Assembly: GCF_000427405.1 (NCBI RefSeq)
Contig: NZ_ATXY01000005.1
Location: forward strand, 124,001 to 188,000
Source: Flectobacillus major DSM 103
Lineage (GTDB): Bacteria > Bacteroidota > Bacteroidia > Cytophagales > Spirosomataceae
Direction: 5' to 3'
Length of the DNA: 64,000 nt
The translations under genes and the position numbers were made by a program. The notes below the pieces were generated by a model that had not been told where the DNA came from, made no database searches, and saw only the letters and a list, made by a program, of their open reading frames with translations. Of this stretch, positions 1 to 64,000 are shown piece after piece. The number at the start of each line of letters is the position of its first letter. Positions within the stretch are counted from its first letter, which is position 1.

Positions 1-1
1 T

Positions 2-964
2 TTGGTGACGGTGGCTTTTTTACTGACTTATGCACATAAATATTCGTGGGAAATCCTAGAGAATAATAAACCATTGCATATCAGCATTATGGCTATTGCT
101 GTACTGGTTTTTTTATTTATTCCGTTTATTTTCCTTACCAATATCAACCTCATGTTGTTTCCAGAAAAATGGAATACCATTCATGGGTTTGTTGAAGCAT
201 TGCTTTTGCCCAATGTATTTCCACGGTACTTGCATTTTATTTTTGCTTCATTAGGTATTACAGGGCTATTTGTTTTTTGGTATTTTGGTCGAAAAAACTA
301 CGAGTTTGAACAGACTTTTCGCGTATTGACCCGTTACGAGATTCGTAAAAAAGCCTATTCATTAACTTTTGTGGCCTCTGTCATTCAGTTTTTGATTGGG
401 CCAGTTGTATTATTAACCTTGCCCACCAAAGGCATGAGCTGGCATTTGGTTTTTACTATTCTGATAGGAGCAGCCTTTGCCCTACCTGCCCTTTATTGGA
501 TGTGGAAGGGTATTACAGGCAAAGTCGAAGAGATTGACAAAAATTTCTGGAAAGTGGCTTTGATGCTTACCGTAACGGTAGTATTTATGGGCTCGGGAAG
601 GCATATTTACCGTGCTACAGCATTAGAGCCTCATCAAAAATTAATGGCTCAGAAAACGGCTGATTTTCAAAAAGAAGTGGCAAAGGCTACTGCCGAAGCC
701 AACAACCCTGACAAAAAAACTGTTGTTGCGGCTACTGGCGAAGCCGTTTTTACAACAAAATGTAGTGCTTGCCATGCGATAGATACCAAAATTGTAGGGC
801 CTTCTGTACATGAAATGGTAAGTATTTATAAAGGCAATGAAAAAGGTTTGCACGATTGGATTCAAAAACCAGGCAAAAAACGCCCCGATTATCCTCAAAT
901 GCCAGCATTGGGTCTTTCAGAACAAGAAATAAAAGATGTTTCGGCCTATATTCTCAAACAATAA
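2..964 (+). CDS. membrane-anchored c-type cytochrome (5' partial)
   Basis: The reading frame is open to the left edge, so the true start lies outside the window; the visible 320 residues are the C-terminal part. Several hydrophobic segments (roughly residues 25-50, 75-95, 120-142, 145-170, 183-200) are followed by an Ala/Lys-rich linker and a class I cytochrome c domain with a CSACH haem-binding motif near residue 255 and a probable axial Met in PQMPALG near residue 300. The layout fits a quinol- or electron-transfer membrane protein with a periplasmic haem c domain, as found in respiratory gene clusters of Bacteroidota. The exact complex cannot be told. Two tiny membrane-protein genes follow directly, suggesting an operon. 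Confidence 0.8.
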   Translation: MVTVAFLLTYAHKYSWEILENNKPLHISIMAIAVLVFLFIPFIFLTNINLMLFPEKWNTIHGFVEALLLPNVFPRYLHFIFASLGITGLFVFWYFGRKNYEFEQTFRVLTRYEIRKKAYSLTFVASVIQFLIGPVVLLTLPTKGMSWHLVFTILIGAAFALPALYWMWKGITGKVEEIDKNFWKVALMLTVTVVFMGSGRHIYRATALEPHQKLMAQKTADFQKEVAKATAEANNPDKKTVVAATGEAVFTTKCSACHAIDTKIVGPSVHEMVSIYKGNEKGLHDWIQKPGKKRPDYPQMPALGLSEQEIKDVSAYILKQ

Positions 965-976
965 CCTTGACATACC

Positions 977-1147
977 ATGTTGACACTCATTATATCTATT
1001 AGTATTGTTGCGGTAATATTGCTCATTATTTTCACATTGGTCAATATACAAGTAACCATCACGGGTTTAGAAAAAATTGGAAACCCTTTACGAGAACGCA
1101 TAGCACAATATAAAAATCGTTATGAAAAACAAAAAACATCTTCATAA
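977..1147 (+). CDS. small single-span membrane protein
   Basis: A 56-residue frame starts with ATG 12 bases after the cytochrome stop. Residues 2-25 form one strongly hydrophobic helix, followed by a basic, polar tail (GNPLRERIAQYKNRYEKQK). No known family was recognised. Position immediately behind a membrane cytochrome and the typical single-helix design suggest a small subunit or assembly factor of the same respiratory complex; that is inference from context. Its end overlaps the next small gene by 26 bases in another frame, a sign of translational coupling. Confidence 0.5.
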   Translation: MLTLIISISIVAVILLIIFTLVNIQVTITGLEKIGNPLRERIAQYKNRYEKQKTSS

Positions 1148-1241
1148 ATCCAGTAGCAGGTCTATTGGGGCATTGCTGCTACTTTTATTGTTACTCGTTT
1201 CCATGATTTTTGTATTGTGGTTTGCTTTACGAAATAATTAA
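1122..1241 (+). CDS. tiny single-span membrane protein
   Basis: A 39-residue frame starting with ATG inside the preceding small gene. A basic N-terminus (KNKKHLHKSSSR) precedes one hydrophobic helix (about residues 15-35) ending LWFALRNN, so the expected topology is N-terminus inside. No family recognised. The overlap and the shared membrane character make it a candidate third member of the cytochrome operon. Proteins of this size are easily missed by gene finders, and the call rests on composition and position only. Confidence 0.4.
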   Translation: MKNKKHLHKSSSRSIGALLLLLLLLVSMIFVLWFALRNN

Positions 1242-1251
1242 TTATCTATGG

Positions 1252-1331
1252 CTGGATTTATGGGATTAAAGAATTTTTAGGATTATAGCTTGATTATGTT
1301 TCCTATCAATCCTAAAATCCCGTAAATCCAG
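1252..1331. repeat. imperfect fold-back inverted repeat
   Basis: CTGGATTTATGGGATT at 1252-1267 and TTAGGATTATAG at 1277-1288 together match, in reverse complement, the right arm at 1303-1331; the left arm carries a 9-base insertion between its two halves. The element lies between the cytochrome cluster and the convergent fucosidase gene, so it may act as a transcription end in both directions or be a dispersed intergenic repeat. Confidence 0.55.
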
Positions 1332-1421
1332 ATAAAGAAGTTCAAATATTGATTCAGTTTTTTGAGTAAAAGAAATAACTTAATTACCAATCTATCTGTA
1401 GTATAGGAAAGCCTTTTATGC

Positions 1422-3161
1422 TCAACGTTGCTCTACTTTAAAGACTACAGATGTTTCGTAAGGCATCGTTGAAGGACAGGTAATGGTTAAGCCGTCAGCT
1501 TCTTGTTTCCAATGGAGTTTTCCTTTGTAACCAAGCAAAGAAACCTTCTTGATACTTTGAGAATAATTCCCTGTATTTGTACCCAAAGATTTTATTTTAA
1601 TAGTGGTATTTGGAGCAGGCACTGTCATACAAAAAGCATAAAGTGAATTGTCTTTCCCAACCGTAAATCTGAAGTCTGTTTCATTGAATTTAAACTCGGC
1701 GTGCCTTTTCGTTAAGCCACCCCCTGGTAACATTTTCAACTTATTATTGATGATTTCTCCTTCTCCAGGAATACTCCAAGCCTTGCTACCATACACAGCA
1801 GCCCCATTTCTACGCATCCAGATACCTACTTCTTTTAGCATTTTCAAACTGCCTTCGTCCAAAGAACCATCGGGTAAAATAGAGATACAAAGAGCCGCAT
1901 TACCGTCACGTGCAATGGCTTCGATTACATATCTAATCATCATTCCTGAATCATAAGTAAAACCTGGGGCATAAAACCAGTCTCCAACTGGTGCTTCGGC
2001 AATCCAAGGTTGAGCGGTATTGATTTTTTCAGGAACGCCAAACTCTTCAGTATTCACTGTACCATTGGTATTATTACGGAATTTTACAATACTGAAAGTA
2101 TTTACGCTACCTCTTCTTTGGAGTGTACGGTTGTAAAAATCAGCAATTACATGTTGCATAGCATCGGCTTTTATCCCTGTTCCTGTGCCATTTCCTGTAA
2201 ATGGGCCTTGTACAGTACCATCAGTATAAATAAAATCTGGGTCGTAATGTTCTACAACATCCATCATTCGCAAAGCCCAATTGGTGGTGTACCATCTGGC
2301 ATAATCAAGATGGTTTGAAAAAATACCCGCTGGAGATGGCGACCAGTCGGTATGAGCATTTTGTTCTACTCCTTTATATTCTCTGAGGTCGATACCATAA
2401 AGCATCCGAGGGTCATAGCCTTCCCACCATTTTCCTTTACCATCGGCAAGGGTGAGGTGTCCGTCGTAAGGAATTCCCTTTTTGTCTCCTTCTTTATCGC
2501 TTCCAAAGGCTGTTTGCCACCACCACCAAGTATATTCATGGTGAAAGGTAACACCAAATCGCATTCCATCAGTTCTACAAGCTTTTGCCCATTCTCCAAT
2601 TAAATCTCTTTTAGGGCCAATATTGACTGAATTCCAAGGCTGATATTTTGACTTCCATAAATCATAATTATCATGATGCACGCCTTGAATCATCAGATAT
2701 TTTGCACCAGCATCTCTGTATATTTTAGTGAGCTTTGATGGATTAAGCTTGACGGGATTCCAGTCACGCAAAACTTCTTTATAGCCAACCTCTGATGGGT
2801 GTCCATACTTTTTTAAATGATTGGTATAAGCCTTTTTCTCTGATTTGTACAAATTACGGGCATACCAGTCGCCGCTTTCTCCTGCCGATTGCGGGCCAAA
2901 GTGAACCCAAATCCCAAACTTGGCATCACGAAGCCACTTAGGAGTACCGGGATAGTTTTTTTCAATAGATTCCCATGTGGGTTCAAAAGGCCCTTTTGCG
3001 ATGGGAATATTTAATTTCATTTCTGGAAATGTTTTCCAATCTCCTACGGTTTCACTATCGATGGGTCTTGGCTTCGAGATCGTTGGAAATGGATTTTTTT
3101 CCTGTGCATACATACAAACAGGCAGTATGAAGGGAACAAGTAGGACAAATATTTTTTTCAT
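1422..3161 (-). CDS. GH29 alpha-L-fucosidase, secreted
   Basis: 579 residues with a signal peptide (KKIFVLLVPFILPVCMYAQ). The family GH29 removes alpha-linked L-fucose with retention. Visible landmarks are AKFGIWVHFGPQSAGESGDWYAR near residue 80, the MIQGVHHDNYDLW segment near 160, the HHEYTWW segment near 205, and DFIYTDG near 310, where the Asp of YTDG matches the family nucleophile position. A C-terminal beta domain follows. It is the last gene of a minus-strand glycan locus behind susD, but 520 bases and a terminator-like hairpin separate them, so it may be attenuated or have its own promoter. Substrate cannot be fixed from sequence alone; fucose is the family expectation. Confidence 0.88.
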   Translation of the reverse strand: MKKIFVLLVPFILPVCMYAQEKNPFPTISKPRPIDSETVGDWKTFPEMKLNIPIAKGPFEPTWESIEKNYPGTPKWLRDAKFGIWVHFGPQSAGESGDWYARNLYKSEKKAYTNHLKKYGHPSEVGYKEVLRDWNPVKLNPSKLTKIYRDAGAKYLMIQGVHHDNYDLWKSKYQPWNSVNIGPKRDLIGEWAKACRTDGMRFGVTFHHEYTWWWWQTAFGSDKEGDKKGIPYDGHLTLADGKGKWWEGYDPRMLYGIDLREYKGVEQNAHTDWSPSPAGIFSNHLDYARWYTTNWALRMMDVVEHYDPDFIYTDGTVQGPFTGNGTGTGIKADAMQHVIADFYNRTLQRRGSVNTFSIVKFRNNTNGTVNTEEFGVPEKINTAQPWIAEAPVGDWFYAPGFTYDSGMMIRYVIEAIARDGNAALCISILPDGSLDEGSLKMLKEVGIWMRRNGAAVYGSKAWSIPGEGEIINNKLKMLPGGGLTKRHAEFKFNETDFRFTVGKDNSLYAFCMTVPAPNTTIKIKSLGTNTGNYSQSIKKVSLLGYKGKLHWKQEADGLTITCPSTMPYETSVVFKVEQR

Positions 3162-3190
3162 GTTTGTAGCTCAATAGAGCATTTAATTAA

Positions 3191-3228
3191 AAAAACCTAG
3201 CGAATGAAAAACGCATTTTCATTCGCTA
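3191..3228 (-). terminator. hairpin plus T-run just upstream of the fucosidase gene
   Basis: A perfect 13-bp inverted repeat (TAGCGAATGAAAA at 3198-3210, its complement at 3216-3228) is followed on the minus strand by seven T residues (3191-3195 and flanks). It sits about 30 bases before the fucosidase start codon, so it would stop readthrough from susD or act as an attenuator for the fucosidase. Confidence 0.6.
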
Positions 3229-3534
3229 AGGCGTTTTAGGGATATGATTTTAATGAATAATATAAGTATCAGTGCTGAATTGTGAATGTGAAAAATTTTA
3301 ATTATCAATACTTTACGCCTCCAGTTCATTAGATTTAATTTTTTGGCTTTCGGCAATGGGCTTTCGGTAAAAATATTCCCCATGAATTCAATGAAGCTTT
3401 TTGACCTAAAACTTATAACCTAGAAGGAATTAATCAAATTTAATATTCTGATAATCAGTATTTTGTATGTTTAATTCACAACTCATAACTAGTTCTGTAT
3501 GAAAGATTAATCTTGTCTTCAGAATAAAATTCCA

Positions 3535-3593
3535 GTAGTAGCAACCCTTGTGGTTGCCATGCTGAATGTGGCAACCGCAAGGGTTGCTACTAC
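3535..3593. repeat. REP-like palindrome, 25-bp arms
   Basis: Arm 3535-3559 starts GTAGTAGCAACCCTTG; arm 3569-3593 is its reverse complement except for one A/G difference that still pairs as G-U in RNA. The loop 3560-3568 is TGCTGAATG. There is no strong T-run. Length, GC-rich core and intergenic place resemble bacterial REP or fold-back elements. Confidence 0.75.
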
Positions 3594-3681
3594 CGCAAAA
3601 ATGCTAATAATTAGAACGCTTTTGAATAAAATAATATCTTTCGTACAGCCCTAACTCACAACTCATAATTCAGCACTAATA

Positions 3682-5325
3682 CTAATATCCAGGGTTTTGT
3701 GTAAGGTTTTTATTAATATCTCTTTCCGACTGAGGAATTGGCCATAATTCATTTCGTCCAGCAACAAAGGCTCTTTTTTGATAAAGCAAGAATCCTTGAT
3801 TATCAACAGGGTAGTCTTTATAGGTAGATGGCGAGTTGGTGAGCTTCATACCTGTAAACTGTCGATTCAGTTCGGTTGCGGCAGTGCCCCATCTCAGAAT
3901 ATCATAATAATGTATTCCTTCAAATGCCAATTCTACTTTGCGTTCTCTTCTAAAGATTGTTCTCAAAGGTGCAGCATCAGTTACCCTTACAGGGGGCATA
4001 TTCACAGACGCTCTACCTCTAACTTTATTGATAGTTTCATCCAATAACGCTTGATTAATGGCATCGCCAGCTTCCACTTTTGCTTCAAGATAGCTTAGAA
4101 GTACTTCAGCATAACGAATCAAGGTAAAGTTTCCACCATAGTTCATGAGGTTTCCAGAAAAGGTTGAATCCATAAACTTGTTGACGCAATAGCCACTCCA
4201 ATTATATCGACTCATTCTATCAGGAGAATTTGATTCGGGTCTTGAGATATATTGTACTCCTTTGAATACTGCACGATCAGAAATCATGATTGTTTGGTCT
4301 AGCCTTGGGTCACGATTGTTATAAGGGTTATTTGAATTGTATAAAGGAGACTCTTCTACCGTTTTTCCATCGGTACACTCATACGACTGTACCAACTCGT
4401 TGTAAGGCGAAAACTGATGCCATCCACCGTAAGTTTCAGGATAAAGATATTGCAAAAACACATGGCTGTAGGTATCCTCGTGGTATTGTGAGGCAAGAAT
4501 GATTTCATTGCTATTTTCTCCTGTTTGAATAAATAACTTTTTAAAACCTCCTTGTTCGATTGAATAAACACCGCTATCAATGATTTTTTTGTAGGTTGTA
4601 GCGGCATCGCTCCATTTTTTTTCTGCCATTTGTACTCTACCCAAAATAGCCAAAGCCGCTCCTGCTGTAATACGTCCCATTTCACTACTTGGACGAGTAG
4701 CAGGTAATAAGGCAGCACTTTCTTTTAGTTCGTTTTCTACAAAAGTCCAAACCTCTGCCTTAGGCGTTCTCGTAATAGAGTTTGCCTCATCTAAGGTTAA
4801 TAGCTTTTTGGGCAAAGGCACATCCCCAAAGTATAGAGCAAGGTTGAACAAACAATAAGCCCTTAAAGTACGAATTTCAGATTTTAAGATATTCTTCTTG
4901 GTTTGATCCATCTGAATAGCATCAATATGGTCTAGGAAGTTATTGCATTTGGCAATCTTATTGTAAGTATTATTCCAATAGCTATTCGTTACCCAATAAG
5001 AGGCATTGAGTGTGCCATCGGTAACATGGTCGGGAATTAGCTCTTTCTCAGAACCCAGTCCTGCCATTAAGTCAAGATAAAATACAGCTCTGGCATTCCA
5101 AAAATCCTCGCCAGACCAGCCTGCTCCGATATTATAACATCCAATTAGGGCTAAATTTGCATCTTTTTCTGTTTTCCAGAAAGTACCGTCTGAAATGGAG
5201 TCGAGGGGTTGTTTATCAAAGTAATCACTTTTACAAGCTACCATCGAACAGTATAGTACAAACAGTAAGCCTATTTTGAAAGATGGTAGTTTTGAATATA
5301 TATTTTTGAATTTCATGTCTTTCAA
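3682..5325 (-). CDS. SusD/RagB-family glycan-binding lipoprotein
   Basis: 547 residues. A hydrophobic leader ends in a lipobox (SMVAC) followed by KSD, consistent with export to the cell surface. SusD-like landmarks include FWKTEKDANLALIGCYN near 45, RTLRAYCLFNLALYFGDVPLP near 155, helical TPR-like repeats, and the C-terminal ERKVELAFEGIHYYDILRWG near 465 followed by LWPIPQSE and a final NPGY. The protein caps the SusC barrel encoded directly upstream (27-base gap) and captures the oligosaccharide at the surface. An alternative start is Met4. Assignment to the family is firm; the ligand is unknown, although the neighbouring fucosidase suggests a fucosylated glycan. Confidence 0.93.
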   Translation of the reverse strand: MKDMKFKNIYSKLPSFKIGLLFVLYCSMVACKSDYFDKQPLDSISDGTFWKTEKDANLALIGCYNIGAGWSGEDFWNARAVFYLDLMAGLGSEKELIPDHVTDGTLNASYWVTNSYWNNTYNKIAKCNNFLDHIDAIQMDQTKKNILKSEIRTLRAYCLFNLALYFGDVPLPKKLLTLDEANSITRTPKAEVWTFVENELKESAALLPATRPSSEMGRITAGAALAILGRVQMAEKKWSDAATTYKKIIDSGVYSIEQGGFKKLFIQTGENSNEIILASQYHEDTYSHVFLQYLYPETYGGWHQFSPYNELVQSYECTDGKTVEESPLYNSNNPYNNRDPRLDQTIMISDRAVFKGVQYISRPESNSPDRMSRYNWSGYCVNKFMDSTFSGNLMNYGGNFTLIRYAEVLLSYLEAKVEAGDAINQALLDETINKVRGRASVNMPPVRVTDAAPLRTIFRRERKVELAFEGIHYYDILRWGTAATELNRQFTGMKLTNSPSTYKDYPVDNQGFLLYQKRAFVAGRNELWPIPQSERDINKNLTQNPGY

Positions 5326-5352
5326 TCGTTTAGTAAAATATGTCAGTATAGT

Positions 5353-8300
5353 TTAGAATGATACATTTACACCAAAAGTATAAACACTTGTAAGGGGATA
5401 AAATCCGCCATTTTGTGCCATTTCGGGGTCCCATCCTTGATAATATGAATTAATAGAAAGGAGGTTTTGACCACTAAAGTACACTCTCAGTCTATCAATC
5501 TTCATTTTATTCATCAACTCATTACTAAATGTATAGCCTACCTGTAAGCTCTTTAATCTAGCAAAACTGGCATCTCTATTCCAAAATGTTGAGGCTTGAA
5601 CAATACCACTTCCTTCGTTGAGACTTGTTAGTTTTGGATAAAGTGCATTTGGATTGGGGTTTTCAGTTGTCCAACGGTTTTCTACTTGCCATCTTTGGAT
5701 TTGTCCTCCGTTGAAGAAGGCAAATGCCTGATAGTTATTCATTTGTTTTTGCCATCCTGCAAGTCCTTGCACTAACATTAAGAAATCAAATCCTTTGTAG
5801 TTTGCGGTAAGTGTTAAACCAAAGTTGTATTTCGGTACAGTATTTCCGATAAATGTTCTATCATAAGTAGCGTCTACTTTACCATCTGGTACACCATTAG
5901 GGCCACTTATATCTTTGAATCTGATAAAGCCAGGTTGTGCAGAATAAGGTTGTTGAGGATACTTAGCTACATCATCGGCATCTTTAAATAAGCCATCTGC
6001 AACATAGCCATAAGTAACGCCTAACGACTGTCCTACAAACAAATTGGCACTAATATTTTGCTGAAGCCCATTGGCGAGCTCAGTTACCTTGTTGTTGACC
6101 ACCGTAAAGTTTGGCGATACTCCGATTTTAACCTTCCCGATGTTGGCATGATAGTTTAAGCTCGCTTCAAAGCCCGTGTTTTCTACGCCTCCAATGTTTA
6201 CAGGAGAAGTACTAAGACCCAAAGTGGCAGAGCTTGCTACGCTATAAAGCACGCCAGAAGTTTGTTTTTTGAACACACCCAAGGTAAAATCTAATTTTCC
6301 TTTCCACAAACTGGCATCTATACCAATATCGGTTGTAGTGGTGGTTTCCCAAGTAATATCAGCGTTACTAAGTCTTGTAGTAGCTGCTCCAGAAACCAAA
6401 ACGCCACCTAGAGAATAGTTTTGTCCAAGCGAAACGATGTTCTGATAAGGATATGTTCCTACATTTTGGTTACCCAATTTTCCCCAGCTTGCTCTTACTT
6501 TTAAGGTATTAACCCAAGAAACATTCTTCAAGAAATCTTCTTCTGAAAGAATCCATCCTGCTGAGAACGAAGGGAAATACCCCCATCTACCTTTTGCAGG
6601 AAAGCGAGAAGTTGCATCCGAGCGTATATTGGCCTCAAACAAGTATCGGTTGTTATACGAGTAGTTTACTCTACTAAAAAACGAACGCATCGACCATGCC
6701 GAAGCAGAACCCGAGTTACTCATCCCTGTGGCAGAGCCGCCATTGATTTCATAGAGTGTATTCGTAGGGAAATCTTTACGAAAAGCCGACATTCCCCAAT
6801 CATCATATTGCTCCTGAGAAACACCACCGAGTATCGTAAACGAGTGTTGGTCTATTTGTTTGGAATAGGTTGCCAATGACTGCATGGTTAATTGCTGTCC
6901 TTGCCCAGATGATACGGTTAGATTATTTGGGCCAACCGTTTTGTTTGCATTAAACACAAATTCTGAAGCATAATCTTTGTTGTAATAGCTCCAGAAATTA
7001 TATCCAACTTTTCCGCTCAAGGTTAATCCTTTGATTACTTCCCAAGCAATTTCACTGCTTCCCAAAAAGTATTTGTTTGTTCCCTTGTAAAAAGACTGAC
7101 TTGACATCCATGCTTCAGGACTGTAATTATCTTGGTAACCATAAGTTCCATCAGATTTTTTACCTGCAAAAATAGGGCCTTGTCTTACCGCAAAATTTAT
7201 CATGCTGTTCATGCCACCATCATATTGACGTGGAGAGTGGTTTTCGGAAGTGTAGCCAGCCAAATTCACCTTTAGTGTAAGGTTATCCTTGATTTTGGTA
7301 TCAGTATTCAAAAGGATATTGTATTTTGAATAGCCATTTTTAGCCACGATACCGTTTTGTTGAAGATACCCAATAGAAAAAAGGTACCTTGTTTTATCAT
7401 TCCCACCCATAAAACTTAGGTTATGGTTACTTTGAAAACCATCTCCAGAAGTCAAGAGATTTTTTAAGTGAGGTACATTTGGATAATTATCAGAGTCTGA
7501 GCCATTTCTGAATTTCTCAATGTCAGCATCTGTATAAGAAATACCTGCACCTGCGTTGATATTTGCCTCATTCCTTAACTTAGCATATTCGGCAGATTCC
7601 ACAAAATCAGGTAGTTGTGTAGCATTTTGCCATCCAGCATAGCTATTATAACTAATTTTCATTTTGCCAGCTTCTCCTCGTTTGGTTTCGATGAGGATTA
7701 CACCATTGGCAGCTCGGCTACCATACATCGCCGCTGAGGCTGCATCTTTCAATACCGAAACACTCTTGATGTTGTTGGGGTCAACATCATTAATAGACGT
7801 GGCTAATCCGTCAACAAGTATCAATGCACCACCGCCAGCACCATAAGAGCCAATACCACGAATCGTAATACTTGCACCGTTATTACCAGGCTGTCCAGAA
7901 CCTTGCGATACCGAAACACCTGTCATTAAACCTGCTAGTGCTTGAGACGATTGTGTAATGGGTCTGTCTGCAATTTCCTTAGCAGAAATACTTGAAACAG
8001 AACCAGTTAAATTGATTTTCTTTTGAGTGCCATAACCCACAACTACCACTTCATCTAAGCTTTGTTGTTCTGCTACTAGCTTTATAGTCAATTCGGTTGC
8101 TTTACCTACTTGGATTTCTTGCTTTTTGTATCCTATATAGGAAAATACCAAAATGCTAGAGCCATTAGGGACATTGATGCTGAATTGTCCTTTGTCATTG
8201 GTTACACCACCCTTAGACGTTCCTTTGACTGTAATATTTACCCCTACCAAAGGAACACCATTTTCGTCTGAAACAGTACCTGTGATGGCTTGTTCCTGAT

Positions 8301-8709
8301 ATTCAGCTTGGGGTTCTACTTTTTCTTCGTTTTTTGAGAGAGGAGTATTGGACTTTTTTAGCAAAATCCTATTTCCTTGAATTTCATAGCTAATACCAAG
8401 TGGTGTAAATACTTCATGTAACACCTCTTTTAATTCCTTATTTTTGACATTAATACTTATTTTTCGCTTTGCACCTATACTATTTGGGCTATAGAAAAAG
8501 TTTACTTTTGCGGTATTCTCAAACTCAGAAAGAGCATCGATTAACCCTTTTTCTTGGATATGCAGAGTTATCTTTCTCTGTAACATATCTTGTCCGCTAG
8601 CATCTCTGGCGTACGACAGCGTTGTGAAAATAATCGCAATAAATATCTGTCCAGCTGAAATTTTCATAATGGATAGTAACGTTGCTAACGTTAATAGATT
8701 TTTTTTCAT
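5353..8709 (-). CDS. SusC/RagA TonB-dependent receptor with STN signalling domain
   Basis: 1118 residues. Order: signal peptide (to about 40), STN domain (about 47-118), carboxypeptidase-D-like regulatory domain (about 142-205, GVPLVGVNITVKGTSKGG), TonB-box/plug start (LDEVVVVGYGTQKK near 218), plug with VDGLA and GSRAANGVI, then the 22-strand barrel ending in aromatic F. It imports glycan fragments across the outer membrane using TonB energy. The STN domain marks it as a transducer able to signal to the FecR-type anti-sigma factor encoded just upstream; sigma, anti-sigma, SusC and SusD lie in one transcription order. A structured leader separates fecR from this gene. Confidence 0.95.
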   Translation of the reverse strand: MKKNLLTLATLLSIMKISAGQIFIAIIFTTLSYARDASGQDMLQRKITLHIQEKGLIDALSEFENTAKVNFFYSPNSIGAKRKISINVKNKELKEVLHEVFTPLGISYEIQGNRILLKKSNTPLSKNEEKVEPQAEYQEQAITGTVSDENGVPLVGVNITVKGTSKGGVTNDKGQFSINVPNGSSILVFSYIGYKKQEIQVGKATELTIKLVAEQQSLDEVVVVGYGTQKKINLTGSVSSISAKEIADRPITQSSQALAGLMTGVSVSQGSGQPGNNGASITIRGIGSYGAGGGALILVDGLATSINDVDPNNIKSVSVLKDAASAAMYGSRAANGVILIETKRGEAGKMKISYNSYAGWQNATQLPDFVESAEYAKLRNEANINAGAGISYTDADIEKFRNGSDSDNYPNVPHLKNLLTSGDGFQSNHNLSFMGGNDKTRYLFSIGYLQQNGIVAKNGYSKYNILLNTDTKIKDNLTLKVNLAGYTSENHSPRQYDGGMNSMINFAVRQGPIFAGKKSDGTYGYQDNYSPEAWMSSQSFYKGTNKYFLGSSEIAWEVIKGLTLSGKVGYNFWSYYNKDYASEFVFNANKTVGPNNLTVSSGQGQQLTMQSLATYSKQIDQHSFTILGGVSQEQYDDWGMSAFRKDFPTNTLYEINGGSATGMSNSGSASAWSMRSFFSRVNYSYNNRYLFEANIRSDATSRFPAKGRWGYFPSFSAGWILSEEDFLKNVSWVNTLKVRASWGKLGNQNVGTYPYQNIVSLGQNYSLGGVLVSGAATTRLSNADITWETTTTTDIGIDASLWKGKLDFTLGVFKKQTSGVLYSVASSATLGLSTSPVNIGGVENTGFEASLNYHANIGKVKIGVSPNFTVVNNKVTELANGLQQNISANLFVGQSLGVTYGYVADGLFKDADDVAKYPQQPYSAQPGFIRFKDISGPNGVPDGKVDATYDRTFIGNTVPKYNFGLTLTANYKGFDFLMLVQGLAGWQKQMNNYQAFAFFNGGQIQRWQVENRWTTENPNPNALYPKLTSLNEGSGIVQASTFWNRDASFARLKSLQVGYTFSNELMNKMKIDRLRVYFSGQNLLSINSYYQGWDPEMAQNGGFYPLTSVYTFGVNVSF

Positions 8710-8759
8710 AAATTGTAATGTTTTTGTTTTTCTCGAAAATTGACAAAAATATTCCCATA

Positions 8760-8778
8760 CACTTCCTCGAAAGAAGTG
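8760..8778 (-). promoter_or_regulatory. second leader hairpin before susC (locus 1)
   Basis: CACTTC (8760-8765) pairs with GAAGTG (8773-8778); an outer ATTCCC/GGGAAT pairing can extend it. On the minus strand the outer stem is followed by ATTTTTGTCAA. The matching place in the second sigma-controlled locus carries a hairpin followed by TTTTTTGTCAA, so the arrangement is conserved and attenuator-like. Confidence 0.5.
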
Positions 8779-8808
8779 CCTAAAATTGTTTCAACGGGAA
8801 TTGCATGG

Positions 8809-8839
8809 AGTCGGTAAATGGTGCGAACATTTGCCGACT
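8809..8839 (-). promoter_or_regulatory. conserved GTCGG hairpin between fecR and susC (locus 1)
   Basis: On the minus strand AGTCGGCAAATG, a 7-base loop and CATTTACCGACT form a 12-bp stem with a single G-U pair. The same motif, in the same orientation and place, occurs before the second STN-type susC at 43422-43453. Confidence 0.7.
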
Positions 8840-8926
8840 TTTCTTTTTTAGGAAGAATTGGAAACTTTTTAGCTCATAGTTGTTAGTAGGCTTTTTATAG
8901 TGTTAAAGAAATATATTTGTTAATAA

Positions 8927-10027
8927 TTAGTAGTTACATCCTTGTCCAGATATAATCACCTGAACATCCGTAACTTGGTAGCTTAGCCCTGTGATTTTGG
9001 TAATACTATTCAATTTATCAAACATGGTTTCGTCCGATAGGTTGCCGTTAATCGTACAGTTTTCATAGAGTTTTGCATCGTATACTATTTTGATTCCATA
9101 GGCTTTTTCTAAGTCTGAAAACACATTTGCCAAAGATGCGTTATGATATATAAATAATTGATGACCAGTAGATTCTGGTAGTATTTGAGGCAATTCTACA
9201 ATCTTTCTTATTAATTTAGCTTTGGGCAACTCATAAACCACTTCTTGATTTGGAGTAACAATGACTGTATTTGGGCTCGTAATGTTATCTTTATTGTTGC
9301 GACTATTTACTTCTGTTTGTGCAAGCACCGATACTTTACCCGTTTTTACAATAACTCTTTCTTCTTCAGTATCAGGGTTTGCTTTGATTGTAAAGCTTGT
9401 TCCTAATACTTGAGTTATGAGCTTTTTGGTATAAATAATAAATGGTTTTTGTGGGTTTCTTTTAACTTTAAAAAAAGCTTCACCAACCAAATAGACCTCT
9501 CTTTTACTTTTTTCAAATACTTTAGGGTATTTAATCCGTGTGTTTTTTTGGAGAACTATTTCCGAACCATCACCCATTTTGATACTCATAGGTTGGTTTG
9601 AAGTATTTTGATTTTCAACAAACTCTATTTCTTCAAGATTATAATTCGCTAATTGAGGAATATCAAAATTTCTATTCTCTTGCTTATAATAGCTCATCCA
9701 ATAGCCTAGTCCTATCAGTAACAATACTGATGCTGCTAGCTGCCACTGAAACTTTGGCCAATAGCTTGATTTTTCAGACATTTGGATTTCTTGCTCTACA
9801 CCACTCCATATTCTTTGGAGCGATAACTCTTCATCAATAGGTGTAGCTTGCATAGTGCCAAGCGTTTTTACCAGTGATTTTGCTTCTAAAATCACCGTTC
9901 TTTTTTCTGGATGATTTCGCATGAAATCTTGCCAGAATGTATTTGTATGTTTATCGGGACTTTGTACCCAACGACAAAAAAAATCGTCTTTTACAAAATC
10001 TGTGGTGTTGTAATGAGAGTAGTTCAT
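8927..10027 (-). CDS. FecR-family anti-sigma factor
   Basis: 366 residues from the chosen Met. An upstream Met gives three more residues, but the start MNYSHYNTTDF aligns with MNYADFTRNDF of the second FecR in this window. A cytoplasmic N-terminal domain (sigma binding) is followed by one transmembrane helix (WQLAASVLLLIGLGYW, about residues 100-118) and a periplasmic FecR domain (GDGSEIVLQKNTRIKYP, EVYLVGEAFFKVK, FIIYTKKLITQVLGTSF), then a C-terminal STN-interacting segment. It relays occupancy of the STN-type SusC to the ECF sigma factor. It is transcribed after the sigma gene (about 108-base gap). Confidence 0.93.
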   Translation of the reverse strand: MNYSHYNTTDFVKDDFFCRWVQSPDKHTNTFWQDFMRNHPEKRTVILEAKSLVKTLGTMQATPIDEELSLQRIWSGVEQEIQMSEKSSYWPKFQWQLAASVLLLIGLGYWMSYYKQENRNFDIPQLANYNLEEIEFVENQNTSNQPMSIKMGDGSEIVLQKNTRIKYPKVFEKSKREVYLVGEAFFKVKRNPQKPFIIYTKKLITQVLGTSFTIKANPDTEEERVIVKTGKVSVLAQTEVNSRNNKDNITSPNTVIVTPNQEVVYELPKAKLIRKIVELPQILPESTGHQLFIYHNASLANVFSDLEKAYGIKIVYDAKLYENCTINGNLSDETMFDKLNSITKITGLSYQVTDVQVIISGQGCNY

Positions 10028-10135
10028 AGCTGTCAATTATAGAATGACATTTATAACAAAAATATATCCTATTTTTTTGAAAAAAATTTATACTTAATTT
10101 GTCATAAATTAGGTAAGTGAAAATAAATCAATGAT

Positions 10136-10747
10136 TTATCTAATAAATAATGCGAAAATAATTAGGGAAAAATGGATGGAAATATGGATTGATTGACGTA
10201 AAGAGAACAGAGCTTTTTGAAGAAGATTACCCACAGAAGCATAATTTAGCTCCATTATTTCTGCAATCTGGGCATTTGAGAATTGGTGATAATATTTTAA
10301 ATTGATGACTTCACGCTGACGCTGCGATAGCCCATCAAATGCTATTTTGAGTCTTTCTAATCGTTCTTTTTGACTTTCTTCCTCAATTAAAATTTTCTCG
10401 ATCGAAGCCTCGAAAAGATCTCCTCCTAATGTTTCATCAATTTCATCAGTATTTTTAGAAAAGTCGTACTTAACTGTTCGCATCAGCTTGTTTTTCAACG
10501 CCCGAAACAGGTAAAATTTAATAGAATCTGTGTCAGTGAGGTTTTCTCTACTTTGCCATAGTTCCAGAAATAAATCTTGAATACAGTCTTCGACAACCGA
10601 TAAGTTTGAAGAGATACGGAGTGTTACGCCATAATTCAGTAATGACTTAGCGTATAACTGGTATATTTTAGTAAAAGAATTTTTGTCTCCTTTTTTGAAG
10701 GATTGCCAAATTTCTAAATCACTGTTATGGAAAGAATTGATAGCCAA
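10136..10747 (-). CDS. ECF RNA polymerase sigma factor (FecI-like)
   Basis: 203 residues. Region 2 lies around residues 25-90 (FTKIYQLYAKSLLNYG, VEDCIQDLFLELWQSR) and region 4 around 130-185 (LSQRQREVINLKYY, SNAQIAEIMEL, VGNLLQKALFSLRQ). The C-terminus ends in a hydrophobic stretch (FSLIIFALFIR), also seen in the second ECF factor here. It probably directs RNA polymerase to the susCD genes downstream when released by the adjacent FecR. First gene of the sigma-fecR-susC-susD unit. Confidence 0.93.
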   Translation of the reverse strand: MAINSFHNSDLEIWQSFKKGDKNSFTKIYQLYAKSLLNYGVTLRISSNLSVVEDCIQDLFLELWQSRENLTDTDSIKFYLFRALKNKLMRTVKYDFSKNTDEIDETLGGDLFEASIEKILIEEESQKERLERLKIAFDGLSQRQREVINLKYYHQFSNAQIAEIMELNYASVGNLLQKALFSLRQSIHISIHFSLIIFALFIR

Positions 10748-11529
10748 AATCTTAGAATTAATAAAATTTATAAATGACTACGACAGCTATTCATCATCTA
10801 CAACTCAACGGGTATTGGTGACACAATTACTTAAGTAAAATAATACAAAAAATACTATTATAAATATCAATTTTTAACAAAAAAATACCAAACAATACTC
10901 AATAAATGAATTACACACAATAATATCTCTATTACCTAAACTAATATCAGCAATATTAATGGGGATTTTTTCTTGTATTTTCAATAAGCTGCAATAGGGT
11001 TGTAGATATAGTTTTTGTATTGGCTTGAAGGCAAATGAATCATTGAAGATGTAAAAGATTCTATCTAAAGCAAGGTACAGGTATAATACTTTCTTGCTCA
11101 ATCTTAATTATATGAGTTGTCCTAAAACCTATTCTTTTTAATTATTCTGAATTCTTACCCAAGTGTTTCCTTTGATCAGATTATATATTGAAATACAGAA
11201 TGCTCTGCTTCAACATCCAGAAAGTTGGAATCTTATGATATATTTCAGATGATTGTCATTGAAACTCGCAAAATGAGCCTTGATCTTGTAGATGTCGTTG
11301 TATTTGTGCCAAAATTTGAATTCTATATTACTTATTACATAAAAGACTTCTGTAAAGCAGTAATCCAAATGGCCAAGTAATGGGAATAGTAAACCTTTCG
11401 GTTATGTCTTATGGATTTGGCAAAAATGGGAACTTGGGTTTAGGAACTCTAGCTAATGTAATAATTACTACTTGATGGTAATGTTGGTGCTACTGATGTA
11501 GAATCCCTTCGTAAAAATTAACTTTGATA
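10748..11529. other. 782-base AT-rich gap without a recognisable gene
   Basis: Between the ECF sigma gene and acr3. A 75-codon minus-strand frame (10874-11101) and a short plus-strand frame near 11190-11380 show no family resemblance and were not called. The promoter of the sigma gene must lie near 10750-10880. No repeat or mobile element remnant was identified. Confidence 0.5.
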
Positions 11530-12600
11530 CTAACTAGCTGATATGAAATATTTTTTTCTAAACCAAAAAGCCAAGTTAACCAAAGCAATTAGTGCAGGTA
11601 CTTCTACCAATGGGCCAATAACCCCAGCAAAAGCTTCGCCACTATTGATGCCAAAAACACCAATAGCTACGGCAATAGCCAATTCAAAATTATTGCCTGT
11701 AGCGGTAAAGGCTATTGACGTACTTGTAGAATAATCGGCACCGAATACTTTGCCAATAAAAAAACTTAGCACAAACATTACCAAAAAGTAAATACTTAAA
11801 GGAATAGCTATTCTGATTACATCGAAAGGGATTTTTACCATTAGGGACCCTTTCAAACTGAACATTACCACAATAGTAAAAAGCAAGGCGATTAACGTAA
11901 TGGGCGATATAACAGGAATATATCGACGCTGATACCACTCTTCTCCTTTTGCTTTTATCAAAACATACCTACTAATAAACCCCGCCACAAAAGGAATGCC
12001 CAGATAAATAGCCACACTTTCGGCAATTTGTCCAATCGTAATAGTTACTTCAAGCCCCTTTAATCCAAAAATAGGAGGGAGTACCGTGATAAAAACATAA
12101 GCATAAACACTATAAAGTAATACCTGAAAAATACTATTCATCGCTATTAGTCCAGCTCCATATTCACGGTTACCTTCAGCTAGTTCGTTCCAAACCACCA
12201 CCATCGCAATACAGCGGGCTAAGCCAATCAAAATTAAACCAATCATGTATTCAGGGTAGTCGCTTAGAAAAGTAATAGCCAATAAAAACATAAGAATAGG
12301 GCCAATTATCCAATTCAATATCAAAGACACTCCTAAAACTTGGGTGTTTTTAAATACCTCGCCCATGTTTTCGTACTTTACTTTTGCCAATGGGGGGTAC
12401 ATCATCAAGATAAGTCCTATGGCCAATGGAATATTGGTTGTGCCATTCGACATGGAATGTATTGCTGAAGCTGTTCTAGGAACAAAATAGCTTAGACTTA
12501 TGCCTACGGCTATTGCTAAAAAAATCCAAAGGGTAAGGTAGCGGTCTAAAAAGCTTAATTTTTTCCGCTCCACAACAGGAGTACAACGATTGGCGGCCAT
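11530..12600 (-). CDS. acr3: ACR3-type arsenite efflux permease
   Basis: 356 residues from MAANRCTPV; a longer frame exists upstream, but it would overlap arsC, while this ATG sits four bases after the arsC stop. About ten membrane helices are visible. The signature [16 protein letters not shown] near residue 145 contains the family's essential Cys and places the protein in the ACR3 family rather than the unrelated ArsB family. It expels arsenite, or antimonite, across the inner membrane. It is the last gene of an arsR-arsC-acr3 operon and completes the detoxification route after arsenate reduction. Confidence 0.95.
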
Positions 12601-12604
12601 AATT

Positions 12605-13216
12605 TTATTGAATTTGAGAGAAAACAAAAAATGTTTCAAGGGCAATCTGACGAGAACGTTCATCGTACTTGACATCTTGTAAGTCGGTATTGTCGAAGGC
12701 CTTAGGGTCGTCGTAGGTTGTCCCTATTCTTAGCTCAACGCCTGAAATAAAGGGGCAGTTTTCGTCTGCATCCGAACAAGTCATAATGGCTGCAAACCCA
12801 CTTTGAGGATTAGCGGTATGGTTATACACTTTTGAAAAACAAGTGGTGTTTTTACCTTCGCCAAAAGCTACTGTATAAATAGGATTACTTGTGGCTTGGT
12901 TGTTGGTAATTACAAAGCCCGTTTTTTTCAAAGAATTGATGGCATTATGATTAAAGGCTGTAGCCTCTGTGCCTCCCGAATAAGTAAATACATTGGGTAC
13001 GCCATAATAGCAGGCTGCAACGGCTGCCCAAACTTGCCCAAAATGGCTTCTTCTTGAGTTGTGGGTACAAATATACACCAAATGAATAGGTGAATTTTGG
13101 TCTTTTTTGTGCTGAATATAATCGGTAATTTGTAGTAATAACTTTTTTCTATCATTACTAATAGTACCAAACGAATCGATAAGGTTATCGCCAAATTTTT
13201 TGATTTCTGTAAACAT
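12605..13216 (-). CDS. arsC: arsenate reductase, thioredoxin-coupled low-MW phosphatase type
   Basis: 203 residues. The P-loop CTHNSRRS places the nucleophilic Cys at 50 and Arg at 56 (CX5R). [10 protein letters not shown] supplies Cys147 and Cys154 with the C-x6-C spacing of the redox relay in thioredoxin-dependent arsenate reductases such as that of plasmid pI258, and DDP follows near 170. The enzyme reduces arsenate to arsenite for export by the adjacent permease. The P-loop lies about 40 residues further from the N-terminus than in the short pI258 type, so there is an N-terminal extension of unknown role. It is the middle gene of the ars operon, 15 bases after arsR. Confidence 0.92.
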
Positions 13217-13231
13217 TTCTATGATATTTGA

Positions 13232-13564
13232 TTAACAACAACTTTGTTTTTTGGGGGTATATTCATCGAATAAGGTATTTAGAATACCTTGAAATTTTCG
13301 CCAGGCTTGTTCGTCAATACAATAACAAATGGCATTGCCTTCGATTTCTCCTTTGATAAGACCTGCGTTTTTTAGCTCTCTAAGGTGCTGTGAAACAGTA
13401 GGTTGTGCTAGGGGTAGTTCATTGACAATATCGCCACAAATACATGAATCAACTTTGATAAGATAATCTAAAATAGCAATACGAGCAGGATGCCCAATGG
13501 CTTTGGCCAATGTAGCAAGCTGATTTTGGCGGTCGGTAAAGTGGTCTGTTTTGCTAGCTCCCAT
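13232..13564 (-). CDS. arsR: ArsR/SmtB-family arsenical repressor
   Basis: 110 residues. Winged helix-turn-helix with IGHPARIAILDYL near 25, the DNA-recognition segment LAQPTVSQHLRELKNAGL near 52-70, and a beta-wing GEIEGNAICYCID. Metalloid-binding cysteines are likely in DSCICGDIV and the terminal QSCC. It should repress the ars operon and release DNA on binding arsenite. A perfect 14-bp palindrome lies 12 bases upstream of its start and is the natural operator candidate. First gene of arsR-arsC-acr3. Confidence 0.94.
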   Translation of the reverse strand: MGASKTDHFTDRQNQLATLAKAIGHPARIAILDYLIKVDSCICGDIVNELPLAQPTVSQHLRELKNAGLIKGEIEGNAICYCIDEQAWRKFQGILNTLFDEYTPKKQSCC

Positions 13565-13576
13565 AATGTTTAATTT

Positions 13577-13590
13577 AATATTGCAATATT
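13577..13590. promoter_or_regulatory. candidate ArsR operator
   Basis: AATATTGCAATATT is a perfect 14-bp palindrome 12 bases upstream of the arsR start codon. ArsR repressors bind AT-rich palindromes overlapping their own promoter; assignment here is by position. Confidence 0.55.
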
Positions 13591-13610
13591 ACGATAAATA
13601 TTCAATAAAT

Positions 13611-13660
13611 AAAAGTACATAGCAATAAGGTTATTGGAAGGGCTTATTCTATGTACTTTT
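13611..13660. terminator. strong bidirectional hairpin between the oxidoreductase and arsR genes
   Basis: AAAAGTACATAG plus AATAAG (13611-13629, one bulged C) pairs with CTTATT plus CTATGTACTTTT (13643-13660), giving an 18-bp stem with A/T-rich ends on both sides. It ends the oxidoreductase transcript before the ars promoter. Confidence 0.7.
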
Positions 13661-13692
13661 AATAGCTTTTCAGTAAAATTTCGTAGTAATTT

Positions 13693-15162
13693 CTATGATT
13701 CTATGATTTTCCAACCTTCACGGTACTGACGACCAACAAACTGGTTGGCATCGTCAAAGTTGGTGATTTTCATAGATTCGCCATTCCAAATTAACTTGTT
13801 ACGGCCATAGAAATCTAAGTTTCCTTTTTCGTTTTTCTTACGAAGCATATAACTCCTGATAGCCAAATTACCCATCAAAACGGTTTCAGTCAATGGCCCA
13901 GAATAGTCAAACGACGACGTTAATCCTTTATGCTCTTTGCTATTAAAACCAGCTTTGCAAGCTTCTGTCCAACTAATTTGGTGACCATATTCTGGTAGCG
14001 ACTTCACTTCGTTTTGGGCTTTTGGCATTTCTATTTTTTCACCAGAATTCAAATAGATTTTTGGGTCGTTGCCATACATACCGATAGTCATAATACCTTT
14101 TGTTCCTGTCAAAATAATACCATTTGCTCCGCCATCGTTACTGATAGCCTCGTTGGCAGGTATCAAATCGGGGTGCATCGGACGAATACCGCCATCCATC
14201 CAAATCATTTTTACGGCAGATTTATTCTTTTTGGTAGCTGGAAACTTAATTTCTACGTGCGAAGATGGAGGACAGCCTTCTGGAATATACTCAGGAGTCC
14301 AGTCTTTAATAAATACTGCTCCTACGCTACATTCTACTTCTGTTGGATAACTTAATCCTAATATTCTGAAGGCCGAATCGATTGTATGACAACCAATATC
14401 GCCCAGTGCCCCTGTACCGAAGTTCCACCAGCCACGCCATTTGAATGGGTGATAAAGCGGGTGATAGTCTACCCACTGAGCAGGGCCAACCCATACGTCC
14501 CAATCTTGTGGCGACATTGAGTCTATCAAAGGGGGTTTATCGGTAGGAACAGGAATACCCTGAGGCCAAACAGGGCGGTTTGTCCAAATATTCACCGTAT
14601 TGACAGTACCTATTTTGCCTTCCTCAAACCATTTGATGGCTACCTGCTGAGCAGGGTTTGACGACCCCTGATTACCCATTTGCGTAACAACTTTATACTT
14701 TTGAGCGGCTTTGGTCAACATTCGAGCCTCGGCAATATTATGAGTCAAAGGCTTTTGTACATAAACGTGCTTGCCCAATTGCATACAAGCCATAGCGGCA
14801 TAAGCATGAAAATGGTCGGGTGTAGAAATCGTTACAGCATCTATATCAGAACGCATTTCGTCGAGCATTACTCTAAAATCACGGAATTTTTTTGCTTTGG
14901 GAAACTTATCAATAGCGGTTTTGGCTCTTGCCCAATCTACATCGCACAACGCCACTACATTCGATGCTCCATTGTTATAGGCATTGATAATATCAGACTG
15001 CCCCTTGCCGCCTGCCCCAATAGCCGCAATATTCAGCTTGTCGCTAGGAGCAATAAATCCTTTGCCGAGAACATGACGAGGAACAATGAAAAAACTTCCT
15101 ACTGCCAGAGAGCTTTTTTTGATAAAGTCTCTCCTTGAGTTTTGATTGTTAGAATTTGACAT
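13693..15162 (-). CDS. Gfo/Idh/MocA-family oxidoreductase, Tat-exported
   Basis: 489 residues. The N-terminus SRRDFIKKSSLAVGSFF is a twin-arginine signal, so the folded protein with its cofactor is expected in the periplasm. A Rossmann segment (NIAAIGAGGKG near 45, ALCDVD near 72) and the family's dinucleotide-binding motif in the form VQKPLTH near 135 (Gln in place of the more usual Glu of EKP) follow, then the C-terminal alpha/beta domain with WWNFGTGALGDIGCHTID near 240. Such proteins oxidise or reduce sugars or inositols with NAD(P). The substrate is unknown. It stands alone, with terminators on its downstream side. Confidence 0.88.
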   Translation of the reverse strand: MSNSNNQNSRRDFIKKSSLAVGSFFIVPRHVLGKGFIAPSDKLNIAAIGAGGKGQSDIINAYNNGASNVVALCDVDWARAKTAIDKFPKAKKFRDFRVMLDEMRSDIDAVTISTPDHFHAYAAMACMQLGKHVYVQKPLTHNIAEARMLTKAAQKYKVVTQMGNQGSSNPAQQVAIKWFEEGKIGTVNTVNIWTNRPVWPQGIPVPTDKPPLIDSMSPQDWDVWVGPAQWVDYHPLYHPFKWRGWWNFGTGALGDIGCHTIDSAFRILGLSYPTEVECSVGAVFIKDWTPEYIPEGCPPSSHVEIKFPATKKNKSAVKMIWMDGGIRPMHPDLIPANEAISNDGGANGIILTGTKGIMTIGMYGNDPKIYLNSGEKIEMPKAQNEVKSLPEYGHQISWTEACKAGFNSKEHKGLTSSFDYSGPLTETVLMGNLAIRSYMLRKKNEKGNLDFYGRNKLIWNGESMKITNFDDANQFVGRQYREGWKIIES

Positions 15163-15311
15163 AGTTTTTTTTCTAGTTTATTTGGGAATATGACGCTCCA
15201 AAATACGATTTATCGTTAAATAGTGTATCCTGATTGAGTCAAAAAGTTGCCTTTTATTAAGATTTTTTAGTATTTATTGACTTTGGCAATGTCGAATTAC
15301 GGGAATTCTTA

Positions 15312-15319
15312 TAAATTTG
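15312..15319 (+). promoter_or_regulatory. TAnnTTTG -7 box
   Basis: TAAATTTG matches the Bacteroidota -7 consensus. A TTTG at 15282-15285 could be the -33 box, although the spacing (26) is longer than usual. Transcription would start just before the ATG of the small hypothetical gene at 15329. Confidence 0.35.
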
Positions 15320-15328
15320 TGGTTCGGT

Positions 15329-15691
15329 ATGCAAAACATTAAGCCCATAACTCGTGTATTTAGCACATTATTGATGTGCCAAATATTGCTATTTTCGGTA
15401 TTGGGTAAAAGCCTACCGATTAAGCAAACTCACTTTGTTGTAGCCAAACATACAACTGTTGAGCCAGCAAAGCCACATGTTCATCAAGTATTTGGCGAAT
15501 ACCGTGCTGTCGATGAAATTCAATTCAATTCCCTCAATATTGAATTTCTTTCACAAATAGAAGTGAGTTTCCTTAGCCATTTTCAGCGTTGGGCAGCCAT
15601 TTCTTTTTCGCTATTTGAATCTACCTTTACCACTACATTTCCACTTCACGCTATACTTTTCGAGCAGTTTATCTCGATGAATGCCCCTTGA
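15329..15691 (+). CDS. small secreted hypothetical protein
   Basis: 120 residues from ATG; a TTG four codons upstream is possible but overlaps the -7 box. A hydrophobic leader (VFSTLLMCQILLFSVLG) is followed by a short His-bearing stretch (KQTHFVVAKHTT, PHVHQVFGEY) and an aromatic-rich C-terminal half. No family recognised. It lies upstream of secDF in the same direction with a 222-base gap that shows no gene. The coding call rests on frame length and the leader; function unknown. Confidence 0.5.
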   Translation: MQNIKPITRVFSTLLMCQILLFSVLGKSLPIKQTHFVVAKHTTVEPAKPHVHQVFGEYRAVDEIQFNSLNIEFLSQIEVSFLSHFQRWAAISFSLFESTFTTTFPLHAILFEQFISMNAP

Positions 15692-15913
15692 TTGTATTGA
15701 TACACCTTGAGATTACTCTGTTTGGTTTCAACAATCAGGCATAAATCTGCTATTGTCATTTCTACACAATAGCCCTATTCTATTGTATCAATTAGTCACC
15801 ATTTTGTTAGTAGTAAGTGCATAAAAACGCCACAATAGGTATGTCTTTGTACTATAGCCTGTTTGTGGGGTTGATGCCCTATTACTTGCCAACTAACACA
15901 ATCATTTAGGATT

Positions 15914-18802
15914 ATGCGTAATAAAAACGCCATTATTTGGCTTACAGGCATTGTTTCGGCTTTATGCCTTTTTTTCTTATCATTTACTTGGAAAGCCAAC
16001 CAAATTCGTAAAGAAGCTATCGAATATGCTACTAATGCCGATGGAAAACTCGACCCAAGCCGAAAAACCCGTTATATAGATTCGTTGTGGCGAAAACCCG
16101 TATATTGGAGCTATACCCTACAAGATGTAACCACTTATGCTCTTCAAAAAGGACTTGACCTAGAGGGTGGTTTGCATGCTGTTATTGAAGTTTCATCTGT
16201 AGAAATTATTAGGGCTTTATCAGGAAAAAGTACCGACCCCAATTTTGAAAAAGCTTTACAGTTGGCTAGCCAAGCTCAAGTTAATTCTAATAAACCTTTT
16301 AGTGATTTGTTTTTTGAGGCTTTTGCCAAAGTTGCTCCTCAACAACGTTTATCGACTATCTTCAGTAATTCGGTAAATCATGAAAAACTCAATGCGTCGT
16401 CGTCGGATACTCAAGTAAAAAAAGTAATAAATAAAGAAATAGATGGAGCAGTTGACCGTGTTTACAAAATTATTCAAGCTCGTATTGATAAATTTGGCGT
16501 GGCTAACCCCAATATTCAACGATTGCCAGGTACTAATCGCATACAGGTTGAGCTACCAGGAGTAGACAACCCTGAGCGTGCCAGAAAACTATTATCAGGC
16601 TCGGCCAAATTAGAGTTTGTCGAAGTTGCCGAAATCAATGAATGGGGTGCGAGTTTATCGGCTTTGGATGAATATTTGACTGCTGCCGAAAAACTTAAAG
16701 ACAACAATACCACAACTGTAGACTCATCGGCTGCTTTGGCCAATAAATTGGGCAAAACTAAAAAGGACAGTGCCCAGTCGTCGGCTTTGACTAAATTATT
16801 GATACCTTTAGACAACCAAGGCCGTACTTGGGGGGCTTTCAGAAAAGATACAGCCAAAGTAAATGAGCTGTTGCACCGTCCAGAAGTGAAAGTTTTATTC
16901 CCTTCCAATATTACTTTGCTTTGGTATGCCAAAGGAATTGTGGCAGACAACGGCGATGAAATTATTCAACTAGAAGCTGTCAAAAAAGCGGAAGGTCAAA
17001 AAGCTTTATTGGAAGGCGATGTTATTACCGATGCCTCGCAGGATTTTGACCCTAACAACCGCCCAGAGGTTAGTATGGTAATGAATGCAACAGGTGCTAG
17101 AATCTGGAAAAATATAACAGCAGCCAGTATTGGTAAGCGTATTGCTATTGTTCTTGACAATTATGTTTATTCAGCTCCAGTAATCAATGGCGAAATCCCA
17201 GGAGGTCGTTCATCTATCACAGGGTCGTTTAGTATTGAAGAAGCCAAAGACTTGGCCAATGTCCTGAAAGCAGGTAAACTACCTGCTCCAACACGACTCG
17301 TTGAAGATGCTTTCATTGGGCCTTCTTTAGGTGAAGAAGCCATCAATCAAGGGTATTTATCCATGGGGCTAGGCCTTGCCTTAGTGGTGATATTTATGAT
17401 TGGTTATTATGGAAAAGCTGGTTGGATGGCCAATTTGGCACTTCTTTTCAACATCTTCTTTATTTGTGGTATCCTTGTTCAAATACAGGCCGCCCTTACC
17501 TTGCCTGGTATTGCAGGTATTGTACTTACCTTAGGTATGGCTGTTGATGCCAACGTACTTATCAATGAACGTATTCGGGAAGAGTTACACCGAGGGCATG
17601 GGCTTCTGAAGTCTATACAAATAGGGTATGAAAAAGCCCTTTCGGCGATTATTGATGGGCAAGTAACTACTGTACTAATCGGTGTTATTCTTATTCTTTT
17701 TGGAACAGGCTCGGTAAAAGGCTTTGGGGTAACTCTTTGTATAGGTTTGGTAACATCGGTATTTACGGCTGTTTATATTTCACATATTCTGATAGATTGG
17801 ATGGCTAAAAGAGCCATTAAGCAAGGCAAAGAACACGAAATTACGTTTGAAACGTTTATCTCTAAAGACCTCTTCAAGGGTATGAATTTTGACTTTATTG
17901 GTAAAAGAAAGGCTTCTTATTTCTTTTCGTGGGGGCTTATTGTCCTTGGTGCTATTGTACTGACTATTCAGGGAGGGTTTAACCTTGGGGTAGACTTCAA
18001 AGGTGGCCGCTCGTATGTGGTACAATTTGCCAAACCTCTTGAGGCTGGTATCGTAAAAGATGCCCTAAAAGATAATTTTGATGAAAAAGGTGTAGAAGTA
18101 AAAACCTTTAATGGTGATACCAAACTCAAAATTACAACTTCGTATTTGGTTGAGGATGAATCTATTAAAGCTAATCAAATCGTAAGAACAGCTTTAGAAA
18201 ATGGATTGAAAGAATTTGCTAGTGCAAAACCCATTATTATTTCCGAATCAAAAGTTGGGGCAACTATTGCCGATGATATTCTCAAGCAGTCATTTGTGTC
18301 GGTAGGATATGCCCTCATTGCTATATTTATTTATATTCTGATTCGTTTCCGCAAGTGGCAATACTCATTGGGTGGTATTATTGCTCTTACACACGACACC
18401 CTTGTTGTTTTGGGTATGGTAGGAATTGTGCGGTTATTTGGTTTTGAACTCGAAATCGACCAAATCTTTATTGCAGCAGTATTAACCGTAATTGGCTATT
18501 CGATTAACGATACGGTAGTAGTTTTTGACCGTATTCGTGAAGAAATAGGGGTAAATGCCGACCTGAGCGACAGAGAATTAATCATCAAAACTATCAATAG
18601 CTCTATTAATCATACCATGAGCCGTACAGTTATGACAGCTACAACAGTATTTTTGGTAGTAACAGTATTGCTTTTGTTGGGTGGCGATGTACTTCGAGGA
18701 TTTTCGTTTGCTATGTTTGTCGGTGTAGTTTTTGGGGCTTATTCGTCCATTTTTGTGGCGGCGCCTATCATTATTGACTTAGGTACAAAAAAGAAAAAAT
18801 AA
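15914..18802 (+). CDS. secDF: SecDF fused protein translocase subunit
   Basis: 962 residues, a natural SecD-SecF fusion typical of Bacteroidota. One N-terminal helix is followed by a large periplasmic SecD P1 region (KGLDLEGGLHAVIEV near 78, GVANPNIQRLPGTNRIQVELPG near 195), the SecD membrane bundle (residues about 480-640, GMAVDANVLINERIREEL), then SecF (from about 655; GVDFKGGRSYVVQF, VIGYSINDTVVVFDRIREE). The Asp residues in the two membrane motifs are the proton-coupling positions known for SecD/SecF. It pulls secreted proteins out of SecYEG using the proton gradient. A strong terminator follows. Confidence 0.97.
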   Translation: MRNKNAIIWLTGIVSALCLFFLSFTWKANQIRKEAIEYATNADGKLDPSRKTRYIDSLWRKPVYWSYTLQDVTTYALQKGLDLEGGLHAVIEVSSVEIIRALSGKSTDPNFEKALQLASQAQVNSNKPFSDLFFEAFAKVAPQQRLSTIFSNSVNHEKLNASSSDTQVKKVINKEIDGAVDRVYKIIQARIDKFGVANPNIQRLPGTNRIQVELPGVDNPERARKLLSGSAKLEFVEVAEINEWGASLSALDEYLTAAEKLKDNNTTTVDSSAALANKLGKTKKDSAQSSALTKLLIPLDNQGRTWGAFRKDTAKVNELLHRPEVKVLFPSNITLLWYAKGIVADNGDEIIQLEAVKKAEGQKALLEGDVITDASQDFDPNNRPEVSMVMNATGARIWKNITAASIGKRIAIVLDNYVYSAPVINGEIPGGRSSITGSFSIEEAKDLANVLKAGKLPAPTRLVEDAFIGPSLGEEAINQGYLSMGLGLALVVIFMIGYYGKAGWMANLALLFNIFFICGILVQIQAALTLPGIAGIVLTLGMAVDANVLINERIREELHRGHGLLKSIQIGYEKALSAIIDGQVTTVLIGVILILFGTGSVKGFGVTLCIGLVTSVFTAVYISHILIDWMAKRAIKQGKEHEITFETFISKDLFKGMNFDFIGKRKASYFFSWGLIVLGAIVLTIQGGFNLGVDFKGGRSYVVQFAKPLEAGIVKDALKDNFDEKGVEVKTFNGDTKLKITTSYLVEDESIKANQIVRTALENGLKEFASAKPIIISESKVGATIADDILKQSFVSVGYALIAIFIYILIRFRKWQYSLGGIIALTHDTLVVLGMVGIVRLFGFELEIDQIFIAAVLTVIGYSINDTVVVFDRIREEIGVNADLSDRELIIKTINSSINHTMSRTVMTATTVFLVVTVLLLLGGDVLRGFSFAMFVGVVFGAYSSIFVAAPIIIDLGTKKKK

Positions 18803-18843
18803 CCACTATATATTTAAGGAGTTTGGTTTGTAGCACCTGCTAT

Positions 18844-18877
18844 TTCCTCTTAGTGAGCCACTAAGAGGAAGCTCCTT
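18844..18877 (+). terminator. intrinsic terminator after secDF
   Basis: TTCCTCTTAGTG (18844-18855) pairs perfectly with CACTAAGAGGAA (18859-18870) over a 3-base loop, then GCTCCTTTT. Confidence 0.7.
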
Positions 18878-19009
18878 TTATAGACGTTACAGTTCTACTC
18901 AGTATACCTATTCTTCTCTATTTGCTGTTTTTTGCCCAATTTTTTTATTCAATGTTCGTAAAATTATTTTAATAAAAAATAAGATTATATCAATTTTATG
19001 CAAAAATTA

Positions 19010-19024
19010 GTCAACAATATTGAC
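19010..19024. promoter_or_regulatory. inverted repeat upstream of efflux operon 1
   Basis: GTCAA-CAATA-TTGAC: perfect 5-bp arms, 110 bases before the tolC-like start. No regulator gene is adjacent, so the binding protein is unknown; half-sites resemble those found upstream of marR at 48696, but in opposite order. Confidence 0.3.
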
Positions 19025-19134
19025 CAATTCGTCTCAAACGCCAGATTTTGTTGAACGAATCTTTTTTCAAAGGCGTTGTTGATATATGTTTTACCTAAAT
19101 GAACATTTTTTAAACTTTATTAACAGCTAATTTC

Positions 19135-20514
19135 ATGTACAATATGCGTAACATCGGAAGATTGTTGCCGAAACTGTTTTTTACAGTCCTATGCTTGCTT
19201 AGGTTTTCTTCGGACATTTATTCCCAAAATCAGCTCGCCCCAACTCCTGTCGGAAGTACATCGAGCAAACCCGAAACCCTGGACAATGCTACGCTTGAGA
19301 ATATTATTCAATATGCCATCAAGCATCAGCCACAAATCCAACAATCGATTATTGACCAGAAGGTCGTTGAAAATACCATTAAAAGTAAACTTGCCGATTG
19401 GTATCCCCAAATCAACTTCAACTACAACCTGCAGCATAACTTCTTGGTTCAAACCAGTATTATTGCAGGCAACCCTGTCAAGTTAGGCGTAGATAATACC
19501 TCGGCAGCACAGTTTAGTCTTTCGCAAAGTATTTTTAACAGAGACGTTTTGTTGGCAAACAGAACCCAAAACGATGTTCGACAACAAGCATCACAAACTG
19601 TTACCAATAATAAAATTACAGTGACGGCCAACGTTGCCAAGGCCTTTTATGCGGTGTTGGCTACTCAGCAACAAATTGCTGTATCGGAAGGTGATATTAT
19701 TCGTTTGGAAAAAAGCTTGAAAGATGCCAAAAACCAATACAATGCAGGAACAAGCGATAAAATCGACTTTAAAAGAGTAACGATTGCCCTCAATAATACC
19801 CTTGCTACCAAAAAAAGCAACGAAGAGTTATTGAAAGCCCGAGTTCAAAACCTGAAGGCGTTGATGGGTTATCCAGAAGCTGAGCCTCTTACTATTGTAT
19901 ACAACCCTGAAGCAATGGAGTTAGAAATTGCTCTTGATACTACACAAAAGGCAGATGTTCCTTCACGTATCGAGTTCCAGCAATTACAAACTCTCAAAAG
20001 ACTTCGTGAAGCCGATTTGAATTATAATAAGTGGAGTTATTTGCCTACTGTAGCATTCAACGGGGCTTATAACCTTAACTTTTTGAACAACTCTTTTGGC
20101 GATTTATATAACCGTAATTATCCCAACTCTTTTGCGGCTATTACACTTTCGTTACCTATTTTTCAGGGAGGAAAACGCAAAAACAATATCAATTCGGCCG
20201 AATGGCAACTCAAACGCCTTGAATGGGATATTACCAGCCTCAAGTTATCTATCAATGCCGAATACCAACAGGCTTTGGCTACTTACAAAAGCAATTTGAC
20301 GGTATTTTTATCACAAAAAGAAAATATGGAATTGGCCAAAGAAGTATACGACCTTGTTCAGTTACAGTACCGTTCGGGTATCAAAACCTATTTGGAAGTT
20401 ATTACCTCCGAAACAGATTTACGCTCGGCTCGAATCAATTATTACAACTCCCTATATTTGGTGTTGTCGAGCAAAGTAGACGTACAAAAAGCTCTAGGTC
20501 AATTCAATTATTAG
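19135..20514 (+). CDS. TolC-family outer-membrane efflux protein
   Basis: 459 residues with a signal peptide (LFFTVLCLLRFSSDIYSQ). Two OEP repeats are visible, starting at TLENIIQYAIKHQPQIQQSI near 53 and RIEFQQLQTLKRLREADLNYNKW near 280, with long amphipathic coiled-coil helices and LSLPIFQGGKRKNNIN near 340. It forms the exit duct of a tripartite pump with the adaptor and RND permease encoded next. Met4 is an alternative start. First gene of a three-gene operon; the adaptor starts 23 bases after its stop. Confidence 0.93.
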   Translation: MYNMRNIGRLLPKLFFTVLCLLRFSSDIYSQNQLAPTPVGSTSSKPETLDNATLENIIQYAIKHQPQIQQSIIDQKVVENTIKSKLADWYPQINFNYNLQHNFLVQTSIIAGNPVKLGVDNTSAAQFSLSQSIFNRDVLLANRTQNDVRQQASQTVTNNKITVTANVAKAFYAVLATQQQIAVSEGDIIRLEKSLKDAKNQYNAGTSDKIDFKRVTIALNNTLATKKSNEELLKARVQNLKALMGYPEAEPLTIVYNPEAMELEIALDTTQKADVPSRIEFQQLQTLKRLREADLNYNKWSYLPTVAFNGAYNLNFLNNSFGDLYNRNYPNSFAAITLSLPIFQGGKRKNNINSAEWQLKRLEWDITSLKLSINAEYQQALATYKSNLTVFLSQKENMELAKEVYDLVQLQYRSGIKTYLEVITSETDLRSARINYYNSLYLVLSSKVDVQKALGQFNY

Positions 20515-20537
20515 TACTTAAAACTCTAAGAATTACT

Positions 20538-21668
20538 ATGTTATTCCATAAATCAGCAACATACACAGCATTTTTAGGACTTATTTTATTGAGTTCGTGC
20601 TCAGATAATAAAGCAGGTCAAGCTCCACAAGGCCCAGCGGCCGTTCCTGTTACTATTGAAGAAGTAAAAATTACCGATGCTTCGTATCACGACGAATACC
20701 CTGCTACCGTAACAGCCTTAGATATGGTAGAGCTACGCCCACAAGTAAGTGGTTATATTTTGGGGGTTCATTTTAGCGACGGAGCACGTGTACGCAAAGG
20801 GCAATTATTATATACTATTGATACACAGCTATATGAAGCCAACTACGACCAAGCTGTAGCTAACCTCAATGTACAAGAAGCAAATTTGGCGAAAGCCCAA
20901 AAAGATGCAAATCGTTATCATGAACTAGCCAAAAACGATGCCGTTGCCAAACAGTTGGTAGACAACGCAGATGCAGCCTTAGAAGCAGCTCAAAGACAAG
21001 TAGAAGCCTCAAAAGCCAATATTCGGAGTGTACAAACCAATGTGCGTTATACCAAAATTTATGCTCCTTTTGATGGTACAATTGGTATTTCGGCAGTAAA
21101 AAAAGGAACAGCCGTTACTGCTGGACAAACCCTTTTGAATACTGTTTCGACTGATAACCAATTGGCGGTAGATTTTAATGTAGACCAAAAAGAAATTTTC
21201 AAATTTGCTAATTTATTACAAAAGAAAGCTTCAGGTAATGACTCCACTTTTACGCTAGCCTTTAACGGAGAAAAATATCCTTATGTTGGGAAATTAGCTT
21301 TTCTTGACCGTGCCGTTGACCCACAAACAGGTACTATCAAAACCCGTTTGGTATTTCCAAATCCTAACAACCTTCTTAGAGCAGGCATGAGTGGAACAGT
21401 ACGGGTACTTTCAACGTCAAAAGAAGCCGTCTTGATTCCTTACAAAGCTATTTCTGAGCAGTTGGGCGAGTTTTTTGTATATGTACCAACCGACAGCAGT
21501 AAAGTAACCCAACGACGTGTTGATTTAGGAACTGCCATTGGCACAAACGTAATTATCAAAAATGGATTAAAAAGAGGAGAACGCCTTATTGTAGAAGGTA
21601 TTCAGAACTTACGTGAAGGAGCTGTTTATATAACTGAAGTTCCAGCGGCTGCACCTGCCAAAAAGTAA
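20538..21668 (+). CDS. RND efflux periplasmic adaptor lipoprotein
   Basis: 376 residues from the ATG at 20538; a longer frame overlapping the tolC-like gene exists but has no meaningful sequence. The leader ends in a lipobox (LLSSC). The membrane-fusion-protein layout is clear: beta-barrel/lipoyl half (VELRPQVSGYILGVHFSDGARVRKGQLLYTID), an alpha-hairpin with heptad-like Ala/Gln-rich helices (about 105-165), the second lipoyl half (APFDGTIGISAVKKGTAVTAGQ), then barrel and membrane-proximal domains. It links the TolC-like duct with the RND pump. Middle gene of the operon. Confidence 0.94.
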   Translation: MLFHKSATYTAFLGLILLSSCSDNKAGQAPQGPAAVPVTIEEVKITDASYHDEYPATVTALDMVELRPQVSGYILGVHFSDGARVRKGQLLYTIDTQLYEANYDQAVANLNVQEANLAKAQKDANRYHELAKNDAVAKQLVDNADAALEAAQRQVEASKANIRSVQTNVRYTKIYAPFDGTIGISAVKKGTAVTAGQTLLNTVSTDNQLAVDFNVDQKEIFKFANLLQKKASGNDSTFTLAFNGEKYPYVGKLAFLDRAVDPQTGTIKTRLVFPNPNNLLRAGMSGTVRVLSTSKEAVLIPYKAISEQLGEFFVYVPTDSSKVTQRRVDLGTAIGTNVIIKNGLKRGERLIVEGIQNLREGAVYITEVPAAAPAKK

Positions 21669-21726
21669 GTAAATGAATCGTGGTACAAGCCACCTCGTTA
21701 TTTTTAATACTTAAAACATATTTCTT

Positions 21727-24700
21727 ATGATAGCTGATGTTTTTATAAAAAGACCTATCACTGCCATTGTTACATCTATAGTAATTGTAATAGTTGGAGT
21801 TATAGCACTTACCACTTTACCTGTAGCTCAATACCCCGATATTACCCCGCCAACCGTAACAGTAACTGGTAATTTTACGGGTGCCGATGCTCAGACAGTA
21901 GAACAAACCACTACAACGCCTATCGAAACCCAAATCAACGGTACGCCAGGCATGACCTATATGTCGAGTAATAGTACCAGTAGTGGACAAAGTAGTATCA
22001 ACGTAACTTTTGATATTGGTACTAATGTTGATATTGCTGCCCTCGACGTACAAAACCGTGTATCGGTAGCTCAGCCGACTTTGCCCGATGCCGTAAAACG
22101 TCTTGGTTTGACTGTACGTAAACGTAACCCAAGTATCATGATGGCCTTGGCTTTGTATTCGCCACAAGGTACACACGATGCCAAATTTATTGGTAACTAT
22201 GCCAATATTTACCTAAAAGATGCCCTACAAAGAGTAAAAGGTGTAGGTGATATTGTATCAAGAGCTGATGACTTCGGGATGAGGATTTGGTTAAACCCTG
22301 AAAAATTAGCCAACCTCAGAATGACCCCTGCCGATGTAACGGCCGCTTTGGCCGAACAAAACTTACAAGTAGCCGCAGGTACGGTAGGGGGGAATCCTCA
22401 GCCAAGCAATCAGGCTTTTGAATACAGTGTATTGACAAACAGTAGGTTAAACAAAAAAGAACAATTCGACGACATTATTGTGAGGTCTTCGCCTGCTACA
22501 GGAAGTGTGGTTTATTTGAAAGATGTAGCTCGTGTAGAATTGGGTCGTTTTGACTATGGTGTCAACGCATTTGTTTCGGGCAAGCCTGCTGCTTTTGTAA
22601 TTATTTATTTGGCTCCTGGTGGTAATACCCTCGACACATACAATGGCGTAATGAAAGCTTTAACAGAAATGAAAAAGACTTTCCCAAAAGATTTAGATTA
22701 CGTTGTTCCGCTCGAATCGGCATCGGTAGTAAAGGTATCTATCGAAGAGGTAATACACACCCTTGTTGAAGCCCTTATCTTGGTGGTATTGGTGGTATTT
22801 TTATTTCTTCAAAACTGGCGTGCTACGCTTATTCCTATATTAGCTATTCCGGTGTCGTTGATTGGTACGTTTATATTCTTTATTCCTTTTGGTTTTACGA
22901 TTAACACCCTTACGTTATTTGCTTTTGTACTGGCCATTGGTATTGTAGTCGATGATGCCATTGTAGTGGTAGAAGCCGTTCAGCATAATATGGACGAACA
23001 CGGGATGACTCCAAAAGAAGCAACAGCCAAGGCTATGAAAGATATTTCTGGCCCAGTAATTGCCATTGCCCTTATCTTGGCGGCGGTATTTGTGCCAGTA
23101 AGTTTTGTACCGGGTATTGTTGGCCGTTTGTATCAGCAGTTTGCAATTACGATTGCGGTTTCGGTAATTCTTTCGGCATTTGTGGCTCTTTCATTAACGC
23201 CAGCTTTGTGTTCTATTATGTTGAAACCAACCAAGGGCAAAGATGAAAAGAAAAACTGGTTAGAGAAGTTCTTTGTATGGTTCAATATTCGTTTTGAAAA
23301 ACTTTCTTTTGCTTATACACGTGGTGTAGCCAAATGGATTAAGGCTACTCCTTTGGTATTGGTAATGATGGTTTGTTTGTTTGTAGGCTTATTTTTCTTA
23401 TTCAAAAACAAAGCTACTGGCTTTATTCCAACCGAAGATGAAGGCCGTTTGTATGTAACGTATGAAATGCCCGAAGCTACTTCTACAAGCCGTAACGTAG
23501 CCTTGTTTCAAACTATTATGAAACGCCTCGAAACCGTCCCAGAGGTGCGTGTAGTTGGGGGTATTGCAGGCTTGAACATCGTAAGTTTCTCAAACAAAAC
23601 CAATGTTGGTACTTTCTTTGTCAACCTAAAACCTTGGTCGGATCGTGAGGGCAAAGAACACCATGTACAAAGTGTAATAGAACAGATCAAGAAAAAAACG
23701 GCTGATATTAAAGAAGCTAGGGTGTTACCGATTGCTCCTCCTGCTATTCCGGGCTTGGGGCAAACGGCAGGTTTTACCTTTGAATTGCAACAAACCACTA
23801 GCCCCGACAATATTCAGCAATTTGAGAAGGTTGCCCGAAATTTCTTGGCCGAACTCAACAAACGCCCTGAAATAGGTATGGCCTATACGTTCTTTAGTTC
23901 AAGAACGCCAAGTTATCAAATCGATGTTGACCGTGACCAAGCCAAAAAGCAAGGGGTTCAGGTATCTGAAATCTTTGGTACATTGTCTACGTTGCTGGGT
24001 AGCTCGTATGTCAACGACTTTACGCTATATGGCCGTAACTTTAGGGTAATGGTACAAGCCGATAGTAGCTACCGCTCGTCGCTGGAAAGAATCGAGAAGT
24101 TTTATGTACGCAATACAGCAGGCAATATGATTCCTTTGAAAGCTTTGGTAAAAGCCAAAGTAGTAGAAAATGCCGCTTTGATTTCGCACTATAATGTATA
24201 TCGTGCTATCGAAATCAACGGTTCGCCAAAGCCAGGCTTTAGTAGTGGTCAAGCTATTCAGGCTTTACAAGAAGTTGCTGCTAGTACTTTACCTGTTGGG
24301 TATTCATACGAATTTTCGGGGATGAGTCGCGAGGAAATCAAGGCTGGCGATAGTACTACGGCAATTTTTGCCATTTCGATTGTCTTTGTATTCTTATTCT
24401 TGGCAGCCTTGTACGAAAGTTGGTCTATTCCTTTCTCGGTATTATTTGCAGTACCAGTTGGGGCATTTGGTTCAATTCTAACATTGACATTATTGCCCAA
24501 CTTATCAAACAATATTTATGCCCAAATCGGTTTGATTACCTTGATTGGTTTGGCTGCCAAAAATGCTATTTTGATTGTAGAATTTGCCAAAGAGCGTGTC
24601 GATAAAGGTATGGAACTAATTGCTGCTACCTTAGAGGCCGTCCAGTTGCGTTTGCGACCAATCATTATGACATCGCTTGCCTTTATTCTTGGGGTATTGC

Positions 24701-24885
24701 CTTTGGCTTTTGCTAGTGGTGCTGCCGCAGAATCACGCAAAACAATAGGCTGGACAGTATTTGGAGGTATGATGGCCGCTACTTCGTTGGCTATCTTTAT
24801 TGTACCAGTGTTGTTTGTTGTTATTGAAAAAATAGCTAACAAAAAACAACATTCAAAAACAGTAGCTACCGACGAGGCAAAATAA
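21727..24885 (+). CDS. RND multidrug efflux permease (HAE1/AcrB type)
   Basis: 1052 residues, full length for the family. Start MIADVFIKRPITA, large periplasmic loops after TM1 and TM7, and the TM4 proton-relay pair in LAIGIVVDDAIVVVEAV near residue 400. The relay Lys lies in LIGLAAKNAILIVEFAKE near 945. It exports amphiphilic compounds to the outside by proton antiport together with the preceding adaptor and duct. Gap to the adaptor gene is 58 bases. No local regulator gene is present, in contrast with the second RND operon in this window. A clear terminator follows. Confidence 0.96.
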   Translation: MIADVFIKRPITAIVTSIVIVIVGVIALTTLPVAQYPDITPPTVTVTGNFTGADAQTVEQTTTTPIETQINGTPGMTYMSSNSTSSGQSSINVTFDIGTNVDIAALDVQNRVSVAQPTLPDAVKRLGLTVRKRNPSIMMALALYSPQGTHDAKFIGNYANIYLKDALQRVKGVGDIVSRADDFGMRIWLNPEKLANLRMTPADVTAALAEQNLQVAAGTVGGNPQPSNQAFEYSVLTNSRLNKKEQFDDIIVRSSPATGSVVYLKDVARVELGRFDYGVNAFVSGKPAAFVIIYLAPGGNTLDTYNGVMKALTEMKKTFPKDLDYVVPLESASVVKVSIEEVIHTLVEALILVVLVVFLFLQNWRATLIPILAIPVSLIGTFIFFIPFGFTINTLTLFAFVLAIGIVVDDAIVVVEAVQHNMDEHGMTPKEATAKAMKDISGPVIAIALILAAVFVPVSFVPGIVGRLYQQFAITIAVSVILSAFVALSLTPALCSIMLKPTKGKDEKKNWLEKFFVWFNIRFEKLSFAYTRGVAKWIKATPLVLVMMVCLFVGLFFLFKNKATGFIPTEDEGRLYVTYEMPEATSTSRNVALFQTIMKRLETVPEVRVVGGIAGLNIVSFSNKTNVGTFFVNLKPWSDREGKEHHVQSVIEQIKKKTADIKEARVLPIAPPAIPGLGQTAGFTFELQQTTSPDNIQQFEKVARNFLAELNKRPEIGMAYTFFSSRTPSYQIDVDRDQAKKQGVQVSEIFGTLSTLLGSSYVNDFTLYGRNFRVMVQADSSYRSSLERIEKFYVRNTAGNMIPLKALVKAKVVENAALISHYNVYRAIEINGSPKPGFSSGQAIQALQEVAASTLPVGYSYEFSGMSREEIKAGDSTTAIFAISIVFVFLFLAALYESWSIPFSVLFAVPVGAFGSILTLTLLPNLSNNIYAQIGLITLIGLAAKNAILIVEFAKERVDKGMELIAATLEAVQLRLRPIIMTSLAFILGVLPLAFASGAAAESRKTIGWTVFGGMMAATSLAIFIVPVLFVVIEKIANKKQHSKTVATDEAK

Positions 24886-24908
24886 GCCCCATAGCATACT
24901 TTTATATC

Positions 24909-24944
24909 AACCCCGTTGAGTTTTTGGACTCAACGGGGTTTTGT
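24909..24944 (+). terminator. intrinsic terminator after efflux operon 1
   Basis: AACCCCGTTGAGT (24909-24921) pairs perfectly with ACTCAACGGGGTT (24928-24940), followed by TTGTTT. Confidence 0.8.
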
Positions 24945-25074
24945 TTGGTAGCCAAGTAATCGTACAAAGTATATTTTCAAAATCTCAATACCTACTTATT
25001 CTCTACAAAACAGTATTAGTAATAGGGAGATTTTTACTAAATTTTAGCTCAATTTTTAATACTTATTTCAAAAC

Positions 25075-26037
25075 ATGAAAAAACTTTTGTACGTTACCTA
25101 TTTCTTGCTCTATACTTCGGCTATCTTGGCTCAAACGGCTGGTAATCCTGTATTTAAAGGCTGGTATGCCGACCCCGAAGGAATTATTTTTGGAAAAAAA
25201 TACTGGATTTATCCTACATATTCTGCTCCTTACAATAAGCAAGTTTTCTTCGATGCGTTTTCTTCTACAGATTTAGTAACATGGACTAAGCACGAAAGAA
25301 TTTTGGATACTACTGCCATAAAATGGGCGAAAAGAGCCGTATGGGCTCCTTCTATTATTGAAAAAGATGGAAAATACTTTTTGTTTTTTGGAGCAAACGA
25401 TATCCAAAACGATAATGAATACGGTGGTATTGGTATAGCTGTAGCCGATAACCCTGCTGGCCCCTTCAAAGATTATTTGAATAAACCCCTCATTGATAAA
25501 TTTCATAACGGGGCACAGCCTATCGACCAGTTTGTTTTTAAAGATAAAGATGAATATTACTTGATTTATGGCGGTTGGAGACACTGTAATATAGCTCATT
25601 TGAAAAAGGACTTTACGGGTTTTATTCCTTTTGAAGATGGTAAGATATTCAAAGAAATTACGCCAGAAAATTATGTCGAAGGCCCTTTTATGTTTAAAAA
25701 AGATGGCAAATATTATTTTATGTGGTCGGAAGGTGGCTGGACAGGCCCCAACTATAGTGTAGCATACGCCATAGCAGACTCGCCTTTTGGCCCATTTAAG
25801 CGTATCGGTAAAATACTGCAACAAGACCCAAAAATTGGTACTGGTGCAGGACACCATTCTGTAATTCATGACCCCAAAAGTAAAGATTGGTATATTGTAT
25901 ATCATAGAAGACCCCTCGACCAGACCGACGGAAATGCCCGTGTAACGTGTATTGACCAAATGTTTTTTGATAAAAACGGACTTATCAAACCTGTTGTTAT
26001 CACAAACGAGGGTGTTAAAAAGAACACAATCAAATAA
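25075..26037 (+). CDS. GH43-family glycoside hydrolase, secreted
   Basis: 320 residues with a signal peptide (KKLLYVTYFLLYTSAILAQ). Five-bladed beta-propeller of GH43 with the three acidic catalytic positions: Asp in WYADPEG near 33, Asp in PIDQFVF near 148 and Glu in YVEGPFMF near 207. DNPAGPF and DSPFGPF repeats are typical of the fold. The family acts on arabinose or xylose side groups of plant polysaccharides; specificity is not decidable here. It sits between the efflux operon and a convergent Fic gene, apparently as a single-gene unit, and a second GH43 lies at 33258. Confidence 0.85.
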   Translation: MKKLLYVTYFLLYTSAILAQTAGNPVFKGWYADPEGIIFGKKYWIYPTYSAPYNKQVFFDAFSSTDLVTWTKHERILDTTAIKWAKRAVWAPSIIEKDGKYFLFFGANDIQNDNEYGGIGIAVADNPAGPFKDYLNKPLIDKFHNGAQPIDQFVFKDKDEYYLIYGGWRHCNIAHLKKDFTGFIPFEDGKIFKEITPENYVEGPFMFKKDGKYYFMWSEGGWTGPNYSVAYAIADSPFGPFKRIGKILQQDPKIGTGAGHHSVIHDPKSKDWYIVYHRRPLDQTDGNARVTCIDQMFFDKNGLIKPVVITNEGVKKNTIK

Positions 26038-26047
26038 CCCTATGAAA

Positions 26048-26083
26048 TTGAGTGTTTATTGGCTGAAACCAATAAACACTCAA
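26048..26083. terminator. bidirectional hairpin between convergent GH43 and fic genes
   Basis: TTGAGTGTTTATTGG (26048-26062) pairs perfectly over 15 bp with 26069-26083 across a CTGAAA loop, four bases from the fic stop codon and eleven from the GH43 stop. Confidence 0.7.
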
Positions 26084-26086
26084 TAA

Positions 26087-27193
26087 CTAAACAACAAGAT
26101 AGTAACTAGTACTTCTACCACCTGCGTCTTCTTTTTGAAGTATGCCTTTCTCAATTAAATCCTGAATATCTCGACCTGCAGTGTCTTGTGAACATTTGGC
26201 CATTTTTGCCCATTTAGATGATGATAATTTCCCTTCAATACCATCCTGTAGTTTAATAATCATCAATCGTTGTCGTTCGTTGAGCAATGTTTCTTTGTGT
26301 TTTTCCCAAAATAGAGCTTTTTGCAAAATCGTACTCAACATTTCATCACTGGTTTGTAAAGCTGTATAGAGGCAGCTCAAAAACCATTCTAACCATTGGG
26401 TAATATCAAGAGATGATTTTTGCGTTTTTTCTAAAATATCATAATAACTTTTTCTTTCCAAACGAATCTGTGTTGACATACTATAATAGCGTTGGGTATT
26501 TTGCTCGGCTCTTGCCAACTGCATGTCTGTTAAGGCACGGGCAATTCGGCCATTGCCATCGTCGAAAGGGTGAATCGTCACAAACCAAAGATGTGCAATA
26601 CCTGCCTTTATAACAGGGTCGAGGGTATCGGTGTCGTTATTAAACCATCTGAAAAAAAGGCTCATTTCGTCATCTATTAGCTCAGCACTTGGAGCTTGAT
26701 AATGAATACGTTCACGCCCCAAAGGCCCCGAAACAACCTGCATAGGCCCTTTGGTATTGTCTCGCCAGTTGCCTGTAACTACTTGGTACATACCACTCCA
26801 GCCTGAAGGAAACAGCGACGATTGCCAACCCCAAAGGCGTTCTCTGGTTAGCTTATCGGTATATTTCTGTGTAGCATCCAGCATCATTTCTACTACACCA
26901 TCCACATTTCTATCTGATGGTACTAAGCCTGCTATTTCAATGCCCAATCTACGGGCAATAGACGAACGCACTTGAAGAGGGTTTAATACTTCGCCCTCGA
27001 TTTCTGTAGATTTCAGAATATCATCGGTAAGATTTTTGAGGGTTGTTTCTGTTCTCACCGATATACCCACACCTTCCATTCTTCCAGCAATTTTTCCCTG
27101 CAAATACCGTACTTTGCCTAATAAGGGCGATAACAAGCTTTCGTCCCACTCAAAAAAAGGCCAACCTGCTCGTTGATATATATATAGACTCAT
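26087..27193 (-). CDS. Fic-family protein, probable AMP transferase
   Basis: 368 residues. The catalytic motif HPFDDGNGRIAR lies at 208-219 with all key residues (His208, the acidic Asp212, Gly-Asn-Gly, Arg219). An N-terminal STEIEG at 62-67 matches the (S/T)xxxE(G/N) autoinhibitory helix motif, making it a self-inhibited class II Fic protein without separate antitoxin. A domain seen in many Bacteroidota Fic proteins precedes it (YIYQRAGWPFFEWDESLL), and a winged-helix-like C-terminus (SSKWAKMAKCSQDTAGRDIQDLIEKGIL) follows. Fic enzymes transfer AMP from ATP to protein hydroxyls; the target is unknown. Monocistronic. Confidence 0.92.
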   Translation of the reverse strand: MSLYIYQRAGWPFFEWDESLLSPLLGKVRYLQGKIAGRMEGVGISVRTETTLKNLTDDILKSTEIEGEVLNPLQVRSSIARRLGIEIAGLVPSDRNVDGVVEMMLDATQKYTDKLTRERLWGWQSSLFPSGWSGMYQVVTGNWRDNTKGPMQVVSGPLGRERIHYQAPSAELIDDEMSLFFRWFNNDTDTLDPVIKAGIAHLWFVTIHPFDDGNGRIARALTDMQLARAEQNTQRYYSMSTQIRLERKSYYDILEKTQKSSLDITQWLEWFLSCLYTALQTSDEMLSTILQKALFWEKHKETLLNERQRLMIIKLQDGIEGKLSSSKWAKMAKCSQDTAGRDIQDLIEKGILQKEDAGGRSTSYYLVV

Positions 27194-27372
27194 GATAGAA
27201 TAGCTATTTTAGGGTGAATATACGCATTATTCTCCGCAAAAATACTGAGAAAATGTCTTTTTTTCTCCGCATCATCATATCAGTATTTTTAATATACGTT
27301 AAGGTAATAGGTTAATATTTTCCTATTTTATTCACCAATTACCAAAGGTTAAACAGTTTTATCTAGCAATCC

Positions 27373-28521
27373 CTAAAACTGAGAAGATTTTCTAACTATT
27401 AATTCACCTTGTACTGTAATAGTGGTGGGCGTAAAATTATCTTTTTCTATGATATTATTAATCAAGGTATTAGCAGCTATTTCACCCACTTTGAACGGAA
27501 ACTGATGGAATACCGTCAGCGATGGTTCGATAAGTGCCGCAATCTGGTCATCACCAAAACCTACTAATGCTATATCTTCTGGAATTCTGACATTGCGTTC
27601 TTTAAGAGCTACCAGCAGTTCTATGGCATTGCCATGATGTACCGAAAATATGGCATCGGGAGGCTCGGGCAGAGCCATCCATTGATTCAGAGCAACCAAC
27701 GATTCATCTTTTTGGAAATGAATATGATAAACCAACGCCTCGTCGAAAGGAATATGATAGGCAGCCAAAGCAGCCACATACCCCTCGAATCGTTCTTTAC
27801 TAATCAATAAATCCTTTGGGCCAGCACAAATGGCAATTCTTTTACAACCCTGCAGAATCAGATGCTCGACCAATAAATACGAGCCTCGAAAGTTATCCAA
27901 AATCACCTTTGCCGTTGGAAGTTCATAACAAACCCTATCAAAATGTACAATAGGTACGCCTCTGTTGAGGTGTAATTTGATATGCTCAAAAGACGTAGTT
28001 TCGATAGAATGGCTAATGAGCAAACCATCGACCTGACTACTTATTAGGGCTTGTACATTGAGGGTTTCGGTAGAATGTGATTCGTTCGACTGGCAAATCA
28101 TTACTCTATAACCTGCATTGCTAGCAACGTGCTGAATACCAGCCAAAACACTCGCAAAGAAAGGGCGTTGAATATCAGGAATCACTACACCGATTGTATT
28201 GGTAGCTCCACGATTGAGGCTTTGAGCCAGTAGGTTGGGGCGATAGTCAAGCTCCTGAGCTACCCGAATAATCTCCTGGCGGGTAGCTTCATTAATTTCT
28301 TTGCTATTATTCAGGGCTCTTGATACTGTTGATGGTGCAACCCCCAAAGCCTTGGCAATATCTACGATTGTAGTTTGGTGCGACTTTTTTTGTATGGTCT
28401 GATGAGGTAATTGTATCGTAAAATATTGTTCACAGGCTTTACAATAAAAACGCTGTTGTCCTCTTACAAAACCCGCTTTAACCAGTGTTTCGGTTGCTCC
28501 GCACTTAATACATTGACTCAT
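27373..28521 (-). CDS. LacI-family regulator with N-terminal zinc ribbon
   Basis: 382 residues. Residues 1-34 form a C4 ribbon (Cys4, Cys7, Cys27, Cys30; KAGFVRGQQRFYCKAC) like those at the N-terminus of IS1/IS1595-type transposition proteins. A normal LacI helix-turn-helix (TIVDIAKALGVAPSTVSRALNNS, about 51-75) and hinge (YRPNLLAQSLNRGATNTIGVVIPD) and a periplasmic-binding-protein-like sugar domain follow. It is divergent from uxuA with a LacI-type palindrome between them, so it probably represses the glucuronate genes and itself and responds to a sugar-acid intermediate. The start at the ribbon is supported because the Cys pairs lie directly after the Met and no later Met precedes the HTH. 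Confidence 0.9.
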   Translation of the reverse strand: MSQCIKCGATETLVKAGFVRGQQRFYCKACEQYFTIQLPHQTIQKKSHQTTIVDIAKALGVAPSTVSRALNNSKEINEATRQEIIRVAQELDYRPNLLAQSLNRGATNTIGVVIPDIQRPFFASVLAGIQHVASNAGYRVMICQSNESHSTETLNVQALISSQVDGLLISHSIETTSFEHIKLHLNRGVPIVHFDRVCYELPTAKVILDNFRGSYLLVEHLILQGCKRIAICAGPKDLLISKERFEGYVAALAAYHIPFDEALVYHIHFQKDESLVALNQWMALPEPPDAIFSVHHGNAIELLVALKERNVRIPEDIALVGFGDDQIAALIEPSLTVFHQFPFKVGEIAANTLINNIIEKDNFTPTTITVQGELIVRKSSQF

Positions 28522-28828
28522 CTTGAATATAACTTTTTAAATAATTGTCTAAACCCCCTTTTTTATAGTACCACTACGGTAATATTTAATCAGTCTTCAA
28601 TTTACATAAAATAAATTAGCTTTTAGTATATATCGAAAACGTTTCCGAAAACGAATCCGATATTTTTATAGAAATAAATCAATTAAAACATTGTTTAATA
28701 TAAAAACATACCTGTACTTTTAGCTAAATAGCCAATAATTATCTACTAATCCCTGAGATACCAAAAGACTTTTTTTTGTACTTTACTTAGAAAAAGACTT
28801 TGGTTCTTCAAAAATACCCCTACTGAGT
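28522..28828. other. divergent promoter region, LacI regulator / uxuA
   Basis: 307 bases without a gene, carrying the operator palindrome described at 28633-28648 and A/T-rich promoter sequence on both sides. No unambiguous TAnnTTTG box was found for uxuA. Confidence 0.6.
28633..28648. promoter_or_regulatory. LacI-family operator
   Basis: TCGAAAACGTTTCCGA is a 16-bp palindrome centred on CG with one mismatched pair, the classic LacI/CcpA-like form. A second, weaker copy overlaps to the right (CCGAAAACGAATCCG from 28645), and TATCG/CGATA (28631 and 28658) frame both. Confidence 0.7.
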
Positions 28829-30025
28829 ATGATACACACAATGAGATGGTTTGGCCCTAATGACCCTGTTTCGCTCATGGACATTCGGCAAGCTGGATGC
28901 ACGGGTGTAGTTTCGGCCTTACACCAAATTCCTGTTGGTGACGTTTGGTCGGTTGAAGCCATTCAAGAACGCATCCAAATAATAGAACAACACAATCATA
29001 ACTTTACCCCTTTAGAATGGCTAGTTGTAGAAAGCCTACCTGTGCATGAAGACATCAAAAAGGGGCTGCCTACTAAGGATTTTTACATAGAAAATTACAA
29101 AACATCTTTGCGGAATTTGGCTAGTTGTGGCATCAAAACGGTATGCTATAATTTTATGCCTGTTTTGGATTGGTCACGTACCAATATTAGTTATGAAATG
29201 CCCGATGGCTCAAAGGCGCTGCGGTTTGTTTGGGAGGACTTTGCTCTTTTCGATTTGTTTATTTTGAAACGCCCCAATGCTCCGCTTGATTATACCCCCG
29301 AAGTACAGGCTTCGGCCAAAACTAAATGGGAAAATATGAGTAAAGAAGCTATTGCCGAACTCACCAATACTGTTTTGTTAGGTTTGCCTGGTTCGGAAGA
29401 AGCTTTTGATTTAAACACCTTTCAGGGTTTATTGGATCAGTATGCTCATATTGGCGATAGTGAGTTACGCAATAACTTGTATTATTTTATACAGCAGATT
29501 GCACCACTTGCCCAAGAACTAGGCATCTTGCTTTGTATTCATCCCGACGACCCACCCAAATCGCTATTGGGTTTGCCACGTGTTGTAAGTACCGAAGATG
29601 ACTTAGCACAACTCATGGATGCCTGCGATGTTACAGCCAATGGTATTACTTTCTGTACGGGTTCGTTGGGGGTTCGTGCCGACAACGATTTGCCCAAAAT
29701 GGTAAAACGCTTTGGCAACAGAATCCATTTTATTCATCTTCGCACTACGAAACGAGAAGAAAATCCCCTGAATTTTCACGAAGCAGCTCACCTCAATGGC
29801 GATGTAGATATGTACGAAGTGGTAAAGGCTTTTGTGGAAGAAGAACAACATCGTAAACAAACAGGACATTCTAATCCGAGCTTGCCGATGCGTCCCGACC
29901 ACGGTCATCAGATGCTCGACGACCTCCATAAGCGTACTTATCCAGGCTATTCGGCTATTGGCCGCTTGAAGGGCTTGGCTGAGCTAAGAGGCTTAGAGTT
30001 GGGTATTGTGAGAAGTATGTCGTAA
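28829..30025 (+). CDS. uxuA: mannonate dehydratase
   Basis: 398 residues, the usual length. UxuA hallmarks are [12 protein letters not shown] at the N-terminus, [23 protein letters not shown] near 50-75, [13 protein letters not shown] near 107-120, and the metal/catalytic CIHPDDPP near 235 and [10 protein letters not shown] near 305. The enzyme dehydrates D-mannonate to 2-keto-3-deoxygluconate in glucuronate breakdown. It is the first gene of a plus-strand run with the GH67 alpha-glucuronidase and an SDR, opposite the LacI-type regulator. Glucuronate isomerase (UxaC) is not in the window. Confidence 0.95.
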
Positions 30026-30164
30026 GGGTATTTGATTCGTTATGATTTTGATGTTTTTAGTTAAAATATCAAACATTAGCATTATTAAATTGACTCACCA
30101 ATTCAGGGAAATAAGACGATATTTTGAACCATTTTGATTGATAAAACCTATAATTATTACGATA

Positions 30165-32273
30165 ATGCTAAAAAAAATAAGCTTCCTATTACTATTTATT
30201 TCGTCAACAGCATGGGCTGACGATGGGTATCGTTTGTGGCTAAAATTTGATTTAATCAAAAACCCTACTCAGCGAGCTACCTATGCAAAATTCAGTCAAT
30301 TTATTTATACTGAACAACAAGATGCCATTAGCCAAACAGCGAGCAAAGAGCTACAAACAAGTTTGCAAGGCTTATTGGGCAAGCGTATCCCTATTGCCAA
30401 GAATATTCAAGATAAAAAAGGAGGGATTCTGCTAAAAGTATCGGCAACAGATGCCAAAACACAAGCTTTGGCCGACGATGGCTTTGCCATTTATACACAA
30501 AATAACAATATCGTTGTTTCGTCAAAAAACCCTTCTGGAGCATTATATGGGGCTTTTGCACTGTTAAGACGTATCCAAACAGGACTAGACATTAGCAAGA
30601 TTGATATTGCCGATAGCCCCAAGGTACGCTTGCGAATGCTTAATCACTGGGACAACCCCCTTGGCACAATAGAAAGAGGCTATGCTGGTTCTTCGCTTTG
30701 GAAATGGTACGAATTGCCCGAAGTAATAGATCAACGTTATATTGATTATGCCAGAGCCAACGCCTCTGTTGGTATCAATGCTGTAGTACTCAATAATGTC
30801 AATGCAAGTGCCCGTTTTTTGACAGACGAATATCTTCAAAAAGTAAAGGCCCTAGCTGCTGTATTTCGTCCTTATGGTATCAAAGTGTTTTTATCTTTGA
30901 ATTTTGCCGCTCCTAAAATTTTGGGGAAAACCAAAAACTCTGACCCACTTGCACCAGAAATAAGAACATGGTGGAACAACAAAACCCAAGAAATCTACAA
31001 GCTCATTCCTGATTTTGGAGGGTATTTGGTAAAAGCCAATTCTGAAGGAGAACCAGGCCCACAAGATTTTGGCCGTACCCATGCCGACGGAGCTAATATG
31101 CTAGCTGAAGCCTTAAAACCTCACCAAGGTATTGTAATATGGCGTGCATTTGTATATGCTGCCGACCCTAAAGGCGACCGCTTCAAAGAAGCTTACAAAG
31201 ACTTTAAGCCTTTAGATGGTACATTTGCCGACAATGTGATGGTACAAGTAAAAAATGGCCCTATAGATTTCCAATCTCGTGAGCCGTTTCATCCTCTTTT
31301 TGGTGCTATGCCCAAAACGCCTCTAGCGATGGAATTTCAACTAACACAGGAATATCTAGGCTTTTCGACCAACTTGGTTTATGAAGCTCCTTTGTTCAAA
31401 GAATGCCTCGATAGCGACACCTATGTACAAGGCAAAGGCTCGACAGTAGCCAAAGTAGTTGATGGTAGTCTTGATAAACATACCCTTACTGCCATCGTAG
31501 GGGTTGCCAATACGGGTTCAGATAGAAACTGGACAGGACATTTAATGTCGCAAGCCAACTGGTATGCTTTTGGCCGTTTGGCATGGAATCATGCCCTTTC
31601 TTCTGAACAGATTGCTGAAGAATGGATTAAAATGACATTGACGCAGCATCCACAATCGGTAACTGTGATTCAAGATGTGATGCTGAAATCCAGAGAAATT
31701 TATGTAGACTTCACTACGCCACTTGGCCTACATCATGTAATGGGGCAAAATATCCATTTTGGCCCTGAACCTTGGCTAGAGCGCAGTGCCCGACCCGACT
31801 GGACGGCCATTTATTATCACCGTGCCGATTCGCTAGGATTAGGATTTAATCGTACTGCTACTGGTAGCAATGCTCTAAGCTTATATTCGCCCGAAGTACA
31901 ACAATTATGGGGAAATCCCGATACTTGTCCGCTTCCATATTTATTATGGTTTCATCATGTGCCTTGGACAAAGCAGCTGAGTACAGGAAAAAGCCTTTGG
32001 GATGAATTTAGTAGCCGCTATTACAAAGGCGTTGCCTCGGTAGAATGGATGCAAAAACAGTGGAAAAGTGTGGCCAATCAAATAGACCCAGCCATTTTTG
32101 CCGATGTTGATGGCCGTTTGGCAGCACAGCACCGTGAGGCTCTTAATTGGCGAGATGCTTGTGTGCTGTATTTTCAGCAATACGCCAACCAGCCTATTCC
32201 TGCACCATATCCAAAACCTACCAGAAGCTTAGCTGAAATGAAAAAAATAGTAGAGATATATCAGTTAAGATAA
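30165..32273 (+). CDS. aguA: GH67 alpha-glucuronidase, exported
   Basis: 702 residues from ATG; a TTG nine codons upstream is less likely because the signal peptide (KKISFLLLFISSTAWA) starts at this Met. GH67 landmarks are LRMLNHWDNP near 165, KANSEGEPGPQDFGRTHADGAN near 285-305 with the general-acid Glu, NGPIDFQ near 365 and MEFQLTQEYLG near 393; the Asp and Glu of the last two are the conserved catalytic acids of the family. It splits (4-O-methyl-)glucuronic acid from the non-reducing end of xylo-oligosaccharides. It feeds the adjacent mannonate dehydratase pathway after isomerisation and reduction. Confidence 0.95.
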   Translation: MLKKISFLLLFISSTAWADDGYRLWLKFDLIKNPTQRATYAKFSQFIYTEQQDAISQTASKELQTSLQGLLGKRIPIAKNIQDKKGGILLKVSATDAKTQALADDGFAIYTQNNNIVVSSKNPSGALYGAFALLRRIQTGLDISKIDIADSPKVRLRMLNHWDNPLGTIERGYAGSSLWKWYELPEVIDQRYIDYARANASVGINAVVLNNVNASARFLTDEYLQKVKALAAVFRPYGIKVFLSLNFAAPKILGKTKNSDPLAPEIRTWWNNKTQEIYKLIPDFGGYLVKANSEGEPGPQDFGRTHADGANMLAEALKPHQGIVIWRAFVYAADPKGDRFKEAYKDFKPLDGTFADNVMVQVKNGPIDFQSREPFHPLFGAMPKTPLAMEFQLTQEYLGFSTNLVYEAPLFKECLDSDTYVQGKGSTVAKVVDGSLDKHTLTAIVGVANTGSDRNWTGHLMSQANWYAFGRLAWNHALSSEQIAEEWIKMTLTQHPQSVTVIQDVMLKSREIYVDFTTPLGLHHVMGQNIHFGPEPWLERSARPDWTAIYYHRADSLGLGFNRTATGSNALSLYSPEVQQLWGNPDTCPLPYLLWFHHVPWTKQLSTGKSLWDEFSSRYYKGVASVEWMQKQWKSVANQIDPAIFADVDGRLAAQHREALNWRDACVLYFQQYANQPIPAPYPKPTRSLAEMKKIVEIYQLR

Positions 32274-32474
32274 GCCATAAAGTCGAAAAACTTTTGTCTG
32301 CTTAACCTCAGGCTTTCCTTTTTCTATTAGCTAGAGCTACTCTTTTCTGGCTAATAGCATATAAATCAAAACCTTATTCCTATAAATAAAAGTTTTTTCC
32401 GAACGATAAAACCCTCATTAATAAGGTAATATGATAAATCGTAATTCATAAAACTTCTTTAAAAACGACAAAAA

Positions 32475-33224
32475 ATGTTTAGTTTAGCTAATAAAATTGC
32501 CTTGATTACTGGTGGCGGTAGTGGTATTGGATTTGCAATTGCTACAAGTATGATTGAAGCAGGAGCAAAAGTTGTTATTACGGGTCGACGAGAAAATGCT
32601 TTACAAGAAGCTGTGGCATCTTTGGGCGAAAACGCCTATTATGTTGTCAATGATGTAACAGCATTACAGCACTTGGAAGGCTTAGTAGCACATATAGAAA
32701 ATAACATTGGCGAAATAGATATTTTGGTCAATAATGCAGGTATCAATATGAAAAAACCTGCTCTGGAAGTAACAGACGAAGAGTTTAATCGAATTATTCA
32801 TACCAATCTCAATGCTGTATTTGCACTAACCCGCACTTGTGCTAGCCGTATGACTGCCCGCAAACGGGGAGTAATTTTGATGATTTCGTCGATGGCCGCC
32901 TATTATGGTATCGACCGCGTGCCAGCTTATTCGGCATCCAAACATGGTGTCGAGGGGTTGGTAAAAGCCTTAGCCATGGATTTTTCACCCCACAATGTTC
33001 GTATCAATGCTATTGCACCGGGTTTTATAGAAACGGCCATGATGCAAACCGCCATGAGTTCGGACCCTGCTCGAATGAATAAAGCCTTAGATCGTACTCC
33101 GATGGGTTATTTTGGAAAACCCGAAGATATAGGCTTGGCGGCTGTGTTTCTAGCTTCGGAAGGAGCAAAATATATTACAGGAGCATCATTGCCTGTAGAC
33201 GGGGGCAATTCTATTGGTTTTTAA
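32475..33224 (+). CDS. SDR-family oxidoreductase, probable fructuronate reductase
   Basis: 249 residues, classical short-chain dehydrogenase. TGGGSGIG (12-19) binds NAD(P), NNAG (86-89) stabilises the fold, and Ser139, Tyr152 and Lys156 (YSASK) form the catalytic set. Placement between the GH67 gene and a GH43 gene, downstream of uxuA, suggests it replaces UxuB by reducing D-fructuronate to D-mannonate; this is inference from context, since the SDR family alone does not reveal the substrate. A gluconate or ketodeoxyuronate dehydrogenase is the alternative. The next gene starts 33 bases later. Confidence 0.85.
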   Translation: MFSLANKIALITGGGSGIGFAIATSMIEAGAKVVITGRRENALQEAVASLGENAYYVVNDVTALQHLEGLVAHIENNIGEIDILVNNAGINMKKPALEVTDEEFNRIIHTNLNAVFALTRTCASRMTARKRGVILMISSMAAYYGIDRVPAYSASKHGVEGLVKALAMDFSPHNVRINAIAPGFIETAMMQTAMSSDPARMNKALDRTPMGYFGKPEDIGLAAVFLASEGAKYITGASLPVDGGNSIGF

Positions 33225-33257
33225 AAACTATTTTAAATAAAAAATTAACTCCATTAA

Positions 33258-34295
33258 ATGATGAAATCAACCTTGATTACTGCTAGCTTGGTAGTTTTTA
33301 GTTTGGGTGTTTACGCTCAAGCCAAAAAGCAACCCATTTCACAACCTTTGGTTTCTCATATTTTTACGGCCGACCCCTCAGCTCATGTTTTTGAGGGCAA
33401 GATTTATATCTATCCTTCACATGATATAGAAACGGGGGTATCTCAAAATGGAGACGGCGACCACTTCGATATGCGTGATATTCATGTGTTATCTATGGAT
33501 AAAATTGGTGAAAAAGTAACCGATCATGGTATTGCTATCGACAAAAAGGATATTCCTTGGGCTGGTCGTCAGTTATGGGCTCCTGATGCGGCTTATAAAA
33601 ATGGTACATATTATTTATATTTTCCACTCAAGGATAAAAACGATGTTTTTAAGATTGGGGTAGCTACCAGCAAAAAGCCCTATGGCCCTTTCAAGGCCGA
33701 AAAAGAGCCTATTAAAGGAAGTTTTAGTATCGACCCTGCTGTATTTAAAGATAGCGATGGTAGTTTTTATCTTTATTTTGGGGGTATTTGGGGTGGCCAA
33801 TTACAACGATGGGCTACAGGTAGCTACAATCCTGATGGAAAACTAAAAACCCCTAACGAAGTGGCCTTCTCGCCCAAGGTAGCAAAGCTGTCGGCCGATA
33901 TGAAGAGCTTTACTGAAGAGCCCAAAGATGTACAAATTTTAGATGAAAATGGTAAAGTTCTTTTGGAAAGCGATAATACCAAACGCTTTTTTGAGGGAGC
34001 TTGGATGCACAAATACAAAGGCAAATACTATTTGTCATATTCTACGGGCGACACCCATTTTGTGAGCTATGCCACTAGCGACAACCCTTATGGCCCTTTT
34101 ACCTACAAAGGAGTTGTGCTAAACCCTGTTGAAGGCTGGACAACCCACCATTCTATTGTTGAAATAAAAGGAAAATGGTATTTGTTTTATCATGATGTGC
34201 AGCTTTCGGGAAAAACCCATTTACGCAATATCAAAGTTACAGAATTGAAGTATAACCCCGACGGTACAATCCAGACCATTACGGCTTATCGATAA
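33258..34295 (+). CDS. GH43-family xylosidase/arabinofuranosidase, secreted
   Basis: 345 residues with a signal peptide ending VYAQA. The GH43 propeller shows Asp in FTADPSAHVFEGKIYIYPSHD near 39, Asp in SIDPAVFKD near 158 and Glu in RFFEGAWMHKY near 240, the three catalytic acids of the family. PYGPF repeats mark the blades. It would release xylose or arabinose from xylo-oligosaccharides trimmed by the neighbouring alpha-glucuronidase. It is the last gene of the uxuA-aguA-SDR-GH43 run and is followed by a terminator. Confidence 0.9.
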   Translation: MMKSTLITASLVVFSLGVYAQAKKQPISQPLVSHIFTADPSAHVFEGKIYIYPSHDIETGVSQNGDGDHFDMRDIHVLSMDKIGEKVTDHGIAIDKKDIPWAGRQLWAPDAAYKNGTYYLYFPLKDKNDVFKIGVATSKKPYGPFKAEKEPIKGSFSIDPAVFKDSDGSFYLYFGGIWGGQLQRWATGSYNPDGKLKTPNEVAFSPKVAKLSADMKSFTEEPKDVQILDENGKVLLESDNTKRFFEGAWMHKYKGKYYLSYSTGDTHFVSYATSDNPYGPFTYKGVVLNPVEGWTTHHSIVEIKGKWYLFYHDVQLSGKTHLRNIKVTELKYNPDGTIQTITAYR

Positions 34296-34322
34296 ATTTC
34301 ATTCACACAGATAGTAGTTTTC

Positions 34323-34357
34323 AACGCAAGTAGGTTTTCCTGCTTGCGTTTTTTTGT
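34323..34357 (+). terminator. intrinsic terminator after the glucuronoxylan genes
   Basis: AACGCAAGTAGG (34323-34334) pairs with CCTGCTTGCGTT (34339-34350), one G-U, TTTT loop, then TTTTTTG. Confidence 0.85.
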
Positions 34358-34479
34358 ATTAGCTAAAGGTAATTAAGGATAGCGTATCATTATTAAAAGA
34401 ATATTTTAGAGGAAAAATAGGAAGTAGATAAGCTATCGAACCCGCTTTTTTGGTTGAACTACTGAATACAATCTATCCA

Positions 34480-36906
34480 ATGCACTATTCTTTGAAAAAA
34501 CAGATACCTACTTTTATTTTCTTTTTATTCGTTTTTGTAAACACAACCTTTGCCCAAAATAAGGCTTTGGTGAAGGGAAAAGTTGTAGACAAACAAACCA
34601 ACGAGGCATTGAGCTATGCCAATGTAAGAATCTTTAAAAGTGCTGATAATAAGGTAATAACGGGCAGTATATCCAATGAAAATGGGGCGTTTTCTATTGA
34701 TTTAGCTTTTGGCGAATATTACGCATTGATTGAGTTTATGGGTTATAAGGCCATCAAAACGGCATTGTTTAGCCTCAGCAAAGAGCAGCCTTCCAAAGAT
34801 TTGGGGATTCTTCAAGCCGAATCTGTTAGTAATCAACTTTTGGAAGTGGAAGTTCGTGGCGAAAAAAGTACGATGGAATTAGCCCTCGACAAAAGGGTAT
34901 TTAATGTTGGTAAAGACCTAGCCAATGCAGGAGGCACAGCCAGTGATATTCTTACCAATATACCATCGGTGGCTGTTGACCCCGACGGAGCAATCAAGCT
35001 ACGAGGAAGCGACAATGTCAGGATTTTGATTGATGGAAAGCCTTCGGGTTTGGTGAGTTTTAAGGGTGGTGCAGGTCTACAATCGCTACAGGCCAGTATG
35101 ATTGAGCGTGTCGAGGTTATTACCAATCCTTCGGCCCGATACGAAGCCGAAGGGATGGCGGGTATCATTAATATTATTCTGAAAAAAGACAAAAAACAAG
35201 GCTTCAACGGCTCTTTTGATGTTATTACGGGGTATCCTGTCAATCAGGGTTTAGGACTCAATTTGAATTATCGCCACCGAAAAGTCAACTTCTTTATCAA
35301 TTATGGTATTGCTTATCGCATTACGCCCAATATAGCACATACCTATCAGGAAGTATATGGTAAAGATACCACTACGATTTCGGACCAAGACCGCAATGGA
35401 CGTTTGAGAGGTTTCAACAACAATATTCAGGGAGGGTTAGACTATTATTTTACCGATAAAAGTTATTTAACAGCTTCGTATCTTTTTAGAAGAAGCGATG
35501 CCCGCAGGCTCACCGATTTGGTTTATAAAGATTTTATTAATTCAACCAACAACCTTATCCGTACAACTTACCGTACCCAAGACGAAACCGAAGCCGAACC
35601 TAATTCGGAATATGCCCTAACCTACAGAAAAGATTTTGACAAAAAAAATCATACATTTTCTGCTGAAGTTCGATTTTTAGATAATTGGGAACGTTCTGAC
35701 CAGCTATTTACCCAAAATGCGTTTTTTAAAGACGGCTCTATTGATAGCAAACAAACCGTTTTGCAAAATTCACTCAATGATGAATACGAAAAACAATGGC
35801 TTTTTCAGATAGATTACTCGCAACCTATTGGCAAGGAGGGCAAGGTTGAAACAGGACTCAGAAGTAGCTTTAGAGACATGGTAAATGACTATGTTGTTAA
35901 CCAAAAAAGTGACCAAGGGGTATTTGTGCCACTCCCTGGGCTAAAAAACTATTTTATTTATAACGAAAACATCAATGCTTGGTACGGAATCGTTGGCAAC
36001 AAAACCCGAAAGTTATCGTACCAAATGGGGCTTCGTGCCGAGTGGACAGACGTGAAAACTACCCTTCGAGAAACCAACGAAGTAAACCCTCGCAAATACA
36101 CCAACCTATTTCCAAGTGCCCATATTTCGTATGAACTACCTCTGGAAAATGCTATTCAGCTAAGCTATAGCCGACGTGTACGCCGACCATTTTATAATGA
36201 TTTAAGCCCTTTTGCAACGTTTTCGGATAGCCGTAATTTTTTTGGAGGCAACCCCAACCTCAATCCCGAATTTACTAATGCCTTTGAAATAGGACATGTC
36301 AAATACCTTAAAAATGGTTCGTTGAGTTCATCGTTCTTTTTTAGAGATACCAAAGACAAAATCCAAACGATTCGTCGAGTAGATGCACTAGGCTTTGCCA
36401 CGACTCGCCCCGAAAACCTCAAAGGAGAACAGTCGTTGGGCGTCGAAATGGCCAGTCAGATAAATCTCAAAAAATGGTGGAAAAGTGATTTCAGTTTTAG
36501 CTTTTTCCAAGCCAAAATAGATGGTAGCAATATAGACGAAGCCTATTTACGAGAAACCTATAGCTGGTTTGTTCGGCACACTTCTCGTTTTTCATTGCCC
36601 AATAAATGGGATTTACAGCTACGTGGTAACTATGAAGCTCCACAAAAAACTGTACAAGGGCGACGATTGGCCCTTTATTATGTTGACTTTTCGGTAAGCA
36701 AAGATGTGTTTAAAGGCAAAGGCACTCTCAATCTCAATATTATGGATATTTTTAACTCAAGAATTTCAAGATTTGTTACCGAAGGAGATAATTTTTATAC
36801 CGATGGTCGTTCACAATTTAGAAGACGACAAATCAATTTAACGCTTAATTACCGTATCAAAAATGCCAAAAAAGTAAAAAGTATTATCAGCGACGAAACC
36901 AACTAG
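34480..36906 (+). CDS. TonB-dependent receptor-like outer-membrane barrel
   Basis: 808 residues from the ATG at 34480; an upstream TTG extension precedes the signal peptide (KKQIPTFIFFLFVFVNTTFAQ) and was not used. A carboxypeptidase-D-like regulatory domain (VKGKVVDKQTNEALSYANVRIF) precedes a plug (SNQLLEVEVRGEKSTMELA, DILTNIPSVAVDPDGAIKLRGSDNVRILIDGKP) and a 14-plus-strand barrel of the OMP_b-brl_3 type. It is distinct from the SusC proteins in this window: shorter, no SusD partner, no STN domain. It may transport a siderophore, peptide or sugar, or may be a structural porin. It is the first of a two-gene run with a secreted phosphodiesterase-fold protein. Confidence 0.87.
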   Translation: MHYSLKKQIPTFIFFLFVFVNTTFAQNKALVKGKVVDKQTNEALSYANVRIFKSADNKVITGSISNENGAFSIDLAFGEYYALIEFMGYKAIKTALFSLSKEQPSKDLGILQAESVSNQLLEVEVRGEKSTMELALDKRVFNVGKDLANAGGTASDILTNIPSVAVDPDGAIKLRGSDNVRILIDGKPSGLVSFKGGAGLQSLQASMIERVEVITNPSARYEAEGMAGIINIILKKDKKQGFNGSFDVITGYPVNQGLGLNLNYRHRKVNFFINYGIAYRITPNIAHTYQEVYGKDTTTISDQDRNGRLRGFNNNIQGGLDYYFTDKSYLTASYLFRRSDARRLTDLVYKDFINSTNNLIRTTYRTQDETEAEPNSEYALTYRKDFDKKNHTFSAEVRFLDNWERSDQLFTQNAFFKDGSIDSKQTVLQNSLNDEYEKQWLFQIDYSQPIGKEGKVETGLRSSFRDMVNDYVVNQKSDQGVFVPLPGLKNYFIYNENINAWYGIVGNKTRKLSYQMGLRAEWTDVKTTLRETNEVNPRKYTNLFPSAHISYELPLENAIQLSYSRRVRRPFYNDLSPFATFSDSRNFFGGNPNLNPEFTNAFEIGHVKYLKNGSLSSSFFFRDTKDKIQTIRRVDALGFATTRPENLKGEQSLGVEMASQINLKKWWKSDFSFSFFQAKIDGSNIDEAYLRETYSWFVRHTSRFSLPNKWDLQLRGNYEAPQKTVQGRRLALYYVDFSVSKDVFKGKGTLNLNIMDIFNSRISRFVTEGDNFYTDGRSQFRRRQINLTLNYRIKNAKKVKSIISDETN

Positions 36907-37025
36907 CGTATCCTGTATTGGGCGTATTTATAAGTAATCGGCAAGTTATTACATTGGGAATATAAAAGACATCCTCTAACTTGCCGTTGATTACTCAAAA
37001 GGTTTTTCAACTAAAAACAATCCTC

Positions 37026-37856
37026 ATGAAAAAAGTATTTGGCCTTATTATAGGGCTGTTCATTATTCAACAAACCTATTCACAAGCCTTGAATGTGGCA
37101 ACGTACAACCTTCGTCTCAATACCGCTAGCGATGGTGTCAATGCTTGGCCCAATCGTAAAGAAGAAGTAAAAAAGCTAATCCGTTATCATGAATTTGATA
37201 TTTTTGGTACACAAGAGGGCTTTATTGGACAAATAAAAGACCTCGTCGAAATGCCCGAATACGCCTACGTAGGTGTTGGCCGTGACGATGGTAAAGAAGC
37301 AGGCGAGCATTCGGCTATTGTTTATAAAAAAGACCGTTTTCAATTATTACAAAAAGGTGATTTTTGGCTAAGTCAAACTCCCGACCAACCTACCAAAGGC
37401 TGGGATGCTACTTGTTGTAATAGAATTTGCTCGTGGGCTAAGTTTAAAGACCTCAAAACGACCAAGGTATTTTACTTTTTTAGCGTACACTTTGACCACC
37501 AAGGTGTTGAAGCACGTCGACAATCGGGCTTTTTAATGGTAAAAAAAATCAAAGAGATTGCCAAAAATAGCCCTGTTATCTGTGTAGGTGATTTTAATTC
37601 TACCCCCGATACCGAGCAAATAAAAACAATGCAAGCGTCTTTGAATGATGCCTATTTGGTTTCAAAAATGCCTCCTTATGGCCCTGAAGGCACTTTCAAT
37701 GGCTTCAAGCACGACGCTGAACTCAAAAGTAGAATTGATTATATTTTTGTAGATAAAAAAATAGAAGTACTAAAATACGGCGTACTAACCGACTCTTACG
37801 ATAATAAGTACCCGTCCGACCACCAGCCTGTAGTAATCAAAGCGGTGTTTAAGTAA
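37026..37856 (+). CDS. endonuclease/exonuclease/phosphatase-family protein, secreted
   Basis: 276 residues from the ATG that starts the signal peptide (KKVFGLIIGLFIIQQTYSQ). The DNase I-like fold motifs are NVATYNLRLN near 22, GTQEG near 63 (metal-binding Glu), CVGDFNSTPDTEQ near 188, SRIDYIFV near 238 and SDHQPV near 262 (catalytic His). The superfamily includes nucleases, sphingomyelinases and inositol-phosphate phosphatases; substrate cannot be read off. It lies 119 bases behind the barrel gene. A convergent terminator separates it from the PQQ dehydrogenase gene. Confidence 0.85.
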   Translation: MKKVFGLIIGLFIIQQTYSQALNVATYNLRLNTASDGVNAWPNRKEEVKKLIRYHEFDIFGTQEGFIGQIKDLVEMPEYAYVGVGRDDGKEAGEHSAIVYKKDRFQLLQKGDFWLSQTPDQPTKGWDATCCNRICSWAKFKDLKTTKVFYFFSVHFDHQGVEARRQSGFLMVKKIKEIAKNSPVICVGDFNSTPDTEQIKTMQASLNDAYLVSKMPPYGPEGTFNGFKHDAELKSRIDYIFVDKKIEVLKYGVLTDSYDNKYPSDHQPVVIKAVFK

Positions 37857-37952
37857 TATCCTGTACTGAGTGTCTGAGCAAATAGATTGATATTGAGCAG
37901 TTTAGATACAATTTTACGAAGTGTCTTATTGAAGATTTTTTTTGTTATAGTA

Positions 37953-37986
37953 CAGTTAGCTAGCCTATTTATGGGCTAGCTAACTG
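37953..37986. terminator. bidirectional hairpin between convergent genes
   Basis: CAGTTAGCTAGCC (37953-37965) pairs perfectly with GGCTAGCTAACTG (37974-37986), between the plus-strand phosphatase-family gene and the minus-strand PQQ dehydrogenase gene. Confidence 0.7.
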
Positions 37987-38007
37987 ATTCCAGAAGCCTA
38001 GTTCTGA

Positions 38008-40128
38008 TTACAGCGAAAATGCGATATAGCTATCGCCCTTTTTAGTACCTAATTTTGTACCACCACAAGCTATCACGATATATTGTTTGCCATTGAGTAA
38101 ATAAGTGCTTGGTGTGGCAAACCCTGCGGCTGGTAGCTGGGTTTGCCAAAGAATTTCTCCTGTTTTTTTATCAAAAATCCTGAACATACCATCTTTGGTA
38201 GCAGCAATAAACAACAACCCACTTGCAGTAACTACTGGCCCGCCATAGTTTTCAGAACCCGTTGTTGGAATACCTTTGGCCGTGAGTTCGGGATATTCGC
38301 CAAAAGGTTTTTGCCAGAGATGTTTGCCCGTATTAAGGTCAATTGCGGTGAGTGTTCCCCAAGGCGGACGAATACCAGGGTAGCCTTTTGAATCAATAAA
38401 TTTGTTATATCCATTGAATTGGTAGGGTATATATGGTGTTTGGGTATTTTTGTTGGTAGCACTTGCTTCGATTTTTTCATCTCCCAACAAAAAAGCTACT
38501 AAAGCCTGTCGGTCGGTATTGGATAAATGACCAAAGCCAGGCATCATTCCTTTTCCCGACGTAATTATTTTGTTAATGTACTCACGGTCATGTTTTTGTG
38601 AAATATCTACCAACGACGGATAACCGCTTTTAGGATTACCTTTTCGTTCTTTACCATGACAAACAGAACAATTATTGCTATAAAGTCTTTGGCCTGCACT
38701 TAAATGTGCCAATTCGTCTTCTTTCGGGGTTTTGCGTAAGCTAAACAGCCACGCCATTTCATTGGCATTGACGTACATAATACCCTCAGGGTCTACTGCT
38801 GCCCCGCCCCATTCGGCTCCGCCATCGGCACCAGGATATACCAATGTTTCCTTTTGGCTAAGGGGTTTAAATAGACCCTTTTGAGCTGTTTGGATTGTTT
38901 TTAATAAAGCTGCCTTATCGTCCGAATAAGGGTTTACGTCGGCTTCAGTGATATTTTGTCGAGAAAAAGGAGCTGGTAACATAGGAATAGGCTGCGTAGG
39001 CCATGTACTTTCTTCGGGCAGAGTCGACTTAGGAAATGGCATTTCTTTGATAGGAAACAAGGGTTTTCCCGTTACTCTATCAAAAACAAATACATGCCCT
39101 GTTTTGGTTACTTGTGCTACTGCATCAATATTTTTACCATTACGTTTAATCGTAATCAAGTTGGGCGGGGCGGGTAAATCTTTGTCCCAAATATCATGAT
39201 GTACAAACTGAAAATGCCATAATCTTTTGCCAGTATTGGCATCTAGGGCAATTAAAGAGTTGGCAAAAAGGTTTTGTCCTTTGCGGTTTCCTCCATAAAA
39301 ATCAGAAGCCGCCGAGCCTGTAGGTACATACAAAATACCTCTTTGTCGGTCTATGGCCATACCAGCCCAGTTATTTGCACCACCAACTTCGGTATTTTTA
39401 TAGGTATCTTTAGGCCAAGTATTATACCCAAATTCGTTGGGGAAGGGAATCGTATGAAAAACCCAAGAGAGCTTGCCTGTTCTTACGTTAAAAGCTTGAA
39501 TATTCCCTAAGGCTGCATCAGCCCCTTCTGAAAGGCGTAAAGGCATAATAATATTGTCGCCAAACAAAGTACCAGGGGTATTAGAAACTACAAATTTATT
39601 AGCGGCTGTTGCCCCTAATCCTTCTTTCAAACTTACACGACCGTCATCGCCAAAGGTGTTTATTTTTTGCCCTGTCTTGGCATCGATGGCATAAAGCCAT
39701 GAACCCAACGCCACCATGATTCTAGGGGTATCGGTATCGTTTTTGTTGGTACTGGCCCAGTAGGTTACTCCCCGACATGTATTGAGTGACGACCCCCCTG
39801 TATTGACAAACTGCCATAGTTCTTTGCCTGTAGCAGCATTAAGGGCAAATAGCTTGTTGGTAGCTGTAACACCATACAATATCCCATTCACCACAATTGC
39901 ATTGCATTGTACCTGCCCTGAGTCGAGTGTGTGGTATTCCCACGCTACTTTTAGCTGGCTAAGGTTGCTTTTATTGATTTGAGTCAAACTTGAATAGTGG
40001 TTACGTTCGGGCCCACCCAAATACTCTGTCCAGCCTGTATTATCAACTTGGGTGGTTGACTGAGGCAAATAGGCAGCTGTTAACAAGGCCATTGTGATAA
40101 ATGCCAAGAATAAATAGATTTTTTGCAT
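38008..40128 (-). CDS. PQQ-dependent dehydrogenase with nested cytochrome c domain
   Basis: 706 residues from the Met that begins the signal peptide (QKIYLFLAFITMALLTAAYL); 18 more codons upstream lack signal character. The quinoprotein propeller starts at YLGGPERNHYSSLTQI and has repeated Trp-docking blades (NAATGKELWQF, DANTGKRLWHFQ). A haem c domain with CSVCH (Cys487, Cys490, His491) and probable axial Met in KGMMPGFG is inserted before the last blades, which resume at GYPGIRPPWGTLTAIDLNTGKHLW and include TGSENYGGPVVTASGLLFIAATKDG. It oxidises a sugar or alcohol in the periplasm and passes electrons to its own haem. It resembles membrane-type glucose dehydrogenases; the substrate is inferred only. 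Divergent from a LysR gene. Confidence 0.9.
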   Translation of the reverse strand: MQKIYLFLAFITMALLTAAYLPQSTTQVDNTGWTEYLGGPERNHYSSLTQINKSNLSQLKVAWEYHTLDSGQVQCNAIVVNGILYGVTATNKLFALNAATGKELWQFVNTGGSSLNTCRGVTYWASTNKNDTDTPRIMVALGSWLYAIDAKTGQKINTFGDDGRVSLKEGLGATAANKFVVSNTPGTLFGDNIIMPLRLSEGADAALGNIQAFNVRTGKLSWVFHTIPFPNEFGYNTWPKDTYKNTEVGGANNWAGMAIDRQRGILYVPTGSAASDFYGGNRKGQNLFANSLIALDANTGKRLWHFQFVHHDIWDKDLPAPPNLITIKRNGKNIDAVAQVTKTGHVFVFDRVTGKPLFPIKEMPFPKSTLPEESTWPTQPIPMLPAPFSRQNITEADVNPYSDDKAALLKTIQTAQKGLFKPLSQKETLVYPGADGGAEWGGAAVDPEGIMYVNANEMAWLFSLRKTPKEDELAHLSAGQRLYSNNCSVCHGKERKGNPKSGYPSLVDISQKHDREYINKIITSGKGMMPGFGHLSNTDRQALVAFLLGDEKIEASATNKNTQTPYIPYQFNGYNKFIDSKGYPGIRPPWGTLTAIDLNTGKHLWQKPFGEYPELTAKGIPTTGSENYGGPVVTASGLLFIAATKDGMFRIFDKKTGEILWQTQLPAAGFATPSTYLLNGKQYIVIACGGTKLGTKKGDSYIAFSL

Positions 40129-40369
40129 ATAGTTATCAGTTTCTGAGGAATGGATTTTATTATTCAAATCAAAAAAGCCCATTGCATAGCTATGGTTGCC
40201 AAAATTATATATTTTATTGCTTTAATAGTATTTTTCTGTGTGGTAATGATAGCGTTATTCCTGCAAGCACATCATTATGTTTGGTCAAAAACACGCTAGG
40301 TAATGAAAATTATGTAGTAAATAACTTTATTTTTTGTTGTAATAAATATCAGTATAATGATATATATAA

Positions 40370-40377
40370 TATATTTG
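40370..40377 (+). promoter_or_regulatory. TAnnTTTG -7 box of the LysR gene
   Basis: TATATTTG matches the Bacteroidota -7 consensus, 25 bases before the LysR ATG. No good -33 box at the usual distance. The 273-base divergent region 40129-40401 would also hold the PQQ dehydrogenase promoter. Confidence 0.4.
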
Positions 40378-40401
40378 CATTATTATAATAATAAAAATGC
40401 T

Positions 40402-41301
40402 ATGATACTGAATTTAGAATGGCTTCGTACTTTTAAGGCTATTTACGAAACGGGTACTTTGACACAGGCCGCCCAAACCTTATATATTTCACAACCAGGC
40501 GTAAGTTTACATTTGAGTTCGCTAGAGGCTTATACTGGTTATCAGTTATTTGAGCGTTCGGCCAAAAAAATGATTCCTACCGAAAGAGGTAAAGTTTTGT
40601 ACAACTTTGTACTAGAGCCATTAAGTAAGTTGGAGGCCGCTGAGCAGTTATTTCACAAAAGTTCTAATACCGATAAAGCTACGATTAGTATTGGCATGTG
40701 TTTTGAAACATTCCAGTTTACCCTCGAAAAATACATTTCATCGCTTAATTTCAATGTCATAATCAAATTTGGCGAATACCCCCAAATGATACATGATTTG
40801 GACAAGGGGTTATTGGATTTGATTATTACTCCTCAAAAAGATGTTCAGAAAAATTTAGAATTTACGCCTTTTTCTAAAGAAAGAATCGTACTTGTTTGTG
40901 GTGCCAAAACAGATACCCAAGCCCTGGACAAAATGCTGGAACAAGAACAAATACTATCGGCAAAAGATTGGCTCAAGCAACAAATTTGGTATAGTACTGC
41001 CGCAGATATGGAACACCAAAAACGGTTTTGGATTAATAATTTTAAAAGCCACCCCGACTTTAAGCCTAATTATATTGTACCTAATATTAGCTCGATAGTG
41101 CGTTGCCTAAGCAATGGATTTGGTTTTGCGATTGTGCCAGATTTTTTGTGTAGAGACGAAATCAGGTCAGGGGGGCTCAAGTTGGTTTGGGAGGGTAATC
41201 CAATTATGGAGAATATCCTATATTTTGGAAAACGCAAGAAAACACTATTTGCCCATGAAATAGGGCAGGTAGAGCAAATTTTTGAACAAAATGGGTTATA
41301 G
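40402..41301 (+). CDS. LysR-family transcriptional regulator
   Basis: 299 residues from the ATG at 40402; a frame extending 15 codons upstream is Tyr/Asn-rich and overlaps the promoter. The winged helix-turn-helix is at the N-terminus (LEWLRTFKAIYETGTLTQAAQTLYISQPGVSLHLSSLE, about 4-41), followed by the LTTR co-inducer domain (ISIGMCFETFQF from 96). It is divergent from the PQQ dehydrogenase gene, the usual arrangement for a LysR protein and its target, so it may control that enzyme. The ECF sigma gene downstream is separated by 237 bases. Confidence 0.92.
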   Translation: MILNLEWLRTFKAIYETGTLTQAAQTLYISQPGVSLHLSSLEAYTGYQLFERSAKKMIPTERGKVLYNFVLEPLSKLEAAEQLFHKSSNTDKATISIGMCFETFQFTLEKYISSLNFNVIIKFGEYPQMIHDLDKGLLDLIITPQKDVQKNLEFTPFSKERIVLVCGAKTDTQALDKMLEQEQILSAKDWLKQQIWYSTAADMEHQKRFWINNFKSHPDFKPNYIVPNISSIVRCLSNGFGFAIVPDFLCRDEIRSGGLKLVWEGNPIMENILYFGKRKKTLFAHEIGQVEQIFEQNGL

Positions 41302-41497
41302 ACTGGTAATGAGTCAAAAACTAAGTGGCAAAATATAGGTAAAATACCACAATAGAATACTTTATGAATAAAGAAGTTTGGGTAAAAGGTGATGAGCTAT
41401 AATATCAATAGTTATCTTATTGAACTGATTATCAGTTTTTAATAATTTAATCTTTCACTCAAACTTTTGCTTAATCATTTAAGTGTAATAAATTGTA

Positions 41498-41505
41498 TAT
41501 ATTTG
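41498..41505 (+). promoter_or_regulatory. TAnnTTTG -7 box upstream of the second ECF sigma gene
   Basis: TATATTTG lies 33 bases before the predicted start codon. The spacing fits a short leader. No clear -33 element. Confidence 0.4.
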
Positions 41506-41538
41506 AGATTGAATATTACCATTTGAATAGACCTCCTT

Positions 41539-42120
41539 TTGACTAAGAAAATATTACATATTGAAGATGAAGTCCTTTGGGAGTTGTTGCGGGCGGGCGA
41601 CGACACCGCCTACGAAGCCTTGTATAGGCGTTATTTCAAAATACTTTACAGTTACGGAAAACGTATTTTTAATGACGAGGATATTCTAAACGATGCTATT
41701 CAAGACCTTTTTGTGGACATTTGGCGAACACGCCATTTGCTCAATCAGGCCGAATCAGTCAAATTTTATTTAATAAGTTCTTTGCGTCGTAGAATTCACC
41801 GTTCTACCAAGCTCAATACTTTGCAGGTAAATGAATGGGAAAATGTACACGAAACCCTATTACCAACCGAAGACTCGCCCGAAATAGATTTTACCAATCA
41901 AGAAGATACCGTTATTCAAAAACAAAAACTCAGTCAATGGCTGAATCAATTACCTACTCGTCAGCACGAAGCCATTGTGCTGAGATTTTTTCATGATTTC
42001 AGCTATGCCGAAATTGCCCAAATGCTTCAAATCAAAGAACAAACTGCCCGAAATCTTGTTCAAAAGGCTTTGATTATTCTACGGTCATTGATTATTCTAT
42101 TGATTTTCATGGTTTTATAA
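41539..42120 (+). CDS. ECF RNA polymerase sigma factor (FecI-like), TTG start
   Basis: 193 residues. Region 2 is at about 15-75 (AGDDTAYEALYRRYFKILYSYG, NDAIQDLFVDIWRTR) and region 4 at about 130-180 (LNQLPTRQHEAIVLRFFHDFSYAEIAQMLQIKEQTARNLVQKAL). No in-frame ATG exists before region 2 and a TGA stop lies 15 bases upstream, so TTG at 41539 is the most likely start; such a weak start would keep sigma levels low. The hydrophobic tail (LRSLIILLIFMVL) matches that of the first ECF factor. First gene of sigma-fecR-susC-susD locus 2. Confidence 0.9.
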   Translation: MTKKILHIEDEVLWELLRAGDDTAYEALYRRYFKILYSYGKRIFNDEDILNDAIQDLFVDIWRTRHLLNQAESVKFYLISSLRRRIHRSTKLNTLQVNEWENVHETLLPTEDSPEIDFTNQEDTVIQKQKLSQWLNQLPTRQHEAIVLRFFHDFSYAEIAQMLQIKEQTARNLVQKALIILRSLIILLIFMVL

Positions 42121-42231
42121 AATATTTTATATTTTTTATAAAAAAATTCTTCTTAAAGGAGTTAAAATCGACAAAGCATGTCTCTATACAAGTAAGAGCG
42201 AAATAGTACAAATATTTCTCTTTTATATGAT

Positions 42232-43326
42232 ATGAATTATGCAGATTTTACTCGAAATGATTTTATAGAAGATACTTTTTTTAGGTGTTGGGTTTTTGAG
42301 CCAAACCAAGAAACAGAGTTTTTTTGGCAAAACTTCATGGCCGAATATCCCGAAAAGAAGCAGGATATACTAGCTGCCAAAAACTTATTACTTGCGATTG
42401 ACCAAGAGGTAAAAAGCGATTTTCCGACACAAGAACATGAAGATTTAATTTTTGACAGAATCCAAGAACAACTCAACAAACAGGTAGTTTTCTTGAGTCC
42501 TCGTTTGGCTATTTGGGTAAAATGGGCTGTTGCGGCATCGGTGGTATTGGCTATTGCTTTTTGGCAATGGAATACGCCTTTTTGGCAAAACCCCGCTGTT
42601 ACTTATGAGACAAACCTCCAAAAATCTACTTTAACGTTGATCGAGAAAATGAATACTACCAACAAGCCACTTGTAGTAAAGCTGAGCGATGGTAGCACAG
42701 TTACCCTAAGTGCCAATAGCAAAATAAGCTATCCAGAAGCATTTAATACCTACCCAACTCGTGAAGTGTATTTGAGTGGAGAAGCCTTTTTTGAAGTAGC
42801 CAAAAATCCCAAAAAACAGTTTTTGGTATATGCCAACGAAATGGTAACGAAGGTGTTAGGAACAAGTTTTAGGATTAGGGCGTACCCTCAAGAAAAAGAC
42901 ATTATAGTTCGGGTAAAAACGGGTAAAGTGTCGGTATTGGCTGTTGCCAACGACAAACAAGCTGACAATCATACGGGGCCTTATCAGGTAGAAGGCGTTT
43001 TGCTATTGCCCAACCAGCAGGCCATATTGGTTCGTGAAGAAACCCGTTTGGTAAAGTCGCTAGTCGAAAATCCTGAACTGCTCAAATCGGCCAAGCCATC
43101 GTTTGTGTTTACCGACACCAGCGTTGTTGAAGTGCTTAAAGCTTTGGAAAAAGGATACGGAATAGAAATCGTTTTTGATGAAGATGCGCTAAAAAGCTGT
43201 CAATACACAGGCGATTTGTCGAGGGAATCTTTGTACGAAAAACTGGATGTAATTTGTAAATCAATCGAAGCAAATTACCAGATTTTAGATACAAGCATAG
43301 TTGTTTCCTCGAAAGGATGTGAATAA
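42232..43326 (+). CDS. FecR-family anti-sigma factor
   Basis: 364 residues. Cytoplasmic anti-sigma domain with the shared N-terminal pattern NDFIEDTFFRCWV and FFWQNFMAEYPEKK; one membrane helix (IWVKWAVAASVVLAIAFWQW, about 90-110); periplasmic FecR domain (LSDGSTVTLSANSKISYP, EVYLSGEAFFEVAKNPKKQFLVYANEMVTKVLGTSF) and a C-terminal STN-interaction region. It transmits ligand binding at the STN-type SusC to the ECF factor encoded just upstream. The segment after it carries the same hairpin leader as in locus 1. Confidence 0.93.
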   Translation: MNYADFTRNDFIEDTFFRCWVFEPNQETEFFWQNFMAEYPEKKQDILAAKNLLLAIDQEVKSDFPTQEHEDLIFDRIQEQLNKQVVFLSPRLAIWVKWAVAASVVLAIAFWQWNTPFWQNPAVTYETNLQKSTLTLIEKMNTTNKPLVVKLSDGSTVTLSANSKISYPEAFNTYPTREVYLSGEAFFEVAKNPKKQFLVYANEMVTKVLGTSFRIRAYPQEKDIIVRVKTGKVSVLAVANDKQADNHTGPYQVEGVLLLPNQQAILVREETRLVKSLVENPELLKSAKPSFVFTDTSVVEVLKALEKGYGIEIVFDEDALKSCQYTGDLSRESLYEKLDVICKSIEANYQILDTSIVVSSKGCE

Positions 43327-43421
43327 AACTACTGATACAATACTTAATAAATACAATGTTTCAACCATAAACCCCAACCCTTGACTATGCAATAAAAAAA
43401 CTTACGAACATTTTAAATGAA

Positions 43422-43453
43422 GAAGTCGGCAATGCTCCACCATCACCGACTTC
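43422..43453 (+). promoter_or_regulatory. conserved GTCGG hairpin between fecR and susC (locus 2)
   Basis: GAAGTCGGCAATG (43422-43434), a CTCCAC loop and CATCACCGACTTC (43441-43453) form an 8-bp plus 3-bp stem with a 2-nt internal loop. It matches the hairpin at 8809-8839 in sequence, orientation and gene context. Confidence 0.7.
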
Positions 43454-43458
43454 GGATT

Positions 43459-43510
43459 CCTCTCTTTGCAAATCTCATCTGTTTTTAGACAGATGCAGAG
43501 GTAGTTTTTT
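43459..43510 (+). promoter_or_regulatory. terminator-like hairpin in the susC leader (locus 2)
   Basis: CATCTGT (43476-43482) pairs with ACAGATG (43489-43495), extended by CCTCT (43459-43463) with AGAGG (43497-43501), then TAGTTTTTTG. It lies about 35 bases before susC, between two genes that should be co-transcribed, so it reads as an attenuator. Confidence 0.55.
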
Positions 43511-43542
43511 GTCAAATTTTCTCTAAAAAACAAATCAAAAGT

Positions 43543-46500
43543 ATGAAAAAAAATAATACCATCCGTTACTGGGGGGGTAAAATTATGAAATGGACTATAA
43601 TACATTTATGTATAACTATCGTCTTTACTAATATTTCATTAGCATTTGATGCATCAGCCCAAGAACTACTCGATCGTCGTATTTCTATAGAAACTATTAA
43701 TCAGAATATCAACGTGGTACTCTCAGAAATTGAGAAAAACGTTGATGTAAAATTCTCGTATAGCCCCAACCTTATCAAAGCTTCGAGAAAGGTAACTTTC
43801 ACAGCCACCAACGATAAGCTGTCGACGGTATTGGAGCGGTTGTTGAAGCCTCAAAAAATTAAGTATGAGATTGTTGGACGACAGATAATTCTTAGAAGAG
43901 AACTGTCGGAGGTAATCCCAAACGAAAAAGAAGAAGCGTCAAGCCTCGTCAATATTTTTGAACAAACCCTTACAGGAACAGTAACCGACGAAAGTGGTAT
44001 TCCTTTGCCAGGGGTTACTATTTTGGTAAAAGGTACACAAAAAGGCGTAAACTCAGACAACAACGGGAAGTTTAAAATAACAGTAGCCAACGAAAAGGCA
44101 GTATTGGTATTTTCGTTTGTGGGCTATATTGCCCAAGAAATAGAAGTAGGTACTAAAACCACAATTAATATTTCTTTGAAAGCCGACAACAAAGCCCTTG
44201 AGGAAGTTGTCGTGGTAGGTTATGGTACAAAAAGCCGCAAAGATGTAACAGGTTCTATTGCTTCGATTAGTACACAAGACATTAAAGATATGCCTGTAAC
44301 CAATGTTGCAGAAGGTATGGCTGGAAAAATGCCTGGGGTTTTGATACAACAAACTACAGGTGCTCCGGGCAATAGCCCCTCAATCAAAATTCGGGGGTTT
44401 GGGTCTATTAGTGCTGGCAATGGCCCATTGATTGTGGTTGATGGTCAGCCTCTTAGCTCAGGAGACCTGAATAATGGAAGTGGCCTAAACCTGATGAATC
44501 CCAACGATATAGAAAGTGTTGATGTGCTGAAAGATGCTTCTGCAACGGCTATTTTTGGGTCGAGAGGAGCCAATGGGGTAATGATGATAACCACCAAGCG
44601 AGGCAAAGCTGGTAGAAGTCGTATCAATTTTGACTTTTACACGGGTGTACAGCAAATCAGCAAAAAAATGGATATGCTCAATGCACAGCAGTTTGCCGAA
44701 TTTAGTAAAGATGCTGCCAATAATGCCTATTTAGAGCGAGTAGCGGGTGCTTTGGTAACAGACCCCAACAGTGTTCGTCCTGCTGGTGGCCGTTATCGTT
44801 ATCCAAGAGGCGAATTTGCGGGTATTAATTTTGACAACCCCGCCAGCTTAACTTCATACGATTATCAGAGCCTTATTTTTCGTCAAGCTCCTATTAGTAA
44901 CTATCAGTTATCGGGTTCGGGTGGCTCTGAAAAGGTACAATATATGGTTTCTGGCAACTTCCTTACTCAAGATGGCATTATCAATACATCGGGCTTAAAG
45001 CGTTATACTTTTCGCTCAAATATAGATGCTCAGTTGTCGCCTAAGTTAAAAGTAGGAATGAGTATGAGCCCTTCATTTACAACCGAGCGTCGGGTCAATT
45101 CAGATGGTCACTGGGCCAACAACGGTGTTATTAATGCGGCATTGTCACAAGCTCCTATTATTTCTATTTATCAGGCCGACGGCGTAACCTATAATTCGCA
45201 GGCATCTATTGCAGGAGCTTACGACTGGGCAGGTGTAACCAACCCAGTAGCCAATATTACCGAACTCGACAATACAGCCAATACATTGAGGTTGCTTGGT
45301 AATGCTTATGCCGAGTTGGCTATTTGGAAAAGCCTCAAATACCGTGGAAGTATAGGCGGTGATTTTAACTATTTCCGTCAAAATCAATTTCAAACTTCGG
45401 CTCTTCCACTCAACCAATTGTTGCCACCTAATGCCAATTCGGCCTCGTCGACTACCAGCCAGAATATCAACTGGGTAACAAGCCATACATTGAGCTATAA
45501 CTTTGATATAAACAAAGATCATCATTTTGATGCTTTGGTAGGCTTGGAAGCACAGAAAAATGATTTTGAAAGTAATAGGGTCAATGCCAATAAGTTTCCT
45601 AACGACCTTGTAAGGACACTCAATGCTGGGGTTATTATTGGAGGTAGCTCATTAAAAGAACAATGGTCGTTGGCTTCGTATTTTGGGCGTATTGGGTATA
45701 CTTACAAAGACAAATATCTTTTCAATGGCTCTATTCGTCAGGATGGCTCTTCTCGTTTTGGTGTTAATCAACGCAATGGTATTTTTCCTTCGGCCTCGGT
45801 AGGTTGGCGAATAAGCGAAGAGTCTTTCTTGAAAAATAGTAATGTTATTTCGGATATGAAATTCAAAGCTAGTTACGGATTGGCAGGTAACAACGCTTTT
45901 AATAATTATGGCTCGATTGGCCTATTGAGTAGTGACAACTATGTTTTTGGCAATAACCTTGTTAATGGCTTGGCTACAACCAGTATCGGTAACGATAATT
46001 TGACATGGGAAAAAAGCCGCCAAACCGACATAGGCTTAGAGCTGGGTTTGTTGAAAAGACGTATCTTTTTGACCATAGATTATTACTCTCGTATTACTAC
46101 CGACTTGTTGCTATCGGTGCAAGTACCCACTCTTACGGGTTTTTCTACGGCTAGTCGCAATATCGGTAAAGTTGAAAATAAGGGAATGGAGTTTGGCTTA
46201 GTAACTCGCAATATTACTGGCGAATTTCAGTGGAGTACCGATTTTAATGTGTCGTTCAACCGAAACAAAGTGCTAGCCTTAGGGCCAACAGGCGATGCGA
46301 TTCGCAGTGGGTCGGGTGTTGGCGAAACCAATATTACCGTTATTGGAAAGCCACTTGGTAATTTTTATGGGTTCAAACAGCTCGGTGTATTTAAAGACCA
46401 AGCCGATTTGGATAGCTACCCACACGAAGCAACGGCTCGCCCTGGCGATGTGAAGTTTGAAGATGTGAATGGCGATGGAAAAATCAATGCCGATGACCGT

Positions 46501-47025
46501 ACCATTATTGGTAATAACCAACCCGATTTTATTTATGGTATGACCAATACCTTTTCATTCAAAGGCATCGACATAGGTATTTCGGTACAAGGAATACAAG
46601 GTGGACAAATCCTCAACTTGAGTCGCCGATTTATCGAAAACCTCGAAGGAAGTCAAAATCAGCTTACTACGGTCTTGAACCGCTGGCGTTCGCCTCAAGA
46701 CCCAGGCAATGGTGTTGTACCACGTGCCAACCAACGCACTACGGGTAATAGCAATGCTATTTCGAGCAGATGGGTAGAAAGTGCCAGTTATTTCCGTATC
46801 AGAAATATTACGATAGGATATAACATTCCTAAAAAATTGATTGAACGTGTCAAAATCCAAAGCCTTCGTTTATATGGTGGTGTTCAAAACGCCTTTACTT
46901 CAACCAAATATTTAGGATATAACCCCGAAGTAAGTGGCTACGAAAATGCCCTTACTGGTGGTGTCGATTACGGCTCGTATCCTTTGGCTCGTACCTATAC
47001 GATTGGTTTAAATATTGGTTTTTAA
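43543..47025 (+). CDS. SusC/RagA TonB-dependent receptor with STN signalling domain
   Basis: 1160 residues. Signal peptide (to about 40), STN domain (about 45-118: ISIETINQNINVVLSEIEKNVDVKFSYSPN), regulatory beta-sandwich (about 145-205: GIPLPGVTILVKGTQKGV), plug (LEEVVVVGYGTKSRKDVTGSIAS; IVVDGQPLS; FGSRGANGV), barrel ending YTIGLNIGF. The EF-hand-like segment DVNGDGKINADD near 970 is common in SusC barrels. It imports glycan fragments and, through its STN domain, signals to the FecR/ECF pair encoded upstream. It is directly followed by its SusD partner (22-base gap). Confidence 0.95.
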   Translation: MKKNNTIRYWGGKIMKWTIIHLCITIVFTNISLAFDASAQELLDRRISIETINQNINVVLSEIEKNVDVKFSYSPNLIKASRKVTFTATNDKLSTVLERLLKPQKIKYEIVGRQIILRRELSEVIPNEKEEASSLVNIFEQTLTGTVTDESGIPLPGVTILVKGTQKGVNSDNNGKFKITVANEKAVLVFSFVGYIAQEIEVGTKTTINISLKADNKALEEVVVVGYGTKSRKDVTGSIASISTQDIKDMPVTNVAEGMAGKMPGVLIQQTTGAPGNSPSIKIRGFGSISAGNGPLIVVDGQPLSSGDLNNGSGLNLMNPNDIESVDVLKDASATAIFGSRGANGVMMITTKRGKAGRSRINFDFYTGVQQISKKMDMLNAQQFAEFSKDAANNAYLERVAGALVTDPNSVRPAGGRYRYPRGEFAGINFDNPASLTSYDYQSLIFRQAPISNYQLSGSGGSEKVQYMVSGNFLTQDGIINTSGLKRYTFRSNIDAQLSPKLKVGMSMSPSFTTERRVNSDGHWANNGVINAALSQAPIISIYQADGVTYNSQASIAGAYDWAGVTNPVANITELDNTANTLRLLGNAYAELAIWKSLKYRGSIGGDFNYFRQNQFQTSALPLNQLLPPNANSASSTTSQNINWVTSHTLSYNFDINKDHHFDALVGLEAQKNDFESNRVNANKFPNDLVRTLNAGVIIGGSSLKEQWSLASYFGRIGYTYKDKYLFNGSIRQDGSSRFGVNQRNGIFPSASVGWRISEESFLKNSNVISDMKFKASYGLAGNNAFNNYGSIGLLSSDNYVFGNNLVNGLATTSIGNDNLTWEKSRQTDIGLELGLLKRRIFLTIDYYSRITTDLLLSVQVPTLTGFSTASRNIGKVENKGMEFGLVTRNITGEFQWSTDFNVSFNRNKVLALGPTGDAIRSGSGVGETNITVIGKPLGNFYGFKQLGVFKDQADLDSYPHEATARPGDVKFEDVNGDGKINADDRTIIGNNQPDFIYGMTNTFSFKGIDIGISVQGIQGGQILNLSRRFIENLEGSQNQLTTVLNRWRSPQDPGNGVVPRANQRTTGNSNAISSRWVESASYFRIRNITIGYNIPKKLIERVKIQSLRLYGGVQNAFTSTKYLGYNPEVSGYENALTGGVDYGSYPLARTYTIGLNIGF

Positions 47026-47047
47026 TCAAATATAAAACGGTAAAATA

Positions 47048-48481
47048 ATGAAAATAAGATATATATACCTTAGCTTTCTGATGCTTGGGCTAAGCAGTTG
47101 CAAGGATAGCTTTTTGAGTTTGGCTCCTATTTCATCGGCCAATACTGCTACCTTTTACAAAACAAGTAGCGATATGATTAATGCCCTCAATGCTAGTTAT
47201 GGCTCGTTGCAGTCGGCAGGTCAATATGGCAACTATTATGTAGTATCCGAAATCCCCTCCGACGATACCACTCCTGTGCTTTCGGGTTCTGTAACCGACC
47301 AAGACGAATTTGATAAATTTTATTTGCGTACGACCAATCCCTTTTTGGCTGCTCGCTGGAGCGACGGCTATCGTGGTATTTATCGGACAAATGCTATTTT
47401 GGACAGAATAGGAGCCGTACAAATGGATGAAACCCTCAAAAAACGTATTGTGGGTGAATCCAAGTTTTTGAGGGCTTTGATGTATTTCAATCTTGTGCGG
47501 GTATTTGGCGATGTACCTTTGGTTTTGAAAGAAATCACCGACCCTAACGATGGATACAATTATAGCAGAACAGCCGTAGCTGATGTTTATGCTCAGATTA
47601 TCAAAGATTTACAAGAGGCAGAAACCGACCTTCCAGACCGATATACAGGTGCTGACCTTGGGCGAGCTACCAAAGGGGCTGCCAAATCTTTACTAGGAAA
47701 GGTGTATTTGACTCGTAAGCAATATGCCGAAGCTGCTACCAAACTCAAAGAGGTAATTGATGGTGGTGTTTATGACTTATTGCCCAATTATGCAGATGTA
47801 TTTAAGGTAGCCAACAAAAATCATAAAGAATCCATTTTTGATATTCAATACAAAAAAGGGTCGATTGGTGAGGGTAATGGCTTGCCTAATGCCTATGCTC
47901 CCGAAAATTCGGGCAACTCGGTAGTTTTGTTTGGAGGTGGTGGCAACAACCGCCCAACCGCAGATTTTGTTAATGCTTACGAATCGGGTGATTTACGAAA
48001 AAGTGTTTCTATGTCAACTAGTTATGTAAATGCACAAGGTATAACTGTAGAATATAATTATATTAAAAAGTATTTGGATACTCCAATAACCAGTGGCGAC
48101 TCGGAAGATAATTTCCCCGTTTTGCGTTATGCCGATGTTTTGTTGATGTATGCCGAAGCCCTGAACGAAACAGGAAAACCAATAGATGCTTTGCCGTTTT
48201 TGAATCGGGTTCGTCAGCGAGCAGGCTTGGCTAGTAAAACCACTTTGAGTCAGGCCGAAATGCGTTTAGCTCTTGAACAAGAACGCCGAATAGAGTTGTC
48301 TTTTGAAGGCCATCGCTGGTTTGACCTTGTGCGTACTGGCAGGGCAATTCCTGTACTAACAGCCAAGGCTCAGGCAATCGGTATCAAAACCAACCTTACC
48401 GAAAACAATTTGTTGTTTGCTGTACCTCAAAGCCAAATAGATATTAACCCTTCCAAAATTAAACAGAATGCAGGGTACTAA
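47048..48481 (+). CDS. SusD/RagB-family glycan-binding lipoprotein
   Basis: 477 residues. The lipobox GLSSC at the end of the leader is followed by KDS, consistent with surface export. SusD landmarks are FYKTSSDMINALNASYGSL near 38, ESKFLRALMYFNLVRVFGDVPLV near 138, VLRYADVLLMYAEALNETG near 360, NRVRQRAGL near 390, RRIELSFEGHRWFDLVRTG near 420 and a final QNAGY. It captures ligand for the SusC barrel encoded just upstream. No glycoside hydrolase gene is attached to this locus, so the substrate is open. A strong terminator follows. Confidence 0.93.
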   Translation: MKIRYIYLSFLMLGLSSCKDSFLSLAPISSANTATFYKTSSDMINALNASYGSLQSAGQYGNYYVVSEIPSDDTTPVLSGSVTDQDEFDKFYLRTTNPFLAARWSDGYRGIYRTNAILDRIGAVQMDETLKKRIVGESKFLRALMYFNLVRVFGDVPLVLKEITDPNDGYNYSRTAVADVYAQIIKDLQEAETDLPDRYTGADLGRATKGAAKSLLGKVYLTRKQYAEAATKLKEVIDGGVYDLLPNYADVFKVANKNHKESIFDIQYKKGSIGEGNGLPNAYAPENSGNSVVLFGGGGNNRPTADFVNAYESGDLRKSVSMSTSYVNAQGITVEYNYIKKYLDTPITSGDSEDNFPVLRYADVLLMYAEALNETGKPIDALPFLNRVRQRAGLASKTTLSQAEMRLALEQERRIELSFEGHRWFDLVRTGRAIPVLTAKAQAIGIKTNLTENNLLFAVPQSQIDINPSKIKQNAGY

Positions 48482-48520
48482 ATCTTGGCTATAAGTAAAA
48501 TGTATTTTAAAATTTATCCA

Positions 48521-48558
48521 AAAAGCTTTGAGGGAAACCGCAAAGCTTTTTGTTTTTT
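48521..48558 (+). terminator. intrinsic terminator of susCD locus 2
   Basis: AAAAGCTTTG (48521-48530) pairs perfectly with CAAAGCTTTT (48541-48550), followed by TGTTTTTT. Confidence 0.85.
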
Positions 48559-48695
48559 AATCCTAATACCAATTGTTGCTGAAAGAATATCAACCTTGCG
48601 TATCCTTTCAAACGAAATAAAAACCATTGGTCATGAAAAAATAAAAAAAATACAAAAGGTTTTGGTCTAGCAAATATTAGTTATAACTTTGAATC

Positions 48696-48730
48696 GTTGA
48701 TTATGTCAACTATATACAAAGTCAATAATA
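48696..48730 (+). promoter_or_regulatory. MarR operator, copy upstream of marR
   Basis: GTTGATTATGTCAAC (48696-48710; TTGA-N3/4-TCAA dyad) followed by AAAGTCAATAATA (48718-48730). The whole arrangement recurs at 49178-49211 with one base less between the two parts. Confidence 0.65.
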
Positions 48731-48732
48731 CT

Positions 48733-49161
48733 ATGGAAGCAACACAACGCTCATTTAAGCTTTTATTTGGTAGTGCAATAAGAGCTTTTCTTAAGCAATC
48801 AACAAAAGAGTTTGAAAATCAGGGACTTAAAATATCGCCTGAACAGCATTATATACTTCGAATCTTGACACAAGAAGATTCTATTCAATCTGATTTAGCT
48901 GAAATTCTACAAAAGGATAAGTCGGCAATTATGCGTCATATCGACCAACTCGAAACACTTGGTTATGTAATCAGAGTGAATGATGCTACCGACCGCCGCA
49001 AAAAACACATCGTCATTACCGAATTAGGCACTTCTGTTTTTAATCAAGGAGAAGAAATTATCAATACACTTTCTGAAAAAAATATGGAAGGTATTTCTGA
49101 CGAAGAAATTACTATTTTTCAAAATGTACTTATCAAATTAAAAGAAAATGCAGAAAAGTAA
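48733..49161 (+). CDS. MarR-family transcriptional regulator
   Basis: 142 residues from ATG at 48733. A Met ten codons upstream is in frame, but the DNA there is a duplicated operator also found before the next gene, so it is promoter rather than coding sequence. The winged helix-turn-helix reads QHYILRILTQEDSIQSDLAEILQKDKSAIMRHIDQLETLGYVIRVNDATDRRKKHIVITELG, typical of MarR. It should repress itself and the downstream efflux operon (tolC-like start 69 bases after its stop) and release DNA on binding a toxic ligand. Confidence 0.92.
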   Translation: MEATQRSFKLLFGSAIRAFLKQSTKEFENQGLKISPEQHYILRILTQEDSIQSDLAEILQKDKSAIMRHIDQLETLGYVIRVNDATDRRKKHIVITELGTSVFNQGEEIINTLSEKNMEGISDEEITIFQNVLIKLKENAEK

Positions 49162-49177
49162 TTTTTTTGCCCAAATA

Positions 49178-49211
49178 GTTGACCAAGTCAATTATAATAA
49201 AGTCAATAATA
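49178..49211 (+). promoter_or_regulatory. MarR operator, copy upstream of efflux operon 2
   Basis: GTTGACCAAGTCAAT (49178-49192; TTGAC-CAA-GTCAA dyad) and AAAGTCAATAATA (49199-49211). A further ATCAACTAT (49217-49225) could be a third half-site. It matches the copy before marR. Confidence 0.65.
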
Positions 49212-49230
49212 TTTTTATCAACTATATTTT

Positions 49231-50562
49231 ATGAAAAAGAATAAGATTTTCTTTTATCTGATATTATTCGTTTTGGGCTATGATACACAGGCACAAAAGA
49301 ACATATCTTTAAAAGAATGCGTAGATTTTGCTCTCAAAAATCACCTCAGCAATACGGTTTATGAAAATGAAATCGCTATTGCCCAACAGAAATCAACCGA
49401 AGCTTTGGCGGGTTATTTGCCACAGGTAAGTACCAATGTTACCTTCGACGACAACCTTAAACGTCAGGTTTCTATTATTCCTGCGGGTGCTTTTAGTCCA
49501 ACTGAAATTAAGCTACAGTTTGGTACTCAGTACAATACCAGTGCCATAGCCCAGGTAGACCAAGTGATTTATGACAAGTCTATGTTGGTAGGTATCAAGG
49601 CTGCCGAACCAAATAATCAAGTAGCTATTTTGAAAAAAGAACAAAACCAAGATAACATCATTTACAATACGGTAGCGTCCTATTTTCAAGTATTGGTGTA
49701 TGTCGAGCAGGAGAAGATTACTTTAGAGAACGAAAAAAAATACCGAGAACTACTCGATATTCTCAAATTACGCTTAGAAAAAGGGGTTATCAAAAAAACA
49801 GATTACGACCGTACCAAAGCAAGCTTAAATAATATTGTTTCGCAAAAATCTATTTTGCAAATGAACAAACAAGTGGCACTTAACAAACTCAAATACGCCA
49901 TGGGAATGTCGCTAGACGAGGATATTAATGTTTTGGAAATGCCTAATTACGAAACACTTGCTGTTATTGGCGACGACAACGGTTTTGAACTAAACAACCT
50001 GTTAGACTACAAAATCCAAACCAATAATATGTATCTCCAAGAGTTTGATGTAAAACGCAAACAAGCCGCATTTATGCCTACAGTATCGATGTATGCCCGC
50101 TATGGAGCTTCGAGTTTTGGAAATAGCTTGGGGAGTTCTTTTAACAATTGGTTTGATTTTTCAACCATTGGTTTGAAAGTAAATATTCCGATTTTTAGTG
50201 GTTATCGCAAAAATAGCCAATTAAAACAAGCCGAAATAAGTTTGTTGAATGCCAAAACCAATATCAAATTAAGTGCTGATAATATGAGGTTGGCCTTCAA
50301 AAACTCCAACGCTCAGTTACAAAAATCTCAATCAGATTTAGGAATCAATCGTGAAAACCTCTATTTCGCCAAAGAAGTTTTTGAAAGTAGCAATGTAGAA
50401 TACCAAAAAGGCGTATCTACGCTTTCAGACTTGCTCAATGCCGATTATTCTTACAAAGAAGCACAAAGTAATTATATCACTTCTTTGATAAATGTACTAA
50501 GCTCAAGACTCGAATACGAAAAATCAAAAGGTAACTTAAAAAGCTATATCAACCAATTCTAA
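49231..50562 (+). CDS. TolC-family outer-membrane efflux protein
   Basis: 443 residues with a signal peptide (KIFFYLILFVLGYDTQAQ). Two OEP halves: ISLKECVDFALKNHLSNTVYENEIAIAQQK near 25, and the second from about 255, with LKVNIPIFSGYRKNSQLKQAEI near 320 and the closing coiled coil YKEAQSNYITSLINVLSSRLEYEKSKG. It is the exit duct for the adaptor and RND pump that follow (gap of 11 bases each). The MarR operator lies just upstream. Confidence 0.93.
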   Translation: MKKNKIFFYLILFVLGYDTQAQKNISLKECVDFALKNHLSNTVYENEIAIAQQKSTEALAGYLPQVSTNVTFDDNLKRQVSIIPAGAFSPTEIKLQFGTQYNTSAIAQVDQVIYDKSMLVGIKAAEPNNQVAILKKEQNQDNIIYNTVASYFQVLVYVEQEKITLENEKKYRELLDILKLRLEKGVIKKTDYDRTKASLNNIVSQKSILQMNKQVALNKLKYAMGMSLDEDINVLEMPNYETLAVIGDDNGFELNNLLDYKIQTNNMYLQEFDVKRKQAAFMPTVSMYARYGASSFGNSLGSSFNNWFDFSTIGLKVNIPIFSGYRKNSQLKQAEISLLNAKTNIKLSADNMRLAFKNSNAQLQKSQSDLGINRENLYFAKEVFESSNVEYQKGVSTLSDLLNADYSYKEAQSNYITSLINVLSSRLEYEKSKGNLKSYINQF

Positions 50563-50573
50563 TATTCAGACCC

Positions 50574-51629
50574 ATGAAAAAGTCTTTCATCATAACATTA
50601 TCTGTACTAGCTGTGATAGGAGCTATCGCTTTTACGCTTGCCAAAAATAAAAGTAAAATCGAAGCCAATAAGGTAGTTGTTGATCGCTCGATTATTCCTG
50701 TGGCAGTATCTACCACAAAGGCCGATTTTCAGCCCTACGATGGCAAAGTAAACTTGCCTGCCAATTTGGAATTGACTAACGAAGCTACTATTGCTATTGG
50801 GGTTCAGGGCAAAATCGAAAAGCTTGCTATCGAAGTAGGCTCACGAGTAAGCAAAGGACAAGTAATAGGTCAGTTAGATGCTAAATTGAAAGTTATCAAT
50901 TTGAAAGCCAATGAATTAGCCCTTGAAAAATTGGAAAAAGAGTATCAGCGAAACAGCGATTTGTTCAAAGGAAATGCTGGTACAGAACTAAGCGTAATCA
51001 ATGCTAAATACGACGTTGAAAATACTCGCATTCAAATCGAACAAACTAAACAACAAATTGCCGATGGTAATATCATTGCTCCAATTAGTGGCGTAGTTAC
51101 TTCTCGCAAATTGATGGCAGGTGAATATGTAAGTCCAGGAACGGTTATCGCTACGGTTGTTGACGATATTCATTTGAAAACTGTAGTTTTTGTCAATGAA
51201 AAAGACGTATATCAATTGAAGTTAGGACAAACGGCTACGATTACTTCAGATATTTTTCCCAACAAAAACTTTGTAGGCACAGTGAAATTTATTTCGCCAA
51301 AAGGTGACGAAAACCATAATTATCGTGTGGAATTGCAATTGAATACCAATCAATTAAGAGCTGGTACTTATGTAATGGTGAGTTTTGATTTAGGCCACAA
51401 AGCGAGTGTATTGCAAATTCCAAAATTGGCTTTGGTAGAAGGTACTAAAAATCCTTATGTGTATATCGTAGAAGGCAATGTAGCGAAGATACAAAAAATT
51501 ACGGTTGGTCGTGAAATTGGTGAAAATATTGAAGTAGTTGCTGGTTTACAAGCTGGACAAGAAGTAGTTACGAGCGGACAAATCAATTTGACTAATGGAA
51601 GTAAAATTTCAAAAACTACTAACCAATAA
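50574..51629 (+). CDS. RND efflux periplasmic adaptor
   Basis: 351 residues. An N-terminal uncleaved or signal-anchor helix (SFIITLSVLAVIGAIAFTLA) replaces the lipobox seen in the first operon's adaptor. Lipoyl halves are GVQGKIEKLAIEVGSRVSKGQVIGQLD near 78 and IAPISGVVTSRKLMAGEYVSPG near 160, separated by a shorter alpha-hairpin; beta-barrel and membrane-proximal domains follow. It bridges duct and permease. Middle gene of the MarR-controlled operon. Confidence 0.93.
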   Translation: MKKSFIITLSVLAVIGAIAFTLAKNKSKIEANKVVVDRSIIPVAVSTTKADFQPYDGKVNLPANLELTNEATIAIGVQGKIEKLAIEVGSRVSKGQVIGQLDAKLKVINLKANELALEKLEKEYQRNSDLFKGNAGTELSVINAKYDVENTRIQIEQTKQQIADGNIIAPISGVVTSRKLMAGEYVSPGTVIATVVDDIHLKTVVFVNEKDVYQLKLGQTATITSDIFPNKNFVGTVKFISPKGDENHNYRVELQLNTNQLRAGTYVMVSFDLGHKASVLQIPKLALVEGTKNPYVYIVEGNVAKIQKITVGREIGENIEVVAGLQAGQEVVTSGQINLTNGSKISKTTNQ

Positions 51630-51640
51630 ACCTTAAAAGT

Positions 51641-54600
51641 ATGTCAATTACCGAAATATCCATCAAACGACCATTACTGATTACAGTAATTTTCGTAACG
51701 CTTATTTTGTTTGGTTTTGTAAGTTATAAACAGCTCAATTATAACCTATTACCCAAATTTGAAGCCAATGTAATCATTGTTCAAACGACGTATCGTGGTG
51801 CTTCGTCCGACGAAATTCAGAACGTGATTACCAAACCAATCGAAGAAGCCGTTTCGGCCATCGAAGGAATTGATAAAATTGCTTCTTCCTCATCTGAAGG
51901 TCTTTCTTTGATTACCGTTCAGTTGAAATCGGGCATTAATACCCTTGATGCCCAAAGAGATGCAGAGCGGAAAATCAACCAAATTAAATCTACTTTGCCC
52001 GACGATGCCGACGACCCTGTGGTAAACCGATTCAATACCGACGAAATTCCAGTATTAAGAATCAGTGCTTCGGCAAATATGTCTGAACCTGAATTGTATG
52101 ATTTAATCGACCAAAAAATCAAACCTATTTTATCAAACGTTGCAGGCGTTGGTACTGTTCGTTTGATTGGTGGCAACGAGCGTGAAATTCAAGTAAACCT
52201 AGATAACGACAAGCTTCAAGCTTATAATATTTCTTCGGCACAAGTCAACCAAATGATTGCCAATAGCAATAGTTCGTATCCTGCTGGTAGTGTATTGAGT
52301 AATAGCAATCGTACTTCTATCCGTTTGGATGCCAAATTGGTAAAAGTAGAAGAATTAAGAAACTTGATTATTCGTCAGAATGCCGATGGAAGTAGAGTTT
52401 TGTTGAGAGACCTTGCCGTAATTACAGACGGACAAACCGAAACCAAAACCCTGAACCGTAACAACGGAAAAGCAGGTATCGGTATCGAAATCGTAAAACA
52501 AGCCGATGCCAATGCCGTAAATGTAAGTAAATCTGTAAAGGAAAAGCTGAAGGAAATTCAAGCGAATTATGCTTCAAAAAAATTCTCTTATGACATTGCC
52601 GCCGACCAATCTATTTATACGTTGGCTTCTGCCGATGCCGTAATGCACGATTTGTTCTTGGCGATTATCATTGTAGGGGCGGTAATGTTGTTTTTCTTAC
52701 ATAGTTTCAGAAGTTCTTTGTTTGTGTTGGTTGCTATTCCTTCGGCAATGATTCCGACTTTTATTTTGATGTACATCTTTGGCTTTTCGCTCAACTTGAT
52801 GACCTTGATGGGACTTTCTTTAGTCGTTGGTATCTTGGTGGATGACAGTATTGTGGTATTAGAAAATATCTATCGTTACCTCGAAATGGGCAGAAATAAA
52901 GTAGATGCAGCCCTTGAAGGACGACAAGAAATTGGTTTCACCGCCATTGCCATTACTTTGGTGGACGTTGTGGTATTTTTACCGCTTTCGATGAGTGGCG
53001 GTTTGATTGGAAATATCTTGCGTGAGTTTTCATTGGTAGTAGTATTTTCTACTTTGATGAGTTTGTTTGTGTCGTTTACGCTTACGCCATTGTTGGCTTC
53101 AAGATGGGGAAAAGTTGAAATCTTGAGTGAATCAACACTTTGGGGAAAAATCAACTTAGGTTTTGAAAGATTTTTGGATGCCGTAAAAGAAGAGTACGGA
53201 AAACTCCTTACTTGGTCGTTAGGTCATAAAAGATGGGTATTGATTGCTATTATCGTTATGTTTATTGGTTCGGTTTCGTTGTTGGCAACGGGTTTTATTG
53301 GTTCATCTTTTGCAGGTTCGGGCGACCGTGGCGAGTTTGCTATTCAACTTGAAATGGCACCTCAAACCCCTTTGGCACAAACCAACTTGCTGACCAAACA
53401 AGTAGAACAACTACTTTTACAAAAGCCAGAAGTAACAAAAGTATTTGCTAACGTTGGTACGCAAACGGGTGCGGTGGGTACGGGAAGCTCTAATTCAAAC
53501 ATTTCTGAAATATCAGTTACTTTGGTTGAAAAAGAACACAGAACGGTTTCTACCGATGCTTTTAGTACAGCGATTCGTGATGAGATTAATAAAATTCCTG
53601 GTTTGAAAGTCGTAATTCGCCCCGTAAGTCTTACAGGCGGTAGCGAAGCACCGATTCAAATTGCCATAAAAGGCGTAGATATGGCTGTGATTCAGGATGT
53701 GGCTAATCAAATCAAAGCTATTGTTCGTAAAACACCGGGAACTGATTACGTAGAATTTAGTACCAAAAGCTTAAAAACTGAAATTGCCATTCAGCTCGAC
53801 CGTGACAAAATTGCCAATGCAGGACTAAGTATTCCAGAAGTGGGCGGGGCGATTCAGTTGGCATTTAGAGGAAACGACCAGTCGAAATTTAAACAAGCAG
53901 GGGAGGAATATCCGATTAATATTTCTTTAGAAAAGTCTGATAAACGTTCTATCGAAAATGTACGTGAACTTACGCTTCGCAATAGCAGAAATGCTATTAT
54001 AAAATTGAAAGACGTAGCCACTGTTTCTGAAATTGTAGGACAATCAGTATTGGAACGCTCTGACCGAATGAATTCTATCAAAGTAACGGCTTCGTCGGTT
54101 GGTCGCCCAACGGGAACGATTGTGGCGGATATTCAAAAACAAATTGCCAAAATCAAAATTCCAGATGGTGTAGTGATTGATTATCAAGGAGAAGCACAAC
54201 GCCAAAAAGATGCTTTTGGTAGCTTAGGTTTGGCCATGTTGCTGGGAATTTTGTTGGTATACTTAATCATGGTTGCTCTTTACGAAAGCGTAGTCTATCC
54301 ATTTGTCGTACTTTTCTCAATACCTGTGGCATTGATTGGAGCATTATTAGCCTTGGCTTTAACGATGGAATCACTCACGATTTTTGCCATTGTTGGTCTG
54401 ATTATGCTCTTGGGTTTAGTAGCCAAAAACGGTATTTTGATTGTTGATTTTACTAATCATCTCAAAGAAAAAGGTTTATCAGTAAAAGAAGCCTTGATCG
54501 AAGCAGGCAAAGAACGTTTACGTCCGATTTTGATGACGACCATCGCCATGATTACAGGTATGTTGCCGATTGCTTTAGCCTCAGGTTCGGGAGCAGAAGT

Positions 54601-54739
54601 AAAAAATGGTATGGCTTGGGTAATTATTGGTGGCTTGACAAGCTCCATGTTTTTGACCCTACTTTTAGTGCCTTGTATGTATTATATCATCGAGTCGTTG
54701 AAGAATAAAGTGTTAGGCATTCGAGCTAAAAAAGCTTAG
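51641..54739 (+). CDS. RND efflux permease (HAE1/AcrB-like)
   Basis: 1032 residues, full length. Start ITEISIKRPLLITVIFVTLI; TM4 proton-relay pair in VVGILVDDSIVVLENIYRY near 410; the relay Lys in LLGLVAKNGILIVDFTN near 930. The periplasmic porter domain opens TTYRGASSDEIQNVITKPIEEAVSAIEGIDK. It resembles the efflux type common in Bacteroidota, and differs from the first permease enough that the two are not recent duplicates. It pumps small toxic molecules with the adaptor and duct. Last gene of the operon; terminator follows. Confidence 0.95.
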   Translation: MSITEISIKRPLLITVIFVTLILFGFVSYKQLNYNLLPKFEANVIIVQTTYRGASSDEIQNVITKPIEEAVSAIEGIDKIASSSSEGLSLITVQLKSGINTLDAQRDAERKINQIKSTLPDDADDPVVNRFNTDEIPVLRISASANMSEPELYDLIDQKIKPILSNVAGVGTVRLIGGNEREIQVNLDNDKLQAYNISSAQVNQMIANSNSSYPAGSVLSNSNRTSIRLDAKLVKVEELRNLIIRQNADGSRVLLRDLAVITDGQTETKTLNRNNGKAGIGIEIVKQADANAVNVSKSVKEKLKEIQANYASKKFSYDIAADQSIYTLASADAVMHDLFLAIIIVGAVMLFFLHSFRSSLFVLVAIPSAMIPTFILMYIFGFSLNLMTLMGLSLVVGILVDDSIVVLENIYRYLEMGRNKVDAALEGRQEIGFTAIAITLVDVVVFLPLSMSGGLIGNILREFSLVVVFSTLMSLFVSFTLTPLLASRWGKVEILSESTLWGKINLGFERFLDAVKEEYGKLLTWSLGHKRWVLIAIIVMFIGSVSLLATGFIGSSFAGSGDRGEFAIQLEMAPQTPLAQTNLLTKQVEQLLLQKPEVTKVFANVGTQTGAVGTGSSNSNISEISVTLVEKEHRTVSTDAFSTAIRDEINKIPGLKVVIRPVSLTGGSEAPIQIAIKGVDMAVIQDVANQIKAIVRKTPGTDYVEFSTKSLKTEIAIQLDRDKIANAGLSIPEVGGAIQLAFRGNDQSKFKQAGEEYPINISLEKSDKRSIENVRELTLRNSRNAIIKLKDVATVSEIVGQSVLERSDRMNSIKVTASSVGRPTGTIVADIQKQIAKIKIPDGVVIDYQGEAQRQKDAFGSLGLAMLLGILLVYLIMVALYESVVYPFVVLFSIPVALIGALLALALTMESLTIFAIVGLIMLLGLVAKNGILIVDFTNHLKEKGLSVKEALIEAGKERLRPILMTTIAMITGMLPIALASGSGAEVKNGMAWVIIGGLTSSMFLTLLLVPCMYYIIESLKNKVLGIRAKKA

Positions 54740-55221
54740 TTTTTATGTAATAACAAATAAAATCAAAACCCTGATAGTGTAAACTGTCGGGGTTTTGATT
54801 TTATATAGTGATTGAATAGACTAGTATATTTTATCAGTTTTAAGACTTCAATGGAGTACTATTAATATATACATAAAAAGCATCCTGTAGTGTCTGTAGT
54901 GGTATTTTTTGTATTTATGCTAAAAATGTATATCAAAAATGTAATTAAATATTTGAATTGGACAATTATAATTAAAATTTAAAAACTATTTTAAAAAGTG
55001 CTTGTTAGATAGATTTCTTGATTTTACATTTGCCCTATAGAACTAATAGATTAATTCAGTATGTGTCAAATAGACACGCTTTTAAAGGGTATTTCCTTAA
55101 TCTACTCTACACACGCTAATTCATGTAAAAATCGATAAAATAAGTAAGTCAATCAAACAGCACCTCATTTAGGTGTGGGTGAATACTGTTGTCTAAATTT
55201 TAACAAAATCAACTTAAAGTC
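54740..55221. other. intergenic leader of the third susCD locus
   Basis: 482 bases. After the efflux terminator the DNA is AT-rich with no gene. Small hairpins occur at 55063-55077 (GTGTC/GACAC) and 55156-55190 (AACAG-CACCT ... AGGTG ... CTGTT). The GTCGG hairpin of the other two susC leaders is absent, in line with the lack of a sigma/anti-sigma pair. Confidence 0.5.
54759..54802 (+). terminator. intrinsic terminator after efflux operon 2
   Basis: A 20-base arm (54759-54778, AAAATCAAAACCCTGATAGT) pairs with 54783-54802 with two G-U pairs across a GTAA loop; the 3' arm itself supplies the T-rich tail. Confidence 0.8.
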
Positions 55222-58200
55222 ATGAAAAAATATCGTGAATGGAAAAAACTTTTATCAAATCTGTATCAAACATTGGGTGTCATATTCGTTTTGGGTATCA
55301 CTTTTTCTCCTTCTTTAGCCCAAAAATCTACAAGTTCTAGCGAACAAGTTATAAAAGGAATTGTTAGAGATGAAAAAGGGGATGTACTACCTGGTGTTAA
55401 CATTGTTATTAAGGGTACACAGCAAGGGGTTTCAACAAACCAAAATGGTAAATATGCCATTACCATAAATACCAAAGAAGCATCATTGATATATTCGTTT
55501 GTAGGGTATTTTTCGCAGGAAGTAAAAATCAATAATCAGACTACCATCAATATTGCTCTTCAACCCGAGGCTAAGTCATTGAGTGAAGTATTAGTAATTG
55601 GTTATGGTACCCAAAAAGCAAGTGATATTACGGGTTCGGTGGTATCGTTCGATGCCAAGCATTTAGAAGAAAAACCTATTGCTAGAATAGAACAAGCCTT
55701 GATTGGACAAATGGCTGGGGTTCAGGTAAAACAGCAAACAGGCTTACCTGGTACAGGATTAAGTATTGTAGTACGTGGTACGGGCTCAATAAATGCAGGC
55801 TCAGAACCACTTTATGTGATAGATGGATTTCCGCTAGATATAGCAGGGCAAAGCTCAGATGGAAGTATAGGTACAAGCCCGCTTGCCAACCTTAGTGCCA
55901 ACGACATAGAAAGTATACAGGTATTAAAAGACGCTGCTGCGGGTGCAATTTATGGTTCAAGAGCAGCCAATGGTGTAGTATTGATTACAACTAAAAGAGG
56001 AAAAACAGGTAAGCTAAAAATTAATTTGAATGCTAATACTGGTGTAAGTAGTATTGCTAAAAAGTTAGATATTTTGAGTGCCGACGAATGGGTACAGGTT
56101 GCCACAGAAGTAGCTAATACCAACTGGGTGCGTTCGGGTACAGGTAGAACTGCCGACCAAACAAATGATCAACGTCGAGCAATTCTGGGCTTGAAGGCTG
56201 GTGAATACAATACCTCTTATATGCCCGACGAACGTTGGTCGCAAGAAGGGCATCCAGGTTTACAATATGTAGACTGGCAAGATGCTATTTATAGAAAAGC
56301 TGCTTTTCAAAACTACCAATTATCGGCAACAGGCGGAACAGACAATGTAAGTTATTTTTTCTCAGGAAATTACCTTAATCAACAATCAACTTTAGTAAAT
56401 ACTGATTATAAAAGCTACGGTATTCGTGCGAATATTGAAGCGAAAGCCAATAAAAAACTAAAATTTGGTATCAATTTAGCTCCAACCTATTCAGAAAATA
56501 ACACCCCACAAGGCGATGGTAAAGATAGTCCTATTATGAATATTGCCGCTATTTCGCCAGTAGTAGAAGCTGCCGCAGGTCTTAATACAGGTGCTGGTGA
56601 ATTTTTGACCTATACTTGGAGTAGTCCTCGTTTGGTAAGTCCTTATGCTATTTTGAATAACTCGATTGGATTAACCAAAAATACTCGACTTTTGAGTTCT
56701 ATTTATGCTGAATATTATATTTTGCCAAGCCTTTTCGCTAGAACTACAATCAACTACGATGATGTAAACCAACAAACCAAAAAGTATGTATCTGATTATG
56801 TGGCAGTTGGTGGTGCCGCCGAACGTATAACAAATCCAGGGAAAAATGCTAGTGGCTCGTATGGAGGGTATAGAAAACAAAATTTTGTTAATGAAAATAC
56901 CTTAAACTTTATCAAAACCTTCAACAAAGTACATAATATTGCGGCAGTGGCTGGGGTATCTTTCAACAGCGTTCATAGCGAATCTTTTAATATTAGTACG
57001 GCAGGAGGTTTTGCCAACAATATTGTCAATACCCTTAGCAATGCTATTCCTAATACTGCAGGTGTAACAGTAACAGGCTCGACCTCCGAGAATAACAATA
57101 CGCTTTTTTCTTATTATGGTAGGGTACAATACGATTATGAAGGCAAGTATTTATTAACGGGTAGTATTCGTCGTGATGCCTCATCCAAATTCGGGATCAA
57201 CAACCAGTGGGGAACATTCCCATCGGCTTCTGTAGGTTGGAGAATTTCGCAAGAACCTTTTTTGAAAAATATTAAAGCTATTAGCGACTTAAAATTACGT
57301 TTTAGCTGGGGCAAATCAGGAAATAATAATATAGGAAACTACAGTGCTATTCCTACTTTGGCAGGTACTTCGTACAACTTTGGTGGTAATACACCAGTAG
57401 TAGCCAATGGTCAAGTAGCAGCAGGGTTGGCCAATCCAAACCTAAAATGGGAAACATCAAATACGTATGATATAGGCTTTGATGTGGGATTGCTCAACAA
57501 TAGAATCAATGTATCCTTTGATGCTTATACCAAAAAAAGTACCGATTTGTTATTGAATTTACCTGTACTAGCAGCTAGTGGGTTCTCAACTAGCTTACAA
57601 AATATCGGTTCTGTCAAAAATCAGGGTATTGAGTTAGGGATTACGACAAGAAATATAGTAACCCCTGATTTTCAGTGGACTACCAATGCTAATATTGCTT
57701 TTAACCGCAATGAGGTAATCTCGCTGAATGCCGACGGTTCGCCTATTTATATTCCTTCGGCCTATAGCGGTAGCAATGCCCCGTATATTTTACAACCAGG
57801 CTTACCAATGTTTAGTTATTATGTTACTAAGTCGATCGGAATATTGACACAAGCTGATATTGATGACCCCAAGGTAGCTAAAATTAAAAACCAGACAGTT
57901 GGAGATACTAAGTATCTGGATGCCAACGGCGATGGGGTAATCAATGCCAACGACCGTATTGTCTATGGGCAGCCTAATCCAAAATACACTTGGGGTATTA
58001 CCAATACTTTCAAATACAAAAACTTTGATTTGGGTGTACAGGTGTATGGGCAAGTAGGAGGTTCGATACTGTCGTATTTTGGTCGTGCTGTTGATTTTAG
58101 TGGAAGTACTACTGCCAATATTTTGGGTATCTGGCGTGAAAGATGGACTCCAGAAAACCAGAACTATGATGCTCCTCGAGGCAAGCTAGCAAGTACTTAC

Positions 58201-58491
58201 ACTTTACCGCAGGTTACTTCCGATTGGGTATATTCTACCGATTTTATCCGTATTCAAAATATAACCTTGGGCTATAATTTAAGAGATTTAGCTAAAACAG
58301 GGGTGTTTTCTTCCGCTCGTGTGTATATAGCCTTACAAAACTGGTTTAGCCACGACAATTACCGAGGTGGTGTAAACCCCGAAGCCCAAAATACCAATGT
58401 AAGTGGCAATGGTAGCTATCCTATTCCTGGCGATTATGGTGCCATGCCACTCAGCAAAACTGCTTCTGTTGGTATTAATCTTACTTTTTAA
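55222..58491 (+). CDS. SusC/RagA TonB-dependent receptor, no STN domain
   Basis: 1089 residues. After a signal peptide (to about 34, PSLAQ) the protein goes directly to the regulatory beta-sandwich (IKGIVRDEKGDVLPGVNIVIKGTQQGV), then plug (LSEVLVIGYGTQKASDITGSVVS; LYVIDGFPLDI; YGSRAANGV) and barrel ending ASVGINLTF. A DANGDGVINANDR segment lies near 900. Unlike the other two SusC proteins here it lacks an STN domain, and no ECF sigma/FecR pair is nearby, so this locus is regulated in another way. It imports oligosaccharides with the SusD encoded 24 bases downstream. Confidence 0.95.
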   Translation: MKKYREWKKLLSNLYQTLGVIFVLGITFSPSLAQKSTSSSEQVIKGIVRDEKGDVLPGVNIVIKGTQQGVSTNQNGKYAITINTKEASLIYSFVGYFSQEVKINNQTTINIALQPEAKSLSEVLVIGYGTQKASDITGSVVSFDAKHLEEKPIARIEQALIGQMAGVQVKQQTGLPGTGLSIVVRGTGSINAGSEPLYVIDGFPLDIAGQSSDGSIGTSPLANLSANDIESIQVLKDAAAGAIYGSRAANGVVLITTKRGKTGKLKINLNANTGVSSIAKKLDILSADEWVQVATEVANTNWVRSGTGRTADQTNDQRRAILGLKAGEYNTSYMPDERWSQEGHPGLQYVDWQDAIYRKAAFQNYQLSATGGTDNVSYFFSGNYLNQQSTLVNTDYKSYGIRANIEAKANKKLKFGINLAPTYSENNTPQGDGKDSPIMNIAAISPVVEAAAGLNTGAGEFLTYTWSSPRLVSPYAILNNSIGLTKNTRLLSSIYAEYYILPSLFARTTINYDDVNQQTKKYVSDYVAVGGAAERITNPGKNASGSYGGYRKQNFVNENTLNFIKTFNKVHNIAAVAGVSFNSVHSESFNISTAGGFANNIVNTLSNAIPNTAGVTVTGSTSENNNTLFSYYGRVQYDYEGKYLLTGSIRRDASSKFGINNQWGTFPSASVGWRISQEPFLKNIKAISDLKLRFSWGKSGNNNIGNYSAIPTLAGTSYNFGGNTPVVANGQVAAGLANPNLKWETSNTYDIGFDVGLLNNRINVSFDAYTKKSTDLLLNLPVLAASGFSTSLQNIGSVKNQGIELGITTRNIVTPDFQWTTNANIAFNRNEVISLNADGSPIYIPSAYSGSNAPYILQPGLPMFSYYVTKSIGILTQADIDDPKVAKIKNQTVGDTKYLDANGDGVINANDRIVYGQPNPKYTWGITNTFKYKNFDLGVQVYGQVGGSILSYFGRAVDFSGSTTANILGIWRERWTPENQNYDAPRGKLASTYTLPQVTSDWVYSTDFIRIQNITLGYNLRDLAKTGVFSSARVYIALQNWFSHDNYRGGVNPEAQNTNVSGNGSYPIPGDYGAMPLSKTASVGINLTF

Positions 58492-58515
58492 TTAACGATT
58501 TTATATTTTATAGGC

Positions 58516-60000
58516 ATGAAAAAATTAGTTTATATTACATTACTTTCGGCTCTCTTCGGACTTACATCCTGCGATGACCAACTAGATCAGAAACCTGTAT
58601 CTAGTACAACAGCAGAAAGCTTTTATACCAATACCAACGATTTTACACAAGCTATAAATGGCGTTTATAGTAAATTAACATCTTATCCTAGTCAGGTTCT
58701 TTGGCTAGGTGAAATGCGAAGCGATAACCTCAATGTATTGCACGACGGTAATAGAGACTGGCAAGGTATTAATGACTTTTCGCCTAATATTACTACAACG
58801 GGCTTTATATCAAGTGCTTGGAATGATAATTTTAACGGAATTTTTAATGCTAATTCTGTGCTACAGGCTCTAGAAACTAAAGGGTCGATAATTACAGATG
58901 CAACACCTAAAACCCGATTTACGGCCGAAACACGTTTTCTAAGGGCTTTTTATTATTTTCAATTAGTTCGTACTTTTGGCAAAGTACCTTTGATAGAAAA
59001 ACCCTTAACGGCTGTCGAAGTCGAATCTGTTCCTCGTAGCAATGTAAGCGATATTTATAAACTTATTATTGCCGACTTGGAGTTTGCCTCTCAAAACCTG
59101 CCTTTGTCTTATACAGGAGCCAATATTGGGCGTGCAACAAGCAATGCCGCCAAAGGATTGTTGGGCTTGGTATATTTAACTCGCTCTGGGCCAACGTATA
59201 ATATAGAGGGTGCTGGCTTGGCTAGTAATGAATACGACAAAGCTCTTGCTCTTTTCAATGAAGTGATTGCAAGTAATCAATACCAATTATTACCTAGTTA
59301 TCCTTCTGTTTTTGCCTACGATAACGAAAACAATAAGGAGGTGATTTTTGATGTACAATTTATGAGCTCTTCAAACGGTGCAGGGTTTCCTAGCCACCTA
59401 GTACCAGTTGCTTTTTGGACAGGACAGGGTATTTCTAACGCTTATGGCAATGGGTATGGTGCAAGCAATTTCAATGTTTCAAAAGAACTCAGAGCCTCGT
59501 ACCTAACCACTAGTGCTTCAGATATAAGAAATACATTTAATATTCAATTGTCATATTCACAGCCTTTTATTAAAAAATACATTGATCTTGCCAAAAGGGG
59601 TACTAACGGACGAGATTGGTCTATCAATTTTATTGTATTGCGGTACGCCGATATTCTTTTATTAAAGGCCGAAGCTATTTTGAAAGGAGCAAAAGGAACT
59701 CAAACCGAAGTAGATGCCCTAGTTAATCAGGTAAGAAATCGGGCTGGTTTACCTAGTATTGCCAATGTAAGCTTTGATGCCCTTCTGGAGGAAAGAAGAA
59801 AAGAGTTTTTGGGTGAAGGTATCCGATGGAACGACCTTGTTCGTTCGGGCAATGCTATAACTAAAATGAATGCTTGGATAAAGAATGACGGAATCCTAAC
59901 CATTAATCCTATTATCCCTGAATTTTTGATTTATCCTGTACCAGCTACCGAAATTGGTACAAAGGTAGGTTTATATCAGCAAAATCCAGGCTATAATTAA
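58516..60000 (+). CDS. SusD/RagB-family glycan-binding lipoprotein
   Basis: 494 residues. Lipobox GLTSC followed by DDQ (acidic surface-export signal). Landmarks are SFYTNTNDFTQAINGVYSKL near 35, RFLRAFYYFQLVRTFGKVPLIEKP near 138, VLRYADILLLKAEAILKG near 372, EERRKEFLGEGIRWNDLVRSG near 425 and a final QQNPGYN. It partners the SusC barrel upstream. The following GH106-like enzyme and sulfatase suggest that this pair handles a rhamnose-bearing, possibly sulfated, glycan. Confidence 0.93.
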   Translation: MKKLVYITLLSALFGLTSCDDQLDQKPVSSTTAESFYTNTNDFTQAINGVYSKLTSYPSQVLWLGEMRSDNLNVLHDGNRDWQGINDFSPNITTTGFISSAWNDNFNGIFNANSVLQALETKGSIITDATPKTRFTAETRFLRAFYYFQLVRTFGKVPLIEKPLTAVEVESVPRSNVSDIYKLIIADLEFASQNLPLSYTGANIGRATSNAAKGLLGLVYLTRSGPTYNIEGAGLASNEYDKALALFNEVIASNQYQLLPSYPSVFAYDNENNKEVIFDVQFMSSSNGAGFPSHLVPVAFWTGQGISNAYGNGYGASNFNVSKELRASYLTTSASDIRNTFNIQLSYSQPFIKKYIDLAKRGTNGRDWSINFIVLRYADILLLKAEAILKGAKGTQTEVDALVNQVRNRAGLPSIANVSFDALLEERRKEFLGEGIRWNDLVRSGNAITKMNAWIKNDGILTINPIIPEFLIYPVPATEIGTKVGLYQQNPGYN

Positions 60001-60021
60001 AACTCACATACATCTTGTAAT

Positions 60022-60060
60022 ACATACGTAGCGATTAAGTTTGCTGCGTATGTTTTGTTT
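60022..60060 (+). terminator. hairpin between susD and the rhamnosidase gene
   Basis: ACATACGTAGC (60022-60032) pairs with GCTGCGTATGT (60043-60053), one G-U, followed by TTTGTTT. A partial stop here would give less enzyme than transporter message. Confidence 0.65.
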
Positions 60061-60122
60061 TATAGAAGAAAATAAGAATACGTATTTTATCGGGGCTTTT
60101 TGTATTTATGGCCTATTCAATA

Positions 60123-62843
60123 ATGAAGAATTTAGTAAAATTAATAGTATATCTTTGTGTTTATCTAATGGTTGTTTATTCCAAAGCACAAACGGGTATT
60201 ACTTCTTGGCCAACTATTACCCAAGAAGCAAAACCTTGGACTCGCTGGTGGTGGATGGGCAATGCAGTAGATGAACCAAACCTTCGTTGGAGCCTTTCCG
60301 AATATGCTAAAGTGGGCTTGGGAGGTGTCGAAATTACACCTATTTATGGAGCAAAAGGCTACGAAAATCAATATATTGATTTTTTGTCGGAAAAATGGCT
60401 TGAAAAAGTAGATTTTACCACTCAGACAGCCCAGCAGTTTGGCATGGGTGTTGACCTCAATTTAGGAACTGGTTGGCCCTTTGGTGGCCCACAAATAACG
60501 CCACAAAATGCTTCTTCCAAGCTTTTTTTACAGCAATATCAATTAAAAGAAGGAGCATATTTACAAGACAAAATAACGGTATTACAACTGTCTAAACAAA
60601 AATACGAGACATCGTTACAGGCCCTAACAGCCTATTCAAAAGATGGTATGATCCAAATTATTACCGACCAAGTAAATGCCGAAGGAAAGTTGCAGTGGCA
60701 AGCTCCCAAAGGTGATTGGACATTATATGCTCTATTTTTAGGAAAAACTGGGCAGAAAGTAAAACGAGCTGCCCCCGCAGGTGAAGGCTGGGTTATGGAT
60801 CACTTTTCAGGAATAGCCTTAAAACAGTATTTAAATCGCTTTAATGATGCTTTTGGTCAAAAATTACCTGCTATTCGAGCTTTTTTCAACGATAGCTATG
60901 AGGTGTACGATGCCAACTTTACACCTGATTTTATAGCCGAATTTCAACAACGTCGTGGGTATGATTTACGTTATTATCTCAGAGAAGTATTCTCGGAGGA
61001 AAATGATGAAAAAACTGCTCGAATAAAAGCTGATTTCCGAGCTACACTGTCAGATTTGCTCCTCGAAAAGTTTATGAAACCATGGGTTCGATGGGCACAT
61101 CAGCACCAAAAGATTATTAAAAACCAAGCTCATGGCTCGCCTGCCAATATTTTGGACTTATACGCTCAGGCCGATATTCCCGAATGTGAAACTTTTGGGT
61201 CGAGTTATTTTGCTATTACTGGCTTGAGAAGAGATACCGCCGATATTCGGAAGGTACACCCCGAACCTTTGATGCCCAAATTTGCTACTTCAGCGGCACA
61301 TGTAAGTGGTAAAAAATGGGTTTCTTCGGAGGCTTTTACTTGGCTGACAGAACATTTTAAAACTTCGCTTGCACAATGTAAACCCGAAGCCGAGCAGCTT
61401 TTTTTGGCAGGAGCGAATCATATTTTCTTTCATGGTACAACCTATTCTCCCCAAAATATTCTTTGGCCTGGTTGGATGTTTTATGCAGGTGTTAATTTTT
61501 CGCCCAATAATACTTTTTGGCCGCACCTTTCAGGTTTAACTCATTACATTGCTCGCTGTCAGGCAATCTTGCAGGACGGCCAACCCGACAACGAACTATT
61601 GGTATATTGGCCTATTCATGATATTTGGCACAAAAAAAGTGATTTATTACAACAAATTAGGGTGCATGAAGTAAACGACTGGCTCTATCCAGAGGCCTTT
61701 TATCGTGTAGTTTCTCTTTTGCATAAACAAGGATATGCTACTGATTTTATATCTGATAAGTTATTACAAAATGCAGTTGTCAAAAATGGGCAAATAATTA
61801 CCTCTAATTTTGGCAATACCTATAAGGCTATTGTTGTGCCTAGTACCCAAAAAATGCCTATCGAAACATTCATGCAGTTAATTGACTTGGCCAATCGGGG
61901 GGCTACTGTTATTTTTGAGGACTTACCACAAAGTGTTCCGGGTTTTGGGCATTGGTTAGAAAGAGAAAATCAATTAAAAAATCTTGACAAAGGACAAATA
62001 ACCATTACTAAACAAATTGTAGAAGTACTTACTAGAAAACGTATTGAGGCCGAAACACTTGTTGAAACGGGCTTACAGTTTATTCGGCGACGAAATAAAA
62101 AGGGAGTCGTGTATTATTTGGTCAATCATACCAGTAATACAATAGAAGGTAATATTCCACTCAATAGCTGTAGCGTATTGGTAAGTATTTTAGACCCACA
62201 AACGGGAAATATAGGTAAAGCGAAATCGTATTTTAGTCAAAACAAAACCTTTGTTAAACTCAAATTACGTTCAGGAGAAAGCCTTTTTTTACAAACATAT
62301 TCCAAAAATCAGCCAATACCTGCATGGAGTTATGATGAAGAACAAAAGCCCATCCAAATACAAGGAAAATGGACTATTGATTTTAGAGAGGGAGGGCCTA
62401 TTTTGCCACAAAAAATTCAGATAGACACGCTCAAATTATGGACAGACTTGTCGGATGAAGCTATGCAAAACTATTCGGGTGCTGGTGGATATTCCATATA
62501 TTTTGAACTTAACAAAACGGCTAAAGATTATTATTTAGATTTAGGGAAATTAGCTGAAAGTGCAGAAGTGTTTGTCAATAAAAAATCCGCTGGAATAGTT
62601 TGGAGTGTGCCAAGTCGTTTAAAAATAGGATATTTGCTGAAAAATGGACGAAATTTTCTTCAGATAGAAGTACGTAATTTGATGGCCAATCGGATAAGAT
62701 ATATGGACAAAAACAAAGAAATTTGGCGAAATTACCACGAAATCAACTTTGTAAATGCCCATTATCAACCTTTCGATGCTAGTAACTGGCGTATAATGGA
62801 TGCTGGTTTGGCGGGTCCTGTAACCTTGATTCCTTGTAAGTGA
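60123..62843 (+). CDS. GH106-like alpha-L-rhamnosidase
   Basis: 906 residues from the Met opening the signal peptide (KNLVKLIVYLCVYLMVVYSKAQ); a Met five codons earlier is also possible. Features of the GH106 family are PWTRWWWMGNAVDEPN near 40, GGVEITPIYGAKGYE near 68, DLNLGTGWPFGGP near 108, FFNDSYEV near 255, and CETFGSSYF and SSEAFTW near 365-410 with candidate catalytic Glu residues. A C-terminal jelly-roll (ELNKTAKDYYLDLGKLAESAEVFVNKKSAG) completes it. It would remove L-rhamnose from pectin-type or algal glycans. It lies between a susCD pair and a sulfatase gene. Confidence 0.82.
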   Translation: MKNLVKLIVYLCVYLMVVYSKAQTGITSWPTITQEAKPWTRWWWMGNAVDEPNLRWSLSEYAKVGLGGVEITPIYGAKGYENQYIDFLSEKWLEKVDFTTQTAQQFGMGVDLNLGTGWPFGGPQITPQNASSKLFLQQYQLKEGAYLQDKITVLQLSKQKYETSLQALTAYSKDGMIQIITDQVNAEGKLQWQAPKGDWTLYALFLGKTGQKVKRAAPAGEGWVMDHFSGIALKQYLNRFNDAFGQKLPAIRAFFNDSYEVYDANFTPDFIAEFQQRRGYDLRYYLREVFSEENDEKTARIKADFRATLSDLLLEKFMKPWVRWAHQHQKIIKNQAHGSPANILDLYAQADIPECETFGSSYFAITGLRRDTADIRKVHPEPLMPKFATSAAHVSGKKWVSSEAFTWLTEHFKTSLAQCKPEAEQLFLAGANHIFFHGTTYSPQNILWPGWMFYAGVNFSPNNTFWPHLSGLTHYIARCQAILQDGQPDNELLVYWPIHDIWHKKSDLLQQIRVHEVNDWLYPEAFYRVVSLLHKQGYATDFISDKLLQNAVVKNGQIITSNFGNTYKAIVVPSTQKMPIETFMQLIDLANRGATVIFEDLPQSVPGFGHWLERENQLKNLDKGQITITKQIVEVLTRKRIEAETLVETGLQFIRRRNKKGVVYYLVNHTSNTIEGNIPLNSCSVLVSILDPQTGNIGKAKSYFSQNKTFVKLKLRSGESLFLQTYSKNQPIPAWSYDEEQKPIQIQGKWTIDFREGGPILPQKIQIDTLKLWTDLSDEAMQNYSGAGGYSIYFELNKTAKDYYLDLGKLAESAEVFVNKKSAGIVWSVPSRLKIGYLLKNGRNFLQIEVRNLMANRIRYMDKNKEIWRNYHEINFVNAHYQPFDASNWRIMDAGLAGPVTLIPCK

Positions 62844-62965
62844 TTTTGCAAAACAGTGTTAATATATTGTATTGCTACTTATTCAATTTGTAATTAGCCA
62901 AGAGTATTCGATTTTAGCGAATACAAAATAGTAAGATAAATACATGCTAAAACATATAATATCGT

Positions 62966-64000
62966 ATGAAAAAAATAGTATTGAGTCTGATTTTGACTTT
63001 ATTAGGTATACGCATTACTACTGCTCAGACACTCCCAAAAACAACTAAAACTCGTCCAAATATTGTACTGATTGTAGCCGACGATCTGGGCTTCGGCGAT
63101 GTTGGTTTTAATGGGCAGCAGCTTATCAAAACGCCCAACATAGACCGTTTAGCATCGCAGGGTATGAAGTTTTCACAATTTTATGCTGGCACATCAGTGT
63201 GTGCACCTTCTCGCTCGGCTTTAATTTCGGGCTTGCATACTGGGCATACTTATATCCGAGGCAACAAAGGCGTACAGCCTGAAGGACAAGAACCTATTGC
63301 CGATTCTGTGTTAACTGTAGCCGAAGTTTTGAAAAAAGCAGGTTATATTACGGGTGCATTTGGTAAATGGGGGCTGGGGCCGGTGGGTTCGGAAGGCGAC
63401 CCCAACAAGCAAGGATTTGACCAGTTTTTTGGGTATAACTGCCAAACATTAGCACACCGCTATTACCCCAATCATTTATGGAATAATGCCGAAAAAATAG
63501 TGCTAGAGGCCAACGAGAATTTGGTAAAGAATAAAATTTATGCCCCAGATTTAATTCAAAATAAGGCATTAGATTTTATAGAATCACAGAGAAATGGAAA
63601 ACCATTTTTCTTGTTTTTACCTTATATATTACCTCATGCAGAGCTGATTGTACCAGAAGATAGTATTTTTCAATATTATAAAGGAAAGTTTGCTGAAAAG
63701 CCTTTCAAAGGACATGATTATGGCCCCAAAGCAACTGTTGGAGGGTATGCTTCTCAGGAATATCCTCATGCAGCTTTTGCTGCTATGGTTACTCGATTAG
63801 ACTGGTATGTGGGGCAAGTGGTGGCCAAACTAAAAGAAAAAGGACTAGACAAAAATACTATTATTGTTTTTTCAAGCGACAACGGCCCTCATGTTGAAGG
63901 AGGGGCTGACCCTAGTTTTTTCAAAAGTAGTGGGAAATTTAAGGGGGTAAAGCGTGATTTGTATGAAGGTGGTATTCGAGAGCCTTTTATAGTTACTTGG
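62966..64000 (+). CDS. S1-family sulfatase (3' partial)
   Basis: 345 residues visible; the frame is open to the right edge. Signal peptide (KKIVLSLILTLLGIRITTA), then NIVLIVADDLGFGDVG with the metal-binding Asp39-Asp40, and the formylglycine signature CAPSR with Cys79. KWGLG near 137 and SSDNGPH near 310 provide further active-site residues. It needs conversion of Cys79 by a formylglycine- or anaerobic sulfatase-maturing enzyme, not in this window. Position behind susCD and the GH106-like enzyme suggests removal of sulfate from a rhamnose-containing glycan; the sulfated position is unknown. Confidence 0.9.
   Translation, partial: MKKIVLSLILTLLGIRITTAQTLPKTTKTRPNIVLIVADDLGFGDVGFNGQQLIKTPNIDRLASQGMKFSQFYAGTSVCAPSRSALISGLHTGHTYIRGNKGVQPEGQEPIADSVLTVAEVLKKAGYITGAFGKWGLGPVGSEGDPNKQGFDQFFGYNCQTLAHRYYPNHLWNNAEKIVLEANENLVKNKIYAPDLIQNKALDFIESQRNGKPFFLFLPYILPHAELIVPEDSIFQYYKGKFAEKPFKGHDYGPKATVGGYASQEYPHAAFAAMVTRLDWYVGQVVAKLKEKGLDKNTIIVFSSDNGPHVEGGADPSFFKSSGKFKGVKRDLYEGGIREPFIVTW

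Follow-up and report, generated by a model that had tools for sequence, protein, structure and literature searches.

Two sigma-controlled susC loci in the 64,000-nucleotide stretch of Flectobacillus major DSM 103 DNA analysed here (hereafter the window) carry a matching pair of hairpins between fecR and susC, and the question that they raise is what kind of element these hairpins form and on which strand it acts. In both loci the Pfam domains give the gene order sigma factor, fecR, STN-type susC and susD. Locus A lies on the minus strand, with an ECF-type sigma factor at 10136..10747 (Sigma70_r2 and r4_2 domains), the fecR anti-sigma factor at 8927..10036 and susC, which has STN and plug domains, at 5353..8709 (ATG at 8709). 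Locus B lies on the plus strand, with an ECF-type sigma factor at 41539..42120, the fecR anti-sigma factor at 42232..43326 and susC, with STN, plug and barrel domains, at 43543..47025 (ATG at 43543). The original prediction had placed two hairpins on the sense strand of both leaders, with a T-run and GTCAA, A-rich sequence and finally the ATG of susC behind them. Sequence and folding agree with it on the two hairpins, here called H1 and H2, and both leaders bear the series that follows them (T5 and GTCAA after H2 at 8740..8749, minus strand, in locus A; T6 and GTCAA at 43505..43515, plus strand, in locus B; then the A-rich stretch and the ATG). For the third susC in the window (55222, labelled L265) the pair was said to be absent, and both the hairpin scan and the sequence find no H1 there.

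On the plus strand of locus A, H1 spans 8809..8839, has the loop GTGCGAA and is followed at 8841..8850 by the T-run TTCTTTTTTA, seen both in the sequence and in the terminator scan; hairpin and T-run together reach -18.6 kcal/mol, and H1 would be the terminator hairpin of the antisense RNA predicted below. H2, which would lie 5' of H1 in that RNA, was located by sequence and folding at 8751..8801 (plus strand), where the outer arms ATTCCC/GGGAAT pair 8796-8801 with 8751-8756 and the inner arms are CACTTC/GAAGTG. In locus B both hairpins are read on the minus strand: H1 at 43422..43453 has the loop GTGGAG and a weak T-run behind it, TTCTTCATTT, and H2, again located by sequence and folding, occupies 43459..43501. 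At each locus 1 of 200 dinucleotide shuffles folds as well as H1 alone or better. Read on the sense strand, the H1 stem of locus A seems to contain a C.A mismatch, or 'bulge'; in the opposite strand these two positions form a G.U pair. Further, the covariance model of H1, R1, scores locus A at 29.7 bits on the antisense and 12.7 bits on the sense strand, and locus B at 38.5 bits on the minus and 16.7 bits on the plus strand.

An A-run precedes H1 on the sense strand and none follows it, so that the opposite strand holds a hairpin with a U-run, that is, an intrinsic terminator. We gathered 119 gaps downstream of fecR from this genome and from same-family genomes, 86 of which measure 100-340 nt when the first ATG of the downstream frame is taken as its start; the downstream gene is the next open frame and is assumed to be susC. 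The 80 extra gaps came from the best-scoring FecR_C matches listed, with those of genome G026 left out (only two loci stem from that genome). A stable hairpin running straight into a T-run was found in 70 of the 86 gaps when the antisense strand was scanned and in 9 for the sense strand; dinucleotide-shuffled gaps (one shuffle each) gave 6 and 1. H1 of locus A passes the intrinsic-terminator rule on the antisense strand, and locus B (L018) and L023, a further copy in the same genome, fail its T-run rule on that strand. Best palindromes chosen blind to strand qualify in 67 of the 86 gaps. In sense orientation, 53 of the 67 have an A-run at their 5' side and 1 has a T-run at its 3' side; among their non-Watson-Crick pairs, 42 become G.U in the antisense RNA alone, 7 do so in the sense RNA alone and 4 are other mismatches. 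The aligned 10-bp stems of 65 H1 hairpins give 63 antisense G.U pairs, 3 sense and 4 others, and because 62 of these hairpins had been picked by the scan for antisense terminators, with the other 3 (L018, L023 and L054) added by hand, this set favours antisense G.U and the strand-blind count is the fair one. The inner hairpins of H2, sought only beside a chosen H1 and between it and susC, hold 15 pairs that are G.U in antisense versus 1 in sense, and 11 other mismatches. Judged from their sequences, H1 and H2 look shaped for an antisense transcript carrying them in the order H2, H1, U-run. H1 as a sense-strand terminator was rejected, the T-run being on the wrong side in the terminator scan and in the strand-blind palindromes alike. 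The sense-strand assignment of the structure, and with it the proposal that H1 is a sense attenuator or processing hairpin, gives way to the opposite strand, which is better supported by the side of the T-run and by mismatches that are mostly antisense G.U.

FecR_C matches number 17 in the F. major genome; 6 fall within long susC frames, which leaves 11 fecR genes that bear the domain. H1 with an AGTCGG/CCGACT-type stem was found in 4 of the 11 fecR gaps (L024, which is locus A, L018, and the further copies L020 and L023), and 3 others (L016, L017 and L021) have H1 with a different stem; these 7 score 29.7 to 38.5 bits with R1, all on the antisense strand. H1 was absent from the R1 scan at the remaining 4 fecR genes (L019, L022, L025 and L026). 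The L021 gap is 152 nt when measured to a later start, which bears the box CAAAAGTATG discussed below, and its frame has an ATG upstream. The H1 loop is 6-7 nt long in 64 of the 65 aligned hairpins and is mostly closed by GTG/CAC (24) or ATG/CAT (20). After 5 of 64 hairpins were dropped (L066, L069, L080, L118 and L121), the 59 chosen ones were used for the covariation analysis and for R1; their stems covary at 0.806 versus 0.304 when shuffled, and all 10 pairs show two-sided changes. Scoring 150 of 1366 first-look candidates, R1 found 7 places in this genome at E <0.005: 6 fecR-susC gaps, always in antisense orientation, and 1 ordinary bidirectional terminator; this distribution does not support a dispersed repeat. 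The true copy L021 is missing from these genome-wide hits and was recovered by a direct scan of the 11 fecR loci. We also rejected H1 as the general terminator style of the genome, as ordinary terminators have other loops: by eye, an H1-type loop was seen in 1 of 124 terminator calls (260 intergenic gaps, 464 kb of this genome), namely in H1 of locus A itself. As a separate observation, an ordinary terminator with variable stems and an AACTAA apex (GAAA or GGAA on the left, TTTC on the right) recurs in this genome, with seven listings that all fall in convergent gaps (L143-L162 and the window).

Besides the covariation among the chosen hairpins, a covariance-model search of related genomes, the check that had been proposed for this element, found matches mostly in the fecR-susC gaps of relatives. 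In four same-genus genomes, 44 of the listed R1 hits were examined: 32 lie between an upstream FecR and a downstream SusC, 4 have SusC only and 8 have neither; of the 24 hits with loci (E up to 5.5e-4) in these genomes, 23 have both genes and 1 has SusC only. As a control, 30 of 56 SusC matches were taken, 22 without fecR and 8 with it. An antisense hairpin with a T-run occurs in 3 of the 22, none with an H1-type loop, versus 4 of the 8. At the level of the class, FecR_C was found in 18 of 60 genomes drawn, our own included. We viewed 48 fecR loci (28 + 20) in this wider set, 26 of them with a gap of 60-450 nt, and by a shuffle-free count the hairpin with T-run is antisense in 12 of the 26 and sense in 1, with none by the rule in the other 14. 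The 12 antisense cases come from G042, G060, G063 and G068, all outside the family of the window's genome. The idea of a functional RNA beside STN-type susC genes with a sigma/anti-sigma pair keeps its core, given the covariation, the recurrence in fecR-susC gaps and the rarity beside susC genes that lack fecR, and loses its sense strand. The statement that no described family covers it holds as far as Rfam goes, since Rfam 15 gave only sub-threshold matches and no family above the gathering threshold in the window and 20 relatives; cis-antisense RNAs opposite susC, such as DonS, are already described (PMC7366714, PMC10994844).

Bacteroides housekeeping promoters, read by sigma-ABfr, have the consensus TTTG / TAnnTTTG, and a candidate -7 box of this type lies over the susC start codon of both window loci on the antisense strand. 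In locus A the box is TAAATTGT (8709..8716, plus strand), an imperfect match to TAnnTTTG that is perfect in paralogues, and in locus B it is the perfect TACTTTTG (43536..43543, minus strand), which reads CAAAAGTATG on the sense strand. In this genome, TAnnTTTG upstream of ordinary genes was counted 114 times in sense, 61 times in antisense and 29 times in reversed sequence. The antisense TAnnTTTG (sense CAAAnnTATG) sits on the first ATG in 37 of the 86 gaps versus 6 of 332 predicted ORFs of this genome (window included), and the relaxed box [CT]AAAnnTATG in 51 of the 86 gaps versus 10 of the 332. Using the first ATG misplaces some starts (15 more of 118 gaps have the relaxed box at a later in-frame ATG, and 1 has it at an out-of-frame ATG), so that these first-ATG counts are low and some distances from H1 to the ATG are too short. 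Among the control genes, the box is on the start in 0 of the 22 susC without fecR versus 4 of the 8 with fecR. A CAA (antisense TTG) stands at a spacer of 19 or 20 from 19 of the 51 boxed starts, compared with 2.4% and 3.3% of control starts, and a second CAA peak occurs at spacer 14 (8 of 51). Box and TTG spacing together agree with the Bacteroides consensus of the sigma-ABfr promoter. The box at the susC start could also partly serve translation. By eye, many STN-type susC frames, for example those starting at 8709 and 43543, have a second in-frame methionine at about codon 13-16 (..IMKIS..); the first codons would thus overlap the predicted antisense promoter, and these starts are provisional.

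The predicted cis-antisense RNA of locus A, comprising H2, H1 and the T-run, would extend over 8722..8850 on the plus strand, its 5' end near 8722 being set by the box, and that of locus B over 43414..43530 on the minus strand, with a 5' end that is likewise a prediction. In locus A the antisense RNA folds at -34.4 kcal/mol (z -3.15) and the sense strand at -30.7 (z -2.69); in locus B the values are -32.7 (z -3.40) and -28.0 (z -2.79). Across 47 leaders the predicted length has a median of 114 nt and a range of 81-140 when the start is assumed about 7 nt past the box. We infer, with good confidence, that both leaders give rise to a cis-antisense RNA of about 115 nt, an approximate length, which most probably turns down the susC that it faces, as is the case for DonS in Bacteroides. 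In this proposal a housekeeping-type promoter over the first susC codons (TTG, 19-20 nt, TAnnTTTG) would start an RNA that runs away from susC through H2 and would stop at H1, an intrinsic terminator with a loop of 6-7 nt. The decrease would come from pairing of the RNA with the susC 5' leader. The H1 loop may make the first, kissing contact, its partner being the complementary H1 in the leader of susC, and such a contact would require a susC transcript reaching back to H1.

DonS of Bacteroides was reportedly the subject of work by Cao in 2016. The DonS family is described as cis-antisense RNAs of 78-128 nt opposite susC homologues, whose expression they lower (PMC7366714), and a sigma-ABfr promoter is reported at 52% of the cis-antisense RNAs of B. 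thetaiotaomicron (PMC7366714, Ryan 2020). The RNA predicted here would share with DonS-type RNAs the place opposite a susC homologue, a similar length and a housekeeping-type promoter, and the link is drawn from these three and not from sequence. It differs in belonging to another family of the class, in being known from comparative sequence only and in its terminator hairpin with a conserved loop type. For B. thetaiotaomicron, 32 PUL-associated antisense RNAs are reported, with both negative and positive correlations to their PULs (PMC10994844, Ryan 2024); given the positively correlated pairs, repression is not general in Bacteroides. One report calls the mechanism of DonS unknown (PMC11697453), and a Flavobacterium study mentions B. 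fragilis cases (PMC9723704). The sRNAs FopS and GibS of B. thetaiotaomicron offer another comparison, in that FopS acts at susC leaders; they act in trans via a single-stranded 5' seed (PMC11697453), whereas the RNA here would be cis-encoded. Among the open-licence PMC papers listed by our searches, none described an antisense RNA class of this type outside Bacteroides. As far as we have searched, its spread to the present group is new, as is a terminator loop whose U-turn motif is specific to the antisense strand.

That motif concerns how pairing might begin. CopA/CopT is a plasmid antisense pair with a U-turn recognition loop. When antisense pairing begins loop to loop, the recognition loop of either partner can hold a YUNR U-turn (PMC4485353), and the H1 loop is proposed as the start of pairing from the papers on DonS-type RNAs and on YUNR recognition loops taken together. 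YUNR occurs in 33 of 64 H1 loops on the antisense strand versus 14.1 in shuffles (sd 3.2, highest 28 of 2000), in 12 of 64 on the sense strand versus 11.2, and on either strand in 42 of 64 versus 20.7. This antisense enrichment in a terminator loop is suggestive of kissing recognition. A strict YUNR is absent from the antisense loop at both window loci; locus A has one on the sense loop only (TTCGCAC) and locus B on neither strand. The parallel with CopA/CopT would lie in a loop of 6-7 nt, in the present case that of the terminator hairpin, with an excess of YUNR on its antisense strand. Unlike that plasmid pair, the RNAs here would be chromosomal and one per locus, with binding that is predicted and window loci that carry no strict antisense YUNR.

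Other readings of the same hairpins must be weighed against a DonS-like RNA. H1 might merely insulate fecR from stray transcription entering from susC, with the short RNA having no regulatory role. The strand evidence is equally compatible with this, and antisense RNAs can be noise, as one of the Bacteroides reports warns (PMC7366714); even so, we consider it unlikely, because a plain stop needs neither a conserved loop class nor a U-turn enrichment on one strand, the ordinary terminators of this genome make do with other loops, H2 is likewise shaped for the antisense strand and the promoter-like box is conserved over susC. An improbable place is also all that we give to a sense leader in which H2 and its T-run would attenuate transcription or end the sigma-fecR transcript, with H1 as an accessory or processing hairpin. 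It draws on 23 of 55 leaders in which, read in sense, a T-run directly follows a 5-bp H2 stem, a raw count taken without a control, and on the 9 gaps with a sense hairpin and T-run, which include locus B, where H2 on the sense strand is such a hairpin at -12.7 kcal/mol. Against it, 66 of the 67 best palindromes have no sense T-run, and in H1 and H2 alike the non-standard pairs speak for antisense RNA. The sense attenuator of the original prediction survives to this extent for H2, which by its sequence may be a sense terminator in some leaders.

The two strands could also work together. Transcription attenuation induced by an antisense RNA is known from the plasmids pT181 and pIP501, and the likeness here is that an antisense RNA would face a leader which may hold a sense terminator, attenuation in our case being hypothetical. 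The predicted RNA would then induce termination of the sense leader at H2 instead of blocking translation, a route suggested by the complementary H1 loops and by the downstream sense hairpin with T-run in part of the leaders. We hold this to be quite improbable, as it requires a sense promoter upstream of H1 and 77 of the 86 gaps have no clear single-hairpin sense terminator. Finally, the H1 palindrome is common to paralogous loci, as would be expected if the palindromes were DNA sites of a regulator or a dispersed repeat element. Stems that diverge with compensatory changes and an asymmetry of G.U pairs are unexpected for DNA binding, and R1 matches are mostly at fecR-susC gaps, so that we regard either version as very unlikely.

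Within the preferred reading, that of a cis-antisense RNA lowering its own susC, many fecR-STN-susC loci of the class might each have an antisense RNA whose terminator is also the recognition hairpin, with a U-turn-like loop taken from a limited repertoire yet differing from locus to locus within one genome, so that paralogues would be silenced singly and without cross-talk. This extension is tentative and, on balance, doubtful. Rare identical loops within a genome would fit private recognition, and among the 65 hairpins 1 of 140 pairs within a genome is identical versus 36 of 1762 between genomes. With orthologues collapsed to 50 hairpins there are 0 identical loops within a genome versus 1.28 in permutations, a smaller test that is non-significant (P 0.25). 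For 97 hairpins the counts are 1 of 299 pairs within versus 63 of 3677 between (one-sided P 0.04, from pairs that are non-independent). Loop pairs with at most one mismatch within a genome number 5 versus 3.6 permuted (P 0.86); such near-identical loops are not rarer than chance, which lowers the probability of private recognition, and these comparisons leave loop orthogonality between the loci of one genome only suggestive.

Because the element can be found from genome sequence alone, this layer of control would look old and widespread. The covariance model can now be used to seek it, with the H1 loop named as the part relevant to mechanism, and the strand is corrected for annotators of susC leaders.

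Several further features of the leaders were observed. A sense T-run that ends in G, mostly as G[TC]C, stands in 25 of 55 leaders, usually about 30 nt ahead of the susC ATG, and is possibly a sense terminator or an ECF -35 element. For judging the susC promoter that had been proposed to be ECF-dependent, TTTTTGTCAA, our literature search gave no usable ECF promoter motif. The leaders L016, L035 and L036 form a group with an H1-like AAGCGAAAACG/CGTTTTCGC and with further shared sequence downstream, TTTTCCAAGTATCTTAT. A scan for leader ATGs found mini-ORFs between fecR and H1, ATG-AGC-TAA in locus A (8869..8877, minus strand) and ATG-CAA-TAA in locus B (43387..43395, plus strand). Such an ATG between the fecR stop and H1, usually 28-50 nt ahead of H1 and opening a tiny ORF, occurs in 53 of 58 leaders. 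The ORF is no longer than 3 codons in 21 of the 53 versus 17% of 1331 control ATGs, a difference that is partly selection as the ATG was picked by context, and it stops ahead of H1 in 47 of the 53. TTGCCTATG recurs at these tiny leader ORFs, in other families too.
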